Of a stretch of 64,000 nucleotides of DNA, positions 1 through 64,000 are shown piece after piece. The notes below the pieces were generated by a model, which searched no databases, was not told where the DNA came from, and saw nothing but the letters and a program-made list of their open reading frames with translations. The position numbers were made by a program, and so were the translations under genes. Origin of the DNA: Variovorax saccharolyticus. Lineage in GTDB: Bacteria > Pseudomonadota > Gammaproteobacteria > Burkholderiales > Burkholderiaceae_C. The stretch is taken from the NCBI RefSeq assembly GCF_030316765.1, contig NZ_JASZYT010000009.1:124001-188000 (forward strand), given 5' to 3'. How positions within the stretch are numbered: the stretch's first letter is position 1; every line of letters begins with the position of its first letter.

Positions 1-424
1 GTTCGTCCGGTGCTTCGCTGTCCAGCGCATGGTGGAGCGCCAGGAACCGCGCGACGAGGTCCTGGTCGGGCACGGCGTTGGATGTGAAGTACCCCGGCTG
101 ATCCATCCCGACGGCTTTCAGGACGCCCAGGATCGCCGGCTCAGCCAGATAGAACGATCGATAGCGCCAGCGGTCGCTGCCGCCCATCCGGCCCGAGTGC
201 GGCTCGGACGGGTTGAAGACGAGCAAGGCTTGCGGACGGGCGAGGTCGGTGCGGCCACGGCTCCTGAACTCCGAACCGCCTGCTTCCGTCACCGCGACGA
301 CGAGGGAATCGTGGACGTGGGGGGCGTAGTCGTGGGACGTGAAATCGGCCTGCAGAAGATCCATCCCCGGCAGGCCAGGCGCGTGCCAGTAGCGCGAGCT
401 GTTGCGGGGGTCGGATCGGGCCAA
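1..424 (-). CDS. AraC family transcriptional regulator, N-terminal part
   Basis: The gene runs off the left edge, so only about 141 N-terminal residues are visible. They read as an AraC-type cupin sensor domain, with a histidine-rich strand (DYAPHVHDSLVV) and the later stretch NPSEPHSGRMGG typical of the effector-binding barrel. The DNA-binding HTH domains should lie beyond position 1. I chose a TTG start at 424 because AGAGGA sits 6 bases upstream; the next in-frame ATG (reading MDLLQADF) is 19 codons further in and has no better ribosome site. It lies downstream of the IclR gene on the same strand and may be the last gene of that unit. The family is clear; the effector is unknown. Confidence 0.75.
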   Translation of the reverse strand, partial: MARSDPRNSSRYWHAPGLPGMDLLQADFTSHDYAPHVHDSLVVAVTEAGGSEFRSRGRTDLARPQALLVFNPSEPHSGRMGGSDRWRYRSFYLAEPAILGVLKAVGMDQPGYFTSNAVPDQDLVARFLALHHALDSEAPDE

Positions 425-483
425 GGGGTGTCCTCTCGTGTCGTCGAATGCCGGAGCTGCGGCGCTGGAAATGTCCGCCTTGC

Positions 484-1284
484 TCAGCCGATGCCGGCGA
501 TGCGCCCGATGTCCTCGGCGCACTTGCGCAGCCCGGGCAGCAGTTCGAACAAGTCGCCATGCACCGTGTGCGTGCCCTTGAGCGATGCGATGGTCAGCAC
601 CGCCCGCGTGCGTCCCAGCGGATTGCCGACCGGCACGCTGAGATCGCGACCGCCGACGAAGCGCGCGTTCTCGGCATAGCCCCAGCCATCCTGACGCATC
701 CTGCCGAGCATCGCGATGAAGGCGGCGCGCTCGTCGGCACTCTTGCGCAGGAACTCGGCGCGCCGCGACAGCAGTTCGTCGCGCTCGTCGTCCGGCGAAT
801 TGGCCAGCAGCACCTGGCCCGACAGGGTGTCGACCGCCGAGTGCAGCGAGCCGGCCTCCACCGACAGCCGGATCGAGGTCGGCGCATCGACCTGCGCCAG
901 AACCAGCAACTGGTCGCGATGCAGCACGCTCAGGTGGCAGGACTCGCGGATGCTGTCGACCAGCTCGCGCATCGGCGCCGTCGCTGCGCGCAGCAGCTGC
1001 TCGTGGGGCGAATGAGTGCGGCTCAGCTCGAAGAGCTTGAGCGTCAGCACGTAGCCGCCGCTCTCTTCCCGCCGCAGATAGCCGCGCGCCTCGAGGGCGC
1101 TCAACAGGCGGAACAACTCGCTGGGCTCGCGGCCGAGCGCCCGGCACAACTGCGCCTGCGTCATGGGCACCGCCTGAGCCGACAGCAGCTCGAGCACGTC
1201 GAGCGCCTTCTCGACCGCGGGCACCGCGTACTTGGGGCGGCGTTCGGTCTCTGGTTCTGCGGGATCGCTGGCCGGATTCATCAT
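484..1284 (-). CDS. IclR family transcriptional regulator
   Basis: The 266-residue protein has the two-part IclR build. A winged HTH occupies about residues 15-80 (AVEKALDVLELLS, then PSELFRLLSALEARGYL). An IclR effector domain fills about 95-260 and ends with the usual pattern of a hydrophobic strand after PVGNPLGR. The start is the first ATG of an ATG-ATG pair; the open frame continues upstream but overlaps the MaoC gene out of frame. It is the third gene of the leftward CoA-transferase unit, 11 bases after the MaoC stop. It probably controls that unit and the divergent TRAP operon in response to the transported acid or its CoA ester, which is inference. Confidence 0.9.
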   Translation of the reverse strand: MMNPASDPAEPETERRPKYAVPAVEKALDVLELLSAQAVPMTQAQLCRALGREPSELFRLLSALEARGYLRREESGGYVLTLKLFELSRTHSPHEQLLRAATAPMRELVDSIRESCHLSVLHRDQLLVLAQVDAPTSIRLSVEAGSLHSAVDTLSGQVLLANSPDDERDELLSRRAEFLRKSADERAAFIAMLGRMRQDGWGYAENARFVGGRDLSVPVGNPLGRTRAVLTIASLKGTHTVHGDLFELLPGLRKCAEDIGRIAGIG

Positions 1285-1295
1285 GGGCTGGCAGT

Positions 1296-1748
1296 TTAGC
1301 CCTGCGTTGCGCGCCGCTCCACGATGTGAAGGTGGTCGCACACCAGCACCGTCTCCTGCCGCTGGTTGGTGACGGTCACCGTCTCGACGACGATGCCGTG
1401 GCCGCTGCGCTTCGGATGGTCGCGCTTGTCGCTGATCTCGACCTTCGAGTAGATCGAGTCGCCGATGAACACCGGCTTGACGAAGCGCAGCCGGTCGTAG
1501 CCGTAGGACATGGCGCGCGGGTTGATCACGGTGGCGGTGAGCCCGATGCCAACGCTGAAGACCAGCGTGCCGTGCGCGATGCGCTGGCCGAAATCCTGCG
1601 TGGCGCACCAGGCGGCGTCCATGTGATGCGGAAAGAAGTCGCCCGTCTGTCCGGCGTGCAGCACGATGTCGGCCTCGGTGATGGTGCGGCCGGTGGTGGC
1701 GCGCGTGGCGCCGAGCACGTAGTCCTCGAAGAACTGTTCGCTGGTCAT
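1296..1748 (-). CDS. MaoC-like hot-dog fold dehydratase
   Basis: The 150-residue protein is a single hot-dog domain of the MaoC/R-hydratase family. It carries the signature around residues 28-60 ([20 protein letters not shown], then [10 protein letters not shown]), with the catalytic Asp and His in TGDFFPHH. Such enzymes add water to 2-enoyl-CoA or mesaconyl/itaconyl-type CoA esters. Its ATG overlaps the stop of the upstream CoA-transferase by four bases (ATGA), so the two are translationally coupled. This supports a two-step scheme in which CoA is transferred to a carboxylate and the unsaturated ester is then hydrated. The exact substrate is not evident. Confidence 0.88.
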
Positions 1749-2962
1749 GGTGTGGCTGCTGTTGAAGATGAGTGGGCGCCGGGCAGGCCGAGCTCGCGCG
1801 CGATGGCGTCTGTGTCGGCGCCCAGGCGCGGAGCGCCCTGCTCGCTGAACAGGCGCCTGCCGTCGATCCGGATCGGACAACGCGTGGTCCGCAGCGTGGC
1901 GCCGCTCGCGCTGCGGATGGTCTGGGTCATGCGCAGCGCCTCGAAGGCCGGATGCGCCGCGAGTTCGGGCCAGCGCAGCACTTCGGCGCACCAGACGCCG
2001 GCCGGCTCCAGGATGGCGAGCCAGTGGGCGCTGTCCTGCTGCCGAAAGTCGTGCTGCAGCTGCTGCTTGATCGCGTCGCGCTGCGCGAACCAGCTGCCGC
2101 GATCGGCCACTTTGTCCGCCAGGGCGGGGCTGCCGATCAGCTGCGCCAGCCGGTCCATCGGCGTCATCGCCACGGCCATGAAGCCGTCGCGGGTGCGGTA
2201 GATGCCGTAAGGCGCCGCGCCGTGCACGCTGGCATGGTTGCCGGGGGTGCGCGCCGGCTGGGCGCCGTCGCTGTTGAGGAAGGCGGTGAAGGGCTCGAAC
2301 TGCAGGTCGATCGCCGACTCGAGCAGGCTGACGTCGACCCGCCCGCCGCGACCGGTCACGCCGCGGCGCAGCAGCGCCGCCAGGATGCCCTGCACCAGGT
2401 GGGCGCCGGTGAGCAGATCGATCACCGACACGCCGGCCGGCACCGGAGGGCCCTCGCCGTCGATGCCGGCATCGCCTGAGAGCCAGGCCAGGCCGGAGAG
2501 CGATTGCACGAGCAGGTCCTGGCCCGGCCGGTCGCGCCAGGGACCCTCTTCGCCGTAGCCGGTCACCGCCGCATAGACGATGCGCGGGTTCAGCGCCAGC
2601 ACGCTCGCGGCATCGAGCCCGATGCGTTCCATGACGCCGGGACGGAAGTTGTGGATCATCACGTCGGCGGTCGCGATCAGCGCCTTGGCGCGCGCCAGGT
2701 CTTCAGGCTGCTTGAGGTCGGCCGCGAAGCTGCGCTTGCGGCGGTTGATGGTGTGGAACAGCGCGCTGTCGCCCTCGAAGCCCTGGTCCGCCAGCACGAG
2801 GCCACGGCAAAGATCGCCGCCATCGGGCCGCTCGACCTTGATGACGTCGGCGCCCAGGTCGGCGAGACGCAGGGCACAAGAAGGCCCGGCCAGGAACTGG
2901 CTGAAATCCAGCACGCGCAGGCCGGCCAGGGGCAAGACCTCCTCCGGGATATTCTCAGTCAT
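1745..2962 (-). CDS. CaiB/BaiF family CoA-transferase
   Basis: This is a full-length (405 aa) family III CoA-transferase. It shows the N-terminal CoA-binding pattern ([20 protein letters not shown], then [11 protein letters not shown]), the [12 protein letters not shown] segment and the catalytic-domain stretch [18 protein letters not shown], where the Asp of GQD is the expected active residue. It starts the leftward unit, followed by MaoC (4-base overlap), IclR and AraC. No clear Shine-Dalgarno precedes the ATG, and a palindromic site lies about 15 bases upstream. It is paralogous to the CoA-transferase at 7153-8334 at the end of the divergent operon. Substrate unknown; a C4-C6 dicarboxylate is plausible from the TRAP and MaoC neighbours. 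Confidence 0.93.
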
Positions 2963-2976
2963 GAGTGAACAATGCT

Positions 2977-3073
2977 TTCATGTATGAATCTTCTCCCCCA
3001 AATGTTGGAGAAAACCCTTATCGACATCGCGATGCCATGGCGACATCATTTCATACATGAACATCATGTTCAT
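2977..3073. promoter_or_regulatory. Divergent regulatory region with three palindromic sites
   Basis: Between the divergent CoA-transferase and DctP genes are TTCATGTATGAA (2977-2988) and TTCATACATGAA (3050-3061). They are exact inverted copies of each other, and each is a TTCAT-N2-ATGAA palindrome. The second overlaps a perfect 17-base palindrome, ATGAACATcATGTTCAT (3057-3073). The sites flank a relatively AT-rich stretch and lie next to both start regions. They are good operator candidates for the IclR or AraC regulator encoded in the same locus. The identity of the bound protein is inference. Confidence 0.6.
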
Positions 3074-3124
3074 ATAGGAATACTACCAATGCGCCAAACC
3101 AGCGCCAGAACCCGGAGACAACAC

Positions 3125-4129
3125 ATGACGTCACGCCGCACGGCCCTCTCGACCCTGTCCTCCCTCGCCGCCGGTCTGGCGCTGGCCCTCGGCGCCCTCG
3201 CGCCGGCGGCGGCCCAGACCTACAACCTGCGCTTCTCGACCTCGCAGGTGAATCCGGGCGAGCCGGTGGTGAAGGTGATGCACTCCTTCGCCGATCGCCT
3301 CAAGGAGCGCTCGGGCGGCCGCATCACGCTCAACATCTTCACCGGCGACCAGCTGGGACCGCAGAAGAAGGTCAACGAGATGATCAAGGGCGGCGCCCGC
3401 GTGATGAGCGTGACCGACTACGGACAGCTGAGCCAGTTCGTGCCCGACGTCGGCATCCTCGCCGGCCCCTACCTCTACGGCAGCGCCGACGACGCCAAGC
3501 GGCTCTTCGCCTCCGAGGTGTTCAAGGAAATGTCCGGGCGCCTCGAGCAACAGGGCCTGAAGCTGATCGTCGCCGACGGTCTGTTCGGCGTCCGGCACCT
3601 GCTCGGCAGCAAGCCGGTGCGCAGCCCGGCCGACATGGCCGGCATGACGCTGCGCGTGCCGCCGTCGCCGATCATGCTGGAGACCTTCACCGCGCTCGGC
3701 GCCCGGCCCACCGCGCTGCCTTGGGGCGAGGTCTACAACGCGCTGCAGACCAATGTGGTCGACGCGGCCGAGGCCAACTACGGCTCGCTGGTCGGCTCCA
3801 AGCTCTACGAAGTGCGCAAGGTGCTCTCGACCACCGGCCACCAGATCATGTACGTGGCGGTCGTCACGAGCACCGACTTCTTCAAGAGCCTGCCGCCCGA
3901 CCTGCAGGCGGTGCTGCTCGAGGAGGGCAAGAAGGCCGGCGCCGAGCTGACCCAGCTCACGCTGGCTTCCGACGCCGCCTACGCGGAAGAGATGAAGAAG
4001 AACGGCGTGCAGATCGTCACCGACGTCGACACCAAGGCCTTCGCCGAGAAGGCCCGGGTCGCCTACAGCAAGGTCCCCGGCCTGACGCCCGGCATGTACG
4101 ACAAGGTGCGTGCCGCGATGGCCCACTGA
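3125..4129 (+). CDS. dctP: TRAP transporter substrate-binding protein DctP
   Basis: The 334-residue protein is the periplasmic receptor of a TRAP transporter, the kind that usually binds carboxylates. Residues 1-31 form a signal peptide (Arg-rich start, hydrophobic core, cleavage near APAAAQ). DctP-family features follow, including the conserved arginine region in PADMAGMTLRVPPSP and the PWGEVYNALQTNVVDAAE segment that lines the ligand site. I chose the ATG at 3125 over an in-frame start at 2972 because it gives a proper signal peptide and has CGGAGA just upstream. DctQ and DctM follow in order. Confidence 0.93.
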   Translation: MTSRRTALSTLSSLAAGLALALGALAPAAAQTYNLRFSTSQVNPGEPVVKVMHSFADRLKERSGGRITLNIFTGDQLGPQKKVNEMIKGGARVMSVTDYGQLSQFVPDVGILAGPYLYGSADDAKRLFASEVFKEMSGRLEQQGLKLIVADGLFGVRHLLGSKPVRSPADMAGMTLRVPPSPIMLETFTALGARPTALPWGEVYNALQTNVVDAAEANYGSLVGSKLYEVRKVLSTTGHQIMYVAVVTSTDFFKSLPPDLQAVLLEEGKKAGAELTQLTLASDAAYAEEMKKNGVQIVTDVDTKAFAEKARVAYSKVPGLTPGMYDKVRAAMAH

Positions 4130-4159
4130 CTTGCAACGGACACCGCGCCACTCGATTCC

Positions 4160-4705
4160 ATGACTGATTCGCTTGCCTTCGCGGCCGGCACGGCGGCGCC
4201 CGCGGCGGCGCCCTCGCCCGGACCGCTCCTGAGCCTGCGCCGCGCGGACGAAGCCATCGGCGTCGCCTGCACCGTCGTCATCGTGCTGTCCATCACCTGG
4301 GGCGTGGTGACGCGCTACCTGTTTCCGCAGCCGGCATCCTGGACCTTCGAGGTCGCGGTGATCGCCTTCGGCTGGCTGGTCTTCTTCGGCGCCGCCGCCT
4401 GCATCCGCTGGCGCATGCATGCCGACGTCGATGCCCTGGTCGCGATGTTCCCGCCGCCGGTGCGGCGCGCGATCTTCATCTTCAACTGGTGGCTGCTGGC
4501 CGCGCTGTTCGTGACGCTGACCGCGATGTTCGTCTGGCAGGCGGTCATCTCGCACTCGATCCGGGTGGTCGTCATCGACATCCCGCGCTCGGTGGTCTAC
4601 GCCCCGATGGCCTTCGCATCGCTGCTGATGCTGGTGCAGCACCTGCTGCTCAAGCCCTGGGCCAGCGGCTGGCAATGGCAGCCCTCGTCGGAGATCGCGC
4701 CGTGA
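4160..4705 (+). CDS. dctQ: TRAP transporter small permease DctQ
   Basis: The 181-residue protein has four predicted membrane helices (about residues 36-55, 66-85, 107-128 and 145-165) and the DctQ-type pattern with SWTFEVAVIAFGWLVFFGAA between helices one and two. An Ala/Pro-rich cytoplasmic tail of about 30 residues precedes the first helix. Its stop overlaps the GTG start of DctM (GTGA), a standard arrangement for TRAP small and large subunits. It is the small membrane partner needed for transport with DctM. Confidence 0.9.
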   Translation: MTDSLAFAAGTAAPAAAPSPGPLLSLRRADEAIGVACTVVIVLSITWGVVTRYLFPQPASWTFEVAVIAFGWLVFFGAAACIRWRMHADVDALVAMFPPPVRRAIFIFNWWLLAALFVTLTAMFVWQAVISHSIRVVVIDIPRSVVYAPMAFASLLMLVQHLLLKPWASGWQWQPSSEIAP

Positions 4706-6015
4706 GCAGCTTCCATCTCTGGCTGCCTTCGATCCTGATGCTCGTGCTGCTGGCCCTGCAGACGCCGATCACCTGGGCCATGGCGATCGCCGCGCTCGGC
4801 TTCTTCGTGCTCAACCTCGGCGAGATGCCACTGGCCAACTTCTCGCAGCAGATGGCCGAGGGCACCGAGTCGGTGTCGCTGCTGGCCTTGCCGCTGTTCG
4901 TGCTGGCCGGCTGCATCATGAACGCTTCGGGCATCACGCGGCGGCTGCTCAACCTGGCCGAGGTGCTGGTCGGCCACATGACCGGGGCGCTGGCGCAGAT
5001 GTGCACCGTGCTGGCCACGCTGCTGGGCGGGCTCACCGCGTCGGCCAACGCCGACGCCGCGATGCTCGCAAAGACCATCGGCACCCAGATGGTGGCGCGC
5101 GGCTACAGCGCGCCCTTCGCCGCCGTCATCACCTCGTCGGCGGCCATCATCACGGCGCTGATCCCGCCTTCGATCGGCCTGATCATCTACGGCTTCCTGG
5201 CGGAGGCCTCGATCGGCCGCCTGTTCGCGGCCGGCATCGTGCCGGGCCTGCTGCTGGCGGTGGCGCTGATGTTCACCACCCACGTGCTGGCCATCAAGCG
5301 CAAGTACACGCCGCAGCGCGCCACCCGCGCGAACGCGCGGGAGCTGGGCCACGCGCTGATCGACGGGCTGTGGGCGCTGTCGATCCCGGTCGTCATCATC
5401 CTGGGCACGCGTTACGGCATCTTCACGACCACCGAGTCGGGTGCGGTGGTGGTGCTCTACGTCCTGCTGGTCGCGATCTTCGGCTACCGCGAGATGAAGC
5501 TGCGCCAGCTGCCTGAAGTGCTGGCCGAATCGGTGCGCGACTCGGCCAGCGTGATGATGATGATCTGCGCCGCCTCGGCCTTCGGCTTCTACCTGTCGTG
5601 GGAACAGGTGCCGCAGGCGATGTCGGGCTGGCTCGCCGGAACCACCACCGACCCGATCCTGCTGCTGCTGCTGATCAACCTGGTGCTGATCGTGCTGGGC
5701 ACCGCGATCGAGGGCTCGGCGGCGCTGATCATCCTGACGCCGATGCTGCTGCCGCTGATCGAGGGCGCGCACATCGACAAGGTGCACTTCGGCATCGTGC
5801 TGATCACCAACCTGACGATCGCCGGCATCACGCCGCCGGTGGGCGGCCTGATGTACATCTCGTCGCAGACGCTCAGGGTGCGCATGGGCGACTACTCGCG
5901 CGAGGTGGTGCCCTACCTGGCCGTGATGATGGTGCTGCTCGTCATCCTGTCGGTCTTCCCGCAGATCTCCCTCTGGCTGCCCAACCTGCTGTACGGCACC
6001 GGCGCCGTCCAGTGA
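4702..6015 (+). CDS. dctM: TRAP transporter large permease DctM
   Basis: This 437-residue, strongly hydrophobic protein is the Na+- or H+-coupled permease subunit. The family landmarks are present: LPLFVLAGCIMNASGI near residue 65, the first re-entrant motif GGLTASANADAAML near 110, the PPSIGLIIYG helix, and the second half with NLTIAGITPPVGGLMYISS near 370-395. The start is a GTG overlapping the DctQ stop, giving a normal length and an N-terminal helix. With DctP and DctQ it forms a complete TRAP system, probably for a carboxylate handled by the flanking CoA-transferases. Confidence 0.93.
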   Translation: MSSFHLWLPSILMLVLLALQTPITWAMAIAALGFFVLNLGEMPLANFSQQMAEGTESVSLLALPLFVLAGCIMNASGITRRLLNLAEVLVGHMTGALAQMCTVLATLLGGLTASANADAAMLAKTIGTQMVARGYSAPFAAVITSSAAIITALIPPSIGLIIYGFLAEASIGRLFAAGIVPGLLLAVALMFTTHVLAIKRKYTPQRATRANARELGHALIDGLWALSIPVVIILGTRYGIFTTTESGAVVVLYVLLVAIFGYREMKLRQLPEVLAESVRDSASVMMMICAASAFGFYLSWEQVPQAMSGWLAGTTTDPILLLLLINLVLIVLGTAIEGSAALIILTPMLLPLIEGAHIDKVHFGIVLITNLTIAGITPPVGGLMYISSQTLRVRMGDYSREVVPYLAVMMVLLVILSVFPQISLWLPNLLYGTGAVQ

Positions 6016-6031
6016 CCCGACCCGAATCCGC

Positions 6032-7156
6032 ATGACAACCATCGAACTCAAGGGCATGACGTGGGACCACCCGCGCGGCTACGAACCCCTGGCAGCCTGC
6101 TCGGTCTTGTGGAAGCAGCGCACCGGCGTCGACATCCGCTGGGATCGCCGCTCGCTGCAGGACTTCGAGGCCTTCCCGGTCGACCAGCTGGCGCGCCAGT
6201 ACGACCTGATCGTGATCGACCATCCGCATGTCGGGCAGGTCACGCGCGAGGGCTGCCTGCTGCCTTTCGACGAAGCGCGCCTGGGCTCGATCGCGCGCGG
6301 CAGCGTCGGCCGGTCCTTTCCCAGCTACCACTGGCAGGGCCGGCAATGGGCGCTGCCGATCGACGCCGCCACGCAAGTGCTCGCCTGGCGCCCCGACCGG
6401 CTCGAGGCCGCGCCCTCGGACTGGACCCAGGTGCTCGAGCTGGCCCGCGCCGGCCGCGTGGCGCTGCCGCTGCGGCCACCGCATTCGCTCATGTGCCTCT
6501 ACACGCTGTGCGCCCAGCTCGGCGCGCCGGGCCGGGTCGAGGGGCCGGAACTGTTCGACGTCGAGATCGCCTCCGAGGTCTGCGAGCGGCTGCGCCAGCT
6601 CATCGGGCTGATCGATCCGAAGTGCCTGTCGCAGGATCCGATCGCGGTCTTCGAGGACATGGCGCGGAGGGACTCGCGCATCGACTGCGTGCCGCTGATC
6701 TACGGCTACGTGAACTACGCGTGGCAGGATTTCCGGCCGGTGCGGCTGGGCTTCGCCGACATCCCGGCGTTCGACGGCAACGGGCCCCGCGGTTCGGCAC
6801 TCGGCGGCACCGGCATCGCCGTATCGGCGCGCAGCGCGCATGCGGAGGCGGCCTTCGACTTCGCCGTCTGGGTGGCCGACGCCGAAGCCCAGCGCGGTCC
6901 CTTCGCCGCGACCGGTGGCCAGCCTGGCCACTCAGCGGCCTGGGAGGACGATGCAGTCAATCGCAGCGCCGGCGACTTCTATCGCGCGACACGCGAGACC
7001 CTCGAGGGCGCCTGGGTACGGCCGCGCCACGACGGCTACATGAACTTCCAGCAGGCCGCCTCCCTGAAACTCAATGCGGCGCTGCGCAGCGACCTCCCCG
7101 CCCGCGCGATCGTGGACATTCTCAACACCCTGTTCCGGGAAAGCCTGAGCCGATGA
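6032..7156 (+). CDS. Extracellular solute-binding protein family 1-like protein without signal peptide
   Basis: The 374-residue protein resembles family 1 ABC solute-binding proteins. It opens with a hinge-domain start (ELKGMTWDHPRGYEPL), has DLIVIDHPHVGQV, then WALPIDAATQVLAWRPDRL, and a C-terminal run with GGTGIAVSARSAHAEAAFDF. Unlike a true periplasmic receptor, it starts directly with the mature fold (MTTIELKG) and shows no signal peptide or lipobox. No ABC permease or ATPase gene lies nearby. It sits between DctM (16-base gap) and a CoA-transferase (4-base ATGA overlap), so it is made with the TRAP and CoA enzymes. It could be a cytoplasmic ligand-binding protein; its function is unknown. 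Confidence 0.7.
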   Translation: MTTIELKGMTWDHPRGYEPLAACSVLWKQRTGVDIRWDRRSLQDFEAFPVDQLARQYDLIVIDHPHVGQVTREGCLLPFDEARLGSIARGSVGRSFPSYHWQGRQWALPIDAATQVLAWRPDRLEAAPSDWTQVLELARAGRVALPLRPPHSLMCLYTLCAQLGAPGRVEGPELFDVEIASEVCERLRQLIGLIDPKCLSQDPIAVFEDMARRDSRIDCVPLIYGYVNYAWQDFRPVRLGFADIPAFDGNGPRGSALGGTGIAVSARSAHAEAAFDFAVWVADAEAQRGPFAATGGQPGHSAAWEDDAVNRSAGDFYRATRETLEGAWVRPRHDGYMNFQQAASLKLNAALRSDLPARAIVDILNTLFRESLSR

Positions 7157-8334
7157 GCGCCCCACTCGAAGGGCTGCTGGTCCTCGACCTGGCCCAGTTC
7201 CTGTCCGGTCCCTCGGCGGCGCTCCGGCTCGGCGACCTCGGCGCCCGCGTCATCAAGGTCGAGCGCCCGGGCACCGGCGACATCTGCCGCACGCTCTACC
7301 TGACCGACACCGACCTGGGCGGCGACTCGACGCTGTTCCATGCCATCAACCGCAACAAGGAAAGCCTCGCGATCGACCTCAAGGATCCCGCGGACCTGGC
7401 GGCGCTGAAGCGGTTGGTGGCACGCGCCGACGTGCTGATCCAGAACTTCCGCCCGGGCGTGATCGAGCGCCTCGGACTGGGCTACGAGGCGGTGCGGGCG
7501 ATCAATCCGCGGCTGGTCTACGCCGGCGTCTCGGGCTATGGCGAAACCGGCCCGTGGGCCGACATGCCGGGGCAGGACCTGCTGGCGCAGTCGCTCTCGG
7601 GCGTGACCTGGCTCAACGGCCACGAAGGCGACGGCCCGGTGCCGCTCGGCCTGTCGATCGCCGACATGCTGGCCGGCCACGTGCTGACCGAAGGCATCCT
7701 CGCTGCCCTGGTGCGGCGCGGCATCACCGGCGAGGGCGCGCAGGTGCAGACCAGCCTGCTCGAAGCCCTGGTCGACCTGCAGTTCGAGCTGCTGACCACC
7801 CATCTCAACGACGGCCAGCGCCCGCCCGCGCGAGCCGGCTTCCGCAACGCCAACGCCTACCTGGCTGCGCCCTATGGCATCTACCCGACGCGCGACGGCT
7901 ACCTCGCGCTGGCGATGATGCCGCTCGAGCGGCTCGCGCAGACGCTGCCGCTGCCGGCACTGGCCGACTACAGCCCCGAGGACAGCTTCGGGCGGCGCGA
8001 CGAGATCAAGCGCGTGATCGCCACCGAACTGGCACGGCATGGCACCGCCCACTGGCTCGAACGCCTGCGCCCGGCAGACGTCTGGTGCGCCGAGGTGCTC
8101 GACTGGCCCCAACTGCTGCAGAGCAAGGCCTTCGGCCTGCTCGACATGCTGCAGACCGTGCGCCGCGGCGACGGCACGCCGGTGCGCACCACACGCGGCC
8201 CGGTACGCATCGACGGCGAGCGCGCCCAGAGCGAACGCGGCGCGCCGCGCGTCGGCGAGCACAGCGATCGCATCCGCGGCGAGTTCGGACTCGGACCGCC
8301 TCCTCCACCTTCCTCTTCCCGAAAGACAGCATGA
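7153..8334 (+). CDS. CaiB/BaiF family CoA-transferase
   Basis: This family III CoA-transferase has 393 residues. It shows LEGLLVLDLAQFLSGPSAAL, ARVIKVERPGTGDICR, IQNFRPGVIERLGLGYEA and the active-site stretch PWADMPGQDLLAQSLSG. It is a close paralogue of the enzyme at 1745-2962; the two align throughout by eye, so the locus carries two related CoA-transferases on either side of the TRAP genes. The start overlaps the upstream stop (ATGA) and its own stop overlaps the next start in the same way. It probably activates the imported acid with CoA from a donor ester. Confidence 0.93.
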   Translation: MSAPLEGLLVLDLAQFLSGPSAALRLGDLGARVIKVERPGTGDICRTLYLTDTDLGGDSTLFHAINRNKESLAIDLKDPADLAALKRLVARADVLIQNFRPGVIERLGLGYEAVRAINPRLVYAGVSGYGETGPWADMPGQDLLAQSLSGVTWLNGHEGDGPVPLGLSIADMLAGHVLTEGILAALVRRGITGEGAQVQTSLLEALVDLQFELLTTHLNDGQRPPARAGFRNANAYLAAPYGIYPTRDGYLALAMMPLERLAQTLPLPALADYSPEDSFGRRDEIKRVIATELARHGTAHWLERLRPADVWCAEVLDWPQLLQSKAFGLLDMLQTVRRGDGTPVRTTRGPVRIDGERAQSERGAPRVGEHSDRIRGEFGLGPPPPPSSSRKTA

Positions 8335-9059
8335 GCCTCGAAGGCAAGACCGTTCTCATCACCGCCGCCGCGCAGGGCATCGGCCGCGCCAGCGTCGAAG
8401 CCTTCGCACGCGCAGGCGCGGCCGTCTGGGCCACCGACGTCAACGAAGCCGGGCTCGCCGACCTCGCTGCATTGCCGGGCGTGCGCACGCGCCGTCTCGA
8501 CGTGCTGCAGGACAGCGCGGTGCAGGCGCTGGTCGCCGAGATCGGCGCGGTCGACGTGCTCTTCAACTGCGCCGGCGTGGTCCATGCGGGCAACCTGCTC
8601 GAAGCCTCCGACAAGGACCTCGACTTCGCCTACGACCTCAACGTCAAGTCGATGGTGCGCACGCTGCGCGCGGTGCTGCCCGGCATGCTGGCGCGCCGGG
8701 ACGGCGCGATCATCAACATGGCTTCGGTGGCCAGCAGCGTGAAGGGCGTGCCCAACCGCTTCGCCTACGGCCTCACGAAGGCCGCGGTGATCGGCCTGAC
8801 CAAGTCGGTCGCCGCCGATTTCGTGACTCAGGGCGTGCGCTGCAATGCGATCTGTCCCGGCACGGTCGAGTCGCCTTCGCTCAGGCAGCGGCTCGAAGCC
8901 CAGGGCGACTACGAAACCGCCCGCGCCAGCTTCGTCGCCCGCCAGCCGATCGGCCGCATCGGCACGCCCGAAGAAATCGCCGACCTGGTGCTCTACCTCG
9001 CGCAAGCGAGCTACACCACCGGCCAGATCCATGTGATCGACGGCGGCTGGAGCCTCTGA
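8331..9059 (+). CDS. SDR family oxidoreductase, DHRS6/BDH2-like
   Basis: This 242-residue classical short-chain dehydrogenase has the NAD-binding TAAAQGIG (residues 11-18), the NCAG motif, the catalytic Ser in NMASVASSVKGV, and YGLTK with the catalytic Tyr and Lys. It ends with the typical IDGGWSL. The SSVKGVPNRF and PGTVESPSL segments closely resemble the DHRS6 (type 2 hydroxybutyrate dehydrogenase) and 2-keto-3-deoxy-L-fuconate dehydrogenase group, recognised from memory. It is the last gene of the TRAP operon (ATGA overlap) and would oxidise a hydroxy acid or hydroxyacyl intermediate. Confidence 0.88.
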   Translation: MSLEGKTVLITAAAQGIGRASVEAFARAGAAVWATDVNEAGLADLAALPGVRTRRLDVLQDSAVQALVAEIGAVDVLFNCAGVVHAGNLLEASDKDLDFAYDLNVKSMVRTLRAVLPGMLARRDGAIINMASVASSVKGVPNRFAYGLTKAAVIGLTKSVAADFVTQGVRCNAICPGTVESPSLRQRLEAQGDYETARASFVARQPIGRIGTPEEIADLVLYLAQASYTTGQIHVIDGGWSL

Positions 9060-9216
9060 GAGACGCTGCGCCAGGCTGTCCGGAAAGATCACCTGGCGGC
9101 CATACCGGCCCACGGCCTTCGACGGCCGGCCCCGCTTACTGCAGATGCGCGAGGACGGCCTCGGCGAGATAGTCGCGCCGCTTTTGCGCCGCGGCCTGCG
9201 CGGAGCTTGAACGGCC

Positions 9217-9321
9217 GTCGAGCGCTGGACCGCCGCCCTGACCGGCGCCGAGCTGCGGGCGCTCGTCGCCGGGCTCGACAAGCTGCATCTCGCGCTGATG
9301 GAATCGCGCGCGGGAAGCTAG
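9217..9321 (+). pseudogene. Possible C-terminal remnant of a MarR-like regulator
   Basis: The 286-base gap 9060-9345 holds no intact gene. In it a 34-residue open stretch ends with LVAGLDKLHLALMESRAGS and a TAG stop, which looks like the final helix of a MarR-type regulator. No start or HTH is attached: the frame is interrupted just upstream by a TGA at 9208. This is a weak resemblance; it could be chance coding in GC-rich DNA. Confidence 0.25.
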
Positions 9322-9345
9322 CCGCCTCGCGGCCTAGCCGCCAGA

Positions 9346-10707
9346 TCAGGCCGCCAGTTCCTCGACCCGCAGCGTCGCGATCGCTCCGGCCACCGGCGGA
9401 TGCGCCCGCAGCGCATGCAGCGCCAGGTCCACCGCGCCCTGCGGTACCGCGTCGATCAGCACCAGGCCTTGCGGCCCCAGGCCCGGACGATCGGCCGCCA
9501 GCTGAACCTGCCGCACCGGCAACTGCTGTGCCGCAATCAAGGCGGCCAGGCCTTCGATGTCCCGCGCGGCATGCAGCGGCACCCGCAGGTAGTGGGCGCT
9601 GCGGACATCGGCTCGCGGCAGCACCGGCAGCGCGTTCATCGCATGCGCGTGAAAGCCCAGGTGCGGCACGCGCTGACCCGCGTGGGTGCCGTCCAGCCGC
9701 GCCACGTCCACCAGGTCGGCGATGACGGCCGATGCGGTCTGCTCGGACCCTGCCCCGGCGCCGTAGTACATCGTCAGGCCGGCGGCATCGGCCTTGACCA
9801 TGATGCCGTTCATCGAGCCGTTCACCTGCGCCATCAGGTGGGCGGCGGGAACCAGGGCGGGCTGCACGCGCAGTTCGACACCGTCCGCCCGGCGCCGGGC
9901 GATGCCGAGCAGCTTGACCCGGAAGCCCAGCTGCTCGGCGCAGTCGACGTCGAGCGACTGCAGGCCCGTGATGCCCTCCACCTGCGCATCCGCGAAACAC
10001 ACCGGCATGCCGAAGGCATTGGCCGCCAGCAGCGCGATCTTGTGGGCAGCATCGATGCCCTCGACGTCGAAGGCCGGATCGGCCTCCGCGTAGCCCAGCG
10101 CCTGAGCCTGCGTTAGCGCGCCGGCGAAATCGAGCCCCTCGTCGCGCATCTTGGAGAGGATGAAATTGGTGGTGCCGTTGATGATGCCGGCCACCCATTC
10201 GATGCGGTTGGCCGTCAGTCCCTCGCGCAGCGCCTTGACGATCGGGATGCTCACGGCCACCGCCGCTTCGTAGGCCACGGCCACGCCGTGCTGGCGGGCC
10301 GCGGCGAAGATCTCGCTGCCATGCACGGCCAGCAGTGCCTTGTTGGCCGTGACCACGTGCTTGCCGTGCGCAATGGCCGCCAGCACCCAGTCGCGCGCTG
10401 CGCCGGTACCGCCCGCCACTTCCACCACCACGTCGACATCGGGATGGGTGGCGACGCGAAAGGCGTCGCTGGTCAGTTCGACCCGGCCTTCGACGATGCG
10501 CGCCGCGCGTTCCAGGTTGCGGGCCGCGACGATCACCAGTTCGATCCCGCGCCCCGCCCGGGCCGCGATCTCGGCCTGGTTGCGCGCCAGCACGCGGAAG
10601 GTGCCGGACCCCACGGTGCCGATGCCGATCATGCCCACGCGCAGGGGGCGGCTGGCCGCTGGAAGTCGGCGCGGTGGCTGGAGGGACTGGACTGGATCGC
10701 GGTACAT
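9346..10707 (-). CDS. hom: Homoserine dehydrogenase
   Basis: The 453-residue enzyme reduces aspartate semialdehyde to homoserine for threonine and methionine synthesis. It has an NAD(P)-binding start (RVGMIGIGTVGSGTFRVL, residues 23-40), VTANKALLAVHG, the family signature AGIINGTTNFILSKM near 180-195 with GYAEADPAFDVEG following, and a C-terminal region fitting an ACT-like domain. The ATG at 10707 has GGAG a few bases upstream; it adds about 22 residues before the Rossmann fold. thrC and alaC-type genes that usually adjoin hom in Burkholderiales are absent, so this may be a second or relocated copy. Its leader contains an attenuator (10735-10856), so it should be controlled by charged threonine and isoleucine tRNA levels. 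Confidence 0.93.
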   Translation of the reverse strand: MYRDPVQSLQPPRRLPAASRPLRVGMIGIGTVGSGTFRVLARNQAEIAARAGRGIELVIVAARNLERAARIVEGRVELTSDAFRVATHPDVDVVVEVAGGTGAARDWVLAAIAHGKHVVTANKALLAVHGSEIFAAARQHGVAVAYEAAVAVSIPIVKALREGLTANRIEWVAGIINGTTNFILSKMRDEGLDFAGALTQAQALGYAEADPAFDVEGIDAAHKIALLAANAFGMPVCFADAQVEGITGLQSLDVDCAEQLGFRVKLLGIARRRADGVELRVQPALVPAAHLMAQVNGSMNGIMVKADAAGLTMYYGAGAGSEQTASAVIADLVDVARLDGTHAGQRVPHLGFHAHAMNALPVLPRADVRSAHYLRVPLHAARDIEGLAALIAAQQLPVRQVQLAADRPGLGPQGLVLIDAVPQGAVDLALHALRAHPPVAGAIATLRVEELAA

Positions 10708-10734
10708 GAGGATCTCCGGAACGAACGAACAAAC

Positions 10735-10760
10735 AAAAAACCCAGCTGCCAGAGCTGGGT
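10735..10760 (-). terminator. Rho-independent attenuator terminator in the hom leader
   Basis: Read leftward, the arms ACCCAGCT and AGCTGGGT enclose the five-base loop CTGGC and are followed at once by six T residues (10735-10740). This is a textbook intrinsic terminator between the leader peptide and the hom start, 28 bases upstream of the ATG. A further pairing, CGAACGAA on one side with TTCGTTCG on the other, flanks the hairpin. Confidence 0.85.
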
Positions 10761-10790
10761 CGGATTCGTTCGGGGGAGAAGCGAGAACAC

Positions 10791-10816
10791 CAGGTGGCTG
10801 CCGGAACGGCCACCTG
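10791..10816 (-). promoter_or_regulatory. Upstream stem-loop of the hom attenuator
   Basis: A perfect 8-base stem, CAGGTGGC with GCCACCTG, and a 10-base loop lie between the leader-peptide stop and the terminator. Its first arm contains GGTGG, which can also pair with the CCACC of the leader's threonine codons. This is the arrangement expected of alternative attenuator hairpins. Which structures exclude each other was not computed. Confidence 0.6.
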
Positions 10817-10823
10817 CGCGTGC

Positions 10824-10856
10824 TCAGGGGGCCGCGGTGGTAATGGTGGTAATCAT
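10824..10856 (-). CDS. Threonine/isoleucine leader peptide of hom
   Basis: This 11-codon frame encodes MITTITTAAP and stops. It lies upstream of the stem-loop and terminator that precede hom. Four of its ten residues are Thr and two are Ile, in the run ATT-ACC-ACC-ATT-ACC-ACC, as in enterobacterial thrL. A ribosome stalled for lack of charged Thr- or Ile-tRNA here would change leader folding and allow hom transcription. A weak GGA lies 11 bases before the ATG. Composition, position and downstream terminator together make chance unlikely. Confidence 0.8.
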   Translation of the reverse strand: MITTITTAAP

Positions 10857-10961
10857 TCGTGCGTCCAGCCTCGAGCGGCCAGCAAGGGCAGCGCCGATGG
10901 AAACGAGGAAGGGATGGCACGACATGGAGCCGAAGTGTACAGGAGCCCGCGGGCCGGCGCG

Positions 10962-11396
10962 CTATGTTCGCGCCTGCGAGTGGCAGATGCAGCCTTCCCC
11001 ATGCGCCGCCGAGACCAGCTCGCTGAGGATCCCGCACTCCTTGGCGGCATGCGGCTGCGAGCAGCGCCCGCGCAGCCCGGTGAGCTGCTTCTCGAGCGCC
11101 TTGAGGCTCTTGAGGCGGGCCCGCACGCGCTCGATCTGCTCGTCCACGAGCTGGTTGATGTCGGCGCAATCCTGCTCGTTGGCCGTGGTGAAATCCAGCA
11201 GCCTCTTGATGTCGCTCAGGGGGATGTCGAGCGCGCGGCAATGGCGCACGAACGACAGGCCTTCGAGGTGCGACTGCCCGTAGGCGCGATAGCCGTTGGC
11301 CTGCCGCGCCGGCGCCGGCAGCAGGCCGGCCCGCTCGTAGAAGCGGATGGTGCCCACATCGACACCGGTTGCGCTACTCAAGTCCCCGATCTTCAT
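10962..11396 (-). CDS. MerR family Cd(II)/Pb(II)-type metal regulator
   Basis: The 144-residue protein has the MerR winged helix at residues 1-70 (MKIGDLSSATGVDVGTIRFY, then GYRAYGQSHLEGLSFV) followed by the dimerisation helix. Its cysteine pattern is that of CadR/PbrR: a Cys at about residue 77 (EQDCADINQL), then RCSQPHAAKECGI and a C-terminal CICH. Members bind Cd, Pb or Zn and untwist a promoter with a long spacer to switch on an efflux ATPase. No ATPase gene is adjacent. A matching promoter lies just upstream of this gene (11436-11467) and another in front of the P-type ATPase at 36260, so that ATPase is the likely target. Confidence 0.88.
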   Translation of the reverse strand: MKIGDLSSATGVDVGTIRFYERAGLLPAPARQANGYRAYGQSHLEGLSFVRHCRALDIPLSDIKRLLDFTTANEQDCADINQLVDEQIERVRARLKSLKALEKQLTGLRGRCSQPHAAKECGILSELVSAAHGEGCICHSQART

Positions 11397-11435
11397 GGCT
11401 CGCCCCTGCTGCGAAAAGAACGGGATCGTAGCCGC

Positions 11436-11467
11436 TCGACCCTGTAGCCGCTGCAGGGTTCTGAAAT
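11436..11467 (+). promoter_or_regulatory. MerR-type operator/promoter next to merR, pointing away from it
   Basis: ACCCTGTA (11439-11446) and TGCAGGGT (11452-11459) are 8-base arms with one mismatch around a 5-base centre. TCGACC (11436) and TGAAAT (11462) stand as -35 and -10 boxes with a 20-base spacer, the overlong spacing that MerR proteins correct. The promoter reads rightward into the 3' end of the opposing flavin reductase gene, so no rightward gene is served. It almost matches the promoter at 36210-36240. Confidence 0.65.
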
Positions 11468-11495
11468 GGCCCTACCGCGCCTTCGCCCCGCTCGG

Positions 11496-12476
11496 TCAGC
11501 CTTCGATCGGCGCCGGCACTGCGGCCTCGTCGACGCGCGCGGCGCCCTCCTTGCGCAGCATCGTGATCAGTTCGTCCAGCGCATCCACGGCGCCTTCCGC
11601 GTCCCGCATCCGGAGGCAGTGCACGACCTTGCGTCGAAGCGGGAAAACGTCGGGCCGGGGGCGCATCGGGATCACGTGCGTCATGCGCTCGCGCAGCACG
11701 GAGGTCATCGTCTGGGCCATGAGTCGCAGCGCTTCGTTGTGGCCCGCCGATGCGATCGACGAGAAGAAGCGCGCCGTGGCCTCGATGCGCAGCGGGAGCG
11801 CGTCGGCGCCCTGGTGCCGCTCGATCTCGTCGACCGCCGCCTCGATCGCGTCCACCTCCTCGTCGGAGCCCCGCTCGCAGGCCAGCCGCAGCAGCTTGCC
11901 GTAGAGCGCGCGGTAGGCCTCGTCGATGTCGACCGTCCCGAGCTGTCCTTCGAGCACCAGCTTGCGCAGCGACTCGGCCAGCATCATGTAGGCGCCCTTG
12001 TAGAACACCAGTGCATGGTCGGCGGAACCGGTGCTCATGTGCTTCACCTCGCCGATGAAGATGTCGTGGTCGCCGGCCTCGTGGCGGGCGTGGACACGGC
12101 ATTCGAAGCTGGCAAGGCAGTCGTCGATGAGCGGCGTGCCGAGCGGCCCCGCACGCCAGGCCACGCCTTCGAACTTGTCGGCGATCCTGCTCGATGCGAA
12201 GCGCCCGGACAGCTGGTCCTGGCTCTGCGACAGGATGTTGATGGCGAAGGTGTCGGCCTCGACGAAGGTGCCCAGCAAGCTGCTCGCCTTGCGCAGGCTG
12301 AACAGCACCAGGGGCGGCTCGAGCGAGACGGAACTGAACGAGTTGCAGGTCAGGCCCACGGGCTTGCCGTCTGCCGTGTGGGTCGTGATGATCGCGACCC
12401 CGGTCGGGAAGCAGCCGAGCAACTGGCGGAACAGCTTGGGATCGATGGGCTCGCATTGCGGTATCGGATGGCTCAT
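11496..12476 (-). CDS. Flavin reductase fused to an FCD-like ligand-binding domain
   Basis: The 326-residue protein has two parts. Residues 1 to about 165 form a flavin-reductase split barrel (FRQLLGCFPTGVAIITTHT, then TCNSFSSVSLEPPLVLFSL), which supplies reduced FMN or FAD from NAD(P)H. Residues about 170-326 are all-helical and resemble the FCD effector domain of GntR/FadR regulators (DEAYRALYGKLLRLACERG, then FFSSIASAGHNEALRLMAQT, then RMRDAEGAVDALDELI), but no DNA-binding domain is present. The reductase probably feeds the luciferase-like monooxygenases of the same operon, and the extra domain could make it ligand-stimulated. It starts with a 4-base overlap of the VOC gene stop. Confidence 0.8.
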   Translation of the reverse strand: MSHPIPQCEPIDPKLFRQLLGCFPTGVAIITTHTADGKPVGLTCNSFSSVSLEPPLVLFSLRKASSLLGTFVEADTFAINILSQSQDQLSGRFASSRIADKFEGVAWRAGPLGTPLIDDCLASFECRVHARHEAGDHDIFIGEVKHMSTGSADHALVFYKGAYMMLAESLRKLVLEGQLGTVDIDEAYRALYGKLLRLACERGSDEEVDAIEAAVDEIERHQGADALPLRIEATARFFSSIASAGHNEALRLMAQTMTSVLRERMTHVIPMRPRPDVFPLRRKVVHCLRMRDAEGAVDALDELITMLRKEGAARVDEAAVPAPIEG

Positions 12477-12838
12477 GGTGTGGTCCCCTGGCGCTTGAAG
12501 AGTTGAACGATGTTGCCTTCGGGGTCGCGCAGCGACAGCACCGCGCCATGCGAACCCATGTCACGCGTGCCGAGCACCTCGCCGCCCGCGGCGGCGACCC
12601 GCTCCGCGGTGGCGGCGAAGTCGTCGACCTCGAACACCATGACGAGGCCGGAAGTCGCCGGCAGGGCTTCTTCGCGGCAAGCCAGCGCGACGCTGGTGTT
12701 GCCTACCCCGTACTGGATCCAGCGGTCTGCGTCGCGAAACTTGAGCTGCAGCCCCAGCGCCGATTCATAGAAGGCATGGAGCTCGGCGGGCCGCTCGGCG
12801 ACCACGAACACGTTCTGCAGGCGTTTGGGTGATGGCAT
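12473..12838 (-). CDS. VOC (glyoxalase/dioxygenase fold) family protein
   Basis: The 121-residue protein is a single vicinal-oxygen-chelate domain with two beta-alpha-beta-beta-beta repeats, ending in the familiar LRDPEGNIVQLFKR with its metal-ligand Glu. Such proteins are isomerases, lyases or ring-cleavage dioxygenases, or lack catalysis. It lies between the SDR and the flavin reductase on the same strand and its stop overlaps the reductase start (ATGA). Its role in the oxygenase pathway is not determined. Confidence 0.82.
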   Translation of the reverse strand: MPSPKRLQNVFVVAERPAELHAFYESALGLQLKFRDADRWIQYGVGNTSVALACREEALPATSGLVMVFEVDDFAATAERVAAAGGEVLGTRDMGSHGAVLSLRDPEGNIVQLFKRQGTTP

Positions 12839-12846
12839 GGTCGGGT

Positions 12847-13641
12847 TCACGCTTCGCTTCCATAGAGATTGGACAGCGATGCCTTCAGGAAGCCGCCGTC
12901 GACCACGATGTCCTGCCCGTTGATGTAGGTCGACGCATCGCTGGCAAGAAAGCACACGGCATCCGCGATGTCCGCGGGCAGGCCGAGGCGCCGCGCAGGA
13001 ATCCTGGAGGTGCGCTGCTTCAAGGTGTCCTCGTCGCGGTAGTGCCGCTCTGACAAAGGTGTGCGGATCATGCCGGGGCTGACCGAGTTGGCGCGAATGC
13101 CGCGCGGCCCCCATTCCACGGCCATCTGCCGGGTCAGAGCCTTCATGGCGGCCTTGGTCGGTCCGTAGGCGCCGACCCGCGTCGGAGTCTGCGCGGCGAT
13201 CGACGCCACGTTGACGATGCTGCCGGCCTGCCGGTCGAACATCATCGGCACCAGGGCCTGCGCGCACAGGAAGGCACCGCGCAGGTTGACCTGGAAGATG
13301 CGGTCCCAGACGTCGACCGGAAGCTCCTCCAGCCGCACCGGTGACGCGCTGATGGCCGCGTTGTTCACCAGCACGTCGCAACGCCCGAAACACGAGCGCG
13401 TCAGTTGCGCCATGGCGGCGATGGACGCGGGATCCGCGATGTCGCAGTGGACGCTCAGCAGGCCATCGGCCTCGGTGTGAGCGGCCGGATGGCTGATGTC
13501 GACCGACACCACCTTGGCGCCGATCGAGCGAAGATGCTGGCAGATGGCGAGGCCCAGGCCTCCGGCGGCGCCGGTGACCACGGCCACCTTGCCCTGCAAG
13601 GCGTGGTTGTCGAAAGTGGCGGAAGTGAGCATGGATGGCAT
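12847..13641 (-). CDS. SDR family oxidoreductase
   Basis: This 264-residue short-chain dehydrogenase has TGAAGGLG cofactor binding at residues 23-30, NNAA, the catalytic Ser in NVASIAAQTPTRV, and YGPTK with Tyr and Lys. The C-terminal INGQDIVVDGGF is standard. An acidic residue ending strand two (SVDIS) suggests NAD(H) preference. It follows the luciferase-like enzyme by 24 bases and precedes the VOC gene by 8. The alcohol or ketone substrate is unknown. Confidence 0.87.
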   Translation of the reverse strand: MPSMLTSATFDNHALQGKVAVVTGAAGGLGLAICQHLRSIGAKVVSVDISHPAAHTEADGLLSVHCDIADPASIAAMAQLTRSCFGRCDVLVNNAAISASPVRLEELPVDVWDRIFQVNLRGAFLCAQALVPMMFDRQAGSIVNVASIAAQTPTRVGAYGPTKAAMKALTRQMAVEWGPRGIRANSVSPGMIRTPLSERHYRDEDTLKQRTSRIPARRLGLPADIADAVCFLASDASTYINGQDIVVDGGFLKASLSNLYGSEA

Positions 13642-13665
13642 GGCAGTGCGACGGAGGCCCGGGCT

Positions 13666-14733
13666 TCAGGCGGAGACCGCGCTCATCGACTCGACTTCCT
13701 TGCGGATCGCCGGGATGATCTTCTCGCCCCACAGCTCGATCTGGCGCAGCATGGTCTTCTGGTCGAAGTCGCCCAACTGCGTTTGCAGCGCGATGTGCTT
13801 GGGCCGCAGGATGCTGATCTCTTCGAGCATCTTGTCGATCACCTGGTTGACCGAGCCCACCGGCAGGTTCTTGCGCAGCTGTTCGAAGCTCGGGTCCGTG
13901 GGCGACGGCACTTCCTTGACCATGTAGCCGTCGTCCGACTGGGCGCGGCGGAACTTGAGGCTCTCCGAGATGCGGCGCTGGAAGCGCGCGTTGTCCAGGT
14001 AGGCATCGATCTCGGACTGCTTGTCGGAGGCGAATGCGCAGCGCAGGAAACCGAACTTCACGTCGTCGTCGAGGTCCGCGCCGTTGTCTTGCGCCACCTT
14101 GTCCAGGCGCTCGCGCAGGGCCACGATCGCGTCCGTCCCATTGAGCAGTGCCGTCACGAACAGGTTGTGGCCTTCGCGCACGCCACGGCCCAGCGTGACG
14201 GGGTTGCCCGAGGTGATCCACAGCGGCGGCATCGGGTCCTGCACCGGACGCACGGCGATCGAGCTCGGCGGTAGCTTGAGGAACTGGCCATCGTATTCGA
14301 CGATCTTCTGGGTCAGGCCCTTGGGGATGATGTCCAGGAACTCGTTGTAGATCGCGCCCGAGTCCTCGATCTTCACGCCGAAGCGCTCGAACTCGAACTC
14401 CTGGTAGCCCGAGCCGATGCCGAGCTCCAGGCGGCCGTTGGACACCGTGTCCACGAAGCCCACCTCGGCCAGGAAGCGTGCCGGGTGGTACAGCGGAAGA
14501 ATGCACACGGCGGAGCCCAGGCGGATGCGCCGGGTCTTGGCCGCCATGTGGGCGATCATCATCAGCGGCGAGGGCGAGAGCGAGTAGTTGTTGAAGTGAT
14601 GCTCCGCATACCAGGCGGTGTTGAAGCCGGCCTGCTCGGCCACCACGGTCTGCTCGATCGAGTTCTGGATGACCTGTTGCGAGCTCTGGTGATAGCCACG
14701 CTGCTGCGCCAGGATGAATACGCCGAATTCCAT
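13666..14733 (-). CDS. Luciferase-like (LLM class) flavin monooxygenase, copy 1
   Basis: The 355-residue protein has the bacterial-luciferase TIM barrel (MEFGVFILAQQRGYHQSSQQ start, FNTAWYAEHHFNNYSLSPSP near 37-56, and SNGRLELGIGSGYQEFEFER near 99-118). It uses reduced flavin to oxygenate a substrate. It is a near-duplicate of the protein at 15976-17055; most positions are identical by eye and differences cluster in residues 120-220. A terminator lies upstream, after the Bug gene, so this copy may have its own promoter in 14734-14870. It is followed by SDR, VOC and flavin reductase genes. Confidence 0.9.
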   Translation of the reverse strand: MEFGVFILAQQRGYHQSSQQVIQNSIEQTVVAEQAGFNTAWYAEHHFNNYSLSPSPLMMIAHMAAKTRRIRLGSAVCILPLYHPARFLAEVGFVDTVSNGRLELGIGSGYQEFEFERFGVKIEDSGAIYNEFLDIIPKGLTQKIVEYDGQFLKLPPSSIAVRPVQDPMPPLWITSGNPVTLGRGVREGHNLFVTALLNGTDAIVALRERLDKVAQDNGADLDDDVKFGFLRCAFASDKQSEIDAYLDNARFQRRISESLKFRRAQSDDGYMVKEVPSPTDPSFEQLRKNLPVGSVNQVIDKMLEEISILRPKHIALQTQLGDFDQKTMLRQIELWGEKIIPAIRKEVESMSAVSA

Positions 14734-14873
14734 GTGTTGCTCCGCTTCAAGTGAGTGATGTGCGATGCAGGAATTCTGCGTTTGGAGCGGGCAATCGGGA
14801 ATATGGAAGGAGCGTGGTTCAGTCCTGCAAAAAAGTGCGGGATGCGCGCTTCGCCGGCACCGCGGCGGCCCCC

Positions 14874-14902
14874 AAAAGCAAACCGGGGCCTGTGGCCCCG
14901 GT
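14874..14902 (-). terminator. Rho-independent terminator after the Bug gene
   Basis: Leftward, the arms ACCGGGGCC and GGCCCCGGT form a perfect 9-base stem with a 3-base loop, then TTTGCTTTT. It lies 28 bases past the stop of the Bug gene and about 140 bases before the first luciferase-like copy. It therefore splits the locus into two transcription units, or partly attenuates the second. Confidence 0.8.
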
Positions 14903-14929
14903 CGTCCTTGCGCGATGGCGGTCGCGCGT

Positions 14930-15919
14930 CTACTTGTCGCTCAGATCGGTCACCTTCGCCAATCCCTGCCAGACGGCGGCGTCTTTCTTGACCGACGCCG
15001 CGAACTGCTTGGCCGAGCGGCTCGGAGGCACGACCATGTTCTGTCCTTCGATCTTCTGGCGCACCTCGTCGGTCTTCTGCAGGCGGTTGATCTCTGCGTT
15101 GAGCCGGTCGATGATCTCCGTCGGCGTCCCCGCCGGCGCGAACACGCCGTACCAGCCATCGGCGTCGAACTTGAATCCCTGTTCCGACAGGGTGGCCACA
15201 TCCTGCGTGGCAGGCCAGCGCTGCGATCCGGTCTGGCCCAGGCCCACCAGCCGGCCGCTTCGCATGTGCGGAATCGGGGAAGCGATATCGGTGAAGGCGA
15301 CGCTGATGTTGTTGGCGATCAGGTCGGTCACTTCGGTGACGATGGTCTTGTACGGCACATGGGGCATGTCCAGGCCATAGTGCGCCTTGATGCCTTCCAT
15401 GGCCAGGTGGCCGGACGAGCCCGTGCCCCACGAGCCGTAGGCGAGCTTGCCGGGATGGGACTTGGCATAGGCCACCATGTCCGCCAGGTTCTTGAAGCCG
15501 GTGCTCGGATTCGCCATCAGCAGGATGCCGGCGGCGCCGACCTGCGTGACGGGGACCAGGTCCTTCTCCGCGTTGTAGGGGAGCTTGGGGTGAATCACCG
15601 GATTGATGAGGATGGACGACGACGGCGCGAACAGCAGCGTGTAGCCGTCGCCCGGCGCCTTGGCCACGGTGTCGCAAGCGATCAGTCCGTTGGCGCCCGG
15701 CTTGGGGTCCACCACCACCGGCTGCCCCAGCGTTCTCGACAAGGGCTCGGCGATCAGCCGGGCGAAGATGTCGCCGCCTGCGCCGGCCGAGCCGGCAACG
15801 ACCAGGCGGATGGGGCGCGATGGCCACTTGTCGGTGTTGGCGATAGCCTTGACGCCGGCCCCGAGCAGGACGCTGCCGAGCAATACCGTGCGGCGCTTGA
15901 TGAGTGCGTTGTTGTTCAT
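14930..15919 (-). CDS. Bug/TctC family periplasmic binding protein
   Basis: The 329-residue protein is a tripartite tricarboxylate transporter-type receptor of the Bug family, abundant in Burkholderiales. It has a signal peptide with an Arg-Arg start (KRRTVLLGSVLLGAG), then WPSRPIRLVVAGSAGAGGDIFAR and PGANGLIACDTVAKAPGDGYTLL, the usual ligand-carboxylate regions. The ATG at 15919 has GGAGACAAGC before it; an in-frame start at 15979 is less likely. No TctA or TctB permease is nearby. It lies between two luciferase-like paralogues and probably captures the substrate of that pathway. Confidence 0.92.
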   Translation of the reverse strand: MNNNALIKRRTVLLGSVLLGAGVKAIANTDKWPSRPIRLVVAGSAGAGGDIFARLIAEPLSRTLGQPVVVDPKPGANGLIACDTVAKAPGDGYTLLFAPSSSILINPVIHPKLPYNAEKDLVPVTQVGAAGILLMANPSTGFKNLADMVAYAKSHPGKLAYGSWGTGSSGHLAMEGIKAHYGLDMPHVPYKTIVTEVTDLIANNISVAFTDIASPIPHMRSGRLVGLGQTGSQRWPATQDVATLSEQGFKFDADGWYGVFAPAGTPTEIIDRLNAEINRLQKTDEVRQKIEGQNMVVPPSRSAKQFAASVKKDAAVWQGLAKVTDLSDK

Positions 15920-15975
15920 GCTTGTCTCCAGATTCGATTGCGCGATGAGTTGGGGAATGGGGAAAGAAAGACGCT

Positions 15976-17055
15976 TCAAGCAGCCAGCGCGTCGGTCGCC
16001 GGCTGGTGACGTCCCAACTCCTTCTTGATGGCCGGGATGATTCTTTCACCCCAGAGTTCGATCTGCTTGAGCATCGTCTTCTGATCGAAGTCGCCCAGCT
16101 GGGTCTGCAGCGCGATGTGCTTGGGCCGCAGGATGCTGATTTCTTCGAGCATCTTGTCGATGACCTGGTTGACCGCGCCCACGGGCAGGTTCTTGCGCAG
16201 CTGCTCCATGGTGGGGTCCGTCTCGGACGGCACTTCCTTGATCATGTAGCCGTCGTCGGACTGCGATCGGCGGAACTTCAGGCTCTCGGATATGCGGCGC
16301 TGAAAGCGTGCGCAGTCCAGGTAGGCGTCGATCTCCGCGTTGTCGTCGGAGGCGTAGGCGCAGCGCAGGAAGCCGAACTTCACATCGCGGTCCAGGTCCT
16401 TGCCGTTGTCGTCGGCCACCTTCACCAGGCGATCGCGCAGCCCCTGGACGCCCTCGTTGCCGTTGAGCAGCGCGGTCACGAACAGGTTGTGGTTCTCGCG
16501 CACGCCGCGCCCCAGCGCCACCGGGTTGCCCGAGGTGATCCACACCGGCGGCATGGGACCCTGGACGCAGCGCACCGCCACGGAGCTCGGCGGCACCTTG
16601 AGGAACTGGCCCTGGTACTCGAAGGTCTGCTGGGTCAGGCCCTTCGGGAGGATGTCCAGGAATTCGTTGTAGATCGCGCTGGCCTCGGCAATCTTCACGC
16701 CGAACCGCTCGAATTCGAACTCCTGATAGCCCGAGCCCACACCCAGGTCCAGACGGCCATTGGAGACCGTGTCCACGAATCCGACCTCGGCCAGGAAACG
16801 TGCCGGCTGGTAGAGTGGAAGAATGCAGACGGCAGTGCCCAGGCGGATGCGCTTCGTCTTGGCAGCCATGTGGGCCACCATCATCAACGGCGACGGCGAG
16901 AGCGAGTAATTGTTGAAATGATGCTCGGCATACCAGGCGTTGTTGAAACCCGCCTGCTCCGCCACGACAGTCTGCTCGATGGAATTGTTGATGACCTGCT
17001 GCGAAGTCTGGTGATAGCCCCGCTGCTGGGCGAGAATGAATACTCCGAATTCCAT
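15976..17055 (-). CDS. Luciferase-like (LLM class) flavin monooxygenase, copy 2
   Basis: The 359-residue protein is the paralogue of the enzyme at 13666-14733, with the same LLM barrel (NNAWYAEHHFNNYSLSPSP, SNGRLDLGVGSGYQEFEFER) and the same C-terminal run ISILRPKHIALQTQLGDFDQ. It is the first gene of the leftward unit, divergent from the LysR gene with 113 bases between. It needs reduced flavin, probably from the fused reductase at 11496-12476. The differences between the copies are concentrated in the region that caps the active site in this family, so they may use related but different substrates. Confidence 0.9.
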   Translation of the reverse strand: MEFGVFILAQQRGYHQTSQQVINNSIEQTVVAEQAGFNNAWYAEHHFNNYSLSPSPLMMVAHMAAKTKRIRLGTAVCILPLYQPARFLAEVGFVDTVSNGRLDLGVGSGYQEFEFERFGVKIAEASAIYNEFLDILPKGLTQQTFEYQGQFLKVPPSSVAVRCVQGPMPPVWITSGNPVALGRGVRENHNLFVTALLNGNEGVQGLRDRLVKVADDNGKDLDRDVKFGFLRCAYASDDNAEIDAYLDCARFQRRISESLKFRRSQSDDGYMIKEVPSETDPTMEQLRKNLPVGAVNQVIDKMLEEISILRPKHIALQTQLGDFDQKTMLKQIELWGERIIPAIKKELGRHQPATDALAA

Positions 17056-17168
17056 ATGTGCTGTCTCCGCTGAAAATAGTGCCCGTGAGGGGTACCAAAT
17101 TCTAGGCAGGCCAGCTGAATTGATAATGCATGAAACTGCAGATCTGAACTGCGAAGACTGGAGGACTC

Positions 17169-18125
17169 ATGGATAGATTGCGCGCCATGGAGCTCTTCCT
17201 GTCGATCTCGCAGACCCGGAACTTCTCCGAAACGGCGCGTCGCTTCGGCATCTCGGCGACCGGGGTGTCGCGCATGATCACCGACATCGAGGAGGAGCTG
17301 AAGGTCAAGCTCCTGACGCGCTCGACGCGCCAGGTCTCGCTGACCGAATCGGGGCAGGAATACGCGCGTCAGCTGGAGGGCATCCTGTGGCGCATCAACG
17401 AACTCCAGACCAACATCACCGCGATCAGCAGCGCGCCGCAGGGCCTGCTGCGGGTGCACTCGCGCATGATGTTCGGCCTGGGCGTGCTGCCGCCCCTGAT
17501 CGCGGGCTTCCGCAAGCTCTACCCGGAGATCCACATCGAACTCACGCTGGGCGAGGCGCCTGCGGACCTGCGGCGCAGCCAGATCGACATCGACTTCCGG
17601 ATCTCGCCGCCGGTGGAGGCCGGCGTGAAGCGCCGCATGCTGTTCCAGAGCGATCGCTACCTGGTCGGCGCTCCCGCCTACCTGGCGGGCAAGCCCGGCT
17701 TGCAGGCGCCCGAAGACATCCTCGCGCACGAGTGCCTGGCCTACCAGTTGCCCGGCGATGAATACACCTGGCAGTTCAAGCAGCAGGGCCAGAGCAGCGA
17801 GATCGCCTTCAAGCCCCGCCATGTCAGCAACAACGGGATCGCCCTGCTGGAACTGGCCCGCCTGGGCGAAGGCCTGGCGCTGCTCGACGACTACACCGTG
17901 CACAACGACCTGCGCCAGGGCCGGCTGGTGAGGGTGCTGAGCGACCATCGCATCAGCAACAAGGGCTTCGACGAGGGCATGTACGCGACGATCCTGGACA
18001 CGCCCATCATGCCCGCCAAGATCCGCCTGTTCCTTGATTTCGTGGCTGAACACGTGGCGGGGCCCGAGCTGCGCTTCTCGGCGCACGGCAAGGCCGCCGG
18101 CCTGGCTTCACCGCCCGCGGGGTAG
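17169..18125 (+). CDS. LysR family transcriptional regulator
   Basis: The 318-residue protein has the LysR HTH at residues 1-60 (MDRLRAMELFLSISQTRNFS, then FGISATGVSRMITDIEEELK) and a two-lobed effector domain after about residue 90. CTGGAGGA sits just upstream of the ATG. It diverges from the luciferase-like operon, the usual arrangement for a LysR activator of a catabolic cluster. The 113-base gap contains CTGCAGATCTG-type short inverted repeats near 17135-17155, but no convincing T-N11-A site could be fixed. Confidence 0.92.
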   Translation: MDRLRAMELFLSISQTRNFSETARRFGISATGVSRMITDIEEELKVKLLTRSTRQVSLTESGQEYARQLEGILWRINELQTNITAISSAPQGLLRVHSRMMFGLGVLPPLIAGFRKLYPEIHIELTLGEAPADLRRSQIDIDFRISPPVEAGVKRRMLFQSDRYLVGAPAYLAGKPGLQAPEDILAHECLAYQLPGDEYTWQFKQQGQSSEIAFKPRHVSNNGIALLELARLGEGLALLDDYTVHNDLRQGRLVRVLSDHRISNKGFDEGMYATILDTPIMPAKIRLFLDFVAEHVAGPELRFSAHGKAAGLASPPAG

Positions 18126-18140
18126 CCGCCGCGCGCGGCG

Positions 18141-19028
18141 CTAGAGCGGCATCCGGCACTCGGGCCGTGCCGCGCCGCGGAAGCCCAGGCCGGTCAGCTT
18201 GAGCACGGCACCGTCCAGGGGCCCGGATGCGCTCAGGCGGCCGCTGTCGCTGATGGTCGTGACGAACAGGTCGTCCATCTGAGGGCCGCCGAAGCACAAG
18301 GCGCTCGGGTGGGTCACCGGCAGGTCGATCTTGTGGGTGAGCCGGCCCTGCATGTCGAAGCGGGCCAGCGCGCCCACCCGCACCAGCGCAGTCCACAGCC
18401 CGCCTTCGCTGTCGAAGCAGCAGCCGTCCGGCCCGGAGTCATGGGCGTCGGTGCGGACGAACACCTGCTTGTCCGCCAGCCGGCCGTCGGCCGCGATCGC
18501 ATACGAATAGACGACCCTCGCCGTGCTGTCGGCCACGTGCAGGCGCCCGCTGACCGGATTCACGCACGGGCCGTTGACGATGCCCAGGCCGTCGTCGAGC
18601 TGCTGCAGCTGCAGGCCGGTATCGAGCCGGTACAGGCCGCCCAGCGGCGGCTCGCCGGGCTCGCGCGGCGCATGCAGGGTGCCGACCACGAAGCTGCCGT
18701 CGGCCAGCGAGATGCCGTCGTTCAGCCGCAGATGGGGGTGGCTCTCCCCGATGTTCGCCAGCCGGCGCAATTGCCCGGTGCGCAGGTCCAGCGCCGCGAT
18801 GTCCTCCTTCAGGGCCAGCACGATGCAGTCGTCGCCATTGAATGCGAACGAGCCCAGGGGTGCCGGCGCTTCATGGCGCGCCGTCACCGCGCCGGTGTCG
18901 GGGTCCAGCGCAAGCACCAGGCCGGCGCGGCAGTCCAGCAGCCAGAGCGCGTGCCCATGCCACACCGGGCATTCGCCCAATTGCGTCTTCAAATCGCCGA
19001 GGCGCTGAATTTTCATTGTCTCGGTCAT
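18141..19028 (-). CDS. SMP-30/gluconolactonase family protein
   Basis: The 295-residue protein is a six-bladed beta-propeller lactonase of the SMP-30/regucalcin type. The expected divalent-metal ligands are visible: Glu19 in LGECPVW, the Asn of IVNGPCVN and the Asp of SGPDGCCFD. It would hydrolyse a sugar-acid or other lactone. The gene converges with the LysR gene 15 bases away and diverges from the acyl-CoA operon, so it could belong functionally to either. Its substrate cannot be read from sequence. Confidence 0.88.
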   Translation of the reverse strand: MTETMKIQRLGDLKTQLGECPVWHGHALWLLDCRAGLVLALDPDTGAVTARHEAPAPLGSFAFNGDDCIVLALKEDIAALDLRTGQLRRLANIGESHPHLRLNDGISLADGSFVVGTLHAPREPGEPPLGGLYRLDTGLQLQQLDDGLGIVNGPCVNPVSGRLHVADSTARVVYSYAIAADGRLADKQVFVRTDAHDSGPDGCCFDSEGGLWTALVRVGALARFDMQGRLTHKIDLPVTHPSALCFGGPQMDDLFVTTISDSGRLSASGPLDGAVLKLTGLGFRGAARPECRMPL

Positions 19029-19372
19029 TTGATCGGCCCGGCAATTAAAGGGAAATCAATTGCATCCGCCCAATTGGATCAATTCAAGTCCGCGAATTGA
19101 GCGGGCGGGCGGCAAAGAGCGCGCATGGTAGCAAGCCGGCCCGCCGGCGAATGCTTCATTTTTTGCAGGACACTTTCCCGGATTATCGAGAGATGAATTT
19201 CACCATCATTTCTACAATCGACCGAGCATATTGAAACCGAGACAAACAAGCGAAGCCACCCGGCTCCGGAAGAAACAGAAGCTCCCGCGGCAAGGCGGGT
19301 TGTTTGTCCAGCAAGTGCTTCCTTTTTTTCTGGTCCGTGCCGCAGCGGGCGGGCTTCTTACAGAGGTGGTGT
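19029..19372. other. Divergent intergenic region, 344 bases
   Basis: This stretch between the SMP-30 gene and the enoyl-CoA hydratase is AT-richer than its surroundings and should carry both promoters. The 19029-19110 part contains repeated CAATTG/CCAATTGG/GAATTG words, which could be operator half-sites. TACAAT at 19213-19218 could be a -10 box, but no good -35 box stands in front of it. No open frame or RNA gene was recognised. Confidence 0.4.
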
Positions 19373-20146
19373 ATGAGCAGCAATGAATGGGTTCGTCTGG
19401 AAGTCGCAGACGGTGTGGGTCTGGTCACCATGGACCGGCAGCCGGTCAATGCGCTGAGCCGCGACATGCGCCGCGAGCTGGTCGCCACCTTCGACGCCAT
19501 CTCCGAGCGCGAAGACATCCGCTGCGCCGTGCTGACTGGCGCCGGCAGCGTGTTCTGCGCCGGCGCCGACCTGAAGGACCGCCCCAGCGCCGATGTCGCC
19601 GGCGACTTCCTCGAGCACAACCGCATCACCCGCGAGACCGGCAACGCGATCCGCGAGTGCGCCAAGCCCGTGATCGCCGCGATCAACGGCGCGGCTCTGG
19701 GCGCCGGCTTCGGCCTCGCAGCCGCTTGCGACATCCTCTATGCCTCGGAGAACGCGACCGTGGGCATGCCGGAGATCAACGTCGGCCTGGCCGGCGGCGC
19801 CTCCATGCTCAAGACCTTGTTCGGCCGCTCGACCTTGCGCCGCATGTTCTTCACGGGCCAGCGCCTGAGCGCGCACGACCTGCTCAAGCGCAACGTGATC
19901 GAGGATGTGCTGTCCGAGAAGGACCTGCTGCCCTTCACGATGTCCCTCGCCCGCGAGATCGCCTCCAAGGCGCCGCTGGCCATCGCCTACGCGAAGCGGG
20001 CGGCCAACATGGTGGACGTCATGCCCCAGCGCGACGCCTATCGCTTCGAGCAGGAGTTCACCATGGCGCTGTCGAAGACCGAAGACGCCCGCGAAGCCCG
20101 CATGGCCTTCCTGGAGAAGCGCGCCCCGGTCTTCAAGGGACGCTGA
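19373..20146 (+). CDS. Enoyl-CoA hydratase/isomerase family protein
   Basis: The 257-residue crotonase-fold protein has the oxyanion-hole motifs AVLTGAGSVFCAGADLKDR (about residues 57-75) and INGAALGAGFGLAAACDILY (about 104-123), then the GMPEINVGLAGG segment with the first catalytic Glu position. The ATG at 19373 is preceded by AGAGGTGG; an in-frame start at 19304 would add an unlikely 23-residue tail. It opens a seven-gene operon of acyl-CoA enzymes with gaps of only a few bases. Confidence 0.92.
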   Translation: MSSNEWVRLEVADGVGLVTMDRQPVNALSRDMRRELVATFDAISEREDIRCAVLTGAGSVFCAGADLKDRPSADVAGDFLEHNRITRETGNAIRECAKPVIAAINGAALGAGFGLAAACDILYASENATVGMPEINVGLAGGASMLKTLFGRSTLRRMFFTGQRLSAHDLLKRNVIEDVLSEKDLLPFTMSLAREIASKAPLAIAYAKRAANMVDVMPQRDAYRFEQEFTMALSKTEDAREARMAFLEKRAPVFKGR

Positions 20147-20149
20147 GCC

Positions 20150-22291
20150 ATGCTGAACCAGGTCCAAGCCACCCCGGGCACCGGGCTCGACGCATTCTTC
20201 AAGGCCGACGGCGTGGCCGTGATCGGCGCCTCCGACGACATCACCAAGATCGGCGGCCGTCCGGTGCAGCTGTTGCGCAAGTACGGCTATGCCGGCCCGA
20301 TCTATCCGGTCAACCCCAAGGGCGGCACCATCCAGGGCCTGCAGGCCTACGCCTCGATCCTGGACACGCCGACGGCGCCGGAGCTGGCCATCCTCGCGGT
20401 GCCGGTCGAAGCCACGCTGCAGGCGGTTCGCGACTGCGGCAGCCGCGGCGTGCGCGGCGTGATCGTGCTGTCCGCGGGCTTCGCCGAGGCCGGCCCCGAA
20501 GGCGTCGCCCTGCAGGCCGAACTGGTGCGCGTCGCGCGCAACCATGGCATGCGGCTGCTGGGCCCCAACTGCCTGGGCGCGGTCAACGTGGTGGACCGGC
20601 TGGTCGGCTCCTTCTCGATCGCGCTGGAGCAGAGCCTGCCGCCTGCCGGCGAGGTCGGCATCGTCTCGCAGTCGGGCAACATCGGCAGCTTCACGATGCG
20701 CAACATGGCCGAGCGCGGCCTGGGCGTGAGCCGCTTCATCGCCACCGGCAACGAAGCCGACGTGGACGTGGCCGACGGCATTGCCGCGCTGGCCCAGGAT
20801 GCCGACACCCGCATCATCCTGTGCTGCATGGAAACCTGCCGCGATGCCGGCCGCCTGATCGCGGCGCTCGACATGGCGCGCTTGCAGCACAAGCCGGTGA
20901 TCGTCCTCAAGATCGGCGCCACCGAGCAGGGCCAGGCGGCCGCTGCCTCGCACACCGGCGCGCTGATGGGATCGGACGCCGTCTTCGACGCCGTCTTCCG
21001 CCGCTATGGCGTGCTGCGCGTGCGCTCGTTCGAGGAACTGCTCGACGTCGGCCATGCCGCCGCCCTGCTGCGCGCAGAGCGCCTGCCCACCACCGACGCC
21101 GTGACCCTGGTGGCGGCGTCGGGCGGCTTCGGCATCATGATGGCGGACGCGATGGTGCAGGCCGGCATGACGCTGCCGCAGCTCGCCGACACCACCCGGG
21201 CCCTGATCCGCGAGGCCGTGCCGACCGCCGGCACCAACAACCCGGTGGACGCCTCGGCCCAGATGTCCGCCCGGCCCGACATCCTGCTGAAGATGCTGAC
21301 GGCCCTGCAGAACGATGCCAACGGCAGCACGCTGGTGCTGCTGCTGGCCCTGTCGCTGTACAACCCGCGCCTGCGCGGCGTGTACCTGGAGGCGCTGTCG
21401 AAGATCCGCGCCAGCCATCCCGACCGCCTGCTGGTCATCATCAGCCAGGGCCCGCCCGATGCGGTGGCCGAGATCAATGCGCTGGGCATCCCGGTGTTCC
21501 CGAGCATTCCGGCGGCCGCCAGCGGACTGGCAGGCCTGGTCAGGCTGGGCCAGCTCACCACCTTGCCCACCGCCGCTGCCTACGGCGGCCCGGTCGACGG
21601 CGTCGATGCCGCGGTGTTTCGCAACGAGTTCCATGCCAAGAAGGCGCTGGCGGCCGCGGGCATCAGCGTGCCGCGCGAGGAAGTGGTGGCGTCGGCCGAC
21701 GATGCCGTGCGCAGCGCCCGGGCCACGGGCTATCCGGTGGTCCTCAAGATCGCCTCCGAAGACATCGCCCACAAGACCGAGATCGGCGGTGTCGCGCTGG
21801 GCCTGCAGGACGACGACGCCGTGCGGCAGGCCTACGACCGGCTCATGGCCAACGCCCGGGAGCACGCGCCCCGGGCACGCCTGGACGGCGTGCTGGTGGC
21901 CCCGATGGTCTGCGGCGGCGTGGAGCTGATTGCCGGTGTCTCGCGCGACCCCGTGTTCGGCCCGGTCGTGATGGTGGGGCTGGGCGGCATCTATGCCGAG
22001 ATCCTGAAGGATGTCGCGGTCCAGGTGGCGCCGGTCTCCGAAGACGAAGCGCTGCGGATGATCCGCGGCCTGAAGATGTTCCCGCTGCTGGACGGCGCCC
22101 GCGGGCAGCCCAAGGCAGACGTGGCCGCAGCCGCCCGCACGGTGGCCAGGCTCTCGGAATTCGCCTGCCGCCATGCCGCCGACGTGGCTGAGATCGACAT
22201 GAACCCCATCCTGGTCAAGCCGCAAGGCGAGGGCGTCCTCGTCCTCGACGCCCTGATGGTCCCGACCTCCCGCAACACCTCTGCCCATTGA
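20150..22291 (+). CDS. ADP-forming acyl-CoA synthetase (NDP-forming acetate--CoA ligase family)
   Basis: The 713-residue protein carries the whole NDP-forming synthetase set in one chain. It has a CoA-binding Rossmann domain at about 15-140 (DGVAVIGASDDITKIGGRPV), succinyl-CoA-ligase-like domains at about 150-460, and a C-terminal ATP-grasp part from about 490 (KKALAAAGISVPREEVV, then YPVVLKIASEDIAHKTEIGG). The phosphorylated His is predicted at residue 268 in ASHTGALMGS. It converts a carboxylate, CoA and ATP to acyl-CoA reversibly, so it could activate the substrate or harvest ATP at the end of the pathway. Three bases separate it from the hydratase gene. Confidence 0.9.
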   Translation: MLNQVQATPGTGLDAFFKADGVAVIGASDDITKIGGRPVQLLRKYGYAGPIYPVNPKGGTIQGLQAYASILDTPTAPELAILAVPVEATLQAVRDCGSRGVRGVIVLSAGFAEAGPEGVALQAELVRVARNHGMRLLGPNCLGAVNVVDRLVGSFSIALEQSLPPAGEVGIVSQSGNIGSFTMRNMAERGLGVSRFIATGNEADVDVADGIAALAQDADTRIILCCMETCRDAGRLIAALDMARLQHKPVIVLKIGATEQGQAAAASHTGALMGSDAVFDAVFRRYGVLRVRSFEELLDVGHAAALLRAERLPTTDAVTLVAASGGFGIMMADAMVQAGMTLPQLADTTRALIREAVPTAGTNNPVDASAQMSARPDILLKMLTALQNDANGSTLVLLLALSLYNPRLRGVYLEALSKIRASHPDRLLVIISQGPPDAVAEINALGIPVFPSIPAAASGLAGLVRLGQLTTLPTAAAYGGPVDGVDAAVFRNEFHAKKALAAAGISVPREEVVASADDAVRSARATGYPVVLKIASEDIAHKTEIGGVALGLQDDDAVRQAYDRLMANAREHAPRARLDGVLVAPMVCGGVELIAGVSRDPVFGPVVMVGLGGIYAEILKDVAVQVAPVSEDEALRMIRGLKMFPLLDGARGQPKADVAAAARTVARLSEFACRHAADVAEIDMNPILVKPQGEGVLVLDALMVPTSRNTSAH

Positions 22292-22299
22292 AGGTTCTC

Positions 22300-23502
22300 A
22301 TGCACATGGAAAAGAACCCGGCCATTCCGGACGCCGCAGCGGGCCCGGCCGTCTACCGCCAGTACGCACGCCAATGGCTTGGCACCCACCTGCCCGGCCA
22401 CATGCGCGCGGACAGCGTCGACTACCGCACGCCCACGCTGGACGAGTGCCGCGACTGGGAGGCCTCGATGTACGACGCCGGGCTCGCGGGCATGACCTGG
22501 CCCCGGGCCTATGGCGGCCTGGGCCTGACTCTGCGCGAGCATCTGGTCGTCAACAAGGAAGTGGGCGCGCTGGCCATGCCCGAGAGCGTGAGCTCGATCG
22601 GCAAGGAGCTCGCCGGCCCGATCATCCAGACCGTGGGCACCGAAGAACAGAAGCAGCTGTTCCTGCCGCGCATCCTCTCGATGCGCGACTACTGGTGCCA
22701 GGGCTTCTCGGAGCCCGACGCCGGCTCCGACCTGGCGCGCCTGCGGACCAAGGCCGTGCAGGAGGGCGACAGCTGGCGCATCAACGGCCAGAAGATCTGG
22801 ACCAGCGGCGCCGCCAAGGCGCGCTATTGCCTGCTGCTGACGCGCACCGGCACCGTGGCCGACAAGCACCGCGGCCTGCTGATGTTCGCGGTGCCGATGG
22901 ACACGCCCGGCATCCGGGTGGTGCCCATCAAGTCGATCGACGGCAAGGTGTCTTTCGCCGAGGTCTTCTTCGACAACGTCGTGGTGCCCGACAGCGCGCG
23001 CCTCGGCGCGCCGGACGAGGGCTGGAATGCGGCCATCCGCGTGCTGTCCATCGAGCGCGCGACCAACCGCATGTACCGAGCCTGGCGCTTCGATTGCGAG
23101 CTGCGCCAGCTGGTCGCCGCCTGCAAGTCCGACCCGCAGCTGTCCCGGCTGCTGGACGACGGCAGCTGCCAGCGCCGCATCGGCGAGGTGGTGGGCGAGA
23201 TCGATGCGCTCAAGGGCCTGGTCGAGCGGACGGTGGACCAGATGATGGCGGGCGACAAGATCGGCGCCCGAGGTTCCTTGACCAAGCTCTACTGGTCCGA
23301 GTGCCACCAGGCTTTCGCAGGCCTGGCGCTGTCCGTCGTGTCGCAGGTGAACCCGCGCTCCAGCGCGCTGGCGCAGCGCGCGCGCAAGCACTTCACCACC
23401 GCCTATTTCTATTCGCGTGCCGAGACCATCTACGCCGGCACCACCGAAGTGCAGCTGGACATCATTGCCCAGCGCATCATGAATCTGCCAAAGGACCTTT
23501 GA
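22300..23502 (+). CDS. Acyl-CoA dehydrogenase, large subunit type
   Basis: The 400-residue flavoprotein has all three acyl-CoA dehydrogenase domains, with the FAD/substrate signature QGFSEPDAGSDLARLRTKAV near residue 145 and WRINGQKIWTSGAAKA near 170. Near the C-terminus it reads IYAGTTEVQ, with Ala where medium-chain enzymes carry their catalytic Glu, so the base must lie elsewhere, as in some heteromeric steroid-type enzymes. I prefer the ATG at 22300 (AAGG five bases upstream) to the TTG at 22288 that overlaps the previous stop. The next gene is a second, shorter dehydrogenase, and the two may form one complex. Confidence 0.9.
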   Translation: MHMEKNPAIPDAAAGPAVYRQYARQWLGTHLPGHMRADSVDYRTPTLDECRDWEASMYDAGLAGMTWPRAYGGLGLTLREHLVVNKEVGALAMPESVSSIGKELAGPIIQTVGTEEQKQLFLPRILSMRDYWCQGFSEPDAGSDLARLRTKAVQEGDSWRINGQKIWTSGAAKARYCLLLTRTGTVADKHRGLLMFAVPMDTPGIRVVPIKSIDGKVSFAEVFFDNVVVPDSARLGAPDEGWNAAIRVLSIERATNRMYRAWRFDCELRQLVAACKSDPQLSRLLDDGSCQRRIGEVVGEIDALKGLVERTVDQMMAGDKIGARGSLTKLYWSECHQAFAGLALSVVSQVNPRSSALAQRARKHFTTAYFYSRAETIYAGTTEVQLDIIAQRIMNLPKDL

Positions 23503-23503
23503 G

Positions 23504-24466
23504 ATGAGCACGTCAGACAACGATCTCAAGCCCGAAGAGTTCGCCCAGGCCGCGGCCGAGGCGATCAAGGATGCGCAGACGCGCGACTTCCGCGGCGCCG
23601 CCCAGGTGCTGGCGAGCGCGGGCCTCTGCGGCGTGTGCGCGCGCGAAGACGCCGGCGGGCTGGCCCTGGGCATCGAGTTCGCGCTGCCCATCGTGGCCGA
23701 GGCGGGCAAGCTGCGACTGCACTGGCCGCTGCTCGAGACCCTGCTGATCGCCAAGGCCCTCGGCGACTCGCCCCTGGCGGCAGAACTGGCCAGCGGCGAA
23801 CGCGTGGCGACCTGGGCGCTGCAGGGCAGCCTGCAAGACGCTTTCGCCGGCCATGCGCGCCACGCCAGGGACTGCGACTGGGTGCTGGTGGCCGACGGCC
23901 GGGGCGGCGGCGCCCTGCTGGCGCTGAGTTCCGTCGAGATCCAGGACGACGAGGCGCTGGACCCGGAGCACCCCCAGTCGTGGCTGACGCTGGACGGCGC
24001 CACGGTGCTGGCCGAACTGGATGCCGCGACATTCTCGGCGCTGCAGTGCGACAGCCACATCCTGATCGCCGGCCTGGTCAACGGCGCCGCCGAGGCGGCC
24101 TTGGCCACCACGGCCGACTACATGTCGACCCGTGTGCAGTTCGGGCGCCCCCTGTCGGCCAAGCAGGCCGTGCGCCACCTGCTGGCACGCATGCGGCTGC
24201 TGCAGGAGGCCTCCAACGCCGGCATCCGGCGCGTGCTCCATACCGACGAATACGGCCAGCTGCGCAGCGCGCGACCGGTGCTGGCCAATGCCCTCGCGAA
24301 CGCGTGCTTCGTGCTGGAGAAATCCATCCACCTGCATGGCGGCATGGGCTTCACCTGGGAAGTGCCGCTGCACTACGCCCTGCGCGAAGTGCGCAAGTTC
24401 GATGCCGCATTCGGCTCGGGCGCGCTCGCCAGCCAGGTCGGCCGGGACTTCATCCAGTCCCAATGA
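23504..24466 (+). CDS. Acyl-CoA dehydrogenase, short partner subunit
   Basis: At 320 residues this is shorter than the usual 380-400. The N-terminal part is divergent (EFAQAAAEAIKDAQTRDFRG), the central beta domain is reduced, and the C-terminal helical bundle is well kept (ADYMSTRVQFGRPLSAKQAV, then KSIHLHGGMGFTWEVPLHYA). Short dehydrogenases paired with a long one form alpha2-beta2 complexes in steroid and cyclic-acid side-chain degradation. The one-base gap after the long subunit fits that model. It may bind FAD jointly rather than work alone. Confidence 0.87.
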   Translation: MSTSDNDLKPEEFAQAAAEAIKDAQTRDFRGAAQVLASAGLCGVCAREDAGGLALGIEFALPIVAEAGKLRLHWPLLETLLIAKALGDSPLAAELASGERVATWALQGSLQDAFAGHARHARDCDWVLVADGRGGGALLALSSVEIQDDEALDPEHPQSWLTLDGATVLAELDAATFSALQCDSHILIAGLVNGAAEAALATTADYMSTRVQFGRPLSAKQAVRHLLARMRLLQEASNAGIRRVLHTDEYGQLRSARPVLANALANACFVLEKSIHLHGGMGFTWEVPLHYALREVRKFDAAFGSGALASQVGRDFIQSQ

Positions 24467-24480
24467 ACCAAGGAATTCGA

Positions 24481-25239
24481 ATGAACCAGGATCTGCTCGG
24501 CCGCGTGGCCCTCATCACCGGCGCCGGCGCCGGCATCGGGCGCGAGACCGCCTTGCAGATGGCCGCCCGTGGTGCCATCGTCTGCGTGAACGACCTCAAG
24601 GAAGAACTGGTCGCTCCTGTCGTGGACGAGATCCGGTCCGGCGGAGGACAGGCTTTTGCCGTCGTGCAGAACATCGCCACCCGCGAAGGCATCCGCGATG
24701 CCATCCAGCGTTCGTTCGCGCACGGCAAGCGCTTCGACATCCTGGTGAACAACGCAGCCTGGGTGCGCTACCAGGCCATCCCCGACATCATGTCCGAGAC
24801 GGTCGAGCGCATGCTGGACGTGGGTTTCAAGTCCGTCATCTGGAGCCTGCAGGAGGCGGTGGCCGTGATGGACCCGGAGCGCGGCGGCGCGATCGTCAAC
24901 GTGGCATCGGTGGCCGCCCTGCGCTCCGCCGCCAACTCGGTGGTCTATTCGGGCATCAAGTCCGGCATCCTGGGGATCACCCGCGCGGCCGCGGCCGAGC
25001 TGGGCGCGCGCAACATCCGCGTCAACGCGATTTGCCCGTCGGCCGTTCCCACCGAAGGCACGCAGCGCAACCGCGACGCCGGGCGCGACGCCAATCGCAT
25101 TGCCCGCACGCCGCTGGGCCGCCTGGGCACGGTGGAAGACATCGCCCGCGGCATCTGCTTCCTGGCCAGCGACGACGCCGGCTTCATCACGGCGCAGGCA
25201 CTGGCGGTGGATGGCGGCATCACGCTGACCAACATCTGA
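24481..25239 (+). CDS. SDR family oxidoreductase
   Basis: This 252-residue short-chain dehydrogenase has TGAGAGIG at residues 14-21, NNAAW, the Ser in NVASVAALRSAANS, and YSGIK with Tyr and Lys. It ends in ALAVDGGITLTNI. Of two in-frame ATGs, the one at 24481 has AAGGA six bases before it; the other (24463) overlaps the previous stop. In context it would oxidise a 3-hydroxyacyl-CoA or ring alcohol made by the hydratase. Confidence 0.88.
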   Translation: MNQDLLGRVALITGAGAGIGRETALQMAARGAIVCVNDLKEELVAPVVDEIRSGGGQAFAVVQNIATREGIRDAIQRSFAHGKRFDILVNNAAWVRYQAIPDIMSETVERMLDVGFKSVIWSLQEAVAVMDPERGGAIVNVASVAALRSAANSVVYSGIKSGILGITRAAAAELGARNIRVNAICPSAVPTEGTQRNRDAGRDANRIARTPLGRLGTVEDIARGICFLASDDAGFITAQALAVDGGITLTNI

Positions 25240-25259
25240 GCCCGGCTCCGGAGTCGCAG

Positions 25260-26483
25260 ATGCAGACTGTCCTGATCACCGGTGCCGCTTCCGGCATCGG
25301 ACTAGAAGCAGCGCGCCTGTTTGCCGGCGCGGGCTGGCAATGCGTGCTGGTCGACCACAACGAAGGGGCCTTGCACCAGTTGGGACAGAGCCTCCCATCC
25401 CCGGCTTCGGCTGCGCATGTGCTGCGCACCATCGACCTGACCGAGCCGGAGCAGGTCGCCTCCCTCGGCGACGGCACGCCCGCGCTGGACGCCCTCATCA
25501 ACAACGCCGGGATGTCCGATGCGTCCAACCTGCCGCTGGCCGATCAGGGGCCGGCGCAGATGGGCCGCCTGCTCGCGCTCAACCTGGCGGCGCCGGCGGC
25601 CGTGGTCGATGCGTGCGCGGCGCTGCTGAAGCCCGGCGCCCGCATCGTGAACGTGTCGTCCGGCGCCGGCCTGCATGCCATTCCCTGGCGCGGCGCCTAC
25701 AGCCCGAGCAAGGCGGGGCTCATCGCCCAGACCCGCGCGCTGGCGCAAGCGCGGCCCGACTGGTGCGTGACCGTGCTGGCGCCGGGATTCGTCCGCACCG
25801 AACTGGTGGACGGGTTGATCCAGGCCGGCCGACTCAAGCCGGAAGGCGCGCTGGGCAAGATTCCGCTCGGCCGCATGGCTGCGCCCGAGGAGATGGCGCA
25901 GGCGCTGCACTTCCTGGCCAGCCCCGGCGCCGCGCCCCTGAGCGGGCAGATCCTGGCCTTGAACGGCGGCTCGTCCGTCTATGGCGGCAGCCAGCCCTTG
26001 CCACCAGCCACGCTGCAACCGCTTCCGCTGGACACGCCGGTGCAGCTGGAAGTCTGCGGCGGCGATGGCACGCCATGGGAAGGCGCGCTGCCGTCGTCGG
26101 CCGCGCAGCCACGCTATGCGGCCTGCCTCGACCTGTCGCCGCTGCAGCGCGAAGCGGCAGGCCTGCTCCAGGCCGTGCACGCGGCCGCGGCGCGCTTTGC
26201 GGCCCGCCACGCGCAGCAGGCCAGCCTGACCTTGCTGCTGCCCCCGCATGACCCCGGCCGCTGGCAGGACGCCGGCGATGGCGCAGCGGCACGGATGCTG
26301 GTCTCGACCCTCGCCTGCGAGTGGGGCAGCCGTGCCTTGCGCATCAACGCGCTCGAAGTGCCGGCCGCCATCGACCCCTCGTCGCTGCATCCGCTGCTGC
26401 GCTACGTCTGCGGCTCCGCCGCCCAGTACCTGACCGGCCAGACCCTGGTCTGCAGCGCGGCCGCGCCAGGGGCGTTGCGATGA
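25260..26483 (+). CDS. Double SDR protein: intact SDR plus degenerate C-terminal SDR module
   Basis: The 407-residue protein is much longer than a normal SDR. Residues 1 to about 240 form a complete enzyme (TGAASGIG at 7-14, NNAGMSDASN, the Ser in NVSSGAGLHAIPW, YSPSK, ending LNGGSSVYGG). A linker follows, then about residues 330-407 look like the last third of another SDR (LVSTLACEWGSRALRINALE, then LRYVCGSAAQYLTGQTLVC) with no cofactor-binding start or catalytic Tyr-Lys. CCGGAG precedes the ATG. The second module may serve for dimerisation, as SDR C-termini do. The family of this fusion is not recognised. Confidence 0.75.
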   Translation: MQTVLITGAASGIGLEAARLFAGAGWQCVLVDHNEGALHQLGQSLPSPASAAHVLRTIDLTEPEQVASLGDGTPALDALINNAGMSDASNLPLADQGPAQMGRLLALNLAAPAAVVDACAALLKPGARIVNVSSGAGLHAIPWRGAYSPSKAGLIAQTRALAQARPDWCVTVLAPGFVRTELVDGLIQAGRLKPEGALGKIPLGRMAAPEEMAQALHFLASPGAAPLSGQILALNGGSSVYGGSQPLPPATLQPLPLDTPVQLEVCGGDGTPWEGALPSSAAQPRYAACLDLSPLQREAAGLLQAVHAAAARFAARHAQQASLTLLLPPHDPGRWQDAGDGAAARMLVSTLACEWGSRALRINALEVPAAIDPSSLHPLLRYVCGSAAQYLTGQTLVCSAAAPGALR

Positions 26484-27238
26484 ACGGACCGGGCGGCGCC
26501 ACCGATGCCGAGCGGGCGCAGATCAAGGCGCTCTTCATCGCCGAGCGCGGCTACTGGCGCCCCTGGACCGAGACCATGCTCGAGTCCTGCCCCGGCTTCG
26601 TGCGGCAGTACGCGCGCTACGCCGGCTACCCTGCGCGCACGGGGCCGCTGAGCGAGCGCATGGTGGAGCTGACCTATGTGGCGCTCGACTCGTCGTCTTC
26701 GCATCTGTTCGAGGCTGGCCTGCGCACCCACATGAAACGAGCACTCGAGGTCGGGGCGACGCAGGCCGACATCTTCGATGTGCTGCACCTGGTGGCCGTG
26801 CAAGGCGTCGCCGGCGTCTGCCAGGCCACCGACATCCTGGGCGAGTTCGTCGACCTCCGCACCTTGGCGGCCATCGACCCGAAGCTCCAGGCCCGCATCG
26901 ACAGGCTCGGCGCCGCACACGCGCTGCGCCTCGGCGCCGTGGCGCGCCTCGACCCCGGCTATGCCGAGGTGCTGCTCGATTTCATCGAGCAAGGCGGGCC
27001 GGCCGCCGGGCTGACTCCGGCGGAGCGCAGCCTGGTGCAACTGGCATTGCATGCCTGCTTCACGGCCTTCAACCCGGATGCGATCCGGCAGATCGTGCCC
27101 ACTGCGCTGTCGCAGGGGCTGGCAGCGGGTGAACTGCTGCAAGCCATCGAGTTGGGCGCCCATCTGGCGGTGCATGGCACTGCACTGGGCGCCAACGTGC
27201 TTCGTGAGATCAATGGCGCGCAGCGCGAAAAGCCGTAG
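26480..27238 (+). CDS. Carboxymuconolactone decarboxylase (AhpD-like) family protein, two-domain
   Basis: The 252-residue protein contains two CMD/AhpD-type helical modules, about residues 30-125 (RYAGYPARTGPLSERMVELTY, then AGLRTHMKRALEVGATQADI) and about 150-245 (FIEQGGPAAGLTPAERSLVQ, then QGLAAGELLQAIELGAHLAV). The CxxC pair of peroxidase-type AhpD is not present, so a decarboxylase, lactone or isomerase-type role is more likely. It is the last gene of the acyl-CoA operon, overlapping the double SDR by four bases. Confidence 0.82.
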   Translation: MNGPGGATDAERAQIKALFIAERGYWRPWTETMLESCPGFVRQYARYAGYPARTGPLSERMVELTYVALDSSSSHLFEAGLRTHMKRALEVGATQADIFDVLHLVAVQGVAGVCQATDILGEFVDLRTLAAIDPKLQARIDRLGAAHALRLGAVARLDPGYAEVLLDFIEQGGPAAGLTPAERSLVQLALHACFTAFNPDAIRQIVPTALSQGLAAGELLQAIELGAHLAVHGTALGANVLREINGAQREKP

Positions 27239-27280
27239 CCCGACAAATCGACCCGGCTGGAAAATGAAGACGCCGATCGG

Positions 27281-28483
27281 TCAACTGCTCGTGCTCTCTG
27301 CCCCCAGGAAGCTCTCCGCCAGCAAGGCCCAGTAGGCCGCACCGATCGGCAGGTTGCTGTCGTTGAAGTCGTAGCCGGGGTTGTGCACCATGCAGCCCCC
27401 GTGCTCGCCGCCACGGCCATTGCCGATCATCAGGTAGCACCCGGGCCGCTTCTCGAGCATGAAGGCGAAGTCCTCGCTCCCGGTCACCTGTTCCGCCTGC
27501 ATCTCGACATGCGCATCGCCGACGAGTTGCCGCCCGATGCTGCGCGCGAAGTCGGTTTCCTCCGGCGTGTTGACGAGCACCGCGTAGCCGGGGCGGAAGT
27601 CGATCTCGGCGCGCACGCCAAAGCTCTCGGCCTGCGCCTGCACCACGGCTTTCAGCCGCTGTTCGAGCAGCACGCGCGTCTCGCGAGTGAGCGCGCGCAT
27701 GCTGATCTCCAGCGTGGCGGTCTGCGGAATGACGTTGTTGGCCTTCCCGCTGTGGATGGCACCCACGGTGACAATGGCCATCTGCTGCGGATCGGCGTTG
27801 CGCGACACCACGGTCTGCAAGGCCATCACGATGCTGGCGGCGGCGACGATCGGGTCGCGGGCGTGATGCGGCATCGCACCGTGCCCTCCCACGCCGTACA
27901 GCGTGACCGTGGCGTAATCCGACGAAGCCATGGTCGGGCCATCGCGGAAGGCCAGGTCACCCTGCCGCCGCCCGGGCATGTTGTGCATCGCGAAGATGGC
28001 GTCGCAGGGGTATTTCTCGAACAGGCCGTCGTCCATCATGCGCACCGCGCCGCCCATGCCTTCCTCGGCCGGCTGGAAGATCAGATTGAGCGTGCCCGCG
28101 AAGTCGCCTTCCGTCGCGAGGTACTGGGCCGCGCCGAGCAGCATGGCGGTGTGCCCGTCGTGACCGCAGGCGTGCATGATGCCGGGCCGGCGGCTGCTGT
28201 AGGCGAGGCCCGTCTTTTCCTCGATGGGCAGGGCGTCCATGTCGGCGCGGATGCCGACGCTCCTGCCGCCGCTGCCTCGACGCAGCCGGCCGACCACACC
28301 CGTGCCGCCGAGGCCGCGCTCGACCTCGTAGCCCCACTTCTGCAAGCGCTCGGCCACCAGCGCGCTGGTGCCGTGTTCCTCGAAGCCGAGTTCGGGGTTC
28401 TGGTGGATGGTCTGCCGCACGGTGACGAATTCGGGCGCATGGTCGCGCATGTACTGCAGATAGTGTTCGGGACTCTTGGGCAC
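27281..28483 (-). CDS. M20 family amidohydrolase (hippurate hydrolase type)
   Basis: The 400-residue protein is a di-zinc M20D amidohydrolase. Metal and catalytic motifs are GIRADMDALPIEEKTG, MHACGHDGHTAMLLGAA, FQPAEEGMGGA with the Glu pair, and the distal His in CMVHNPGYDF. Such enzymes cleave N-acyl amino acids or small amides. The start is GTG at 28483 with AAGGAG five bases before it. It closes the leftward peptide-transport operon and probably processes what the transporter brings in, after the M81 enzyme. Confidence 0.93.
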   Translation of the reverse strand: MPKSPEHYLQYMRDHAPEFVTVRQTIHQNPELGFEEHGTSALVAERLQKWGYEVERGLGGTGVVGRLRRGSGGRSVGIRADMDALPIEEKTGLAYSSRRPGIMHACGHDGHTAMLLGAAQYLATEGDFAGTLNLIFQPAEEGMGGAVRMMDDGLFEKYPCDAIFAMHNMPGRRQGDLAFRDGPTMASSDYATVTLYGVGGHGAMPHHARDPIVAAASIVMALQTVVSRNADPQQMAIVTVGAIHSGKANNVIPQTATLEISMRALTRETRVLLEQRLKAVVQAQAESFGVRAEIDFRPGYAVLVNTPEETDFARSIGRQLVGDAHVEMQAEQVTGSEDFAFMLEKRPGCYLMIGNGRGGEHGGCMVHNPGYDFNDSNLPIGAAYWALLAESFLGAESTSS

Positions 28484-28526
28484 GGGTTCTCCTTGAAGAT
28501 CGATCGGGGTTTCAGGGTTCGGTTGT

Positions 28527-30029
28527 TCAGGGGTTCAGGGACATCGAGGCCGGCAGCTTCGTCCACGGCAGGTCCGCCGGGTCGGCAGCCATCGGGCCCT
28601 CTGCCTTGGCCACGAGGATGTGGCTGGCGATCGGCGCGAAGTCGGCGCGAAAGTGCACCGAGCTCTTGTTGACGAGGATCTTCATCGTCTCGGGAGCGAT
28701 GCCGAGGAAGCGGAACATCTCCCGGTCCAGCATCTGCGTCTTCTGGGTGCAGATGCCGACCAGCACGCCCTGCACTTCGAGGCACGCGCTGGGGCCGAGG
28801 CGCACTTCGCCGCCCATGCCCATCGGGCCCTTGAGCGTGACGAGCCCGTCATGCAGCCGGCGCACCGTGGCGCGCACGACCACGGGTGCATCGCTCTGCC
28901 GGCCGCCCCAGGTCGGCACGCTGCGACCGAGTTGCACGTCGATGCGCGCACCCTCGCCGGCCGCATGCGCCTGCGCCGCGGCTTCAGGGTCCGCGAGCAG
29001 GCCGATCGCGACCTGGCCGGGAAAGCGCTCACCGGCTCCACAGGCCAAGAGCGCATGGAGCATGCCGGTGGTGTTGCTGTCTCCGCCAGCCCCGGGGTTG
29101 TCCTGCGTGTCGGCGATCACGATCGGCTTGTCCTCCTCGTCCGCGAGCGACATCGCCTGGCGCACCGCGGCGTCGGGAGTCTTCAGGTCCAGCCGCCACT
29201 GGCTGCGCGGCTGGTCCACGCGCGCGAAGAGCGCCTCGACCGCCGCCGCGGCCTCACCGCCATAGCCCCAGATCACCGGTCCGCATTCCGCGATGTCGGC
29301 GGCGGGAAAGCCCATCGCAAAGCTCAGCACGCTGCCGTGCCTTTGGTCGAGCCGCAGCAACTCGTCGTAGACCGCATTGGCCGGCGCGGTCATCGTGCTC
29401 TGGGCGTTGAGCGGCAGAAGGAAGTCCAGCCGGCGAACGGCCAGCGGTTCGCGTTCGCCGCGCTCGATGCGGCGTGCGAGCAGCGTCGCAGCGAGCGCAC
29501 CGGTGTCCTTCATGTCCACATGCGGATAGGTTCGGTAGGCGACGAGCGCATCTGCTGCCTCCAGCATCTGCGCCGTGACATTGGCATGCAGGTCGAGGCT
29601 CGCGACGATCGGCACCTGCGGGCCGACACGCGCACGGATGCGCGCGAGCAGTTCGCCTTCGGGATCGTCGAGGTGCTCGGCGACCGCCGCGCCGTGCAGG
29701 TCGAGGTAGACCGCATCGACGCCCGGCCCCGCGAGCGCAGCGCGCAGGTCCTCGTCGATATCGCCCGCAATGCGTTCGAAGGCATCGCGCACGACATGCG
29801 CGGAAGGGTTTGCGCCGGCCCATCCCGACGCGGTGAGCGACCAGCCCCGGGCCTCGGCTTCCACGATGAAGCCGCCGATCGGAATCGCCTTGCCGCGATA
29901 GGCCTCGATGATCGCGGGGCCGCGTCGGTAAGGCGGGAATCCCGAGCCTGCCTCGAAGGCGGCCCAGTCGGCACGGGTGGGCGCGAAGGTGTTGGTCTCG
30001 TGTTGGAAACCGGCGATGAAGACGTTCAT
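28527..30029 (-). CDS. M81 family metallopeptidase (MlrC-like)
   Basis: The 500-residue protein matches the MlrC family. It opens with VFIAGFQHETNTFAPTRADW, carries the metal-binding VASLDLHANVTAQML near residue 155, and has the C-terminal MlrC domain with DTQDNPGAGGDSNTTGML near 310. MlrC is named for microcystin breakdown, but most members degrade other small peptides or act as D-amino-acid or amide hydrolases. It follows the ABC ATPase gene by 42 bases and precedes the M20 gene by 43, on the same strand. Confidence 0.92.
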   Translation of the reverse strand: MNVFIAGFQHETNTFAPTRADWAAFEAGSGFPPYRRGPAIIEAYRGKAIPIGGFIVEAEARGWSLTASGWAGANPSAHVVRDAFERIAGDIDEDLRAALAGPGVDAVYLDLHGAAVAEHLDDPEGELLARIRARVGPQVPIVASLDLHANVTAQMLEAADALVAYRTYPHVDMKDTGALAATLLARRIERGEREPLAVRRLDFLLPLNAQSTMTAPANAVYDELLRLDQRHGSVLSFAMGFPAADIAECGPVIWGYGGEAAAAVEALFARVDQPRSQWRLDLKTPDAAVRQAMSLADEEDKPIVIADTQDNPGAGGDSNTTGMLHALLACGAGERFPGQVAIGLLADPEAAAQAHAAGEGARIDVQLGRSVPTWGGRQSDAPVVVRATVRRLHDGLVTLKGPMGMGGEVRLGPSACLEVQGVLVGICTQKTQMLDREMFRFLGIAPETMKILVNKSSVHFRADFAPIASHILVAKAEGPMAADPADLPWTKLPASMSLNP

Positions 30030-30071
30030 GAATGGATCCTGGGAAATGCGTGGAGTTCGGGTCGAGGTGCA

Positions 30072-31739
30072 TCAACCCCGGCCGAAGGCGAAGCCTCGTC
30101 CCGGGGCGGCGGCCAGCAGTGCGCGGGTGTAGTCCTCGCGCGGCGCGAGAAGCACGTCGCGCGCCGGGCCCTGTTCGACGATCGCACCCTGGCGCATGAC
30201 GATCACGCGGTCGCAGATCTGGCTGGCGACGCGCAAGTCGTGCGTGATGAAGAGGATGCCCACGCCGGTCTTCTGCTGGATCTCGTCGAGGAGCTTCAGG
30301 ATCTGCGCCTGCACCGAGACGTCGAGCGCGGAGACCGCCTCGTCGGCGATCAGCAGCTTGGGCTCGCAGGCCAGGGAGCGCGCGATGCAGATGCGTTGGC
30401 GCTGCCCGCCGGAGAACTCGCTCGGGTAGCGCCGCAGCGCCTCGGGCTTGAGGCGCACCAGGTGCATCAGTTCCTCCGCGCGCTTCAAGGCCTTGTCGTA
30501 CGGGACGCCGAAGTTCAGCGGCCCTTCGATGATCGACGCGCCCACCATCTGACGCGGATTGAGGGAGCGATAAGGGTCCTGGAAGATGACCTGCACGTCG
30601 CGCCGGAACGGCGAGAGAAGCCGTCCGCGCAAATGCGCGACCGAGCGGCCGTTGGCGTGGATCTCGCCGGCGGTCGGGTCGATCAGCCGGGCAATGCAGC
30701 GCGCGAGCGTCGACTTGCCCGAGCCCGATTCGCCGACGATGCCCACGGTCTCCTTCGGACGCACGACCAGCGATGCTTCCTTGACCGCATGCACCTCGCG
30801 TCGCTTGCCTGGCCAGCTGCCGCTGACATAGGTCTTGACGATGCTGCGCGCATCGAGCAGCGGGAAGTTGTCGGTGACCGGCGGGCGCGGATGCGCCGCA
30901 AGCTCGGGCACCGCGGCCAGCAGCATCTTCGTGTAGGGCTCGCGGGGCTGCGTGAGCACGCTGCGCGCGGGCCCGCGCTCGATCATCTTGCCGAGCTGAA
31001 GCACCACGACCTGGTCCGCGATCTCGGCCACCACACCGAAATCGTGCGTGATGAACAGCACCGCAGTGCCGTTCTCGGTCTGGAGTTCCCGGATGAGCCT
31101 GAGGATCTCGGCCTGCGTGGTCACGTCCAGGGCGGTGGTGGGCTCGTCGCAGATCAGGAGCGCCGGCTTGAGGATCAGTGCGATCGCGATCACGATGCGC
31201 TGGCGCTGACCGCCCGAGAGCTGATGCGGGTACGAGTCGTACATGCGCGCGGGGTCCGGCAGCCGCACGCGCGCCATGATGTCGAGAATGGCCTGGCGGC
31301 GCGCCGGCTTGTCCATGCGCACATGCTGGGTGAGCACCTCGTCGATCTGCTCCCCGCAGGTCATGACCGGATTCAGCGCGGTCATCGGCTCCTGGAACAC
31401 CATCGCCATCGTCGGGCCGCGCAGCCTGCGGAACTCGGCCTGCGTGGCGCCGACCAGTTCGCGGCCATTCAGCTGGATCGATCCCGCAACCGGTGTCAGG
31501 CCCGGCGGCAGGAGGCCCATCACGGCGCTGGCGATCACCGACTTGCCCGAGCCCGATTCGCCCAGCAGGCAGACGATCTGGCCGGGCGGCACTTCGAAGC
31601 CGATGTGCTCCACGGCATTGGGGCGATCGGCGCCGCGCGGCAGCGCCACCGCCAGGTCGCGCACCGCGAGCACCGGTTGCACCGGCAGAGCCTCGCGTGC
31701 GGCGACTTCCTTCACTTCTTTCTCGACGGTCATCTGCAT
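30072..31739 (-). CDS. Dipeptide/oligopeptide ABC transporter, fused DppD-DppF ATPase
   Basis: This 555-residue protein carries two complete ABC ATPases in one chain. The first has Walker A GESGSGKSV near residue 60, LSGGQRQRI near 170 and DEPTTALD. The second has GESGSGKST near 345, FSGGQRQRI near 455 and DEAVSALDVS. Each half ends in an oligopeptide-transporter C-terminal region (YTKMLLAAVP, YTRALLAAAP). This double ATPase drives the DppB/DppC permeases encoded upstream. I chose the ATG at 31739, four bases past the DppC stop. Confidence 0.93.
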   Translation of the reverse strand: MQMTVEKEVKEVAAREALPVQPVLAVRDLAVALPRGADRPNAVEHIGFEVPPGQIVCLLGESGSGKSVIASAVMGLLPPGLTPVAGSIQLNGRELVGATQAEFRRLRGPTMAMVFQEPMTALNPVMTCGEQIDEVLTQHVRMDKPARRQAILDIMARVRLPDPARMYDSYPHQLSGGQRQRIVIAIALILKPALLICDEPTTALDVTTQAEILRLIRELQTENGTAVLFITHDFGVVAEIADQVVVLQLGKMIERGPARSVLTQPREPYTKMLLAAVPELAAHPRPPVTDNFPLLDARSIVKTYVSGSWPGKRREVHAVKEASLVVRPKETVGIVGESGSGKSTLARCIARLIDPTAGEIHANGRSVAHLRGRLLSPFRRDVQVIFQDPYRSLNPRQMVGASIIEGPLNFGVPYDKALKRAEELMHLVRLKPEALRRYPSEFSGGQRQRICIARSLACEPKLLIADEAVSALDVSVQAQILKLLDEIQQKTGVGILFITHDLRVASQICDRVIVMRQGAIVEQGPARDVLLAPREDYTRALLAAAPGRGFAFGRG

Positions 31740-31743
31740 GGTC

Positions 31744-32691
31744 CTACTCCCCGCGCTTGTTGAACTTGGGATCGAGCGTGTCGCGCAGACCGTCGCCCAT
31801 GATGTTGACGGCCAGCACCGTCGCGGCCAGGAAAATGCCCGGGAAGAGCAGGTTGTGCGGGTACTGCTTGAACTGGGCACGGCCCTCGGCCATGATGTTT
31901 CCCCAGGTCGCCATCTCGGCCGACAGGCCCACGCCGAGGAAGGACAGGATGGCCTCCACCAGGATTGCGGAGGCGCACACGTAGGTGCCCTGGATGATCA
32001 GCGGCGCGATGGCGTTGGGCAGGATGTGCCGCGCCAGCAGCTTCCAGGTCGGCGTGTCGAGCGCGATGGCGGCTTCGACATAGGGCTCTTCGCGCACGCT
32101 CAGCACCACCGAGCGCACCAGCCGCGCCACGCGCGGGATCTCCGGCACCGCGATCGCGAACACCACCGTCGCCAGCGTTCCGCCGAACAGCGCGACCAGG
32201 CTCACCGCGAACAGGATGCCGGGGATCGCCATCACGCCGTCCATGAGGCGCATGACGATGCCGTCGAGCCGGCGAAAGTAGCCGGCGCCGAGGCCGACGA
32301 TCAGTCCGAACACCAGGGCCACGACGGCTGCCGCGAGCCCTACCGTGATCGATACTCGCGCGCCGTAAAGCGTCCGGCTCCAGATGTCGCGCCCGAGGCT
32401 GTCGGTGCCCATGACGAACAGGTGGTTCTCGATCACGTCGCCCGAGAGGTTGTTGAAGTCGCCCCGGCTGCCGGGCATCAGGTTGCCGCTGCCGGGGTCC
32501 ATCGCGACCGGGTCGATGGTCCCCAGCCACGGCGCAAGAATCGCCATGGCGACCAGCAGCACCAGCACGCCGCCGCCGAAGCGCACAGCGCCGTTGGCGA
32601 GCACGCGGCGCCACAGCGTCTTGCGCCGGGGAGGCGGTGCCTCGGTCGCCGGATCGGTGGACAAGGGGTCCAGAAGGGCTTGTTGCGTCAT
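31744..32691 (-). CDS. Peptide ABC transporter permease, DppC type
   Basis: The 315-residue membrane protein has a cytoplasmic N-terminal tail (about 40 residues, PPPRRKTLWRRVLANG), then six helices with the OppC N-terminal feature LAPWLGTIDPVAMDPG and the permease EAA loop region near residue 215 (VREEPYVEAAIALDTPTWKL). It ends in GDGLRDTLDPKFNKRGE, the classic DppC/OppC C-terminus. It pairs with the DppB subunit encoded 10 bases upstream. Confidence 0.94.
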   Translation of the reverse strand: MTQQALLDPLSTDPATEAPPPRRKTLWRRVLANGAVRFGGGVLVLLVAMAILAPWLGTIDPVAMDPGSGNLMPGSRGDFNNLSGDVIENHLFVMGTDSLGRDIWSRTLYGARVSITVGLAAAVVALVFGLIVGLGAGYFRRLDGIVMRLMDGVMAIPGILFAVSLVALFGGTLATVVFAIAVPEIPRVARLVRSVVLSVREEPYVEAAIALDTPTWKLLARHILPNAIAPLIIQGTYVCASAILVEAILSFLGVGLSAEMATWGNIMAEGRAQFKQYPHNLLFPGIFLAATVLAVNIMGDGLRDTLDPKFNKRGE

Positions 32692-32701
32692 GGACTTTCC
32701 T

Positions 32702-33643
32702 TCAGTAACGGATGCGCGGATCGAAGACCAGGTAGCTCAGGTCCACCAGCAGGTTGACCAGCACGTAGATCACCGAGAAGAAGAGCGTGATGCCCTGGAT
32801 GAGCGGGAAGTCGCGCGAGAGCACCGCGTCCACCGTGAGCGAGCCGAGCCCGGGGATCGCGAACACCGACTCGGTGACCACCACGCCGCCGATGAGCAGG
32901 GCGATGCCGATGCCGATGACCGTGACAATGGGCACCGCCGCGTTCGCCAGCGCATGGCGCATCAGCACGCGCACTTCCGGAATTCCCTTGGCGCGCGCGG
33001 TCCGGATGTAGTCCTCCGTCATCGCTTCGGCCACCGCCGCGCGGGTGACGCGCGCGATCAGCGCGACGTAGATCACCGACAGCGCCACCGCCGGCATGAC
33101 CAGGTTGCGCAGCCACGGCCAGAAGCCGTCGGCGATGCGGTTGTAGCCCTGCACAGGAAGCCATTGCAGCTTGAGCGCGAAGAACCAGATGAGCAGATAG
33201 CCGATCACGAACACCGGCACCGAGAATCCCAGCGCCGAGAAGCCCATCAGCGCGCGGTCCAGCCATCCGCCGTGGCGCCACGCGGCCAGCACGCCGAGCG
33301 GCACCGCGATCAACAGCGTGAGCAGGAGCGTCACGCCGGCGAGTGCGAGGGTCGGCTCGATGCGCTGGCCGATCAGTTCGACGACCGGCTTCTTCATGAA
33401 GAAGGACTCGCCGAGGTCGCCCCGCAGCAACTGCGAACCCCAGCGGCCGAACTGCACCGGCAGCGGATCGTTCAGACCGAGGTTGGTGCGCACCTGGGCG
33501 AGGTTCGCGGTCGTCGCGTTGTCGCCCACGATGGACGCCGCTGGATCGCCAGGAGCCAGCCGCGTCATCAGGAACACGATCAACGCCACCACCGCCAGAA
33601 CAGGAAGCGTGGCGACGATGCGCCGGAGCAGGAAGGCCAGCAT
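32702..33643 (-). CDS. Peptide ABC transporter permease, DppB type
   Basis: The 313-residue protein begins with the DppB pattern MLAFLLRRIVATLPVLAVVA and MTRLAPGDPA. It has six membrane helices, the EAA loop (EDYIRTARAKGIPEVRVLMR) and ends in LVDLSYLVFDPRIRY. The ATG lies just after the stop of the binding-protein gene, so translation is coupled. It forms the transmembrane channel with DppC. Confidence 0.94.
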   Translation of the reverse strand: MLAFLLRRIVATLPVLAVVALIVFLMTRLAPGDPAASIVGDNATTANLAQVRTNLGLNDPLPVQFGRWGSQLLRGDLGESFFMKKPVVELIGQRIEPTLALAGVTLLLTLLIAVPLGVLAAWRHGGWLDRALMGFSALGFSVPVFVIGYLLIWFFALKLQWLPVQGYNRIADGFWPWLRNLVMPAVALSVIYVALIARVTRAAVAEAMTEDYIRTARAKGIPEVRVLMRHALANAAVPIVTVIGIGIALLIGGVVVTESVFAIPGLGSLTVDAVLSRDFPLIQGITLFFSVIYVLVNLLVDLSYLVFDPRIRY

Positions 33644-33645
33644 GG

Positions 33646-35220
33646 TCAGTTCTTCCTGATGCCCCAGAGCACGCCCACCGGACCCGACACCAGGCCGGAG
33701 ACGACGCCCTTGCGATAGGCCGTGAGCGGCTTGTACTCGCCCACCGGGGCGAACACGGCGGCGTCGAACACGCGTTCCTGGATCTTCGTGGCGAGCGCCT
33801 TGCGCTGCGCCTCGTCGCTGGTCTTGAGGAACTCGCCTTTCAGATTCTCGAGCTCGTCGTCGGTGGTCCAGCCGAACCAGCCCTTCTCGCCATTGCCCGT
33901 CATTGGCGCGAAGTACATCGGGTTGATGTTGTCCGCGAGGCCCCAGCCGGTGATGAAGGCATTCCATCCGCCTTCGCTCGCGGGCTTCTTCACCGCGCGC
34001 CGGGTCACCAGCGTAGGCCAATCCATCGACTGCATGTCCACGTTGAAGCCGGCCTGCTTGAGCAGCGCCGCCATCACCGGCGGGAACTTGTTGATCGCCG
34101 GAAAGTTGGCCGGGTACAGGAGAACGATCGGCTCGTTCTTGTAGCCGGCCTCCTTGAGCAGCGCCTTCGCCTTCTCGAACTGCGGCTTGCCGGTGAAGTA
34201 GGAGGTCTTGGCCGAGTGATAGATGCTGCCGCTCGGGTAGATGGAGTGGTTCGTGTTGTACAGCTCCTTGTGCACCATCTGGGCGCGCAGCAGCGCTTCC
34301 TGGTTCATCGCCATCAGCGCAGCCTGCGCGATCTTCGCGTTGTTGAAGGGCGGCACGAGGCGGTTCAAGTGCAGCGCGTAGGAGCCGGTAGGCACCGGGC
34401 TCGCGAGCTCGATCTTGGGATCATCCTTGAGCGCCAGGTACTGTTCCGAAGGCACCCACTCGATCATGTCCACCTCGCCGTTGGCGAGTGCGTTGGCCTG
34501 GGTCTGGGCATCGTTGAGAACGACCCATTCCATGCGGTCCACGTGGACCAGCTTGCCACCCGCGGTGCCGCTCGCGGCTTCCTTGCGCGGCACGTACTTG
34601 GTGTTCTTGACGTAGACGATCTTCTCGCCCGGACGGTACTCGTCCGCCTTGAAGATGTACGGGCCCGAGCCGACGGTGCTGTTGATCTGCTGGTCTGCCG
34701 GCGTCTCGGCAACCGCCTTGGGCATGATGAAGGGCGGGTTGGAAGAAGGCTTGGACAGCGCCTCCAGCACCATGCCGAAGGGCTCCTTGAAGCTCATCAC
34801 GAAAGTCTTGTCGTCCTTCGCCTCCATGCTGGCGAGCGCTGCCAGCATCTTCTGGCCGAGCCCGTCGCGCTGGCCCCAGCGCTTGATGGACTGGATCGCG
34901 TCGGCCGAGGTCACCGGCTTGCCGTCGTGAAAGGCAAGCCCATCGCGCAGCGTGAAGGTCCAGGTGTTGCCGTCGGCGCTGCGGTTGTAGGCGCCCACCA
35001 TCTGCGGCTGCACCTTGCCCTGAGCGTCGACGCCGAAGAGCGTGTCATACACCGCGTAGCCATGGTTGCGCGTGATGAAGGCGGTGGTCCAGATCGGGTC
35101 GAGGATCTTCAGGTCGGACTGCGGCACGATGCGCAGCACTTTGTCCTGCGCCTGGGCGAGCGGCGCCAGGCCGATGAGGGCGGCGCCGATCAGGGCGGCA
35201 ACGAGAGGCTTCTTGAACAT
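33646..35220 (-). CDS. Peptide ABC transporter substrate-binding protein (family 5)
   Basis: The 524-residue protein has a signal peptide (MFKKPLVAALIGAALIGLAP, cleavage after AQA near residue 24) and the SBP family 5 fold: RIVPQSDLKILDPIWTTAFI, then WTFTLRDGLAFHDGKPVTSA near 90, and a C-terminal FAPVGEYKPLTAYRKGV. Relatives bind peptides, glutathione or amino-acid conjugates. It heads the transporter genes, 58 bases after the MarR gene, followed by DppB, DppC, ATPase, M81 and M20. Confidence 0.93.
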   Translation of the reverse strand: MFKKPLVAALIGAALIGLAPLAQAQDKVLRIVPQSDLKILDPIWTTAFITRNHGYAVYDTLFGVDAQGKVQPQMVGAYNRSADGNTWTFTLRDGLAFHDGKPVTSADAIQSIKRWGQRDGLGQKMLAALASMEAKDDKTFVMSFKEPFGMVLEALSKPSSNPPFIMPKAVAETPADQQINSTVGSGPYIFKADEYRPGEKIVYVKNTKYVPRKEAASGTAGGKLVHVDRMEWVVLNDAQTQANALANGEVDMIEWVPSEQYLALKDDPKIELASPVPTGSYALHLNRLVPPFNNAKIAQAALMAMNQEALLRAQMVHKELYNTNHSIYPSGSIYHSAKTSYFTGKPQFEKAKALLKEAGYKNEPIVLLYPANFPAINKFPPVMAALLKQAGFNVDMQSMDWPTLVTRRAVKKPASEGGWNAFITGWGLADNINPMYFAPMTGNGEKGWFGWTTDDELENLKGEFLKTSDEAQRKALATKIQERVFDAAVFAPVGEYKPLTAYRKGVVSGLVSGPVGVLWGIRKN

Positions 35221-35278
35221 GGGTCAGCTCCTGGTAAATGAAGGCGAAAGGAAAGTGAGAGATGAAAAGCAGGGACGG

Positions 35279-35737
35279 TCAGGTCATGAAGCGCCGCGCA
35301 TCGAGCGCATCGCGCTCCACCTGTGCCGTGAGGCGATCCAGGCAGCGGTCGAACAGCGCACGGTCCGAATCGCTGAGCACGCTCAGGAGCGAGCGCTCCA
35401 TCTTTCGGCCCAGGCGGTTGCACTGCCGGACGATGTGACGGCCTTCGTCGGTGAGGTGCAGGTGCACCCAGCGCGCGTCCTGCGCACCGATTTCGCGCAC
35501 CAGCAGCTGCCGCCGAGCCAGCGAAGTGATCAGTTTGGACACCAGCGTCTTCTCGAGCCGGCTCGCTGCCACGACCTCGCCCTGCGTGATGCCCGGCGTG
35601 GCATAGGCAAGCCGCAGCACACGCAGTTCGCGCAAGCTCACGCCGTGCGCCTCTTCGTAGACTTCGGTGGCCAACTGCTTGGCCTGGTCGTTGAACACGT
35701 CGATGCGAAAGGTGAGGAATTCGCTCAAGCCCGTCAT
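35279..35737 (-). CDS. MarR family transcriptional regulator
   Basis: The 152-residue protein has the MarR winged helix (VSLRELRVLRLAYATPGITQ, then AASRLEKTLVSKLITSLARR with wing AQDARWVHLHLTDEGR) between dimerisation helices. The start is taken at 35737 because GGAGCAGCAC precedes it; the ATG at 35749 lacks a ribosome site. It lies upstream of the peptide transporter operon on the same strand and downstream of a glycine riboswitch, so its own expression probably depends on glycine. It may regulate the transporter or be cotranscribed with it. Confidence 0.9.
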   Translation of the reverse strand: MTGLSEFLTFRIDVFNDQAKQLATEVYEEAHGVSLRELRVLRLAYATPGITQGEVVAASRLEKTLVSKLITSLARRQLLVREIGAQDARWVHLHLTDEGRHIVRQCNRLGRKMERSLLSVLSDSDRALFDRCLDRLTAQVERDALDARRFMT

Positions 35738-35907
35738 GTGCTGCTCCATCGATAAACCATCGGGTGCGATTGGAAATAGTTGCTGAATGCAACCATTGCA
35801 GACGAAGGAGCAGCATTCGTGCCGGGCATTTCGCACCATCAGCGGGCGGCTTGCCGGAAACGAAGAAAGTCGGAAAAGAGATGGGACAGTGACACGGGGA
35901 CCTCTGC

Positions 35908-35940
35908 GACGGGCGCAGCCATGGCTGCGCCATGGCCGTC
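35908..35940 (-). promoter_or_regulatory. Hairpin after the glycine riboswitch (likely expression platform)
   Basis: GGCGCAGCCATGGCTGCGCC (35912-35931) is a perfect 20-base palindrome, and GACGG/CCGTC pairs around it with a bulge. It begins immediately after the second aptamer and lies about 175 bases before the MarR start. No T-run follows, so it is not a plain terminator. It may be part of the switch or an unrelated structure. Confidence 0.5.
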
Positions 35941-36147
35941 ATCCCGCGCTGTCCCTTGTGCCTGAGAGATTCACCGCGCCCGCCCTGTGCGCTTGCGGCT
36001 TGCCCCTTCGGCGGCCGGCCCGGTTGATCCGGCCAGCGCTCTCCAGCGTGTTGGTGCATCCAGTCCTGGAACCTGAGCGTTCGTGGGAACTACGCCTTCG
36101 GTAACGCACCGTCGTAGCTCATGGCGGCGCATTTCTCCTGGATGCGG
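35941..36147 (-). ncRNA. Tandem glycine riboswitch
   Basis: Two glycine aptamers stand in tandem, read leftward. Aptamer 1 (about 36147-36055) has the P1 stem GCATCCAG/CTGGATGC, then GGAGAA, TTACCGAAGGCGTAGTTCCC and GCTCAGGTTCCAGGACTG. Aptamer 2 (about 36050-35941) has CGCTGGAGAGCGC, CCGCCGAAGGGGCAAG, AATCTCTCAGGCACAAGGGA and CAGCG closing P1. These are the conserved cores of the class, joined by a short linker as in the usual cooperative form. The next gene in its direction is MarR (35737), then the peptide transporter, not gcvTHP. Confidence 0.93.
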
Positions 36148-36209
36148 TTGGATCGGTTGCACTTTGCGTGCCAGCCAGTCTTGTCCATGAAGGTCGCACG
36201 CGCCACCCC

Positions 36210-36240
36210 TTGACCCTGTAGCGGGTACAGGGTGTGAAAT
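36210..36240 (+). promoter_or_regulatory. MerR-type promoter/operator of the metal ATPase
   Basis: TTGACC (36210-36215) and TGAAAT (36235-36240) are separated by 19 bases, the overlong spacing of MerR-controlled promoters. The spacer holds perfect 8-base arms ACCCTGTA and TACAGGGT around a 5-base centre (36213-36233). The CadR/PbrR-type protein of 10962-11396 has an almost identical site in front of its own gene. Confidence 0.85.
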
Positions 36241-36259
36241 AGCCATGAAAGCGACATTC

Positions 36260-38506
36260 ATGGCCAGACACCTTCACGAACACACACCCGCGGAAGCCGC
36301 CGCAGCCGATGCCTGCTGCGGTCCCGCTGCCTGCTGCGGCCCCGCCGCGCCGGCGGCCCCCGACGCCGCGGCGCCCAACACCTTCCGCATCGCCACCATG
36401 GACTGCAGCGTCGAGGAGTCCGAGATCCGCCGGCTGGCGGAGCCGATCGCCGGGATCCGCGGCCTGCACTTCCGCCTGCCCCAGCGGACGCTGCGCATCG
36501 ACGGCAGCGACGACGCGGTGCAGCGGGCGCTGGCGGCGATCCGCAAGGCCGGCTTCGTCCCCGAGCCGCTGGCAGCGGCCGCGCCCGCCGGCAACGCAGC
36601 CGGTGGCGAGATGCACGAACACGCCGCCACCGGCCACGCGCGGCTGGCGGCGGCGCTGGCCCTCGCCCTGGCGGCCGAAGCCGTGTCCTTCTTCGCTCCC
36701 GACACCACCGCCTGGGCCGGCGCGGGGATGGCGGTCGCGGCGGTCGCGATCTGGCTGGCCGGGCTGGAGACCTACGCCAAGGGGCTGACCGCGCTGCGCC
36801 ACGGCAAGCTCAACATCAACGCGCTCATGTCGGTCGCCGTGACGGGCGCCTTCGTCATCGGGCAATGGCCGGAAGCCGCGATGGTGATGGCCCTCTACGC
36901 GATCGCGGAACTGATCGAGGCACGCGCGGTCGACCGGGCGCGCAACGCGATCAAGGGGCTGGTCGGGCTCGCGCCCGACGCCGCCGAGGTGGCTCAGCCC
37001 GACGGCGGCTGGCGCCGCATCAAGGCCAGCGAGATTCCGATCGGCGCGATCGCGCGGGTGAAGCCCGGCGAACGCGTGGTGCTCGACGGCGTCGTGACCC
37101 GGGGCCACAGCAGCATCGACCAGGCCCCGGTCACGGGCGAGAGCATCCCGGCCGACAAGGAGCCCGGCAGCCCGGTCTTCGCCGGCACCATCAACCAGAA
37201 CGGCGAACTCGAGTTCCGGGTGACCGCGCTCGCCGACGACTCCACGCTGGCCCGCATCATCCATGCCGTCGAGGAGGCCCAGGGCACCCGGGCCCCGACC
37301 CAGCGCTTCGTCGATCGCTTCGCGGCGATCTACACGCCCGCCGTGTTCGCTCTCGCGCTGGCGGTGGCCGTGCTGCCGCCGCTGCTGCTGGGCTGGCCCT
37401 GGCTCGTCGCCGTCTACAAGGCGCTGGTGCTGCTGGTGATCGCCTGCCCCTGCGCGCTGGTCATCTCGACCCCGGTCACGGTGGTCAGCGGACTGGCGGC
37501 CGCCGCCCGCCGCGGCATCCTGATCAAGGGCGGCGCCCACCTGGAGCACGCCCGCCTGCTCAAGGCCGTGGCCTTCGACAAGACCGGCACGCTGACCGAG
37601 GGCAAGCCCAGGCTGGTGGCCTTCCAGGCCTGGCGCCAGGCCGACGAGGACCAGGCACGGCGCTGGGCACGCAGCCTGGCGCTGCGCTCCGACCATCCGG
37701 TGTCGATATCGATCGCCCAGGGCCTCGAAGGCGAGGCGCTGCCGATCGACGGCTTCAAGGCCCTGCCGGGACGCGGCGTCGAGGGCGTCGTCGACGGCCG
37801 CCCGATGGTGCTCGGCAATCGCCGCCTGATCACCGAGCGGGGCCAGGCCGATCCGGCGCTCGAGGCCGAACTGGCGGCCCACGAGGCACAGGGCCGCACG
37901 ATCACGCTGCTGGCGGACGCGCACGGCGCGCTGGCGCTGTTCGCGGTGGCCGACACCCTCAGGCCCAGCTCGGTGGCGGCCATCGCCGCGCTGCGGCAGC
38001 TGGGCGTCGCGCCCGTGATGCTGACCGGCGACAACCCGGCAACGGCCCTGGCGGTCGGCCGCGAGGCCGGCATCGACGATGCCCGCGGCGGACTGCTGCC
38101 GGACGACAAGCTCTCGGCCATCCAGGACATGCGACGGCGCTACGGCCCGACCGGCATGACCGGCGACGGCATCAACGACGCGCCGGCCCTGGCCCAGGCG
38201 GACATCGGCTTCGCGATGGGCGGCGCCGGCACCGACACCGCCATGGAAGCCGCCGATGTCGTGATCATGAACGACCAGCTCGGGCGCGTGGCCGAGACCA
38301 TCCGGTTGTCGCGCCGCACCCACGCGGTGCTGTGGCAGAACATCACGCTGGCGCTCGGGATCAAGGCGGTGTTCTTCGTGCTGGCGGTGTTCGGCAGTGC
38401 CACGATGTGGATGGCGGTGTTCGCGGACATGGGCGCCAGCCTGCTGGTGGTGGCCAATGGGCTGCGGCTGCTGCGCGGCGTGCCGGCGCCTTTTCGTTCG
38501 CCTTGA
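36260..38506 (+). CDS. cadA: Heavy-metal P-type ATPase (Cd/Zn/Pb exporter)
   Basis: This 748-residue P1B ATPase pumps soft divalent metals out of the cytoplasm. A His/Cys-rich tail (HLHEH, then two CCGPA repeats) precedes one heavy-metal domain at about 40-110 with MDCSVEES. Core motifs are TGES, the membrane CPC with Cys396, Asp440 in DKTGTLTEGK, SDHPVS and TGDGINDAPALAQA. The open frame also has an ATG at 36245, but the -10 box ends at 36240, so a transcript from that promoter would start after it. I therefore use the ATG at 36260. The metal is inferred from the CadR/PbrR-type promoter and the cysteine-rich tail. Confidence 0.93.
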   Translation: MARHLHEHTPAEAAAADACCGPAACCGPAAPAAPDAAAPNTFRIATMDCSVEESEIRRLAEPIAGIRGLHFRLPQRTLRIDGSDDAVQRALAAIRKAGFVPEPLAAAAPAGNAAGGEMHEHAATGHARLAAALALALAAEAVSFFAPDTTAWAGAGMAVAAVAIWLAGLETYAKGLTALRHGKLNINALMSVAVTGAFVIGQWPEAAMVMALYAIAELIEARAVDRARNAIKGLVGLAPDAAEVAQPDGGWRRIKASEIPIGAIARVKPGERVVLDGVVTRGHSSIDQAPVTGESIPADKEPGSPVFAGTINQNGELEFRVTALADDSTLARIIHAVEEAQGTRAPTQRFVDRFAAIYTPAVFALALAVAVLPPLLLGWPWLVAVYKALVLLVIACPCALVISTPVTVVSGLAAAARRGILIKGGAHLEHARLLKAVAFDKTGTLTEGKPRLVAFQAWRQADEDQARRWARSLALRSDHPVSISIAQGLEGEALPIDGFKALPGRGVEGVVDGRPMVLGNRRLITERGQADPALEAELAAHEAQGRTITLLADAHGALALFAVADTLRPSSVAAIAALRQLGVAPVMLTGDNPATALAVGREAGIDDARGGLLPDDKLSAIQDMRRRYGPTGMTGDGINDAPALAQADIGFAMGGAGTDTAMEAADVVIMNDQLGRVAETIRLSRRTHAVLWQNITLALGIKAVFFVLAVFGSATMWMAVFADMGASLLVVANGLRLLRGVPAPFRSP

Positions 38507-38538
38507 CAGGCGCCGAGCTTCGACAGCAACATCCCGCC

Positions 38539-41028
38539 GTGAGCTCAACCTGGCGCGGCGCCCTCCAATCCCTGATCGCCGGCGTCATCTGGAGTCTCTG
38601 CGTCGCGGCCGGTGCACAGTCCGCGCCCGCGGCGCCCGCCACCGAATCATCCTCGGCCATCGCGGCCTCCGGCATCGAGGCCATCGCGCCGGCCGAGATC
38701 ACGGCCCGCGCCGATGCCGACGAGGCCTTCGTCCAGGCGGCCATGCGCCGGGCCGTCGACGCCGGCGAGCTGCAGCACTTCGAGGACGTGCTCGAACGCC
38801 AGACCGCGGCGGTGCGGCAACTCAGCGAGCTCACGACCGACAGCGACCTGTCGCTGCTTCCGGTGCGCCGCCTCGAAAGCCTGCAGCGGCACTGGCTGCT
38901 CTACGCCCGGCAGATCGCCGAGCAGCGCGCGCGCCTGTCGCGCATCACCCGTGATCATTCGCAGGATGCCGCCTCGCTGGCGGCCCGGCGCAGCGCATGG
39001 CAAACCGCTCGCGCCGCGACCTCCGAGCTGGCGCCGGCGCTCCTGAAGCGCATCGACGAGCTGATCGCCCAGATCGAGCAGGCCGAGGGCCGCGTCCTGC
39101 AACCGCTGGGCAAGCTGCTCGATCTCGGCCGCCAGGCGAGCGCCCTGGCGGCGCAGGTGGAGGCCGGCGAGACGGCGGTGCTGGCCCAGGTCGAGGAGCT
39201 CGATCGCCGCCTGCTCTCGATGGATTCGCCGCCGCTGTGGCAGGGCGCAGCCGCCGGCCAGAGCGCCGAGCCGGCCCAGGTCAGCCTTCGCAAGAGCCTC
39301 GCCATCGAGACCGCCTTCGCACGCGACCACGATGCCGCGAACGCGCCCATGCTGCGGGTGCTCGTGGCCGTCGGCCTGCTGCTGCTGCCGCTGCTGTTCT
39401 GGCTGCGCTACCGTGCCGCCCAGCTCATCGCGCAGGGGCACGCGAGCGACGCCTCGGTGCAGGCGCTGACCCGGCCCTGGGCCGCCTGGCTGGTGCTGCT
39501 GGCACTGGCTGCGGTGGTGTTCGATTTCCAGGGGCCGGCGATCCGGCAGCAGGCGGCGATGCTGCTGGCCTGGGTGCCGGTGCTGCGCCTGCTGCCGGCG
39601 CGGATCCTGCAGGCGGTCGGGCCCTGGGCCTACCTGAGCGCCGTGTTCTATTTTCTGAACGTGCTCGGCTCGCTGCTGATCGGCAACGAGTTCCTCTACC
39701 GCAGCATGCTGTTCGTGATGGACCTGCTGATGGCGGGCGCGCTGGCCTGGCTGGTGTCGCGGGCACGCCGCGCGGCCGACGATGACGGAGCGCCGGAGCG
39801 GCCCAAGGCCATGATGTACCTGCTGGGCGCCGCCGCCGTCGTGCTCGCAGCCGCGGCCGTCTCGAACCTGCTGGGCAACGTGTCGCTGTCGACCATGCTC
39901 ACCGGGGCCGTGCTCGACACCAGCTACCTCGCGCTGGTGATGTACGCCGGTGCCACGGTGCTGGTCGCACTGTTCAGGGTGCTGTTCGCGCGCACCGGGA
40001 CGGCGCGCCCCGAAGCGCGCAGCGCTGGCTCGCTGATCGATGCCGGCGCCCGGATCGGCCGCACGCTGATGGCGGTCGCCTGCGTCGTGATCGGGCTGCA
40101 GGCCTTCCGGATCTACCGCCCGCTGTCCGACTTCGTGCTCGCGGTCCTCTCCTACGGGTTCACGATCGGCGTGGTGTCGCTCAGCCTCGGCAACATCGCC
40201 GCCTTCGTCGCCGCGGCCTGCCTCGCCTTCTGGCTGGCACGCACGATCCGCATGCTGCTGGCCGAGGACATCCTGCCGTCGCTCGCGCTCACGCGCGGGG
40301 TGGGCAACAGCATCTCCACCCTGAGCTACTACACGGTGCTGCTGGTCGGCCTGCTGTCGGCGCTGGCCGTGCTCGGATTCCCGATCGGGCAGCTGGCCAT
40401 CGTCTTCGGCGCGCTCGGCGTGGGCATCGGCTTCGGCCTGCAGGACATCGTGAAGAACTTCGTCGCCGGCCTGATCCTGATGTTCGAGCGGCCGATCCAG
40501 CCCGGCGACGTGGTGGATGTGGCGGGCATGTCGGGCACGGTGCGCCAGATCGGCATGCGGGCCACCATCGTGACCACCTTCGAGGGCGCCGACGTGGTGG
40601 TGCCCAACGGCATGCTGCTGGCCGACAAGCTGGTCAACTGGACGCTGCGGGGCACCCGGCGGCGCATCGACATCAACGTCAGCACCGGCCCGGACGTGCC
40701 GCCGCGCCGGACCATCGAGCTGCTGCTGGCCATCGCCCGCGGCGTCGACGGCATCGCCACGGTGCCGGAGCCCGCCGCCCTCATGACCGGCATGACGGCC
40801 GGCGCGCTCGACTTCAACCTGCGCGCCTGGACCACCGACAGCGTCAGCTGGGTGGTGGTGCGCAGCAGTCTGGCGGTGGCGGTGCGCGAAGGCCTGGCCG
40901 AAGCCGGCATCGAGGTGCCCCGGCCCCAGAGCGACCTGCACCTGCGCGGCGTGTCTGCTGAGTTTGCGCAACGGCTTTCCGGCCAGGCGCCGGATTCCGC
41001 CGCCCGGCCGGAGGCCGCGCCCGGTTGA
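38539..41028 (+). CDS. MscS-family mechanosensitive channel with DUF3772-like N-terminal region
   Basis: The 829-residue protein has a signal peptide (WRGALQSLIAGVIWSLCVAA, cleavage near AGAQSAPA), a helical, coiled-coil-prone periplasmic domain at about 30-260, multiple membrane helices from about 270 to 600, and the MscS core: pore helix and GALGVGIGFGLQDIVKNFVA near 635-655, then FERPIQPGDVVDV and the beta domain. Large MscS proteins of this type release solutes under osmotic downshock. I chose the GTG at 38539 since it begins the signal peptide; a TTG at 38503 overlapping the ATPase stop would add 12 residues. It lies directly behind the metal ATPase. Confidence 0.9.
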   Translation: MSSTWRGALQSLIAGVIWSLCVAAGAQSAPAAPATESSSAIAASGIEAIAPAEITARADADEAFVQAAMRRAVDAGELQHFEDVLERQTAAVRQLSELTTDSDLSLLPVRRLESLQRHWLLYARQIAEQRARLSRITRDHSQDAASLAARRSAWQTARAATSELAPALLKRIDELIAQIEQAEGRVLQPLGKLLDLGRQASALAAQVEAGETAVLAQVEELDRRLLSMDSPPLWQGAAAGQSAEPAQVSLRKSLAIETAFARDHDAANAPMLRVLVAVGLLLLPLLFWLRYRAAQLIAQGHASDASVQALTRPWAAWLVLLALAAVVFDFQGPAIRQQAAMLLAWVPVLRLLPARILQAVGPWAYLSAVFYFLNVLGSLLIGNEFLYRSMLFVMDLLMAGALAWLVSRARRAADDDGAPERPKAMMYLLGAAAVVLAAAAVSNLLGNVSLSTMLTGAVLDTSYLALVMYAGATVLVALFRVLFARTGTARPEARSAGSLIDAGARIGRTLMAVACVVIGLQAFRIYRPLSDFVLAVLSYGFTIGVVSLSLGNIAAFVAAACLAFWLARTIRMLLAEDILPSLALTRGVGNSISTLSYYTVLLVGLLSALAVLGFPIGQLAIVFGALGVGIGFGLQDIVKNFVAGLILMFERPIQPGDVVDVAGMSGTVRQIGMRATIVTTFEGADVVVPNGMLLADKLVNWTLRGTRRRIDINVSTGPDVPPRRTIELLLAIARGVDGIATVPEPAALMTGMTAGALDFNLRAWTTDSVSWVVVRSSLAVAVREGLAEAGIEVPRPQSDLHLRGVSAEFAQRLSGQAPDSAARPEAAPG

Positions 41029-41054
41029 CCACGAGCCGCCGGCAACGTGGCAGC

Positions 41055-41561
41055 TCAGCGCGCTGCGTCCGGTGCGTGCAGCACTTCGTCGAACAGCTTC
41101 AGCAACTGCCGGGCGAACAGGTCCATGTTCAGTGCCCGGTCGCCCTCGCCGGTCTCGACGGTCCGGGTGCATGCCTCGGCCCCGATGACCGCGACGCACA
41201 CCCGCCCGGGCACGTCGCCGTAGGGGCTGGCCGAGGGCCCGGCCGCGCCGCTCTCGGCCAACCCCCAGGTCGCGCGCAGCTGGGTGCGGATCCGGGTCGC
41301 GACCAGGGCGGCGTAGGGCTCGGTTTCGCCGCGCATGCCGGCGACGTCGGCGGGCGTCAGCCCCAGCAGCGCCCTGCCGGCGCGCCGCGTATAGACCACC
41401 GCGCCGCCCAGGAAGAAGGCCGAGGCGCCGGGGATCGCCAGCAGCGCCGCCGAGACCAGGCCGCCGGCCGAGGATTCGGTGACCGCCACCGTCTGGCCGC
41501 GCTCGCGCAGGGTGGTGCCGATGCGGGCGGCGAGCGTGGCGAGCGGTGGCAGATCGGACAT
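41055..41561 (-). CDS. CinA C-terminal domain family protein (nicotinamide-nucleotide amidase)
   Basis: The 168-residue protein is a stand-alone CinA C-terminal (PncC-like) domain. It has LRERGQTVAVTESSAGGLVS with the conserved ESxxGG stretch, VVYTRRAGRALLG, and a C-terminal AESGAAGPSASPYGDVPGRV. Such enzymes hydrolyse nicotinamide mononucleotide to nicotinate mononucleotide in pyridine-nucleotide salvage. GGAG seven bases before the ATG at 41561 supports that start over the in-frame one at 41684. It is divergent from the dioxygenase-rhodanese gene. Confidence 0.9.
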   Translation of the reverse strand: MSDLPPLATLAARIGTTLRERGQTVAVTESSAGGLVSAALLAIPGASAFFLGGAVVYTRRAGRALLGLTPADVAGMRGETEPYAALVATRIRTQLRATWGLAESGAAGPSASPYGDVPGRVCVAVIGAEACTRTVETGEGDRALNMDLFARQLLKLFDEVLHAPDAAR

Positions 41562-41682
41562 GCGGGACTCCAGGAAAGCGTCGGGATGGCCGATCATGAC
41601 GCAGGGAGCGTCGCGATGCGGGGGCGGGACTTTCCCGCCGACGAGGAGCTCGCTAGACTCGGCCGCACAAAGGGCCGAACCC

Positions 41683-42723
41683 ATGATCTTCGAGCAGATT
41701 GCAACCGGCGGCTGCCAGTCCTACCTGGTGGGCTGCGACGACACCCGGGCCGCCGCGCTGATCGATCCGGCGCTGAGCCAGATCGACCACTACCTCGCAC
41801 TCGCGGCCCGCGACGGCGTGCGCATCCGCTACCTGATCGACACCCACACCCACGCCGACCATTTCTCGGCCACCAAGGAGCTCGCGCGCCAGCTGGACGT
41901 GCCGGTCGTCATGCAGCGGGCCAGTCCGGCGCCCTTCGTCGACATGCGGATCGGCGACGGCGAGATGATCGTGGTGGGGCAGCTGCGGCTGCAGGCGATG
42001 CACACGCCGGGCCATACGGCGGACTCGATGTGCATCCGGGTCGAGGACCGCCTGTTCACCGGCGACACCCTGCTGATCGGCGGCACCGGCCGCACCGACC
42101 TCCCGAGCGGCGATCCGGAGGCGCTCTACGACAGCCTGTTCAACCACGTGCTGCAGCTGGACCCGGCGCTCAAGGTGTTCCCGGCGCACGACTACAAGGG
42201 CCGCAGCCACTCGACCATCGCGGACGAACTCGCGTCGAACCCGCGGCTGCAGAAGCGCGAGCGCGGCGCCTTCGTCGAGATGATGCGCAGCCTCAACCTC
42301 ACGATGCCGACCCACCTCACCGAGGCGCTGCGCACCAACATGAGCGGCGGCAAGACGGTGGCGCGTCTGCTGGCCGAAGCCACCTCCACCGTGCCCTTCA
42401 TGTCGCTGGTCGAACTCAAGGCACGTGTCGAAGCCGCGGAAGACGACCTGATCGTGCTCGACGTGCGCGAGCGCGACGCCTTCGAGGCCGGCCACATCCC
42501 CGGCGCGCGGCTGCTGCCGCGCGGCCAGCTCGAGCTGCGCGTCAACCAGGAGCTGCCCGACCCGACCCGGCGCATCCTCACCTGCTGCGAACTGGGCTAC
42601 ATCTCGACCTTGGCGGCGGCCACGCTGCGCGAAATGGGCTTCCTGCACGCCGTCGCGCTGGACGGCGGCATGAAGGCGTGGCGCGAGGCGGGGTATCCGC
42701 TGGAAGGCAAGGCGGGGGCCTGA
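41683..42723 (+). CDS. Persulfide dioxygenase-rhodanese fusion (ETHE1-like)
   Basis: The 346-residue protein joins a metallo-beta-lactamase domain (residues 1 to about 235) and a rhodanese domain (about 245-346). The first has the ETHE1-type pattern: YLIDTHTHADHFSATKELA, AMHTPGHTADSMCI, and FTGDTLLIGGTGRTDLPSGD, which in the family bind one iron. The second has DVRERDAFEAGHIPGA and a TCCELGYIS active loop with the sulfur-carrying Cys. Together they would oxidise glutathione persulfide to sulfite and move sulfane sulfur. The gene stands alone. Confidence 0.9.
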   Translation: MIFEQIATGGCQSYLVGCDDTRAAALIDPALSQIDHYLALAARDGVRIRYLIDTHTHADHFSATKELARQLDVPVVMQRASPAPFVDMRIGDGEMIVVGQLRLQAMHTPGHTADSMCIRVEDRLFTGDTLLIGGTGRTDLPSGDPEALYDSLFNHVLQLDPALKVFPAHDYKGRSHSTIADELASNPRLQKRERGAFVEMMRSLNLTMPTHLTEALRTNMSGGKTVARLLAEATSTVPFMSLVELKARVEAAEDDLIVLDVRERDAFEAGHIPGARLLPRGQLELRVNQELPDPTRRILTCCELGYISTLAAATLREMGFLHAVALDGGMKAWREAGYPLEGKAGA

Positions 42724-42744
42724 GCGGCCCCCGGCCTCCCCGGA

Positions 42745-45003
42745 CTAGAGGCCGATCAGCCCGCCGTCGTTGCGCGTGATCACCACGGTGGCCGAACGCG
42801 GGCGCGCCGTGCCGCCCTCGGGCCAGTGGCTGCCGAACTTGGTCGGATCGCTGATGTTGGCGGCCGGCGTGGTCTCGCCCGGGTGCTGGATGTTGACGAA
42901 CAGCGCGCGGCCATCGCCGGATTCGGCGATGCCGGTGATCTCGCAGTCCTTCGGGCCCACCAGGAAGCGGCGCAGGCCTTCGGTGCCCGGCGCCTTGCCG
43001 ACGAAGGTCGCCTGCGTGGCGCTGGTGGCACCGTCGACGTTGGTGATGGTCCTCGCGGCGCCGTCGCCGACCTGGCCCGGAAGCGCTGCCAGCAGCATGC
43101 AGTTGGTCACGTCCGTGTACTTGCTGTCGTCGGTCTCGAGCCACAGCAGGCCCGCGGTCGCGTGGCTGAACCACATGCCGTCCGGGCTCGAGAAGTCGTT
43201 GTCGGCCACCAGCTTCGACAGGTTGACATCGGCCGCCGCGGTCGAGCGGGCGCCGAACAGATAGACATCCCACTTGAAGGTGACGGCCGCCGGATCGCCG
43301 TTGGTGTCCGCGAAGCGGATCACGTGGCCGTTCGGGTTGCCCTTCTGCGCGGTCTGGGCCGCGCCCTTGGGATCGTTGTAGGAACGCGGATTCGCCGCAT
43401 CGGTGCCGCCGACCGGTCGCGCCGTGTTGTTGGTGAGGGTCAGGTAGACCTCGCCGTTCCTCGGGTTGACGGCCGTCCATTCGGGCCGGTCCATCTTGGT
43501 GGCGCCGGCCACATCGGCCGCCAGCCGGACGTTGATCAGCACATCGGCCGCGTCCGCGAAAGCGTAGGCCGGATTGGCGGCCGTGATGCCGTTGACGCCG
43601 AGCTTGAGTTCGAGCCAGTTGCCGCTGCCGTCGGCATTGAACTTCGCGACGTAGAGCTTGCCGTCGTCCATGTACTTGTCGCCAGCCGCGATGCCGCCGT
43701 TGACATCGGCGGCGTCCCAGGCCTTGGTGGAGACGAACTTGTAGACGTACTCGTTCTGGGAGTCGTCGCCCATGTACCAGACCAGCGGCTTGCCGACCAC
43801 GACCGGGCCGAGGCAGGCGCCCTCGTGGCCGAAGCGGCCCAGCGCGGTGCGCTTCTTGGGCATGCTGCCGGGCGTGAACGGGTCGATCTCGACCACCCAG
43901 CCGTAGGTGTTGGCACCGTTGCGGTAGTCGTCCGCGGCGGTGGCGGCACCGGTGATGACCTCGGTGTTCCAGCGGCCGTAGAGATTGTCGGCGGTGTCGG
44001 GCGTCACGGTGGCCCAGAGTTCGCGGCCGGTGCCGGCCACGCCGTAGCGGCCGAAGGCCGCGATTTCCTTGGCGCTGCGGTTCAGGTTGTCGCTGGCCAC
44101 GATGCGGCGGAAGTAGCCGGCCCAGTTCTCCTCGCAGGTGAGGTAGGTGCCCCAGGGCGTGGTGCCGTTGGCGCAGTTGTTGAGCGTGCCGCGGGTCTTG
44201 CTGCCGTCGCTCGAGTACTTGGTCTTCAGGTAGTCGGTCTGCGCGGCCGGGCCGGAGAACTGCATCTCGGTCAGCGTGTGGACGCGGCGGTTGAAGCTCG
44301 AGTCCTGCTTGTAGCTCCAGGCGCTGCCGCTCTTGCTGACTTCGATCACGCTCACGCCGTGCAGGAAGAACTCGCGCTGCACCTCGTCGGCGACGCTGCG
44401 CACCGCCGCGTTGCCGGTGCCGACGATGGTCTGGCCGGTGGGGTGCAGGAACAGCGGCGTGATGGCTTCGTGGTTCATCGCGAGCAGGCCGCGCGCAGCG
44501 GCTGCGGGCTCCCACTTGTTCGAGGCGTTGATGCCGAAGAAGGTCATGCCGTCGTGGTGGTCGCCGGCCCGCTTGTCATAGGTGGCGGGCGCATCGGTGC
44601 CGTCGTTGAGGTAGGCCGGAACGCCGGCAGCGATCGGGTCGCCGAGCCGGTACAGCACGCTGGCCGTGTAGCCCGCGGGCACCGAGACCACGTCGTCCAG
44701 GCTCTTGGGCACCGCGGTGAAGTTGAGCTTGAGGGCCGCCGGTGCGGGTGCCGGCGCGGGCGCCGGAGCCGGCGCGGGGGCCGGAGCGGCCGCCGCCGGC
44801 GGCATCGGGAAAACCGAGTTGCTGCCACCGCCGCCACAGGCTTGCAGCAGCGCGACGCTGGCGCTGCCGACGCCGAGGCCGAACAGGTTGCGGCGGCTCA
44901 GTCGGGCCTCGACCAGGTCGCTGAAGGAAGGGTTCGAGGTCTTGTTGTAGCCGATGTCGTCCGGGTCGATCAGAGGGGTGTCCGACGGGATGTTCGCAGT
45001 CAT
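42745..45003 (-). CDS. PhoX-like phosphatase (DUF839), Tat-exported
   Basis: The 752-residue protein begins with a cytoplasmic stretch and a twin-arginine signal (SRRNLFGLGVGSASVALLQA) followed by Cys, so it may be a Tat-exported lipoprotein. A Gly/Ser then Ala-Pro repeat linker follows (about residues 70-90). The rest is a PhoX/DUF839 beta-propeller, with GDHHDGMTFFG, NHEAITPLF, TYLTCEENWAGYFRR, FGHEGACLGPVVV and SSPDGMWFSHATAGLLWLET. PhoX enzymes are Ca/Fe phosphomonoesterases. No Pho box was recognised, but a 12-base-stem hairpin lies in its leader (45015-45049). Confidence 0.9.
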   Translation of the reverse strand: MTANIPSDTPLIDPDDIGYNKTSNPSFSDLVEARLSRRNLFGLGVGSASVALLQACGGGGSNSVFPMPPAAAAPAPAPAPAPAPAPAPAALKLNFTAVPKSLDDVVSVPAGYTASVLYRLGDPIAAGVPAYLNDGTDAPATYDKRAGDHHDGMTFFGINASNKWEPAAAARGLLAMNHEAITPLFLHPTGQTIVGTGNAAVRSVADEVQREFFLHGVSVIEVSKSGSAWSYKQDSSFNRRVHTLTEMQFSGPAAQTDYLKTKYSSDGSKTRGTLNNCANGTTPWGTYLTCEENWAGYFRRIVASDNLNRSAKEIAAFGRYGVAGTGRELWATVTPDTADNLYGRWNTEVITGAATAADDYRNGANTYGWVVEIDPFTPGSMPKKRTALGRFGHEGACLGPVVVGKPLVWYMGDDSQNEYVYKFVSTKAWDAADVNGGIAAGDKYMDDGKLYVAKFNADGSGNWLELKLGVNGITAANPAYAFADAADVLINVRLAADVAGATKMDRPEWTAVNPRNGEVYLTLTNNTARPVGGTDAANPRSYNDPKGAAQTAQKGNPNGHVIRFADTNGDPAAVTFKWDVYLFGARSTAAADVNLSKLVADNDFSSPDGMWFSHATAGLLWLETDDSKYTDVTNCMLLAALPGQVGDGAARTITNVDGATSATQATFVGKAPGTEGLRRFLVGPKDCEITGIAESGDGRALFVNIQHPGETTPAANISDPTKFGSHWPEGGTARPRSATVVITRNDGGLIGL

Positions 45004-45014
45004 GCAGAAGTTCT

Positions 45015-45049
45015 TTCGTGGGTTGACGATCAGGAGATCAACCCACGAA
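45015..45049. repeat. Perfect 12-base inverted repeat before the PhoX start
   Basis: TTCGTGGGTTGA (45015-45026) and TCAACCCACGAA (45038-45049) are exact inverse complements with an 11-base loop. In the leftward transcript the stem ends 11 bases before the PhoX ATG, close to or over the ribosome site. No T-run follows on either strand, so it is not an ordinary terminator. It could be an operator or an mRNA structure. Confidence 0.75.
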
Positions 45050-45132
45050 GGTAGGCAGGACCGATGACACGGCCGCGAAAGCCGTGTGTCAGTTGGATGA
45101 CGGTGCCGCCGCGGGCGGCGGCTCGGCTGCGC

Positions 45133-45555
45133 TCAATGGACGGCCGATGGCCGCTGCGGGGCCGGCCATGCTGCGGCATCGGCCTGCTCGTCTTCCTCGC
45201 GAACAGCGCCATCGGCCAGTACGCGCGCGGCACGCGACGCGACCTCCCCTGCCAGCGCCGCGCCGATCGCGCCGCGCCGCAGCGCATTCTCGGAGGCGCC
45301 GGCGTTCGAGCGCTTCAGCAGCAAGGCGGCGACATCCAGCGCCGCAGCGGCGGCGGCGAGGCACAGATGCGCGCCCGCGGTGCAGCGCTGGTCCCGCTGC
45401 ACGTGCTGCATCTCCTCGGTCGCCACCGGCGAATCGGAGACCCAGTCGACCAGCCGCGCATGCCCATCGACCAGAGAATCGGAAAACACTTCGGTGATGA
45501 CCTCGACGACCGCTCTCTTCGCATCGTCGATCTTGCCGCTGGCTGCGCTGGACAT
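45133..45555 (-). CDS. Hypothetical protein, alanine-rich helical
   Basis: The 140-residue protein was not recognised. The ATG at 45555 has GGAGAGAAAAG right before it. Residues 7-60 look like an amphipathic helical region (KIDDAKRAVVEVITEVFSDS). An Ala-rich block follows (AHLCLAAAAAALDVAALLLK), then another Ala-rich helix, and a charged tail with REEDEQAD. It is encoded upstream of the PhoX gene on the same strand with 129 bases between, including a second hairpin at 45065-45091, so cotranscription is possible. Confidence 0.55.
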   Translation of the reverse strand: MSSAASGKIDDAKRAVVEVITEVFSDSLVDGHARLVDWVSDSPVATEEMQHVQRDQRCTAGAHLCLAAAAAALDVAALLLKRSNAGASENALRRGAIGAALAGEVASRAARVLADGAVREEDEQADAAAWPAPQRPSAVH

Positions 45556-45871
45556 CTTTTCTCTCCTTCGTGGATGGGGGCCGGAGATGAATCTATCCAC
45601 CAATCGAGGAGAAATCTGCCGGTCACGCAAGCGTTGGCTGCACGACGACTCGCTCACGACTGGATCGTGCTCGTCCACGCTGGCGTACACAGCTCGCACG
45701 TCGATGTGCGCTGCCGTACAGACGGCGCGCCGCAACCGCCGACGTCGAGGCGCAGGAAGGCGCGAGGCAATGGCTGAGAAGCGAAGTCGCGGAGAACATC
45801 CCTCTCTTCGATGCGCGCATGGCGGACTGGTTGTCCGGTGAACGCCCTGGTGCTCGACGATGGTCAAGTGG
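45556..45871. other. Non-coding stretch, 316 bases
   Basis: Nothing supportable was found between the hypothetical gene and the small winged-helix gene. Short open frames exist on both strands, but none has a ribosome site or a recognisable product, and base composition is lower in GC than in the flanking genes. The promoter of the 45133-45555 gene should lie near 45560-45640. Confidence 0.4.
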
Positions 45872-46069
45872 CTAGCGACCTTGACTCAGCCGATGCATTC
45901 CTCGCTCGGTCAGATACTCGCGGCCTGTGCGGTCTAGCGACACCAGCCCATGTGAGCTTAGGCGACCGCACAGTTTCCTCGATTCGATATTGGCCGCCGT
46001 CCCCGCAAGACCGGCCAGAGTAAGCAGCTTCGCCCACTGTTCATCGTTCAGCTGAATCTTCTTGGCCAT
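45872..46069 (-). CDS. Small protein with winged-helix-like pattern
   Basis: The 65-residue protein is unassigned. Its sequence suggests a compact winged helix: IQLNDEQWAKLLTLAGLAGT, then SRKLCGRLSSHGLVSLDRTG as recognition helix and wing, and a closing helix with LTERGMHRLSQGR. That final GLVxLDxTGxxxLTxxG pattern is common in short DNA-binding proteins. An in-frame ATG at 46081 would add four residues. It stands alone in a decayed region. Confidence 0.5.
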   Translation of the reverse strand: MAKKIQLNDEQWAKLLTLAGLAGTAANIESRKLCGRLSSHGLVSLDRTGREYLTERGMHRLSQGR

Positions 46070-46276
46070 GGTTTGCCCCATCGGTTGGTGGTCTATGGGT
46101 GACTAGGTTCGCTCAGCGTGCGATGGCTCCATGTCGGGACGGACTACTCAGTGCTCTGGTGCGGAGCCGGTCCGACGCTCACACGGCGTCATCGATCGTC
46201 GGCCTTGAACGGACTTTCGACTGTTGGGTTCACCAGCCAAAAAGCAGAACTTCGCCAGCGCAACGTCCCTTTCGTG

Positions 46277-47404
46277 CTAGTCAAGCGTCCTTCGCGGAAG
46301 CTTGATTGTGAAGACACAGCCCGTGCCAGGTACGTCCCGAACGGTCAAAACGCCTCCATCAGCCTCAACGCTTCGTCGCGCGATGGAAAGACCGAGTCCC
46401 AATCCACTCTTGTCCTCACCGACTTGAACGAAGGGCTGGAAGATGCGTGAAGCAGCTCCTGGAGGAAGGCCCCCGCAGTGGTCCTTGACGTCGACCAGGA
46501 CATAGTCGCCTTCGGCACGGGCGCTCAGTGTGACCTCGGTGTGAGCGTGGGTGAACTTCAAGGCGTTCTGCAGCAAGTTCACCACAGCCGCCAGGAGCCG
46601 CTCCCGATTGCCGGAGATGCCCAGCGTGGCATCGACCTCGTGGACCGAGAACGTGCAGCCCTTGGCACTCGCGTCGAGCGAGGCGAAATTCTTGGCCTCC
46701 GTGACGAACGACTCGACCGAAAAGGCCGGCTCACGAGAGGCTTCGGCTGTGCCCCTGACCTGAGACAGCGACAGGTTGAGCAGGGCCGCCAGCGAAGTCA
46801 GGCTCCTCTTCAACACGGCACCGGTGGCACCACCGATTGGAACCCGCCCCGATTCCAGGGCCGAAAATGCAAGCGTTGCGGTGTGCAAGTAGTTCCGTAG
46901 CTCATGCACCAGCACGCCCAGGCGCTCGTTCTCCTCGGCGGTCTGCTGAAGCGCGACGCTGGCGTCCCGCCAGATGCCGAACTCGGTGACCGCGTCGGCA
47001 ATAGCGTTGTCCAAGCAACGGTTCAGCGTGCGAAATTCATCGACGGAGAACGGTGCATCGAGCTCAACGGCCAAGTCGGTGATGGCTTGGCAAAGGTCAC
47101 CGTAGTCGTGCACCACCTGGTCGACGGAAAACCCAAGGTTCAACAGTTCCTTGCCGTGCGCAGCGGCGCTCAGGCCCATCTCGGACAAGTTGGCTGAGCC
47201 ACCGCCAGCGGCACCTGAGATCCTGAAGCTCTCGTCGACCTCACCGTTCTCCTGCGCTTCCAGCGTTCTCATCAACTGGTCCAGAAAGATCGGAACGCCG
47301 TTGGCGAGCTGCGCAGCCGTGGCTTCCCGCCTGGGCCGCTGAGCAACCTTGGCCTTGCACCGTTCAATGAGCTCTTCGCGGTGGTTGTAGAGGAATCTAT
47401 GCAT
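46277..47404 (-). CDS. Sensor histidine kinase with RsbRD-like N-terminal domain
   Basis: The 375-residue soluble kinase starts with an RsbRD_N-like helical domain (MHRFLYNHREELIERCKAKV, about residues 1-140). It continues with a dimerisation helix carrying the predicted phosphorylated His167 in GVLVHELRNYLHTA, and the ATPase domain: LLAAVVNLLQNALKFTHAHT as N box, DHCGGLPPG and SGLGLGLSIARRSVEADGG as G boxes. There is no membrane segment, so it senses a cytoplasmic cue or partner. GGAGG precedes the ATG at 47404. No response regulator gene lies within the window near it. Confidence 0.87.
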   Translation of the reverse strand: MHRFLYNHREELIERCKAKVAQRPRREATAAQLANGVPIFLDQLMRTLEAQENGEVDESFRISGAAGGGSANLSEMGLSAAAHGKELLNLGFSVDQVVHDYGDLCQAITDLAVELDAPFSVDEFRTLNRCLDNAIADAVTEFGIWRDASVALQQTAEENERLGVLVHELRNYLHTATLAFSALESGRVPIGGATGAVLKRSLTSLAALLNLSLSQVRGTAEASREPAFSVESFVTEAKNFASLDASAKGCTFSVHEVDATLGISGNRERLLAAVVNLLQNALKFTHAHTEVTLSARAEGDYVLVDVKDHCGGLPPGAASRIFQPFVQVGEDKSGLGLGLSIARRSVEADGGVLTVRDVPGTGCVFTIKLPRRTLD

Positions 47405-48198
47405 ATGGTCCTCCATGTGTAACACCGGTTTCGACGAAGTCGAAGCGCTCAGTGGGGAAAATTCGGCGCCCCCGGCGCTTCGGCGAGGCTCGGCCATGAG
47501 TTCACATCATGCGCTCTGTGTGCGATGTCGGACGAGAACCGGCCAGGAACCCTGTCCGCGCGGGGCTGACATCGCCATTCCTCGATAGTGGATTCTGCTT
47601 TCCCCTCCGGAACAGCGGTTTGACCCAGCTCGGTGAACCCAGTTTCTTGCGCCGCTGCCGACGGCAGGTAGGTCTTCGGCTGCCGTCGCCTGGCCCCCCA
47701 TGCGCCAGCAAAGAAGCCAACGTCGCGAAAGCGGCCTTGACCTACTGTCGAAGCCCCTTGCGCAAGCGCACGATGGGGCCATGGGCGGCACCCAGAACGA
47801 CCACCGCCATTCGGGGATGTGCCAAAGAGGAACAGAAGATCATTTCGTCCGGCTTCGACGCGCAGCGACTGGGCCAATGTCGGCATCACACGCATTGCGG
47901 ACATGCTGGAGCCGAAGCCGAAGGACCGTGATGGGCCCGTCTGCGACATCCACGGTTCACAAGCGAACGGCGGCAACCCGTCTAAAGCACGCTTTCGAGC
48001 CTGGCCGTTGAACTGGGCCTACCGGCCGACTGCAGACCTTCGTCATGCCCGCCCAGTTGGCGAGTACCCGACGCCGGTGGCTTCGCCGGCCTGCTACCGT
48101 CGGCCAACAGCGGTCCGTCGCGAAGATCCACTCTCGAAAAAGCTGTGTTCTTCCACATCGTGGATGTTCACTGATCCCATTCTGGTCGCGGACGGAAA
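47405..48198. other. Gene-poor decayed stretch, about 790 bases
   Basis: No intact gene could be supported here. Several overlapping short frames occur on both strands without ribosome sites or known motifs, the typical look of old, frameshifted sequence. Composition is lower in GC than in the surrounding operons. Words such as GGGTTCACC and AGCAGAA recur between 46230-46260 and the complement of 47580-47650, hinting at a degenerate dispersed repeat, but this is weak. Confidence 0.4.
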
Positions 48199-48840
48199 AT
48201 GCAAGACCGATCTCTCGAAGCGATGCATATGACCGGCACGAAATCCGACACCGCTGCGACCCTCTTCAAGTCCGCGAAGGCCTTCGACGCGTGGCTGAAA
48301 AAGCACCACGCCACGTCGGACGGGTTGTGGTTGAGGATCGCGAAGAAAGGCGCCAGCGAGCCCAGTGTCACCTACCCCGAGGCTGTCGAGATCGCGCTTT
48401 GCTGGGGCTGGATTGACGGCCAGAAGAAAGGGCTCGACGACCAGCACTTCCTGCAACGCTTCACGCCGCGGCGCGCACGCAGCATCTGGTCCAAGATCAA
48501 TGTGGGCAAGGTTGCCGCGCTGATTGAGGCCGGCCGCATCCAGCCCGCGGGACAGGCCCAGATCGACGCCGCGAAGACTGACGGCCGCTGGGGCAAAGCC
48601 TACGACAGCGCGCGCACGTCCAGCGTGCCGGACGACCTGCAGGCCGCGCTGGAGGCAAGCCCCAAGGCGAAGGCCTTCTTCGCAACGATCAGTGCGTCCA
48701 ACCGCTACGCTGTGCTATGGCGCGTGCAGACGGCGGTCAAGCCGGAGACGCGTGCCAGGCGCATCGCCAAGCTCGTGGAGATGCTCGGGCATGGTGAGGT
48801 TGTGCACATCTTCAGGCCCAAGGCCAAGGCCTCAGACTGA
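48199..48840 (+). CDS. YdeI/OmpD-associated family protein
   Basis: The 213-residue protein matches the YdeI family. It has the AFDAWLKKHHATSDGLWLRI start, the highly conserved VEIALCWGWIDGQKKGLDDQ core near residues 64-83, then FTPRRARSIWSKINVGKVAA, and a C-terminal helical part (RRIAKLVEMLGHGE). Family members have been linked to stress or bacteriocin tolerance, with no established chemistry. A second ATG at 48229 is possible. It stands alone between two decayed stretches. Confidence 0.88.
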   Translation: MQDRSLEAMHMTGTKSDTAATLFKSAKAFDAWLKKHHATSDGLWLRIAKKGASEPSVTYPEAVEIALCWGWIDGQKKGLDDQHFLQRFTPRRARSIWSKINVGKVAALIEAGRIQPAGQAQIDAAKTDGRWGKAYDSARTSSVPDDLQAALEASPKAKAFFATISASNRYAVLWRVQTAVKPETRARRIAKLVEMLGHGEVVHIFRPKAKASD

Positions 48841-49366
48841 AGATCACGCGCAGTCCTGCCTGCAGTAGCAAACCGATGGGGCGCCCTGCGACTCGGCGGC
48901 GACACGCGCGACCCATTTGACAGCGACTTGGAAGACGCTCCTCTCACCAACGTCCGATTCAAGGCGGGAATCGGTTGTGGGCGAGTTCACCGTTGAGAAG
49001 CTCAATGTCGAGACGGCGTACGTGCGGCGCATGAAGTACGGCAGTTCCAGCGAGCGACTTGATTTCTGCTTTGTCCGCTCACGACGCACCACCTGTCAGT
49101 TGCGCCTGGCGACATCATTTCCGGACCCAGATTGACCGAGATCGCCTCAATCGGCGCGCTCCCGCCGCCCCCTGCCTATTTGAAGGCGCGACGGGAGGAA
49201 TGGATCCGAGGTCTTCGAGCGGCTTCAGGTCCTGCCGGTCGGCGCAGAAGGAAACCGCGTAGGAAACTGAAATCTTCGCTGTATCAAACCACTGAAAAGT
49301 AGCTTCATCCAAGCGCGCGTTTGCCTAGGGCGCTACTGAAATGTTCGCTGATCTCCTACAGCATCG
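48841..49366. other. Non-coding stretch before the porin relic
   Basis: About 525 bases without a supportable gene. It includes two near-identical 16-base direct repeats, ACTGAAATCTTCGCTG (49266-49281) and ACTGAAATGTTCGCTG (49335-49350), differing at one base and 69 bases apart. The second ends at the point where the porin frame begins. They could be the trace of an insertion element or of replication slippage; no transposase remnant was recognised. Confidence 0.45.
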
Positions 49367-50419
49367 GCGCAATCCAGCGTCACGCTGTTCGGCGTGATGG
49401 ATGCGGCCGTGAGCTACCAGACGACCAGCGGCCGCGACCTCACGACCGGCGCGACGCTGACGCAGAGCCAGACGGCGCTGCGCAACTCCGGCTACAACGC
49501 GAGCCGCCTGGGACTGCGCGGCACGGAGGACCTGGGCGGCGGCCTGTCGGCGAGCTTCTGGCTCGAAGGCGCATTCAACAACGACGACGGTACCGGCAGC
49601 GCCACCGGCGGTGGCCTGAACTGGCAGCGCCGCTCGACCGTGAGCCTCGCGGGCGGCTTCGGCGAACTTCGCCTGGGCCGCGACTACACGCCGACCTACT
49701 GGAACGACACGGTCTTCGACCCGTTCGGCACCAGCGGCTCGGGCGCCAACGTCATCTACTCCGTGAGCAACAGCAGCGGGCTGGCCAATGCGAACTACAT
49801 GCGCAGCAGCAACACGCTGGCCTACTTCCTCCCGTCGAATCTCGGCGGCTTCTACGGCCAGGTCTCGTACGGACTGAACAAGAACGTCGACGTCTCCAAC
49901 GCGGCGACGAACAGCAACGCCGGGCGCTACGCGGGCGGCCGCTTCGGCTATGCGAACGGGCCGCTGGACGTCGCGGCCTCCTACGGCCTGAGCACGGCGG
50001 TCGACACGATCGCGAGCCGCCGCGAAGTCCAGACCGCGAATCTCGGCGCCAGCTACGACCTCGGCCCGGTCAAGCTCTTCGGCGAACTCTCGCGCGTGGT
50101 CAACAAGTCCGACAGCGGCCTGGCCACGGTCGACGACAAGTACGACGACTACCTGCTCGGCGCCTCGGTTCCCGTGGGTGCCGGCCTGATCCGCGCCTCC
50201 TACTCGTCCGTGCGCTTCGGCGACGGCGCGGCGGGCGTGACGGGCAGCGACCCGCGGGCGTAGAAGTTCGCGCTCGGCTATGTCCACAACCTGTCGAAGC
50301 GCACCGCGCTCTATGCCACCGTGGCGCGCGTGAACAACCGCAACGATGCCGACTACACCGGTGCGCTGAGTTCGGCGATCACCGCCGGCTACGACTTCGG
50401 CATCCGCCACAACTTCTAG
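49367..50419 (+). pseudogene. Gram-negative porin (Burkholderiales type), truncated and with a nonsense codon
   Basis: The frame encodes an outer-membrane porin from just after the signal-peptide cleavage site (AQSSVTLFGVMDAAVSYQ) to the terminal HNF before a TAG at 50417. The signal peptide and start are missing: a TGA lies at 49349-49351 directly upstream in frame. A second lesion is TAG at 50261-50263 in place of the expected codon before KFALGYVHNLSKRTALYATV. Between the lesions the barrel is well conserved (ASRLGLRGTEDLGGGLSASF, then GGFGELRLGRDYTPTYWN). The gene was probably disrupted recently. A shorter protein starting at the GTG 49394 would not be exported. Confidence 0.85.
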
Positions 50420-50455
50420 GGCTAAGGCCGGGACGGGCGAGGCCCGCGAAGGGCC

Positions 50456-51484
50456 TCAGGCGGCGCCGTGCTCCGCCCGCAGCAGCTTCGCGGCCGCCAC
50501 CATCGCGCGCAGCTTGGCGGTGGCCACGTCGCGCGCCAGGTACTTCATGCCGCAGTCGGGCGCGAGGATCACGTTCTCGGGCTTCACGTAGGGCAGCGCA
50601 CGGCGGATGCGTTCGACGATGGTCTCGACCGTCTCCACCTCGGGCGTCGACAGATCGATACAGCCCACCATCACCCGCTTGCCGTCCAGCGCCTGCAGCG
50701 CCGAGCAATCGAGGTGCGACTGCGCGGTCTCGACCGACACCTGCCTGCAACTGCATTGCGCCAGTTCGGGCAGGAAGGAGTAGCCGCTGGGCCGCTCGTG
50801 GATGATCGCCGCGTAGCCGAAGCAGATGTGGACCGCGGTCGTTCCCGTGATGCCGTCGAGCGCGCGGTTCAGGGCCGCGAGGCCGTACTGCCGCGCCTTC
50901 TCGGGCCGCGCCTGCATGTAGGGCTCGTCGATCTGCACCACGTCGGCGCCGGCGGCGAACAGGTCGCGGATCTCGGCGTTGACCGCTTCGGCATAGTCCA
51001 TCGCCGCCTCTTCCTCGCTGCCGTAGAAGTCGTTCTGCGCCTGCTGCAGCATCGTGAACGGACCGGGCACCGTGATCTTCACCTGCCGGTCGGTGTGGGC
51101 GCGCAGGAACTTCAGGTCCTCGACCTCGACCGCGTGCCGGCGACGGATGCGGCCGACGATGCGCGGCACCGGGTTCGGATGGCCCGAACGGTCGAGCGCC
51201 GAGCCGGGGTTGTCGAGGTCGACGCCGTCGAGCGCGGTCGCGAAGCGGTTCGAATAGCTCTCGCGCCGGATCTCGCCGTCGCTCACGATGTCCAGGCCCG
51301 CCTCCTCCTGGGCCCGGATCGCGATCAGCGTGGCGTCGTTCTGCGCTTCTTCCAGGTACTGCGGCGGAATGCGCCAGAGCTCACGCGCCCGCACCCGCGG
51401 CGGGAAGCGGCCCGCGAGCCTGGCACGGTCGATCAGCCAGTCGGGCTGCGGAAAGCTGCCGACGATGGTGGTGGGGAACAGCAT
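50456..51484 (-). CDS. Cobalamin-independent methionine synthase-like protein (MetE C-terminal family)
   Basis: The 342-residue protein corresponds to the catalytic C-terminal half of MetE. It begins LFPTTIVGSFPQPDWLIDRA, has the zinc-site His-x-Cys in VHICFGYAAI, VQIDEPYMQARPEKARQYG, and a late Cys in LAPDCGMKYL. Stand-alone short forms include archaeal-type methionine synthases and alkyl-thiol transferases that act on other methyl or epoxide donors. The N-terminal folate domain of MetE is absent. GGAG six bases before the ATG at 51484 supports the start. It lies 32 bases after the LivF gene, in the same direction, so the transporter may import its substrate. Confidence 0.88.
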   Translation of the reverse strand: MLFPTTIVGSFPQPDWLIDRARLAGRFPPRVRARELWRIPPQYLEEAQNDATLIAIRAQEEAGLDIVSDGEIRRESYSNRFATALDGVDLDNPGSALDRSGHPNPVPRIVGRIRRRHAVEVEDLKFLRAHTDRQVKITVPGPFTMLQQAQNDFYGSEEEAAMDYAEAVNAEIRDLFAAGADVVQIDEPYMQARPEKARQYGLAALNRALDGITGTTAVHICFGYAAIIHERPSGYSFLPELAQCSCRQVSVETAQSHLDCSALQALDGKRVMVGCIDLSTPEVETVETIVERIRRALPYVKPENVILAPDCGMKYLARDVATAKLRAMVAAAKLLRAEHGAA

Positions 51485-51516
51485 GCTCATCTCCAGAGGC
51501 TGGTGAAAGAAAAAGT

Positions 51517-52221
51517 TCAGACGCCCAGGTAGGCCCGCTGGATCTCGGGCCGCGACAGCAGTTCCTGCGGAGCCCCTTCGGCCACCACGCGCCCCTCCTC
51601 GAGCACGTAGGCGCGCTGCGAAACCTCCATCGCCATCACGACGTTCTGCTCGACCAGCAGCACCGACATGCCGCCCGCATTGATGCGCCGGATGGCGGCG
51701 AACATGTCGTGCACGATGCGCGGCGACAGCCCGAGCGAGGGCTCGTCGAGCAGCAGCAGGCGCGGCCGCGCCATCAGCGCACGGGCGATCGCGACCATCT
51801 GCTGCTGGCCGCCCGACAGTTCGCCCGCCGGGCTCGCCAGCTTCTCCTCGATGACCGGGAACAGGTCGATCACCTGGGCCAGGGTCTGCCGCCGTTCGGA
51901 CTTGGCCTTCGGCAGGTAGCTGCCGAGCTCGAGGTTCTCCAGCACGCTCATGCCGGTGAAGAGCCGCCGGCCCTCGGGCACCAGCGCGATGCCGGCGTCG
52001 CAGAAGCGGTGCGCCGGCAGCTGCGTGATGTCGCGGCCGTCGAGCGAGATGCTCCCACTGCGCGCCCGCAGCATGCCGGCGATGGTGTTGATGAGCGTGG
52101 TCTTGCCCGCGCCGTTGGGTCCGACCACGCACAGCAGCTCGCCGTCCCGGACGTCGAGCGAGACCGACCACAGCGCCTGCGCGGCGCCGTAAGCCACCTG
52201 GAGATCGCGCACTTCAAGCAT
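51517..52221 (-). CDS. livF: Branched-chain amino acid type ABC transporter ATPase LivF
   Basis: The 234-residue ATPase has Walker A GPNGAGKTT near residue 34, the LivF-typical ALVPEGRRLFTGMSVLENLE, LSGGQQQMVAIARALMARP and Walker B LLLLDEPSLGLSP. It ends with RAYLGV, the standard LivF terminus. It overlaps the LivM-LivG fusion gene by eight bases. With LivG it powers uptake through LivH/LivM. Confidence 0.94.
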   Translation of the reverse strand: MLEVRDLQVAYGAAQALWSVSLDVRDGELLCVVGPNGAGKTTLINTIAGMLRARSGSISLDGRDITQLPAHRFCDAGIALVPEGRRLFTGMSVLENLELGSYLPKAKSERRQTLAQVIDLFPVIEEKLASPAGELSGGQQQMVAIARALMARPRLLLLDEPSLGLSPRIVHDMFAAIRRINAGGMSVLLVEQNVVMAMEVSQRAYVLEEGRVVAEGAPQELLSRPEIQRAYLGV

Positions 52222-53962
52222 GGGCCTTCCCCAGGTAGGCGGTCATCACCTCGGGCCGGTGCATCACGTCGCCCACCGCGCCTTCGGCCAGCAGCTCGCC
52301 GTGGTTCAGCACCACGATCCTGTCGGTCAGCGCCATCACGGCGCGCATCACGTGCTCGACGAAGACGATGGTCGATCCCTGGTCGCGGATGCGGCGGATC
52401 AGCGCCACCGCATCGTCGATCTCGCTCGGCGTCAGGCCGCAAAGCACCTCGTCCAGCAGCACCAGCCGCGGCCGCGCGGCGAGCGCGCGGGCCAGTTCGA
52501 GGAACTTGCGCTGATGCAGGTTCAGGTCGTCGGGCCGGGCGCCGGCCTTGTCCTCCAGGCCGGTGAACTCGAGCCAGCGCATGGCCTGCCTGCAGGCCGC
52601 GGCCGGGTTGCGGGCCGAGCCGCCGAACATCGTCGCGACCGCCACGTTCTGCAGCACGCTCAGGTGGCCGAAGGGCCTCGGGATCTGGTAGGTGCGCGCG
52701 ATGCCGCTGCCCGCGATGCGATGCGCCGGCAGGCCGTTCAGGCAGCGGCCCTCGAACCAGATCGCGCCGGCGGTCGGCGCGAAATGGCCGCTGACCACGT
52801 TGATGAAGGTCGACTTGCCCGATCCGTTCGGACCCAGCAGGCCGAGGATCTCGCCGCGCCGCACCTCGACATCGACGCCGCCGAGCGCGCGCACGCCCTT
52901 GAACGCCTTCGACAGGCCCTCCACGCGCAGCAGCACATCGCCGCGCGCTCCCGCGGTCGCCACGCTGCGCACCGGCGCCTCGGAGACTGGGGTCGGGCCG
53001 GTCGGCACGGGCATGGCCGGCGCGCGCTTCCAGACCCGGCGCAGGCGCTCGAGGATGCCGTCGGGCATGAACAGGATCGCCGCGATCAGGATCACGCCGA
53101 TCATCGCCTTGCCGGCCACGGCGTGATCGGCCGCCGTGAAGCTGTAGAGCAGGCCGGTGATGGCGATCGCGCCCACCGCCGGCCCGGCCCAGTGGCGCGT
53201 GCCGCCGAGCACGCTCATCAGCACCACGGTCAGCGGCACCGTGATCGTGAACACATCGCCGGCCGTGACGTAGGAGAGGAACAGCGCGTGGATGCCGCCG
53301 GCCATGCCGGCCAGTGCGCACGAGATCGCCAGCGCGAGGAGCTTGTAGCGGTAGGTGGGCACGCCCAGCACCTCGGCGGCGTCCTCGTCGTCGTGGATCG
53401 CGAACAGCCCGGCACCGAACTTCGACACCTGGATGGCCCAGGCGATCAGCAGCGTGGCCACGGCGGCGGCCAGCGCCAGCAGGTAGAAGGCGGCCGAGGG
53501 CGTGGGCCCGATCTTCGGCACCGGCACCGCGGCCAGCGAGACGCCGTTGCCGCCGTCCAGCGGCGTGTTGACCACGATGGTGCCGATGACGAAGGTGATC
53601 GCCAGCGTCAGCAGCGCGAACAGCTCGCCGCGCACGCCCTTGACGCGGAACACCACGGCGCCGAGCGCCACGCCGAGGACCGCCGCGACGCCGGCGGCCG
53701 CCGGCAAGGTCCAGAGGAAGGGCCAGTCGTAGCGCGCCATCAGGTTCGCGCTGGTGTAGATGCCGGCGCCGAAGAAGGCGCCATGGCCGAACGAGAAATA
53801 GCCCGAGTAGCCCGACAGGATGTTCCACGAGGTCGCCAGCACCACCCAGTGCAGCATCAGGTAGAGCAGCGAGTCGTAGAAGGCCGGCAGGCCCAGCTGC
53901 GGCACGAAGGCCAGGGCCGCGCCGGCCAGCACGATGACCCACGGGGTTCGTTGGAATCTCAT
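52214..53962 (-). CDS. Fused LivM permease-LivG ATPase
   Basis: This 582-residue protein joins two Liv subunits. Residues 1 to about 315 are the LivM permease, with LSGYSGYFSFGHGAFFGAGI near 50 and LLTLAITFVIGTIVVNTPLD. After a Pro-rich linker at about 315-335, a LivG ATPase follows: Walker A GPNGSGKSTF, QIPRPFGHLSVLQNV, HQRKFLELARALAARP and LLDEVLCGLTPSEID, ending VMTAYLGKAHA. The signature LSGGQ is replaced by DLNLHQRKF. The fusion fixes a 1:1 permease to ATPase ratio. It overlaps LivH by four bases. Confidence 0.92.
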   Translation of the reverse strand: MRFQRTPWVIVLAGAALAFVPQLGLPAFYDSLLYLMLHWVVLATSWNILSGYSGYFSFGHGAFFGAGIYTSANLMARYDWPFLWTLPAAAGVAAVLGVALGAVVFRVKGVRGELFALLTLAITFVIGTIVVNTPLDGGNGVSLAAVPVPKIGPTPSAAFYLLALAAAVATLLIAWAIQVSKFGAGLFAIHDDEDAAEVLGVPTYRYKLLALAISCALAGMAGGIHALFLSYVTAGDVFTITVPLTVVLMSVLGGTRHWAGPAVGAIAITGLLYSFTAADHAVAGKAMIGVILIAAILFMPDGILERLRRVWKRAPAMPVPTGPTPVSEAPVRSVATAGARGDVLLRVEGLSKAFKGVRALGGVDVEVRRGEILGLLGPNGSGKSTFINVVSGHFAPTAGAIWFEGRCLNGLPAHRIAGSGIARTYQIPRPFGHLSVLQNVAVATMFGGSARNPAAACRQAMRWLEFTGLEDKAGARPDDLNLHQRKFLELARALAARPRLVLLDEVLCGLTPSEIDDAVALIRRIRDQGSTIVFVEHVMRAVMALTDRIVVLNHGELLAEGAVGDVMHRPEVMTAYLGKAHA

Positions 53963-54822
53963 GCGGTCTTTCCGGGTCGCAGGACGAGGATCACGATCAG
54001 CAAGGTGAACGAGACGATCGGCGCCCACGATGGCGCGGTCACCGCCATGGTGATCGCCTCGCTGATGCCGATCACGGTGCCCGCGACCAGCGGCCCGAGC
54101 GCGCTGCCCAGGCCGCCCAGCATCACGGCCGCGAAGACGACGCCGACCCAGGCGTACATCTGTGACGGCGCCAGCGTGAAGCTCAGCGCCAGGCACACGC
54201 CGGCGACGCTGGCGAGCGCGGCGCAGGTGCCGGCCAGCGCCAGGCCGAGCGCCTTCTGGTTGACGCCGAAGGCCGCGGCCACCGGCGCGTCCTGGGCGGC
54301 GGCGCGCATCGCCCGCCCGAGGTCGGTGTAGCGCAGCAGCGCCCAGACCGCGAAGCTGAGGCCGACCGCCAGCACCAGCGTGATGAGTTCGGGCACCGGC
54401 ACGAACAGCCCGGCCAGCTTGAACTTCTGCTCCGCGTAGCTTGATTCGAGCTTGCGGAAATCGGCGGTCCAGATCGACTGGATCACGCTCTCGGCGATGC
54501 CGGTGAGGCCGAAGGTCAGCAGCAGCGAATTGAAGGGCGTGACCTGGAAGCGGACCATGACCCAGTGCAGGCCGGCGCCGAGCGCGAAGAAGGCCGGCAC
54601 GATGACGATCATCGTCAGCAGCGGGTCCATGCCCATGGTCGAGAGCTGGTAGCAGAGGTACGCGGCCAGGAAGGCGAACGCGAAGTGCGCCAGGTTGATG
54701 AGCCGCAGCAGGCCCCAGCTCAGGCTGAGGCCCAGCCCCATCAGGCCGTACAGCGCACCGACGAAGATGCCCGACAGGATGGACTGGGACAGCAGCGAGA
54801 GGCTGGGCAGCGTGAAGTTCAC
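53959..54822 (-). CDS. livH: Branched-chain amino acid type ABC transporter permease LivH
   Basis: The 287-residue membrane protein shows the LivH pattern: LSGIFVGALYGLMGLGLSLS, then RLINLAHFAFAFLAAYLCYQ, and the C-terminal GSALGPLVAGTVIGISEAIT. About seven to eight helices are visible. The GTG start at 54822 overlaps the binding-protein stop (GTGA). It forms the channel with the LivM half of the fused protein. Confidence 0.93.
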   Translation of the reverse strand: MNFTLPSLSLLSQSILSGIFVGALYGLMGLGLSLSWGLLRLINLAHFAFAFLAAYLCYQLSTMGMDPLLTMIVIVPAFFALGAGLHWVMVRFQVTPFNSLLLTFGLTGIAESVIQSIWTADFRKLESSYAEQKFKLAGLFVPVPELITLVLAVGLSFAVWALLRYTDLGRAMRAAAQDAPVAAAFGVNQKALGLALAGTCAALASVAGVCLALSFTLAPSQMYAWVGVVFAAVMLGGLGSALGPLVAGTVIGISEAITMAVTAPSWAPIVSFTLLIVILVLRPGKTA

Positions 54823-56033
54823 GGCGCGAGCAGCTTGGCGCCACCGGAGGTGACTTCCTTGGGCCACACCACGACCCACTTGCCGTCCTGGATCTGCTTG
54901 ATGCGCATCAGGTCGTCGCCGAAATTGCCGGTGCCGTCGAAGCGCAGCTTGCCCTGCAGGGTGTCGACCTTGTTGGTCTTCAGGTAGTTGGCGATCGCCT
55001 TGTCGTCCAGGCTCTTGGTGCCGACGACGCCGGCCTCGAGGATCTGCCATGCGGTGTAGGAAGCAGCGGCCTGGGTCTCGACCGAGGTGTCGGTGAAGCC
55101 GGCCTTGGCCGCACGCTCGCCGTAGATCTTCACGAACTCGGCGGCGCCGAGGTTCGAGGTGAAAGGCGGCTGCCCTTCGAAGATGGTGGCCGAGAGCGCG
55201 TTCTTCGCGTCCGGCGACGCCAGCAGCGGGCCCGGCGCCGGATAGAGATAGAAGTGCTGCGGCGGCAGATAGTCGATCTTCTTCATCGCGTCGAGCAGCA
55301 GGTTGCCCTCCAGCCCGATGGCACCGACCCAGACGAAGTCGGGCTTGGCATCCTTCACCCGGTTGGCGATCGGTCCGAAGTCGCGGTTGCCGAAATCCCA
55401 TTCGAGGAACAGCACTTCGGTCAGGCCGCGCTTCTTGAGCACTTCGCGCGCGCCCGCGCTCATGAACTGGATCGAGGGGAACTTGCTGGTCACCACGGCC
55501 ACGGTCTTCGGCGGCTTGGGCGAGGCCGCCAGCGCATCGAACAGCGTGTTCGGCACCGTGGTCGCCGGGTCCGACCCGATCGACCAGGCCGGGAACTGCA
55601 TGTCGTACTTGGCCAGCGACGGGATGCCCAGCGTGTGGTGCACCAGCACCTTGTTGTAGCGCTGCGCCACGCCCATGGCCGACAGGATCGCGCCGGTCGC
55701 GTACGGCCCCATCAGCAGGTCGACCTTGTCGGCCGTCACCAGCTGCTCGTACAGCGTGCGCGCGAGGTCGGGCTTGGACTGGTCGTCCTTCACCACCCAC
55801 TCCACCGGCCGGCCCAGCAGGCCGCCGCGCTTGTTGAGCTGCTCTATGTAGATCTCGCCGACCAGCTTGTGGATCTGCGCCGTCGCCGACAACGGGCCGG
55901 TCAGCGCCAGCGTGCTGCCGATGCGGATCGGCGGGCCCGAGGGCTGCTGCGCGAAGGCGAAGCCGCTCGCCGCCAAGGCAATGGCGGCCACTGCCGCGCG
56001 CCGGTCGAGTCCTGAGAGTTTCACGGTCTTCAT
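54819..56033 (-). CDS. Branched-chain amino acid type ABC transporter binding protein LivK family
   Basis: The 404-residue periplasmic receptor has a signal peptide (RRAAVAAIALAASGFAFAQQ) and a type I periplasmic-binding fold beginning PIRIGSTLALTGPLSATAQI. It continues with IEQLNKRGGLLGRPVEWVVK and KPDLARTLYEQLVTADKVDL, as in amide/urea/aromatic-acid receptors of this family. It is the first gene of the Liv operon. The ligand is not necessarily a branched-chain amino acid; aromatic and sulfur compounds are known ligands of relatives. Confidence 0.92.
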   Translation of the reverse strand: MKTVKLSGLDRRAAVAAIALAASGFAFAQQPSGPPIRIGSTLALTGPLSATAQIHKLVGEIYIEQLNKRGGLLGRPVEWVVKDDQSKPDLARTLYEQLVTADKVDLLMGPYATGAILSAMGVAQRYNKVLVHHTLGIPSLAKYDMQFPAWSIGSDPATTVPNTLFDALAASPKPPKTVAVVTSKFPSIQFMSAGAREVLKKRGLTEVLFLEWDFGNRDFGPIANRVKDAKPDFVWVGAIGLEGNLLLDAMKKIDYLPPQHFYLYPAPGPLLASPDAKNALSATIFEGQPPFTSNLGAAEFVKIYGERAAKAGFTDTSVETQAAASYTAWQILEAGVVGTKSLDDKAIANYLKTNKVDTLQGKLRFDGTGNFGDDLMRIKQIQDGKWVVVWPKEVTSGGAKLLAP

Positions 56034-56091
56034 GGTGGCTGTCTCCTGTAGGTTCTTGTGAGCGAAGCGATGAGCGTGGGAGCAAGACAGG

Positions 56092-57072
56092 TCAATCGAC
56101 CTGGGCGCCGGAGCGCTTCACGAGGCCCGCCCACTTGACCAGCTCTTTCTGGTTGAAGGGCTGCAGGTCTTCGGCGCGCATCTGGCCCGGTTCCACGCCC
56201 TGCTCGCGCAGCCGGGTCATGAGCTCGGGCTGGGCGAGCGCGGCGGCAGCGGCCGTGCGCAACTGCGCCAGAGCGGCGGCGGGGGTGGCCGCCGGCGCGT
56301 AGAGCATGAACCAGGCGACCAGGTCGAAGTCCGCGATGCCCTGCTCCATCAGCGTCGGCACCTGGCTCGCCGCGGCGCTGCGCAGCGCGCCGCTGGAACC
56401 CAGCGCACGCAGCTTGCCGGCCTTGATCTGCGGCATCACGGCGGCCGGGTGATAGAACATGAAGTCGACCTGCGAAGCCATCACGCTGGTCAGCGCCATC
56501 GCGCCCTCCTTGTAGGGCACGTGCAGCATCCGGCCGCCCAGCCGCTGCGCCAGCAGCTCGCCGGCGAGGTGGCCGGAGGTGCCGTTGCCGGCAGAGGCGA
56601 AGCTGACGCCGGCCGGCCGGGCCGCCGCCTCGGTCAGGTCCTTGAGCGACTTGATCGGCGAGTCGGCCGCCACCACCAGCAGGGTCGGCGTGTAGCCGAC
56701 GAAGGCGATGGGCGCGAAGTCGCGCAGCGGGTCGTAGGGCAGCTTGCTGAACAGCGCCGCGTTGATCGCATGCGTGCCCACGGTCCCCATCACCAGGGTG
56801 CGGCCGTCGGCTGCCGACCTGGCGACCAGCTCGGTGCCGGTCGATCCGCCCGCGCCCGCGCGGTTGTCGACCACCAGCGTCTGCTGCAGGTTCCTGCCGA
56901 GCCCCTCGCCGACGATGCGGCCGACGGTGTCGGTGGTGGTGCCGGCGCCGAAGGGCACGACCATCCGGACCGCTCCCCTGTTGTCCTGCGCCATCGCCGC
57001 CGCGCCGGCCAGCAGCGCGCCCGCGGCCAGGGCGGCGGCGCCAAGCCGGCGAATCCTTGTCTTCAAGGCCAT
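56092..57072 (-). CDS. Bug/TctC family periplasmic binding protein
   Basis: The 326-residue protein has a signal peptide (RRLGAAALAAGALLAGAAAM, cleavage after MAQ) and the Bug fold: RMVVPFGAGTTTDTVGRIVG, VDNRAGAGGSTGTELVARSA and LPYDPLRDFAPIAFVGYTP. It binds an organic acid for uptake or sensing. It is the last gene of the leftward dioxygenase cluster, 25 bases after the CoA-transferase stop, so its ligand is probably the substrate of that pathway. No TctAB permease is nearby, as is common for Bug proteins. Confidence 0.93.
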   Translation of the reverse strand: MALKTRIRRLGAAALAAGALLAGAAAMAQDNRGAVRMVVPFGAGTTTDTVGRIVGEGLGRNLQQTLVVDNRAGAGGSTGTELVARSAADGRTLVMGTVGTHAINAALFSKLPYDPLRDFAPIAFVGYTPTLLVVAADSPIKSLKDLTEAAARPAGVSFASAGNGTSGHLAGELLAQRLGGRMLHVPYKEGAMALTSVMASQVDFMFYHPAAVMPQIKAGKLRALGSSGALRSAAASQVPTLMEQGIADFDLVAWFMLYAPAATPAAALAQLRTAAAAALAQPELMTRLREQGVEPGQMRAEDLQPFNQKELVKWAGLVKRSGAQVD

Positions 57073-57097
57073 GTCGTGTCTCCGTCCCGTCGTTGTT

Positions 57098-58240
57098 CTA
57101 TTTCCATCGGCGCTTGAGCGCGGCGCGGATCTCGTCGCTGTGCTCGCCGAGCATCGGCGGCGGGCGCACCTCCAGCGCGCGCTCGCCATCGAAGCTGACC
57201 GGCGAGCGCACCGTGCGGAAGAGCCCCATCACCGGATGCTCGGCCGAGGTCATCAGCTGCAGATGCTTCGCCTGCGGGTCCTCGAGCGCCTCGCTGGTGT
57301 CGTACATCGGCGCGTTCGGCACGTCCTCGCGCTGCAGGCGGCGGCACCATTCGTCGCGCGGCTGCGTCAGGAAGCGTTCGCCCAGCAGCCGGATCAGGGT
57401 CTCCTGGTTGTCGATGCGCGCATCGCGGGTCGCGAAGCGCTCATCCGCGAAGATGTCCGGCTGTTCGATCGCGACCGCGAGCCCGCGCCAGAACTTCTCG
57501 GGCGACGACATGTGCAGCGCGATCCACTTGTCGTCCGCGCAGCGCAGCACATAGGACTGCGAGACGCTGGGCCGGCTGTACGGGCCCATCACTTCGTCGA
57601 CCTGGAAGAAGTGCGTGAAGGCATCGAGGTTGAAGTGCGCCATGGCCTCGAGCATCGACACCTCGACCTTGCGCCCGACGCCGGTGCGGCTGCGCTCGAA
57701 CAGCGCGCCCAGGGCACCATAGGCGGCATAGAAGCCGGTCAGCGAATCCGCGATGGCCGGGCCCACCACGCGCGGGTTCTCGGGGTTCACCAGCAGGTGC
57801 AGGAAGCCGCTCGCGGCCTGGGCCACGGTGTCGTAGGCCGGCCGGCCGGCGGCCGGTCCGGTGGCGCCGAAGCCGCTGATCGCGACATAGACCAGCTTCG
57901 GATTCAGCGCCTGCAGCCGCTCCGCGCCGACGCCGAGCTTTTCCGCCACGCCGGGGCGGAAGTTCTGGATGTAGACGTCGGCTTCGGCGATCAGCGCGTC
58001 GAGCACCTCGCGGTCGGCGCTGGTCTTGGTGTCGAGCGTGATGCTGCGCTTGTTGCGGTTGTAGGTCTGGTAGTGCGGACTGTAGAGCCCGTTCTTGAAG
58101 GCGCGGAAGGGGTCGCCCGTGACCGGCTGCTCCACCTTGATCACGTCCGCGCCCAGGTCGCCGAGCAGCATGCCGGCCGCCGGACCGGTGATGAAGGTGC
58201 CCTGCTCGACCACCTTCAGGCCGTGCAGCACCTGGATCAT
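57098..58240 (-). CDS. CaiB/BaiF family CoA-transferase
   Basis: This 380-residue family III CoA-transferase has [64 protein letters not shown] and the active-site AGRPAYDTVAQAASGFLHLL with the catalytic Asp of YDT. It is only distantly similar to the two CoA-transferases in the first 9 kb. The start overlaps the stop of the citrate-synthase-like gene (ATGA). It could make the CoA ester that the lyase splits. Confidence 0.93.
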   Translation of the reverse strand: MIQVLHGLKVVEQGTFITGPAAGMLLGDLGADVIKVEQPVTGDPFRAFKNGLYSPHYQTYNRNKRSITLDTKTSADREVLDALIAEADVYIQNFRPGVAEKLGVGAERLQALNPKLVYVAISGFGATGPAAGRPAYDTVAQAASGFLHLLVNPENPRVVGPAIADSLTGFYAAYGALGALFERSRTGVGRKVEVSMLEAMAHFNLDAFTHFFQVDEVMGPYSRPSVSQSYVLRCADDKWIALHMSSPEKFWRGLAVAIEQPDIFADERFATRDARIDNQETLIRLLGERFLTQPRDEWCRRLQREDVPNAPMYDTSEALEDPQAKHLQLMTSAEHPVMGLFRTVRSPVSFDGERALEVRPPPMLGEHSDEIRAALKRRWK

Positions 58241-59046
58241 GCCGGGTGCCCTCCGAATCCTGCGGGCACTTCGCCGTCGTACAGCGCTTCGCGCGTCGCC
58301 TGGTAGGACAGCGCGAAGCCGATCGGCTGGCGGATCTCCTCGACCATGTGGGCGATCAGGCCCGCGGTGCGCGCGAGCATCGGCACGCCCTTGAGCCCTT
58401 CGACCGGGAAGCCGGCGCCGAGCAGCACGGCCGGGATCGCGCCCGAGACATTGAGCTTGAGCGGCTTGCCCAGAACCTCGGGCAGCAGGGCTTCGGCCGC
58501 CTCGGCGATGGCGACGAAACGCAGGTCGGTGCCGGCCGCGCGCGCGGCGTCGAACAGCGCGCCGACGCGCTCGTCGCGTTCCTTGTGCAGCGGATGGCCG
58601 AAGCCCGGAACGGATCGCCCCGCCGCGCGCCAGGACTTCATCACCTCGAGCGCGGCGTCGTCGATGGCCGCGCCGGCCTGCACCCTGGCATCGATCTCGC
58701 TGAACATGCGGCCGGCGGTCTCGGAGGAGCCCAGCACCACCGAGCCGCAACCCAGGATGCCCGCCGCCACCGCGCCCTGCATCGCATCGGGCGCCGCGGC
58801 GAAGGTCATGCGCGCGGCCTGCACGCTGGGCACCAGACCGTGTTCGGCGATCGCCACCAGCGTGGCGTTCAGCACGGCCGACTGTCCTGCGGTGGGCCAA
58901 TGGCCGGTGAGAAGCAGAAAGAAGTGGTCGACGAACGACACCTTGCCGATCAGCTCCTTCGACAGGTCGTGGCCGCGGATGACGATGCTGTGGGCGTCCG
59001 AGGTGCTGATGGACGTGCGGGGCACGGTGGCCTTGCCGATCTTCAT
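58237..59046 (-). CDS. Citrate synthase-like lyase (citryl-CoA lyase type)
   Basis: The 269-residue protein is a short member of the citrate synthase superfamily, lacking about 150 N-terminal residues of true citrate synthases. It keeps SIVIRGHDLSKELIGKVSFV, the catalytic-loop equivalent VPGFGHPLHKERDERVGALF, and a C-terminal RTAGLIAHMVEEIRQPIGFA. Such short forms are annotated as citryl-CoA lyase and cleave a citryl-CoA-like ester to acetyl-CoA and a keto acid. With the coupled CoA-transferase, an acid would be activated and then cleaved. The exact substrate is unknown. Confidence 0.85.
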   Translation of the reverse strand: MKIGKATVPRTSISTSDAHSIVIRGHDLSKELIGKVSFVDHFFLLLTGHWPTAGQSAVLNATLVAIAEHGLVPSVQAARMTFAAAPDAMQGAVAAGILGCGSVVLGSSETAGRMFSEIDARVQAGAAIDDAALEVMKSWRAAGRSVPGFGHPLHKERDERVGALFDAARAAGTDLRFVAIAEAAEALLPEVLGKPLKLNVSGAIPAVLLGAGFPVEGLKGVPMLARTAGLIAHMVEEIRQPIGFALSYQATREALYDGEVPAGFGGHPA

Positions 59047-59085
59047 GGGAATCCTGGGTCGAGTGGATGGGGGTGCGGCCGCGTC

Positions 59086-59973
59086 TCAGGCCGGCACCGG
59101 CGCGAGGCGGACGTCGAAGCTGGCCGAGTGGTAGGGCACGCGCATCTCGCGGCCATCCACGGCCCTGCCGGGCGCATGGGTCTCGAAGTCGACCACCAGG
59201 CTGTCGCGCTTGCCAAACACGGCGTCGGCATCGATGTAGGGGCTGCCGCCGACGAACAGCTGCGTGGTCAGCGTCACGTGGCCCGGCGCCGACACCTGCA
59301 GGTGGATGTGGCCGGGGCGGAAGATGCTGCGATCGGTGGCGCGCATCATCTCGCCCACCGGGCCGTCGTCCGGGATCGGGTAGTAGGCGGGGCGGATCGA
59401 CCAGAACCAGTAGCGCCCCTGGGCATCGGTGTGGAAGCGCCCGCGCGCGCCCATCGTCGGCTCGCTGCTGAGCTGCACGTCGTACTTGCCGTTGCCGTCG
59501 CCCGACCAGATGTCGAGCAGCGCACCGGCCAGCGGCTCGCCGCGCACGTCGGTCACGCGGCCCATGTAGAGCGTCGGCTCGCCCAGCACGCCCTCGGCGA
59601 TGTCGGCGCCCAGCGCGAGCTCGGGTGCACCGGCCCAGTAGAACGGACCCTCGACCGTGGCCTCGGTGGCCTCGGTGGCGCCCTTCGATTCGCCGCAGGC
59701 GCGCGCCTGCGCCAGCGCCACCACCATCATCGACAGGCCGATCGTGTCCGACAGCAGGATGAACTCGGGCCGCTTGTCGGTCGAGATCTGCCCGGTCGCC
59801 TCGAGGAACTTCATGCCGGCGAGCCATTCCTCGGGCTTCAGGTCGACTTCGCGCGCGAAGGCATGGACGTGCCTGACGAGCGCGCTCATCAGCTGGCGCA
59901 GACGGAGGTCGGGCGTCTTGCCGAAGGCCTCGAGCACATCCTGCGTGATGCTGTCCTGGTTGTAGTCGGCCAT
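59086..59973 (-). CDS. Intradiol ring-cleavage dioxygenase (catechol/hydroxyquinol 1,2-dioxygenase type)
   Basis: The 295-residue enzyme has the N-terminal helical dimerisation domain (about 1-100, LRQLMSALVRHVHAFAREVD) and the Fe(III) beta domain. Predicted ligands are the Tyr of GNGKYDVQ, a Tyr of RPAYYPIPDDG and both His of RPGHIHLQV. VEGPFYWAGAPEL and ALLDIWSGDGNG fit the catechol/hydroxyquinol branch. It cleaves an aromatic diol between its hydroxyls to a muconate or maleylacetate-type product. It is the first gene of the leftward unit and diverges from LysR. No maleylacetate reductase or muconate cycloisomerase gene is present in the window. Confidence 0.9.
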   Translation of the reverse strand: MADYNQDSITQDVLEAFGKTPDLRLRQLMSALVRHVHAFAREVDLKPEEWLAGMKFLEATGQISTDKRPEFILLSDTIGLSMMVVALAQARACGESKGATEATEATVEGPFYWAGAPELALGADIAEGVLGEPTLYMGRVTDVRGEPLAGALLDIWSGDGNGKYDVQLSSEPTMGARGRFHTDAQGRYWFWSIRPAYYPIPDDGPVGEMMRATDRSIFRPGHIHLQVSAPGHVTLTTQLFVGGSPYIDADAVFGKRDSLVVDFETHAPGRAVDGREMRVPYHSASFDVRLAPVPA

Positions 59974-60036
59974 GCTGTTGTCTCCTGATGGGGCGGACGA
60001 TAGGCGTCTGCCGACGCGCCGACAAATGATTACTTT

Positions 60037-60055
60037 CCATCGATATCATCGATGG
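60037..60055. promoter_or_regulatory. Palindromic LysR-type operator in the dioxygenase-LysR gap
   Basis: CCATCGAT-ATC-ATCGATGG is a perfect 19-base palindrome that contains a T-N11-A pattern, the hallmark of LysR recognition sites. A further ATCGAT half-site follows at 60056-60062. It lies in the 106-base gap between the divergent genes, 25 bases before the LysR start and about 65 from the dioxygenase start. Confidence 0.7.
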
Positions 60056-60079
60056 CATCGATCATTAGCAGGGGTTTTC

Positions 60080-60988
60080 ATGGAGATGAGGCATCTGCGC
60101 TACTTCGTCGCGCTGGCCGATTGCCTGAGCTTCACGCGGGCGGCCGAGCGGGTTCACGTCACCCAGTCGACGCTCTCGCACCAGATCAAGCAGCTCGAGG
60201 ACGAGGTGGGCCAGCCGCTGTTCGAGCGCATCGGCAAGAAGGTTGTGACGACCGAGGCCGGGGAACTGTTCCGGGGCTTCGCCTCGCGCGCGCTGCGCGA
60301 GGTCGACCAGGGCGTGGCGCTGCTCAAGCCGGGCGCCGGCAACCTGACGGGCAAGGTGCGCATCGGCGCGACCCACACCTTCAACATCGGGCTGATCCCC
60401 GAATGCGTGGCACTGTTCCTGGCGCGCCATCCGACGGTGCGCATCAGCGTCGAGGAGCTCGCGGCGGAGGTGATCGTGGCCCGGCTCGCGGCCGGCGAAC
60501 TGGACCTGGGCATCGCCTACAGACCCGAGGATCCGACCGACCTGTGGTTCGAGCCGCTCTACAACGAGGAGATGGTGCTGGTCGTCTCGCCCGAGCATCC
60601 GCTGGCCGGCCGCAAGCGCATCCGCATGGTCGAGCTGCACCGGCAGGACCTGGTGCTGGTGTCGACCGCCTTCTCGACCCGCACCATGCTCGACGAGTGC
60701 TTCCGGGCCTGCGGCGCCGAGCCGACGGTGGTGGCCGAGATGTCGACCGTGGCGCCGATGCTGGCGCTGGTCGCGCGCACGATGATCGGCTCCATCGTGG
60801 CGATCAACGCGGTGCCCGAGGGCATGCCGGGCCTCAAGGTGATTCCGCTCGAGAGCCCGACGCCGGTGCGCACGCCCGGCATCCTGTGGCGGCTCGGCGA
60901 GAGCAAGCCAGCGGCGGTGCAGTCCTTCGCGGTGATCCTGCGCAAGACTGCGTTGGGGAACAGCTTGCGAAGGGAGGGGCCGGGTTGA
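60080..60988 (+). CDS. LysR family transcriptional regulator
   Basis: The 302-residue protein has the LysR HTH at residues 1-62 (MEMRHLRYFVALADCLSFTR, then VHVTQSTLSHQIKQLEDEVG) and an effector domain starting near GKVRIGATHTFNIGLIPECV. The domain resembles the CynR/CbbR-like branch. AGGGG lies a few bases upstream of the ATG at 60080. It diverges from the intradiol dioxygenase gene across a palindromic site and is its probable activator. About 40 bases after its stop the truncated HEPN relic begins on the other strand. Confidence 0.93.
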   Translation: MEMRHLRYFVALADCLSFTRAAERVHVTQSTLSHQIKQLEDEVGQPLFERIGKKVVTTEAGELFRGFASRALREVDQGVALLKPGAGNLTGKVRIGATHTFNIGLIPECVALFLARHPTVRISVEELAAEVIVARLAAGELDLGIAYRPEDPTDLWFEPLYNEEMVLVVSPEHPLAGRKRIRMVELHRQDLVLVSTAFSTRTMLDECFRACGAEPTVVAEMSTVAPMLALVARTMIGSIVAINAVPEGMPGLKVIPLESPTPVRTPGILWRLGESKPAAVQSFAVILRKTALGNSLRREGPG

Positions 60989-61028
60989 AGCGGGTGCAAC
61001 ACGGAAGCTGATTAAGGCGCGGACGAAA

Positions 61029-61310
61029 CCGCCACACTTCGGGTCCGAGCCCAAGCGTATGCGGCAGCAGTTGGAAAACGATGTACCGGTTCGTCGATCG
61101 ATAGCCATTCCATCGCAGCGCGGCCAGGCACAAAGCGTGTGCAGCGTTGTAGGCCAGGTCGAAGCGGCTCTCCAGCGCGAGGGATGTATTGATCGCGTCC
61201 TGCAACCTCGCGTTGCCCGAGCGCTTGAGGCCGGCGAATTCCTTGACGTCCGGAGGCTCCGCCTTGAGCGGTTTGCCGGGGCCGCTGAGGTTCTCAAATG
61301 GCGAGGTCAC
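61029..61310 (-). pseudogene. HEPN-like partner protein, C-terminally truncated
   Basis: The first 94 residues from the ATG at 61310 look like the helical protein commonly encoded beside MNT-type nucleotidyltransferases (PPDVKEFAGLKRSGNARLQD, then RFDLAYNAAHALCLAALRWN and YIVFQLLPHTLGLGPEVWR). Homology ends there. The open frame drifts on into sequence antisense to the LysR gene with Arg/Cys-rich nonsense, so the last helices are missing. Its start overlaps the nucleotidyltransferase stop by 17 bases. It is best read as a broken toxin-like partner cut at a rearrangement point near 61020. Family assignment is from memory. Confidence 0.65.
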
Positions 61311-61920
61311 TTTCGCCTCCGATGATCCATATCTTGGGCTGATCCAGCACCCGAGTCAGAAAGGACTCCTGGGCGGCCACGCGCTTCGCGAACTCCTTGC
61401 CGGTCAGGATGGTCGGATTCACCGTGCGACCGAGGGCGTTGCTGACGACGTCCAAGGCCAGGAAGAGATCCCCGTAGCCCAATGCGTCGCTGAGCACCAT
61501 CAAGTCGACATCGCTGCTGGCGGTGTCGGTCTTCTTCGCGACCGAGCCGTAGACAAACGCCGCCCTGATCTGGCCGGCCAGGGGTTCCAGCGCCTCGCGC
61601 AGCGGCTCGGCCAGGCCGAAGGTCTTCTGGGCGATGCTGCACAGTTCCGCGAAGATCGGCGACTCGGGGTCGGCCTGATAGTGCCTCTGGTTGCCCACCG
61701 CCCTGACGCTGACCAAGCCACTCTGCGCGAGGCTGGCCAGCTCGCGCTGCACGGCGCCCGAGCCGCTCCCGGCCAAGCCGATCAGCTCGTTGGCGTAGAA
61801 GCTGCGCGACGGCTGACCGAACAGCAAACCCAGCACGCGTTGCCGGGTGCCCGAAAAAAGAGCGTCCGCAAGGCTGGTTTGCTGGGGGGGATCGCCGTAT
61901 TCCGTACCCATATTGGGCAT
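61294..61920 (-). CDS. MNT-type nucleotidyltransferase with N-terminal winged helix (putative antitoxin)
   Basis: The 208-residue protein combines an ArsR-like winged helix at about residues 18-90 (SGTRQRVLGLLFGQPSRSFY, then GAVQRELASLAQSGLVSVRA) with a minimal nucleotidyltransferase at about 105-205. The latter has the pattern GSVAKKTDTASSDVDLMVLS, with the paired Asp that bind magnesium. In MNT-HEPN pairs such enzymes AMPylate and silence the HEPN toxin; here the partner is truncated. The start is uncertain: ATG at 61920 or 61911, since a possible TATAGT -10 box at 61922-61927 would give a nearly leaderless message. Operator-like repeats overlap this region. Confidence 0.85.
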   Translation of the reverse strand: MPNMGTEYGDPPQQTSLADALFSGTRQRVLGLLFGQPSRSFYANELIGLAGSGSGAVQRELASLAQSGLVSVRAVGNQRHYQADPESPIFAELCSIAQKTFGLAEPLREALEPLAGQIRAAFVYGSVAKKTDTASSDVDLMVLSDALGYGDLFLALDVVSNALGRTVNPTILTGKEFAKRVAAQESFLTRVLDQPKIWIIGGESDLAI

Positions 61921-61941
61921 GACTATACCCAATTCGGGCAT
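61905..61941 (-). promoter_or_regulatory. Paired operator repeats over the nucleotidyltransferase start
   Basis: TACCCATATTGGGCAT (61905-61920) and TACCCAATTCGGGCAT (61926-61941) share the pattern TACCCA-N4-GGGCAT and are exactly 21 bases apart, two helical turns. Each is an interrupted palindrome. TATAGT (minus strand, 61922-61927) lies between them. The arrangement suggests autorepression by the winged-helix domain of the encoded protein. Confidence 0.65.
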
Positions 61942-62130
61942 GCATACCTCGGGGCACCTGCTCGCGATCGTGCCAATGTCGCCGGTCAGCTCATGCGTAC
62001 CCCCAAGCCACCGGCCCAGGTAGGACGCGTCCGTCGCATCCTCGCGCTCGCCACTGAGCTCGACGCCGCCTCGCCCATTCCATATTCTGCTCACGGACCC
62101 GGCAAAACCCATGGGTACTCCGGGACCGCG

Positions 62131-62172
62131 AGGCCCTCCGTACGAACGCATGTCGTCGGAGGGCCTTCGTTT
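62131..62172 (+). terminator. Rho-independent terminator-like hairpin
   Basis: AGGCCCTCCG (62131-62140) and CGGAGGGCCT (62157-62166) are a perfect 10-base stem with a 16-base loop, followed by TTCGTTTT on the + strand. No rightward gene ends before it: the upstream DNA back to about 61940 has no recognised frame or RNA. It may end an unrecognised transcript or insulate the next genes. Confidence 0.6.
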
Positions 62173-62202
62173 TGACTTGTCGGCGATGCAGGAGATCGAA
62201 AG

Positions 62203-62358
62203 ATGGAAGTGGGCGTCTATGGCTTTGTGGCACTGTCCGCGGTGCTGGTGACCGGAGTGGCCGTCTATCTGGGCAGGCGGCGCCGGGCCGACCTCGCGCA
62301 GGAGATGGAGTGCCAGCTGAAGAAGTCGGCCGAGACGATCCGCGGTCCCCTGCGCTGA
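62203..62358 (+). CDS. Small single-span membrane protein, 51 aa
   Basis: The short frame encodes one hydrophobic helix (YGFVALSAVLVTGVAVYLG, residues 6-24), an RRRR stop-transfer stretch, and an acidic/basic helical tail (ADLAQEMECQLKKSAETIRG). AGGAGATCGAAAG precedes the ATG. The Arg cluster implies the C-terminal tail is cytoplasmic. No family was recognised. It lies 25 bases before the AsmA-like gene in the same direction and may be cotranscribed. Confidence 0.6.
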   Translation: MEVGVYGFVALSAVLVTGVAVYLGRRRRADLAQEMECQLKKSAETIRGPLR

Positions 62359-62383
62359 GTTCCCGAGGGCCCAGAATGCGCGG

Positions 62384-64000
62384 ATGGAGACCCAACCCCT
62401 CCGCGACGGCCCTGGCCGCGCGTGGCGCCTCGCAAGCCGCGCGCTGATCGCGCTGTGCCTGCTCGCCCTGCTGCTGGCGGCGGCGTGGTACGCGCTGCGG
62501 CGAGCCTATCCGCCGGAGCGGCTCGCCGCGATGCTCGCCGAGAGCGTCAGCGCGGCAACCGGCCGCGCCTTCCGCATCGACGGCGATCTCACGCTGCACT
62601 TGCTGCCCAACGTCACGATCGCCGCCAACGACGTCGCGCTCGCCAATGCCGAGTGGGGCGCCGAGCCCGACATGCTGCGGGCCCGGCACGTCGGCTTCGA
62701 CATCTCCCTGCGCGACCTGCTGTCGGGCACGGTGCGCATCCAGAGCGTCGACATCGAGGGCGCCGAACTGCGCCTCGAATCCGACGGCGCCGGCCGCTAC
62801 AACTGGCGGATGGCGCCGTCCGGCGGGGGCAGCACCGGAAGAGCCGCGCCGAGGATCACGCTGGACCGGCTGCAAGCCACCGACACCCGGATCAGCTACC
62901 GCCAGGGCCGGGAGGGCACCAGGCTGGAGCTCGAGATCGAATCGCTGGTGGCCGCAGCAGCCGACGAGCACAGCCAGTTGAATGCGCGCCTCGCGCTCCA
63001 GTCACAGCGCTGGACCCTGAATGGCCAGACTGGTCCGCTCGACGCGCTGCTGGCCGGCACCGCCACCTGGCCGCTCGACCTGCGCGCCAGCACCGACGGC
63101 GCCTCGGCGGCGCTGAAAGGGAGCATGGGCACCGGCCCGCACGCGGGGTCGCTGGATGCCGAGGTGTCGCTGAAGGTAGACGAGGCGAAGGCGCTGGCAC
63201 TCCTGGGCGAAGCGGCGGCGCTGGTTCCGCTGCCTCTGGACTGGCACACGACCTTGGTGCATTCACCCGGTCAATGGCGCGCCGACGCGATGCAGCTGTC
63301 GCTGGCCGGCCAGCGCCTCACCGGCAGCGCGACGCTGCGGGCCGGCGCCGGCGCACCGTTGAAGTTCGAGGCCTCGCTCGCGGCCGCCGCGTGGCGCGTC
63401 GAGCACCTGCCCGCGCTGTCGGCGATCCAGGTCCGCGTCGCCTTCGAGCCCGGACGCCTGCAGTTCGATCCGCTCAGCTTCGCCATCGCCGGCGGCCAGG
63501 CCCGGGGGCAAGTCCACGTCGCGCTGCGCCCCGATGCCGCACCGCGCGTCGACCTCCAGTTGAGCGCCAGATCGATGGCAGTCGACGCCCTGGAAGATGC
63601 CCAGGGCGGCAACCGCTACTTCAAGGGCGGCCGCGCCAACCTCGACGCCAGGCTGGCGATGACCGGCCGCACGCCCTGGGCGCTGGCCGGCACTGCCACC
63701 GGCGAGGCGCTGCTGACCGCCCGCGATGTCGGGCTGACCGGGCGGGCCGCCTCGCTGGACCGCAAGCTCGTCGCGCGCCTGATCGACGCCCTGATCCCGA
63801 CCGGCCAGCCGCGCGAAAACCTCGCGGTGCAGTGCGCGGTCGTGCGGCTCCCGCTGCGCGACGGCGTGGCCGCCATCGACCGTTCGATCGCGATCGAGAC
63901 GCGGCAAATCGCGGTCTCGGCCAGCGGCGAGATCAACCTCGCCCGGCGCACCCTGTCGCTCGCCTTCCGGCCCCAGGTCAAGCGCGGCCTCGACCTGAAT
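62384..64000 (+). CDS. AsmA family protein, N-terminal part
   Basis: The frame is open for 539 codons and leaves the window at the right edge. It begins with a short cytoplasmic tail and one membrane helix (ALIALCLLALLLAAAWYALR, about residues 21-40). The AsmA start pattern follows: AAMLAESVSAATGRAFRIDG, LTLHLLPNVTIAANDVALAN and LRDLLSGTVRIQSVDIEGAE. Later it has NRYFKGGRANLDARLAMTG and the family-typical end region LSLAFRPQVKRGLDLN. AsmA proteins span the envelope, and larger relatives are proposed to move lipids to the outer membrane. Confidence 0.88.
   Translation, partial: METQPLRDGPGRAWRLASRALIALCLLALLLAAAWYALRRAYPPERLAAMLAESVSAATGRAFRIDGDLTLHLLPNVTIAANDVALANAEWGAEPDMLRARHVGFDISLRDLLSGTVRIQSVDIEGAELRLESDGAGRYNWRMAPSGGGSTGRAAPRITLDRLQATDTRISYRQGREGTRLELEIESLVAAAADEHSQLNARLALQSQRWTLNGQTGPLDALLAGTATWPLDLRASTDGASAALKGSMGTGPHAGSLDAEVSLKVDEAKALALLGEAAALVPLPLDWHTTLVHSPGQWRADAMQLSLAGQRLTGSATLRAGAGAPLKFEASLAAAAWRVEHLPALSAIQVRVAFEPGRLQFDPLSFAIAGGQARGQVHVALRPDAAPRVDLQLSARSMAVDALEDAQGGNRYFKGGRANLDARLAMTGRTPWALAGTATGEALLTARDVGLTGRAASLDRKLVARLIDALIPTGQPRENLAVQCAVVRLPLRDGVAAIDRSIAIETRQIAVSASGEINLARRTLSLAFRPQVKRGLDLN

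Follow-up and report, generated by a model that had tools for sequence, protein, structure and literature searches.

Among the targets of glycine riboswitches, the accessible part of Sun et al. (2013; PMC3766115) names glycine metabolism, glycine transporters and serine metabolism, and the available portion of PMC12452182 describes gcv genes as enriched in Pseudomonadota. For glycine switches in front of transporter genes the literature, as far as the accessible text of PMC6944388 presents it, leans to lowered uptake. The open-access library searched contained nothing that we could find on a glycine riboswitch in Variovorax, and its titles and the opening lines of its abstracts yielded none placed before a transporter-peptidase operon.

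The locus analyzed here resembles the gcvT tandem riboswitch (RF00504), of which its own genome has one, in having two adjacent aptamers with the same cores. It differs from the gcvT switches in its target, a peptide-type ABC importer with hydrolases, in helix P3b of aptamer 1 (1-2 pairs against 3-7 in gcvT) and in a sigma-54-type start at helix P1. With the glycine/alanine transporter switches, as characterized in the available part of PMC6944388, it shares an importer target and a better kept aptamer 2, but in place of a symporter it has a Dpp/Opp-type ABC importer accompanied by peptidases. The switches before dadA-like genes of Variovorax have a different target, a FAD oxidoreductase. The MarR-headed Dpp/M20 operons of Burkholderiales have the same core gene order and an operator before MarR; unlike the window operon, no glycine switch was found in them.

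The tandem switch and its operon

The window, i.e. the whole stretch of 64,000 nucleotides of Variovorax saccharolyticus DNA that was analyzed, contains an RF00504 tandem glycine riboswitch on the minus strand at 36145-35947. The initial annotation had recognized it by eye with the right coordinates and had proposed a covariance-model search, which matched both aptamers. Aptamer 2 was matched at 36056-35939 (-) with 50.8 bits, the gathering score being 32 (E 1.8e-7, 64-kb search), and aptamer 1 with 46 bits, also above the cut-off, at G000:C25:160051-160150, corresponding to window positions 36150-36051 (-), in a whole-genome search. The two matches overlap by 6 bases; the 64-kb search dropped one overlapping match of the same clan. 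The elements of the switch and the genes behind it are as follows.

36056..36145, minus strand: glycine aptamer 1, from P1 to P1 (RF00504, 46 bits; P3b comparison)
35947..36048, minus strand: glycine aptamer 2, core and P3b intact (RF00504, 50.8 bits; alignments)
35279..35737, minus strand: MarR-family regulator (PF12802/PF01047)
33646..35220, minus strand: family 5 solute-binding protein (SBP, SBP_bac_5), regular first gene after the switch (PF00496; synteny)
32702..33643, minus strand: DppB/OppB-type permease, BPD_transp_1 (PF00528, PF19300)
31744..32691, minus strand: DppC/OppC-type permease, BPD_transp_1 (PF00528, PF12911)
30072..31739, minus strand: double-domain ABC ATPase, ABC_tran, with a presumed start codon (PF00005 in two stretches, PF08352)
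28527..30029, minus strand: M81 / MlrC-like metallopeptidase, DUF1485 + MlrC_C (PF07364, PF07171)
27281..28483, minus strand: M20 amidohydrolase, Peptidase_M20 (PF01546; TIGR01891)

The domain families agree with the gene calls made earlier (MarR, Dpp-type transporter, M81, M20). The nearest solved relatives do not name a substrate: they are an IAA-amino acid hydrolase homologue and an acyl-glutamine aminoacylase for the M20 protein, a putative metallopeptidase and microcystinase C for the M81 protein, and an unnamed family 5 protein, 8vdx, for the SBP. A search of the open-access literature on 8VDX found nothing relevant. Further hydrolases (M20, alpha/beta hydrolase, asparaginase, amidohydrolase) neighbour the operon in a few switchless relatives, and L059 has about 1.4 kb extra between its ATPase and M81 genes, before 16577, compared with L041 and L052.

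Relatives of the locus were fetched from genome_contigs with the SBP as query, flanks included, and the best 80 of 458 were kept. An aptamer-core pattern found the tandem switch upstream of the SBP gene, on the operon strand, in 12 of these 80 best relatives (of 458), all of them Variovorax. The pattern overlooks some true switches, such as that of L189, which was seen by Rfam and by covariance model R1; the count was therefore repeated with R1. At E < 1e-5 this model returned the same 12 of 80 loci, and 17 of 30 loci from a sample of 100 genomes of Variovorax, a soil bacterium and the genus of the closest named loci. Strains are shared between the 12 loci from genome_contigs and the 17 from the genus sample, and the two sets are not independent. 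The automatic structure of R1 is poor (10 pairs), yet it recovers the L189 control; it gave one strong match for each operon locus, and four weaker matches among the 80 loci (E 0.14 to 0.95) were taken as chance. Rfam gave no glycine match in 14 of the 68 switchless loci. Of the genus loci, 17 of the 19 closest (SBP identity at least 71%, own locus included) carry the switch, as against none of the 11 more distant ones fetched. Sequence and position of the tandem are kept in 17 Variovorax loci, own included, beyond what chance would give.

In the relatives the switch always precedes the same SBP gene, and M81 and M20 genes lie downstream in 12 of 12 switch loci. In eight of the 12 it stands directly before the SBP, with no MarR homologue in the fetched stretch (tblastn, at least half length); MarR lies between switch and SBP in three, as in the window, and behind the operon in L046. 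Because of these eight loci MarR is ruled out as the conserved target, which, judged by gene order, is the transporter operon. This comparison, suggested in the initial annotation, bears out only part of its proposal that glycine controls the MarR-headed uptake and hydrolysis system: the switch belongs to the operon on strong comparative grounds, but MarR is not its regular partner.

In aptamer 1, helix P1 can be read from the sequence as GCATCCAG (36145-36138) paired with CTGGATGC (36063-36056). This helix and the GGAGAG, CCGAAGGGGCAA and AATCTCTCAGG motifs of aptamer 2, all quoted in the initial annotation, are present. Alignments of both aptamers were obtained for all 17 genus loci, and the linker between the matched aptamer blocks measures 8-11 nt in 16 of these; the pattern overlooked aptamer 1 of L027. 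Aptamer 1 has GGAGAAA instead of GGAGAG in all 17 operon switches, and its P3b retains only 1-2 pairs (2 in the window), compared with 3-10 pairs for P3b of aptamer 2 in 17 of 17 and with 3-7 pairs for aptamer 1 P3b in 23 of 23 gcvT switches (best-scoring matches plus the one from the own genome). Since P3b is intact in aptamer 2 while that of aptamer 1 is eroded, aptamer 2 is likely to be the main glycine sensor; overall conservation gave no clear sign, with between-clade identities of 0.779 for aptamer 1 and 0.793 for aptamer 2. The riboswitch class is canonical and its target is unusual.

Predicted start site and leader

Elements on either side of the aptamers were located in the window as follows.

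36158..36173, minus strand: putative sigma-54-type promoter P1, TGGCACGCAAAGTGCA (GG-N10-GC), 11 of 12 consensus positions
35884..35954, minus strand: possible expression platform, weakly indicated (folds; four loci, no compensatory change)
35839..35895, minus strand: 18-codon frame VSLSHLFSDFLRFRQAAR behind GAGG, from GTG 35895 to TGA 35839, open in 4 of 4 window-clade loci
35809..35824, minus strand: putative second sigma-54-like site P2, CGGCACGAATGCTGCT, which would bypass the switch
35777..35795, minus strand: predicted MarR operator TGGTTGCATTCAGCAACTA, found before MarR in 10 of 10 loci

Sites were scored against the sigma-54 consensus TGGCACG-N4-TTGCW. Upstream of aptamer 1 the loci share TGGCA(C/T)(G/A)CA-N3-TGC(A/T), with GG-N10-GC without exception. 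The site agrees with the consensus at 10-12 of 12 positions, in the same place, in 13 of 13 loci, and was present in 17 of 17 genus loci, where the predicted start falls 3-6 bases ahead of CCAGGAGA and 0-2 bases ahead of the first base of helix P1. For the window this puts the predicted start of transcription near 36147, two bases ahead of the P1 helix in aptamer 1. The sequence farther upstream differs between loci, which have several distinct neighbours.

Although 36158..36173 is the only window site with a score of at least 11, scores of at least 10 occurred at 313 positions on both strands of the 80 loci (2.97 Mb), operon sites included. In the own genome the pattern with one mismatch allowed was found at 78 sites, as against 62 for the reversed control, so that one match alone means little; the case for a sigma-54 promoter is carried by conservation and not by the single match. 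The own genome has an RpoN gene. No NtrC-like enhancer was found in the 300 upstream bases of 13 loci with an NtrC consensus. A gene for a ZntA-like heavy-metal P-type ATPase (36245-38506), divergent from the switch, starts so near the sigma-54-type site that any enhancer would probably lie inside it. Between the two, about 40 bases from the sigma-54-type site, the palindrome ACCCTGTAGCGGGTACAGGGT (36213-36233) precedes the ZntA-like gene; we take it to be of MerR type. No sigma-54-type site scoring at least 10 was detected at the two dadA-like loci of the own genome (L002, L003). The conserved sigma-54-type site, with its predicted start at helix P1, is new in this analysis.

Behind aptamer 2 the window could form a helix between GGACAGCG (35954-35947), the 3' strand of aptamer-2 P1, and CACUGUCC (35891-35884). 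This candidate helix encloses a GGCGCAGCCAUGGCUGCGCC hairpin (35931-35912) and is followed by a pyrimidine-rich tract. In the four rows of the window clade 81% of its cells are paired, with no compensatory change, and a slide of 3 covaries better. Folded from 35951, the window leader favours a local hairpin (z -2.2); the full leader is hardly stabler than its shuffles (z -1.4). The switch-only clade has a hairpin of up to 18 pairs starting within the 3' strand of aptamer-2 P1. In 11 distinct rows 91.9% of its cells are paired, as against 35-61% in slid controls, and one such hairpin folds 4.3 sd below shuffles; its sequence changes do not exceed those of shuffles, 54 of 500 of which equal it in covariation score, and a single pair is changed on both sides. 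A simple scan detected no classic terminator on the switch strand, and no SD-blocking platform emerged. Because the presumed inhibitory hairpin shares the 3' strand of aptamer-2 P1, the anatomy mildly favours an ON switch over an OFF switch.

The start of the 18-codon frame overlaps the stretch that is able to pair with the P1 3' strand. The frame is free of indels in 4 of 4 window-clade loci, and its variable columns number 10, 10 and 12 of 17 at the three codon positions; this evenness means that no selection on the peptide is visible. Longer frames between switch and MarR are interrupted by indels elsewhere in the stretch. The initial annotation had allowed for a conserved small gene at 35740-35900 as the true target; a frame open in four of four loci is indeed there, but with no coding signature that proposal is weakened. 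Leader frames of the switch-only loci have differing ends and reading frames, and one of 13 loci (L017) has none. Among L018-L029, several loci have a short frame starting MTSVRAHRA or MTSIRAPRA, 97-157 bases before the SBP.

MarR, related switches and history

A palindrome of the type TAGTTGC-N5-GCAACTA was found, at 10-13 of 14 positions, in 10 of 10 loci with MarR ahead of the SBP. The window, L042 and L043 were the source of this consensus, drawn by eye, and only the other loci can therefore serve as a test of it. Before the SBP itself the palindrome occurs in L043 (13), L046 (11), four Paraburkholderia (12 each) and one Pseudomonas (13); no score above 9 was reached in the 8 switch-only loci or in the other 16 of 41 loci that were examined. 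Allowing one mismatch, the own genome contains it twice, once at 35777..35795. It sits at about the predicted start of P2. P2-like sites (9-11 of 12) were found in the four window-clade loci and in L042, L043 and L046, scored in the genus copies L016, L015 and L017. No MarR orthologue of at least 55% identity was found in any of the 12 switch-only genomes, one of which is 89% complete (best match 39%); the other 6 genomes examined have one. MarR, with a conserved predicted operator of its own, would thus be the older regulator of the operon, and in the window clade the comparison places switch and MarR layer in series.

The switchless operon of Variovorax dw_308 in the genus sample (L016, G263:C93:68721-69752) has two tandem MarR copies (55% and 70% identity to that of the window). 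L061, L062, L063, L073 and L075 (Paraburkholderia, Pseudomonas) have the operator palindrome before the SBP with no MarR found ahead, and in three of them (L061, L063, L075) a sigma-54-like site lies there as well. A SECIS_3 match over the Rfam cut-off was seen at L056 2868-2810 (-), on the contig that carries the switchless operon of Pusillimonas noertemannii.

In the SBP tree (44 rows) three changes suffice for the 13 switch rows, compared with a mean of 11.5 for shuffled rows, and none of 500 shuffles was as low. L042 (Variovorax sp. dw_308) and L043 (Xenophilus sp.) have no switch yet are placed among switch rows. The grouping of L043 with L046 has full support, that of L042 with the window clade no more than 86/72, and support is 87/84 for the fork that contains every switch row along with L042, L043 and the switchless L060. 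In L042 and L043 no glycine aptamer reached the Rfam gathering score, and no switch remnant was found by Rfam at E up to 5 in L015 and L016 (genus copies of L043 and L042) and L030. One gain with two losses, in L042 and L043, fits these data, since the switches within each clade align end to end; three separate gains may also account for them.

Glycine switches occur at three more places in the own genome. One is a tandem ahead of gcvT; the others, on contig C12, are a second tandem and a single match preceding two neighbouring FAD oxidoreductase genes. NCBIfam assigns one target to GcvT and two to D-amino acid dehydrogenase (dadA-like), one of the latter below the model cut-off. Whole-genome Rfam searches found glycine switches in 18 of the 22 genomes behind switchless loci. 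Five of these places were looked up (G298:C93, G299:C128, G299:C81, G317:C2, G300:C35) and each lies before a dadA-like gene with 40-90% identity to those of the own genome; G317 is also the genome of L047, which carries the operon's own switch. The tandem at G300:C35 (L189 4242-4439, Alcaligenaceae MAG, contig of L053) stands before its dadA-like gene some 11.6 kb upstream of a switchless MarR-SBP operon (L053). In some Variovorax (L121, L123, L124) a more distant dadA-like gene, of about 38% identity, has a single glycine aptamer with GGGAGAGACTGGC in front of it. P3b of aptamer 1 in the dadA-type switches has one pair and a similar TCCCA loop in three loci; a fourth row, L002, mixes two neighbouring switches. 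As aptamer 1 shares this short, nearly unpaired TCCCA-type P3b loop, the operon switch may be derived from a dadA-type switch.

Alternative readings and meaning

Structural match, conservation and gene order of switch and operon are direct observations. We read the tandem glycine riboswitch as the 5' end of the mRNA of a peptide/amide uptake-hydrolysis operon, with a sigma-54 start and gating through aptamer 2, and give this reading a probability of roughly 0.7. Transcription would start at the sigma-54 promoter, so that the RNA opens with the P1 helix of aptamer 1. The intact aptamer 2 would be the main sensor, and glycine would decide expression past the switch, over the 156-728 nt that separate it from the SBP gene, by a competition of aptamer-2 P1 with a downstream hairpin sharing its 3' strand. 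A second sigma-54-like promoter, the MarR operator and MarR would act in series behind the switch in the window clade. In switch-only loci MarR, operator and P2 were not found, and the switch is the sole local regulator recognised.

The same switch and target could also work as an OFF switch, glycine from imported peptides shutting the importer as in the glycine/alanine symporters; we regard this as a distinct possibility, if short of probable. The accessible part of PMC6944388 describes transport-gene glycine switches as lowering uptake, with aptamer 2 better conserved, and all 17 operon switches have an intact aptamer 2 next to an aptamer 1 from which P3b pairs have been lost. Yet the dadA-type switches of the genus have the same eroded aptamer 1 (three loci), for which reason the erosion is uninformative on the sign, and a hairpin sharing the P1 3' strand is the layout of an ON attenuator. 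It is unlikely that in the window species P2 and MarR drive the operon while the switch governs a minor or aborted upstream transcript. P2-like sites in the window clade, L042, L043 and L046, with the MarR operator near the predicted start, would agree with this, but none of the four window-clade loci has lost the switch or the upstream site, and in switch-only loci no other element was recognised.

The upstream -24/-12-like site itself could be some other conserved element, with transcription starting elsewhere. A pattern barely above control genome-wide and the failure to find an NtrC-like enhancer (300 nt, 13 loci) speak for this; we nevertheless consider it decidedly unlikely, given the fixed GG-N10-GC and nearly fixed spacing to helix P1 in 17 of 17 loci and a simple scan that found no sigma-70-like promoter at 35700-36300. 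Still less probable is that in the window clade the switch first controls the 18-codon frame in the leader, GTG 35895 to TGA 35839, and that translating this frame would decide read-through to MarR and the operon. The same stop in 4 of 4 loci, GAGG ahead and the position of the start are compatible with that; against it stand the even spread of variable columns, the small set of only four related loci, and a frame in switch-only leaders that is different and poorly kept. That the switch serves MarR specifically, and the operon only via MarR, is scarcely credible: MarR follows as the next long gene in the window and in three loci closely related to it, but the SBP itself is next in 8 of 12 switch loci.

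Returning to the riboswitch at the proposed 5' end of the operon mRNA, its distribution suggests that RNA sensing has taken the place of a protein sensor here. Most simply, an operon under MarR control would first have acquired the switch; one clade would later have lost MarR along with the operator and promoter, and the window clade would have retained both regulators. We put forward tentatively, as somewhat short of even odds, a fuller version. An ancestor with MarR and a sigma-54-like promoter would have gained a sigma-54-driven tandem switch, apparently of dadA type; the window clade would be a preserved intermediate with both regulators in series; most examined switch-bearing Variovorax would have lost MarR, operator and promoter. 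Nitrogen limitation (through sigma-54) and glycine would then form an AND gate on the import of glycine-yielding peptides or acyl-amides.

Such a switch would extend the glycine regulon from glycine breakdown and uptake to a whole pathway of peptide uptake and cleavage, and would couple a riboswitch with an apparent sigma-54 promoter through a start at helix P1. It gives a testable handle on the substrate of M81/M20-linked importers. Loci with MarR only, with both regulators and with the switch only would form a natural series for the takeover of an operon by a riboswitch from a transcription factor.
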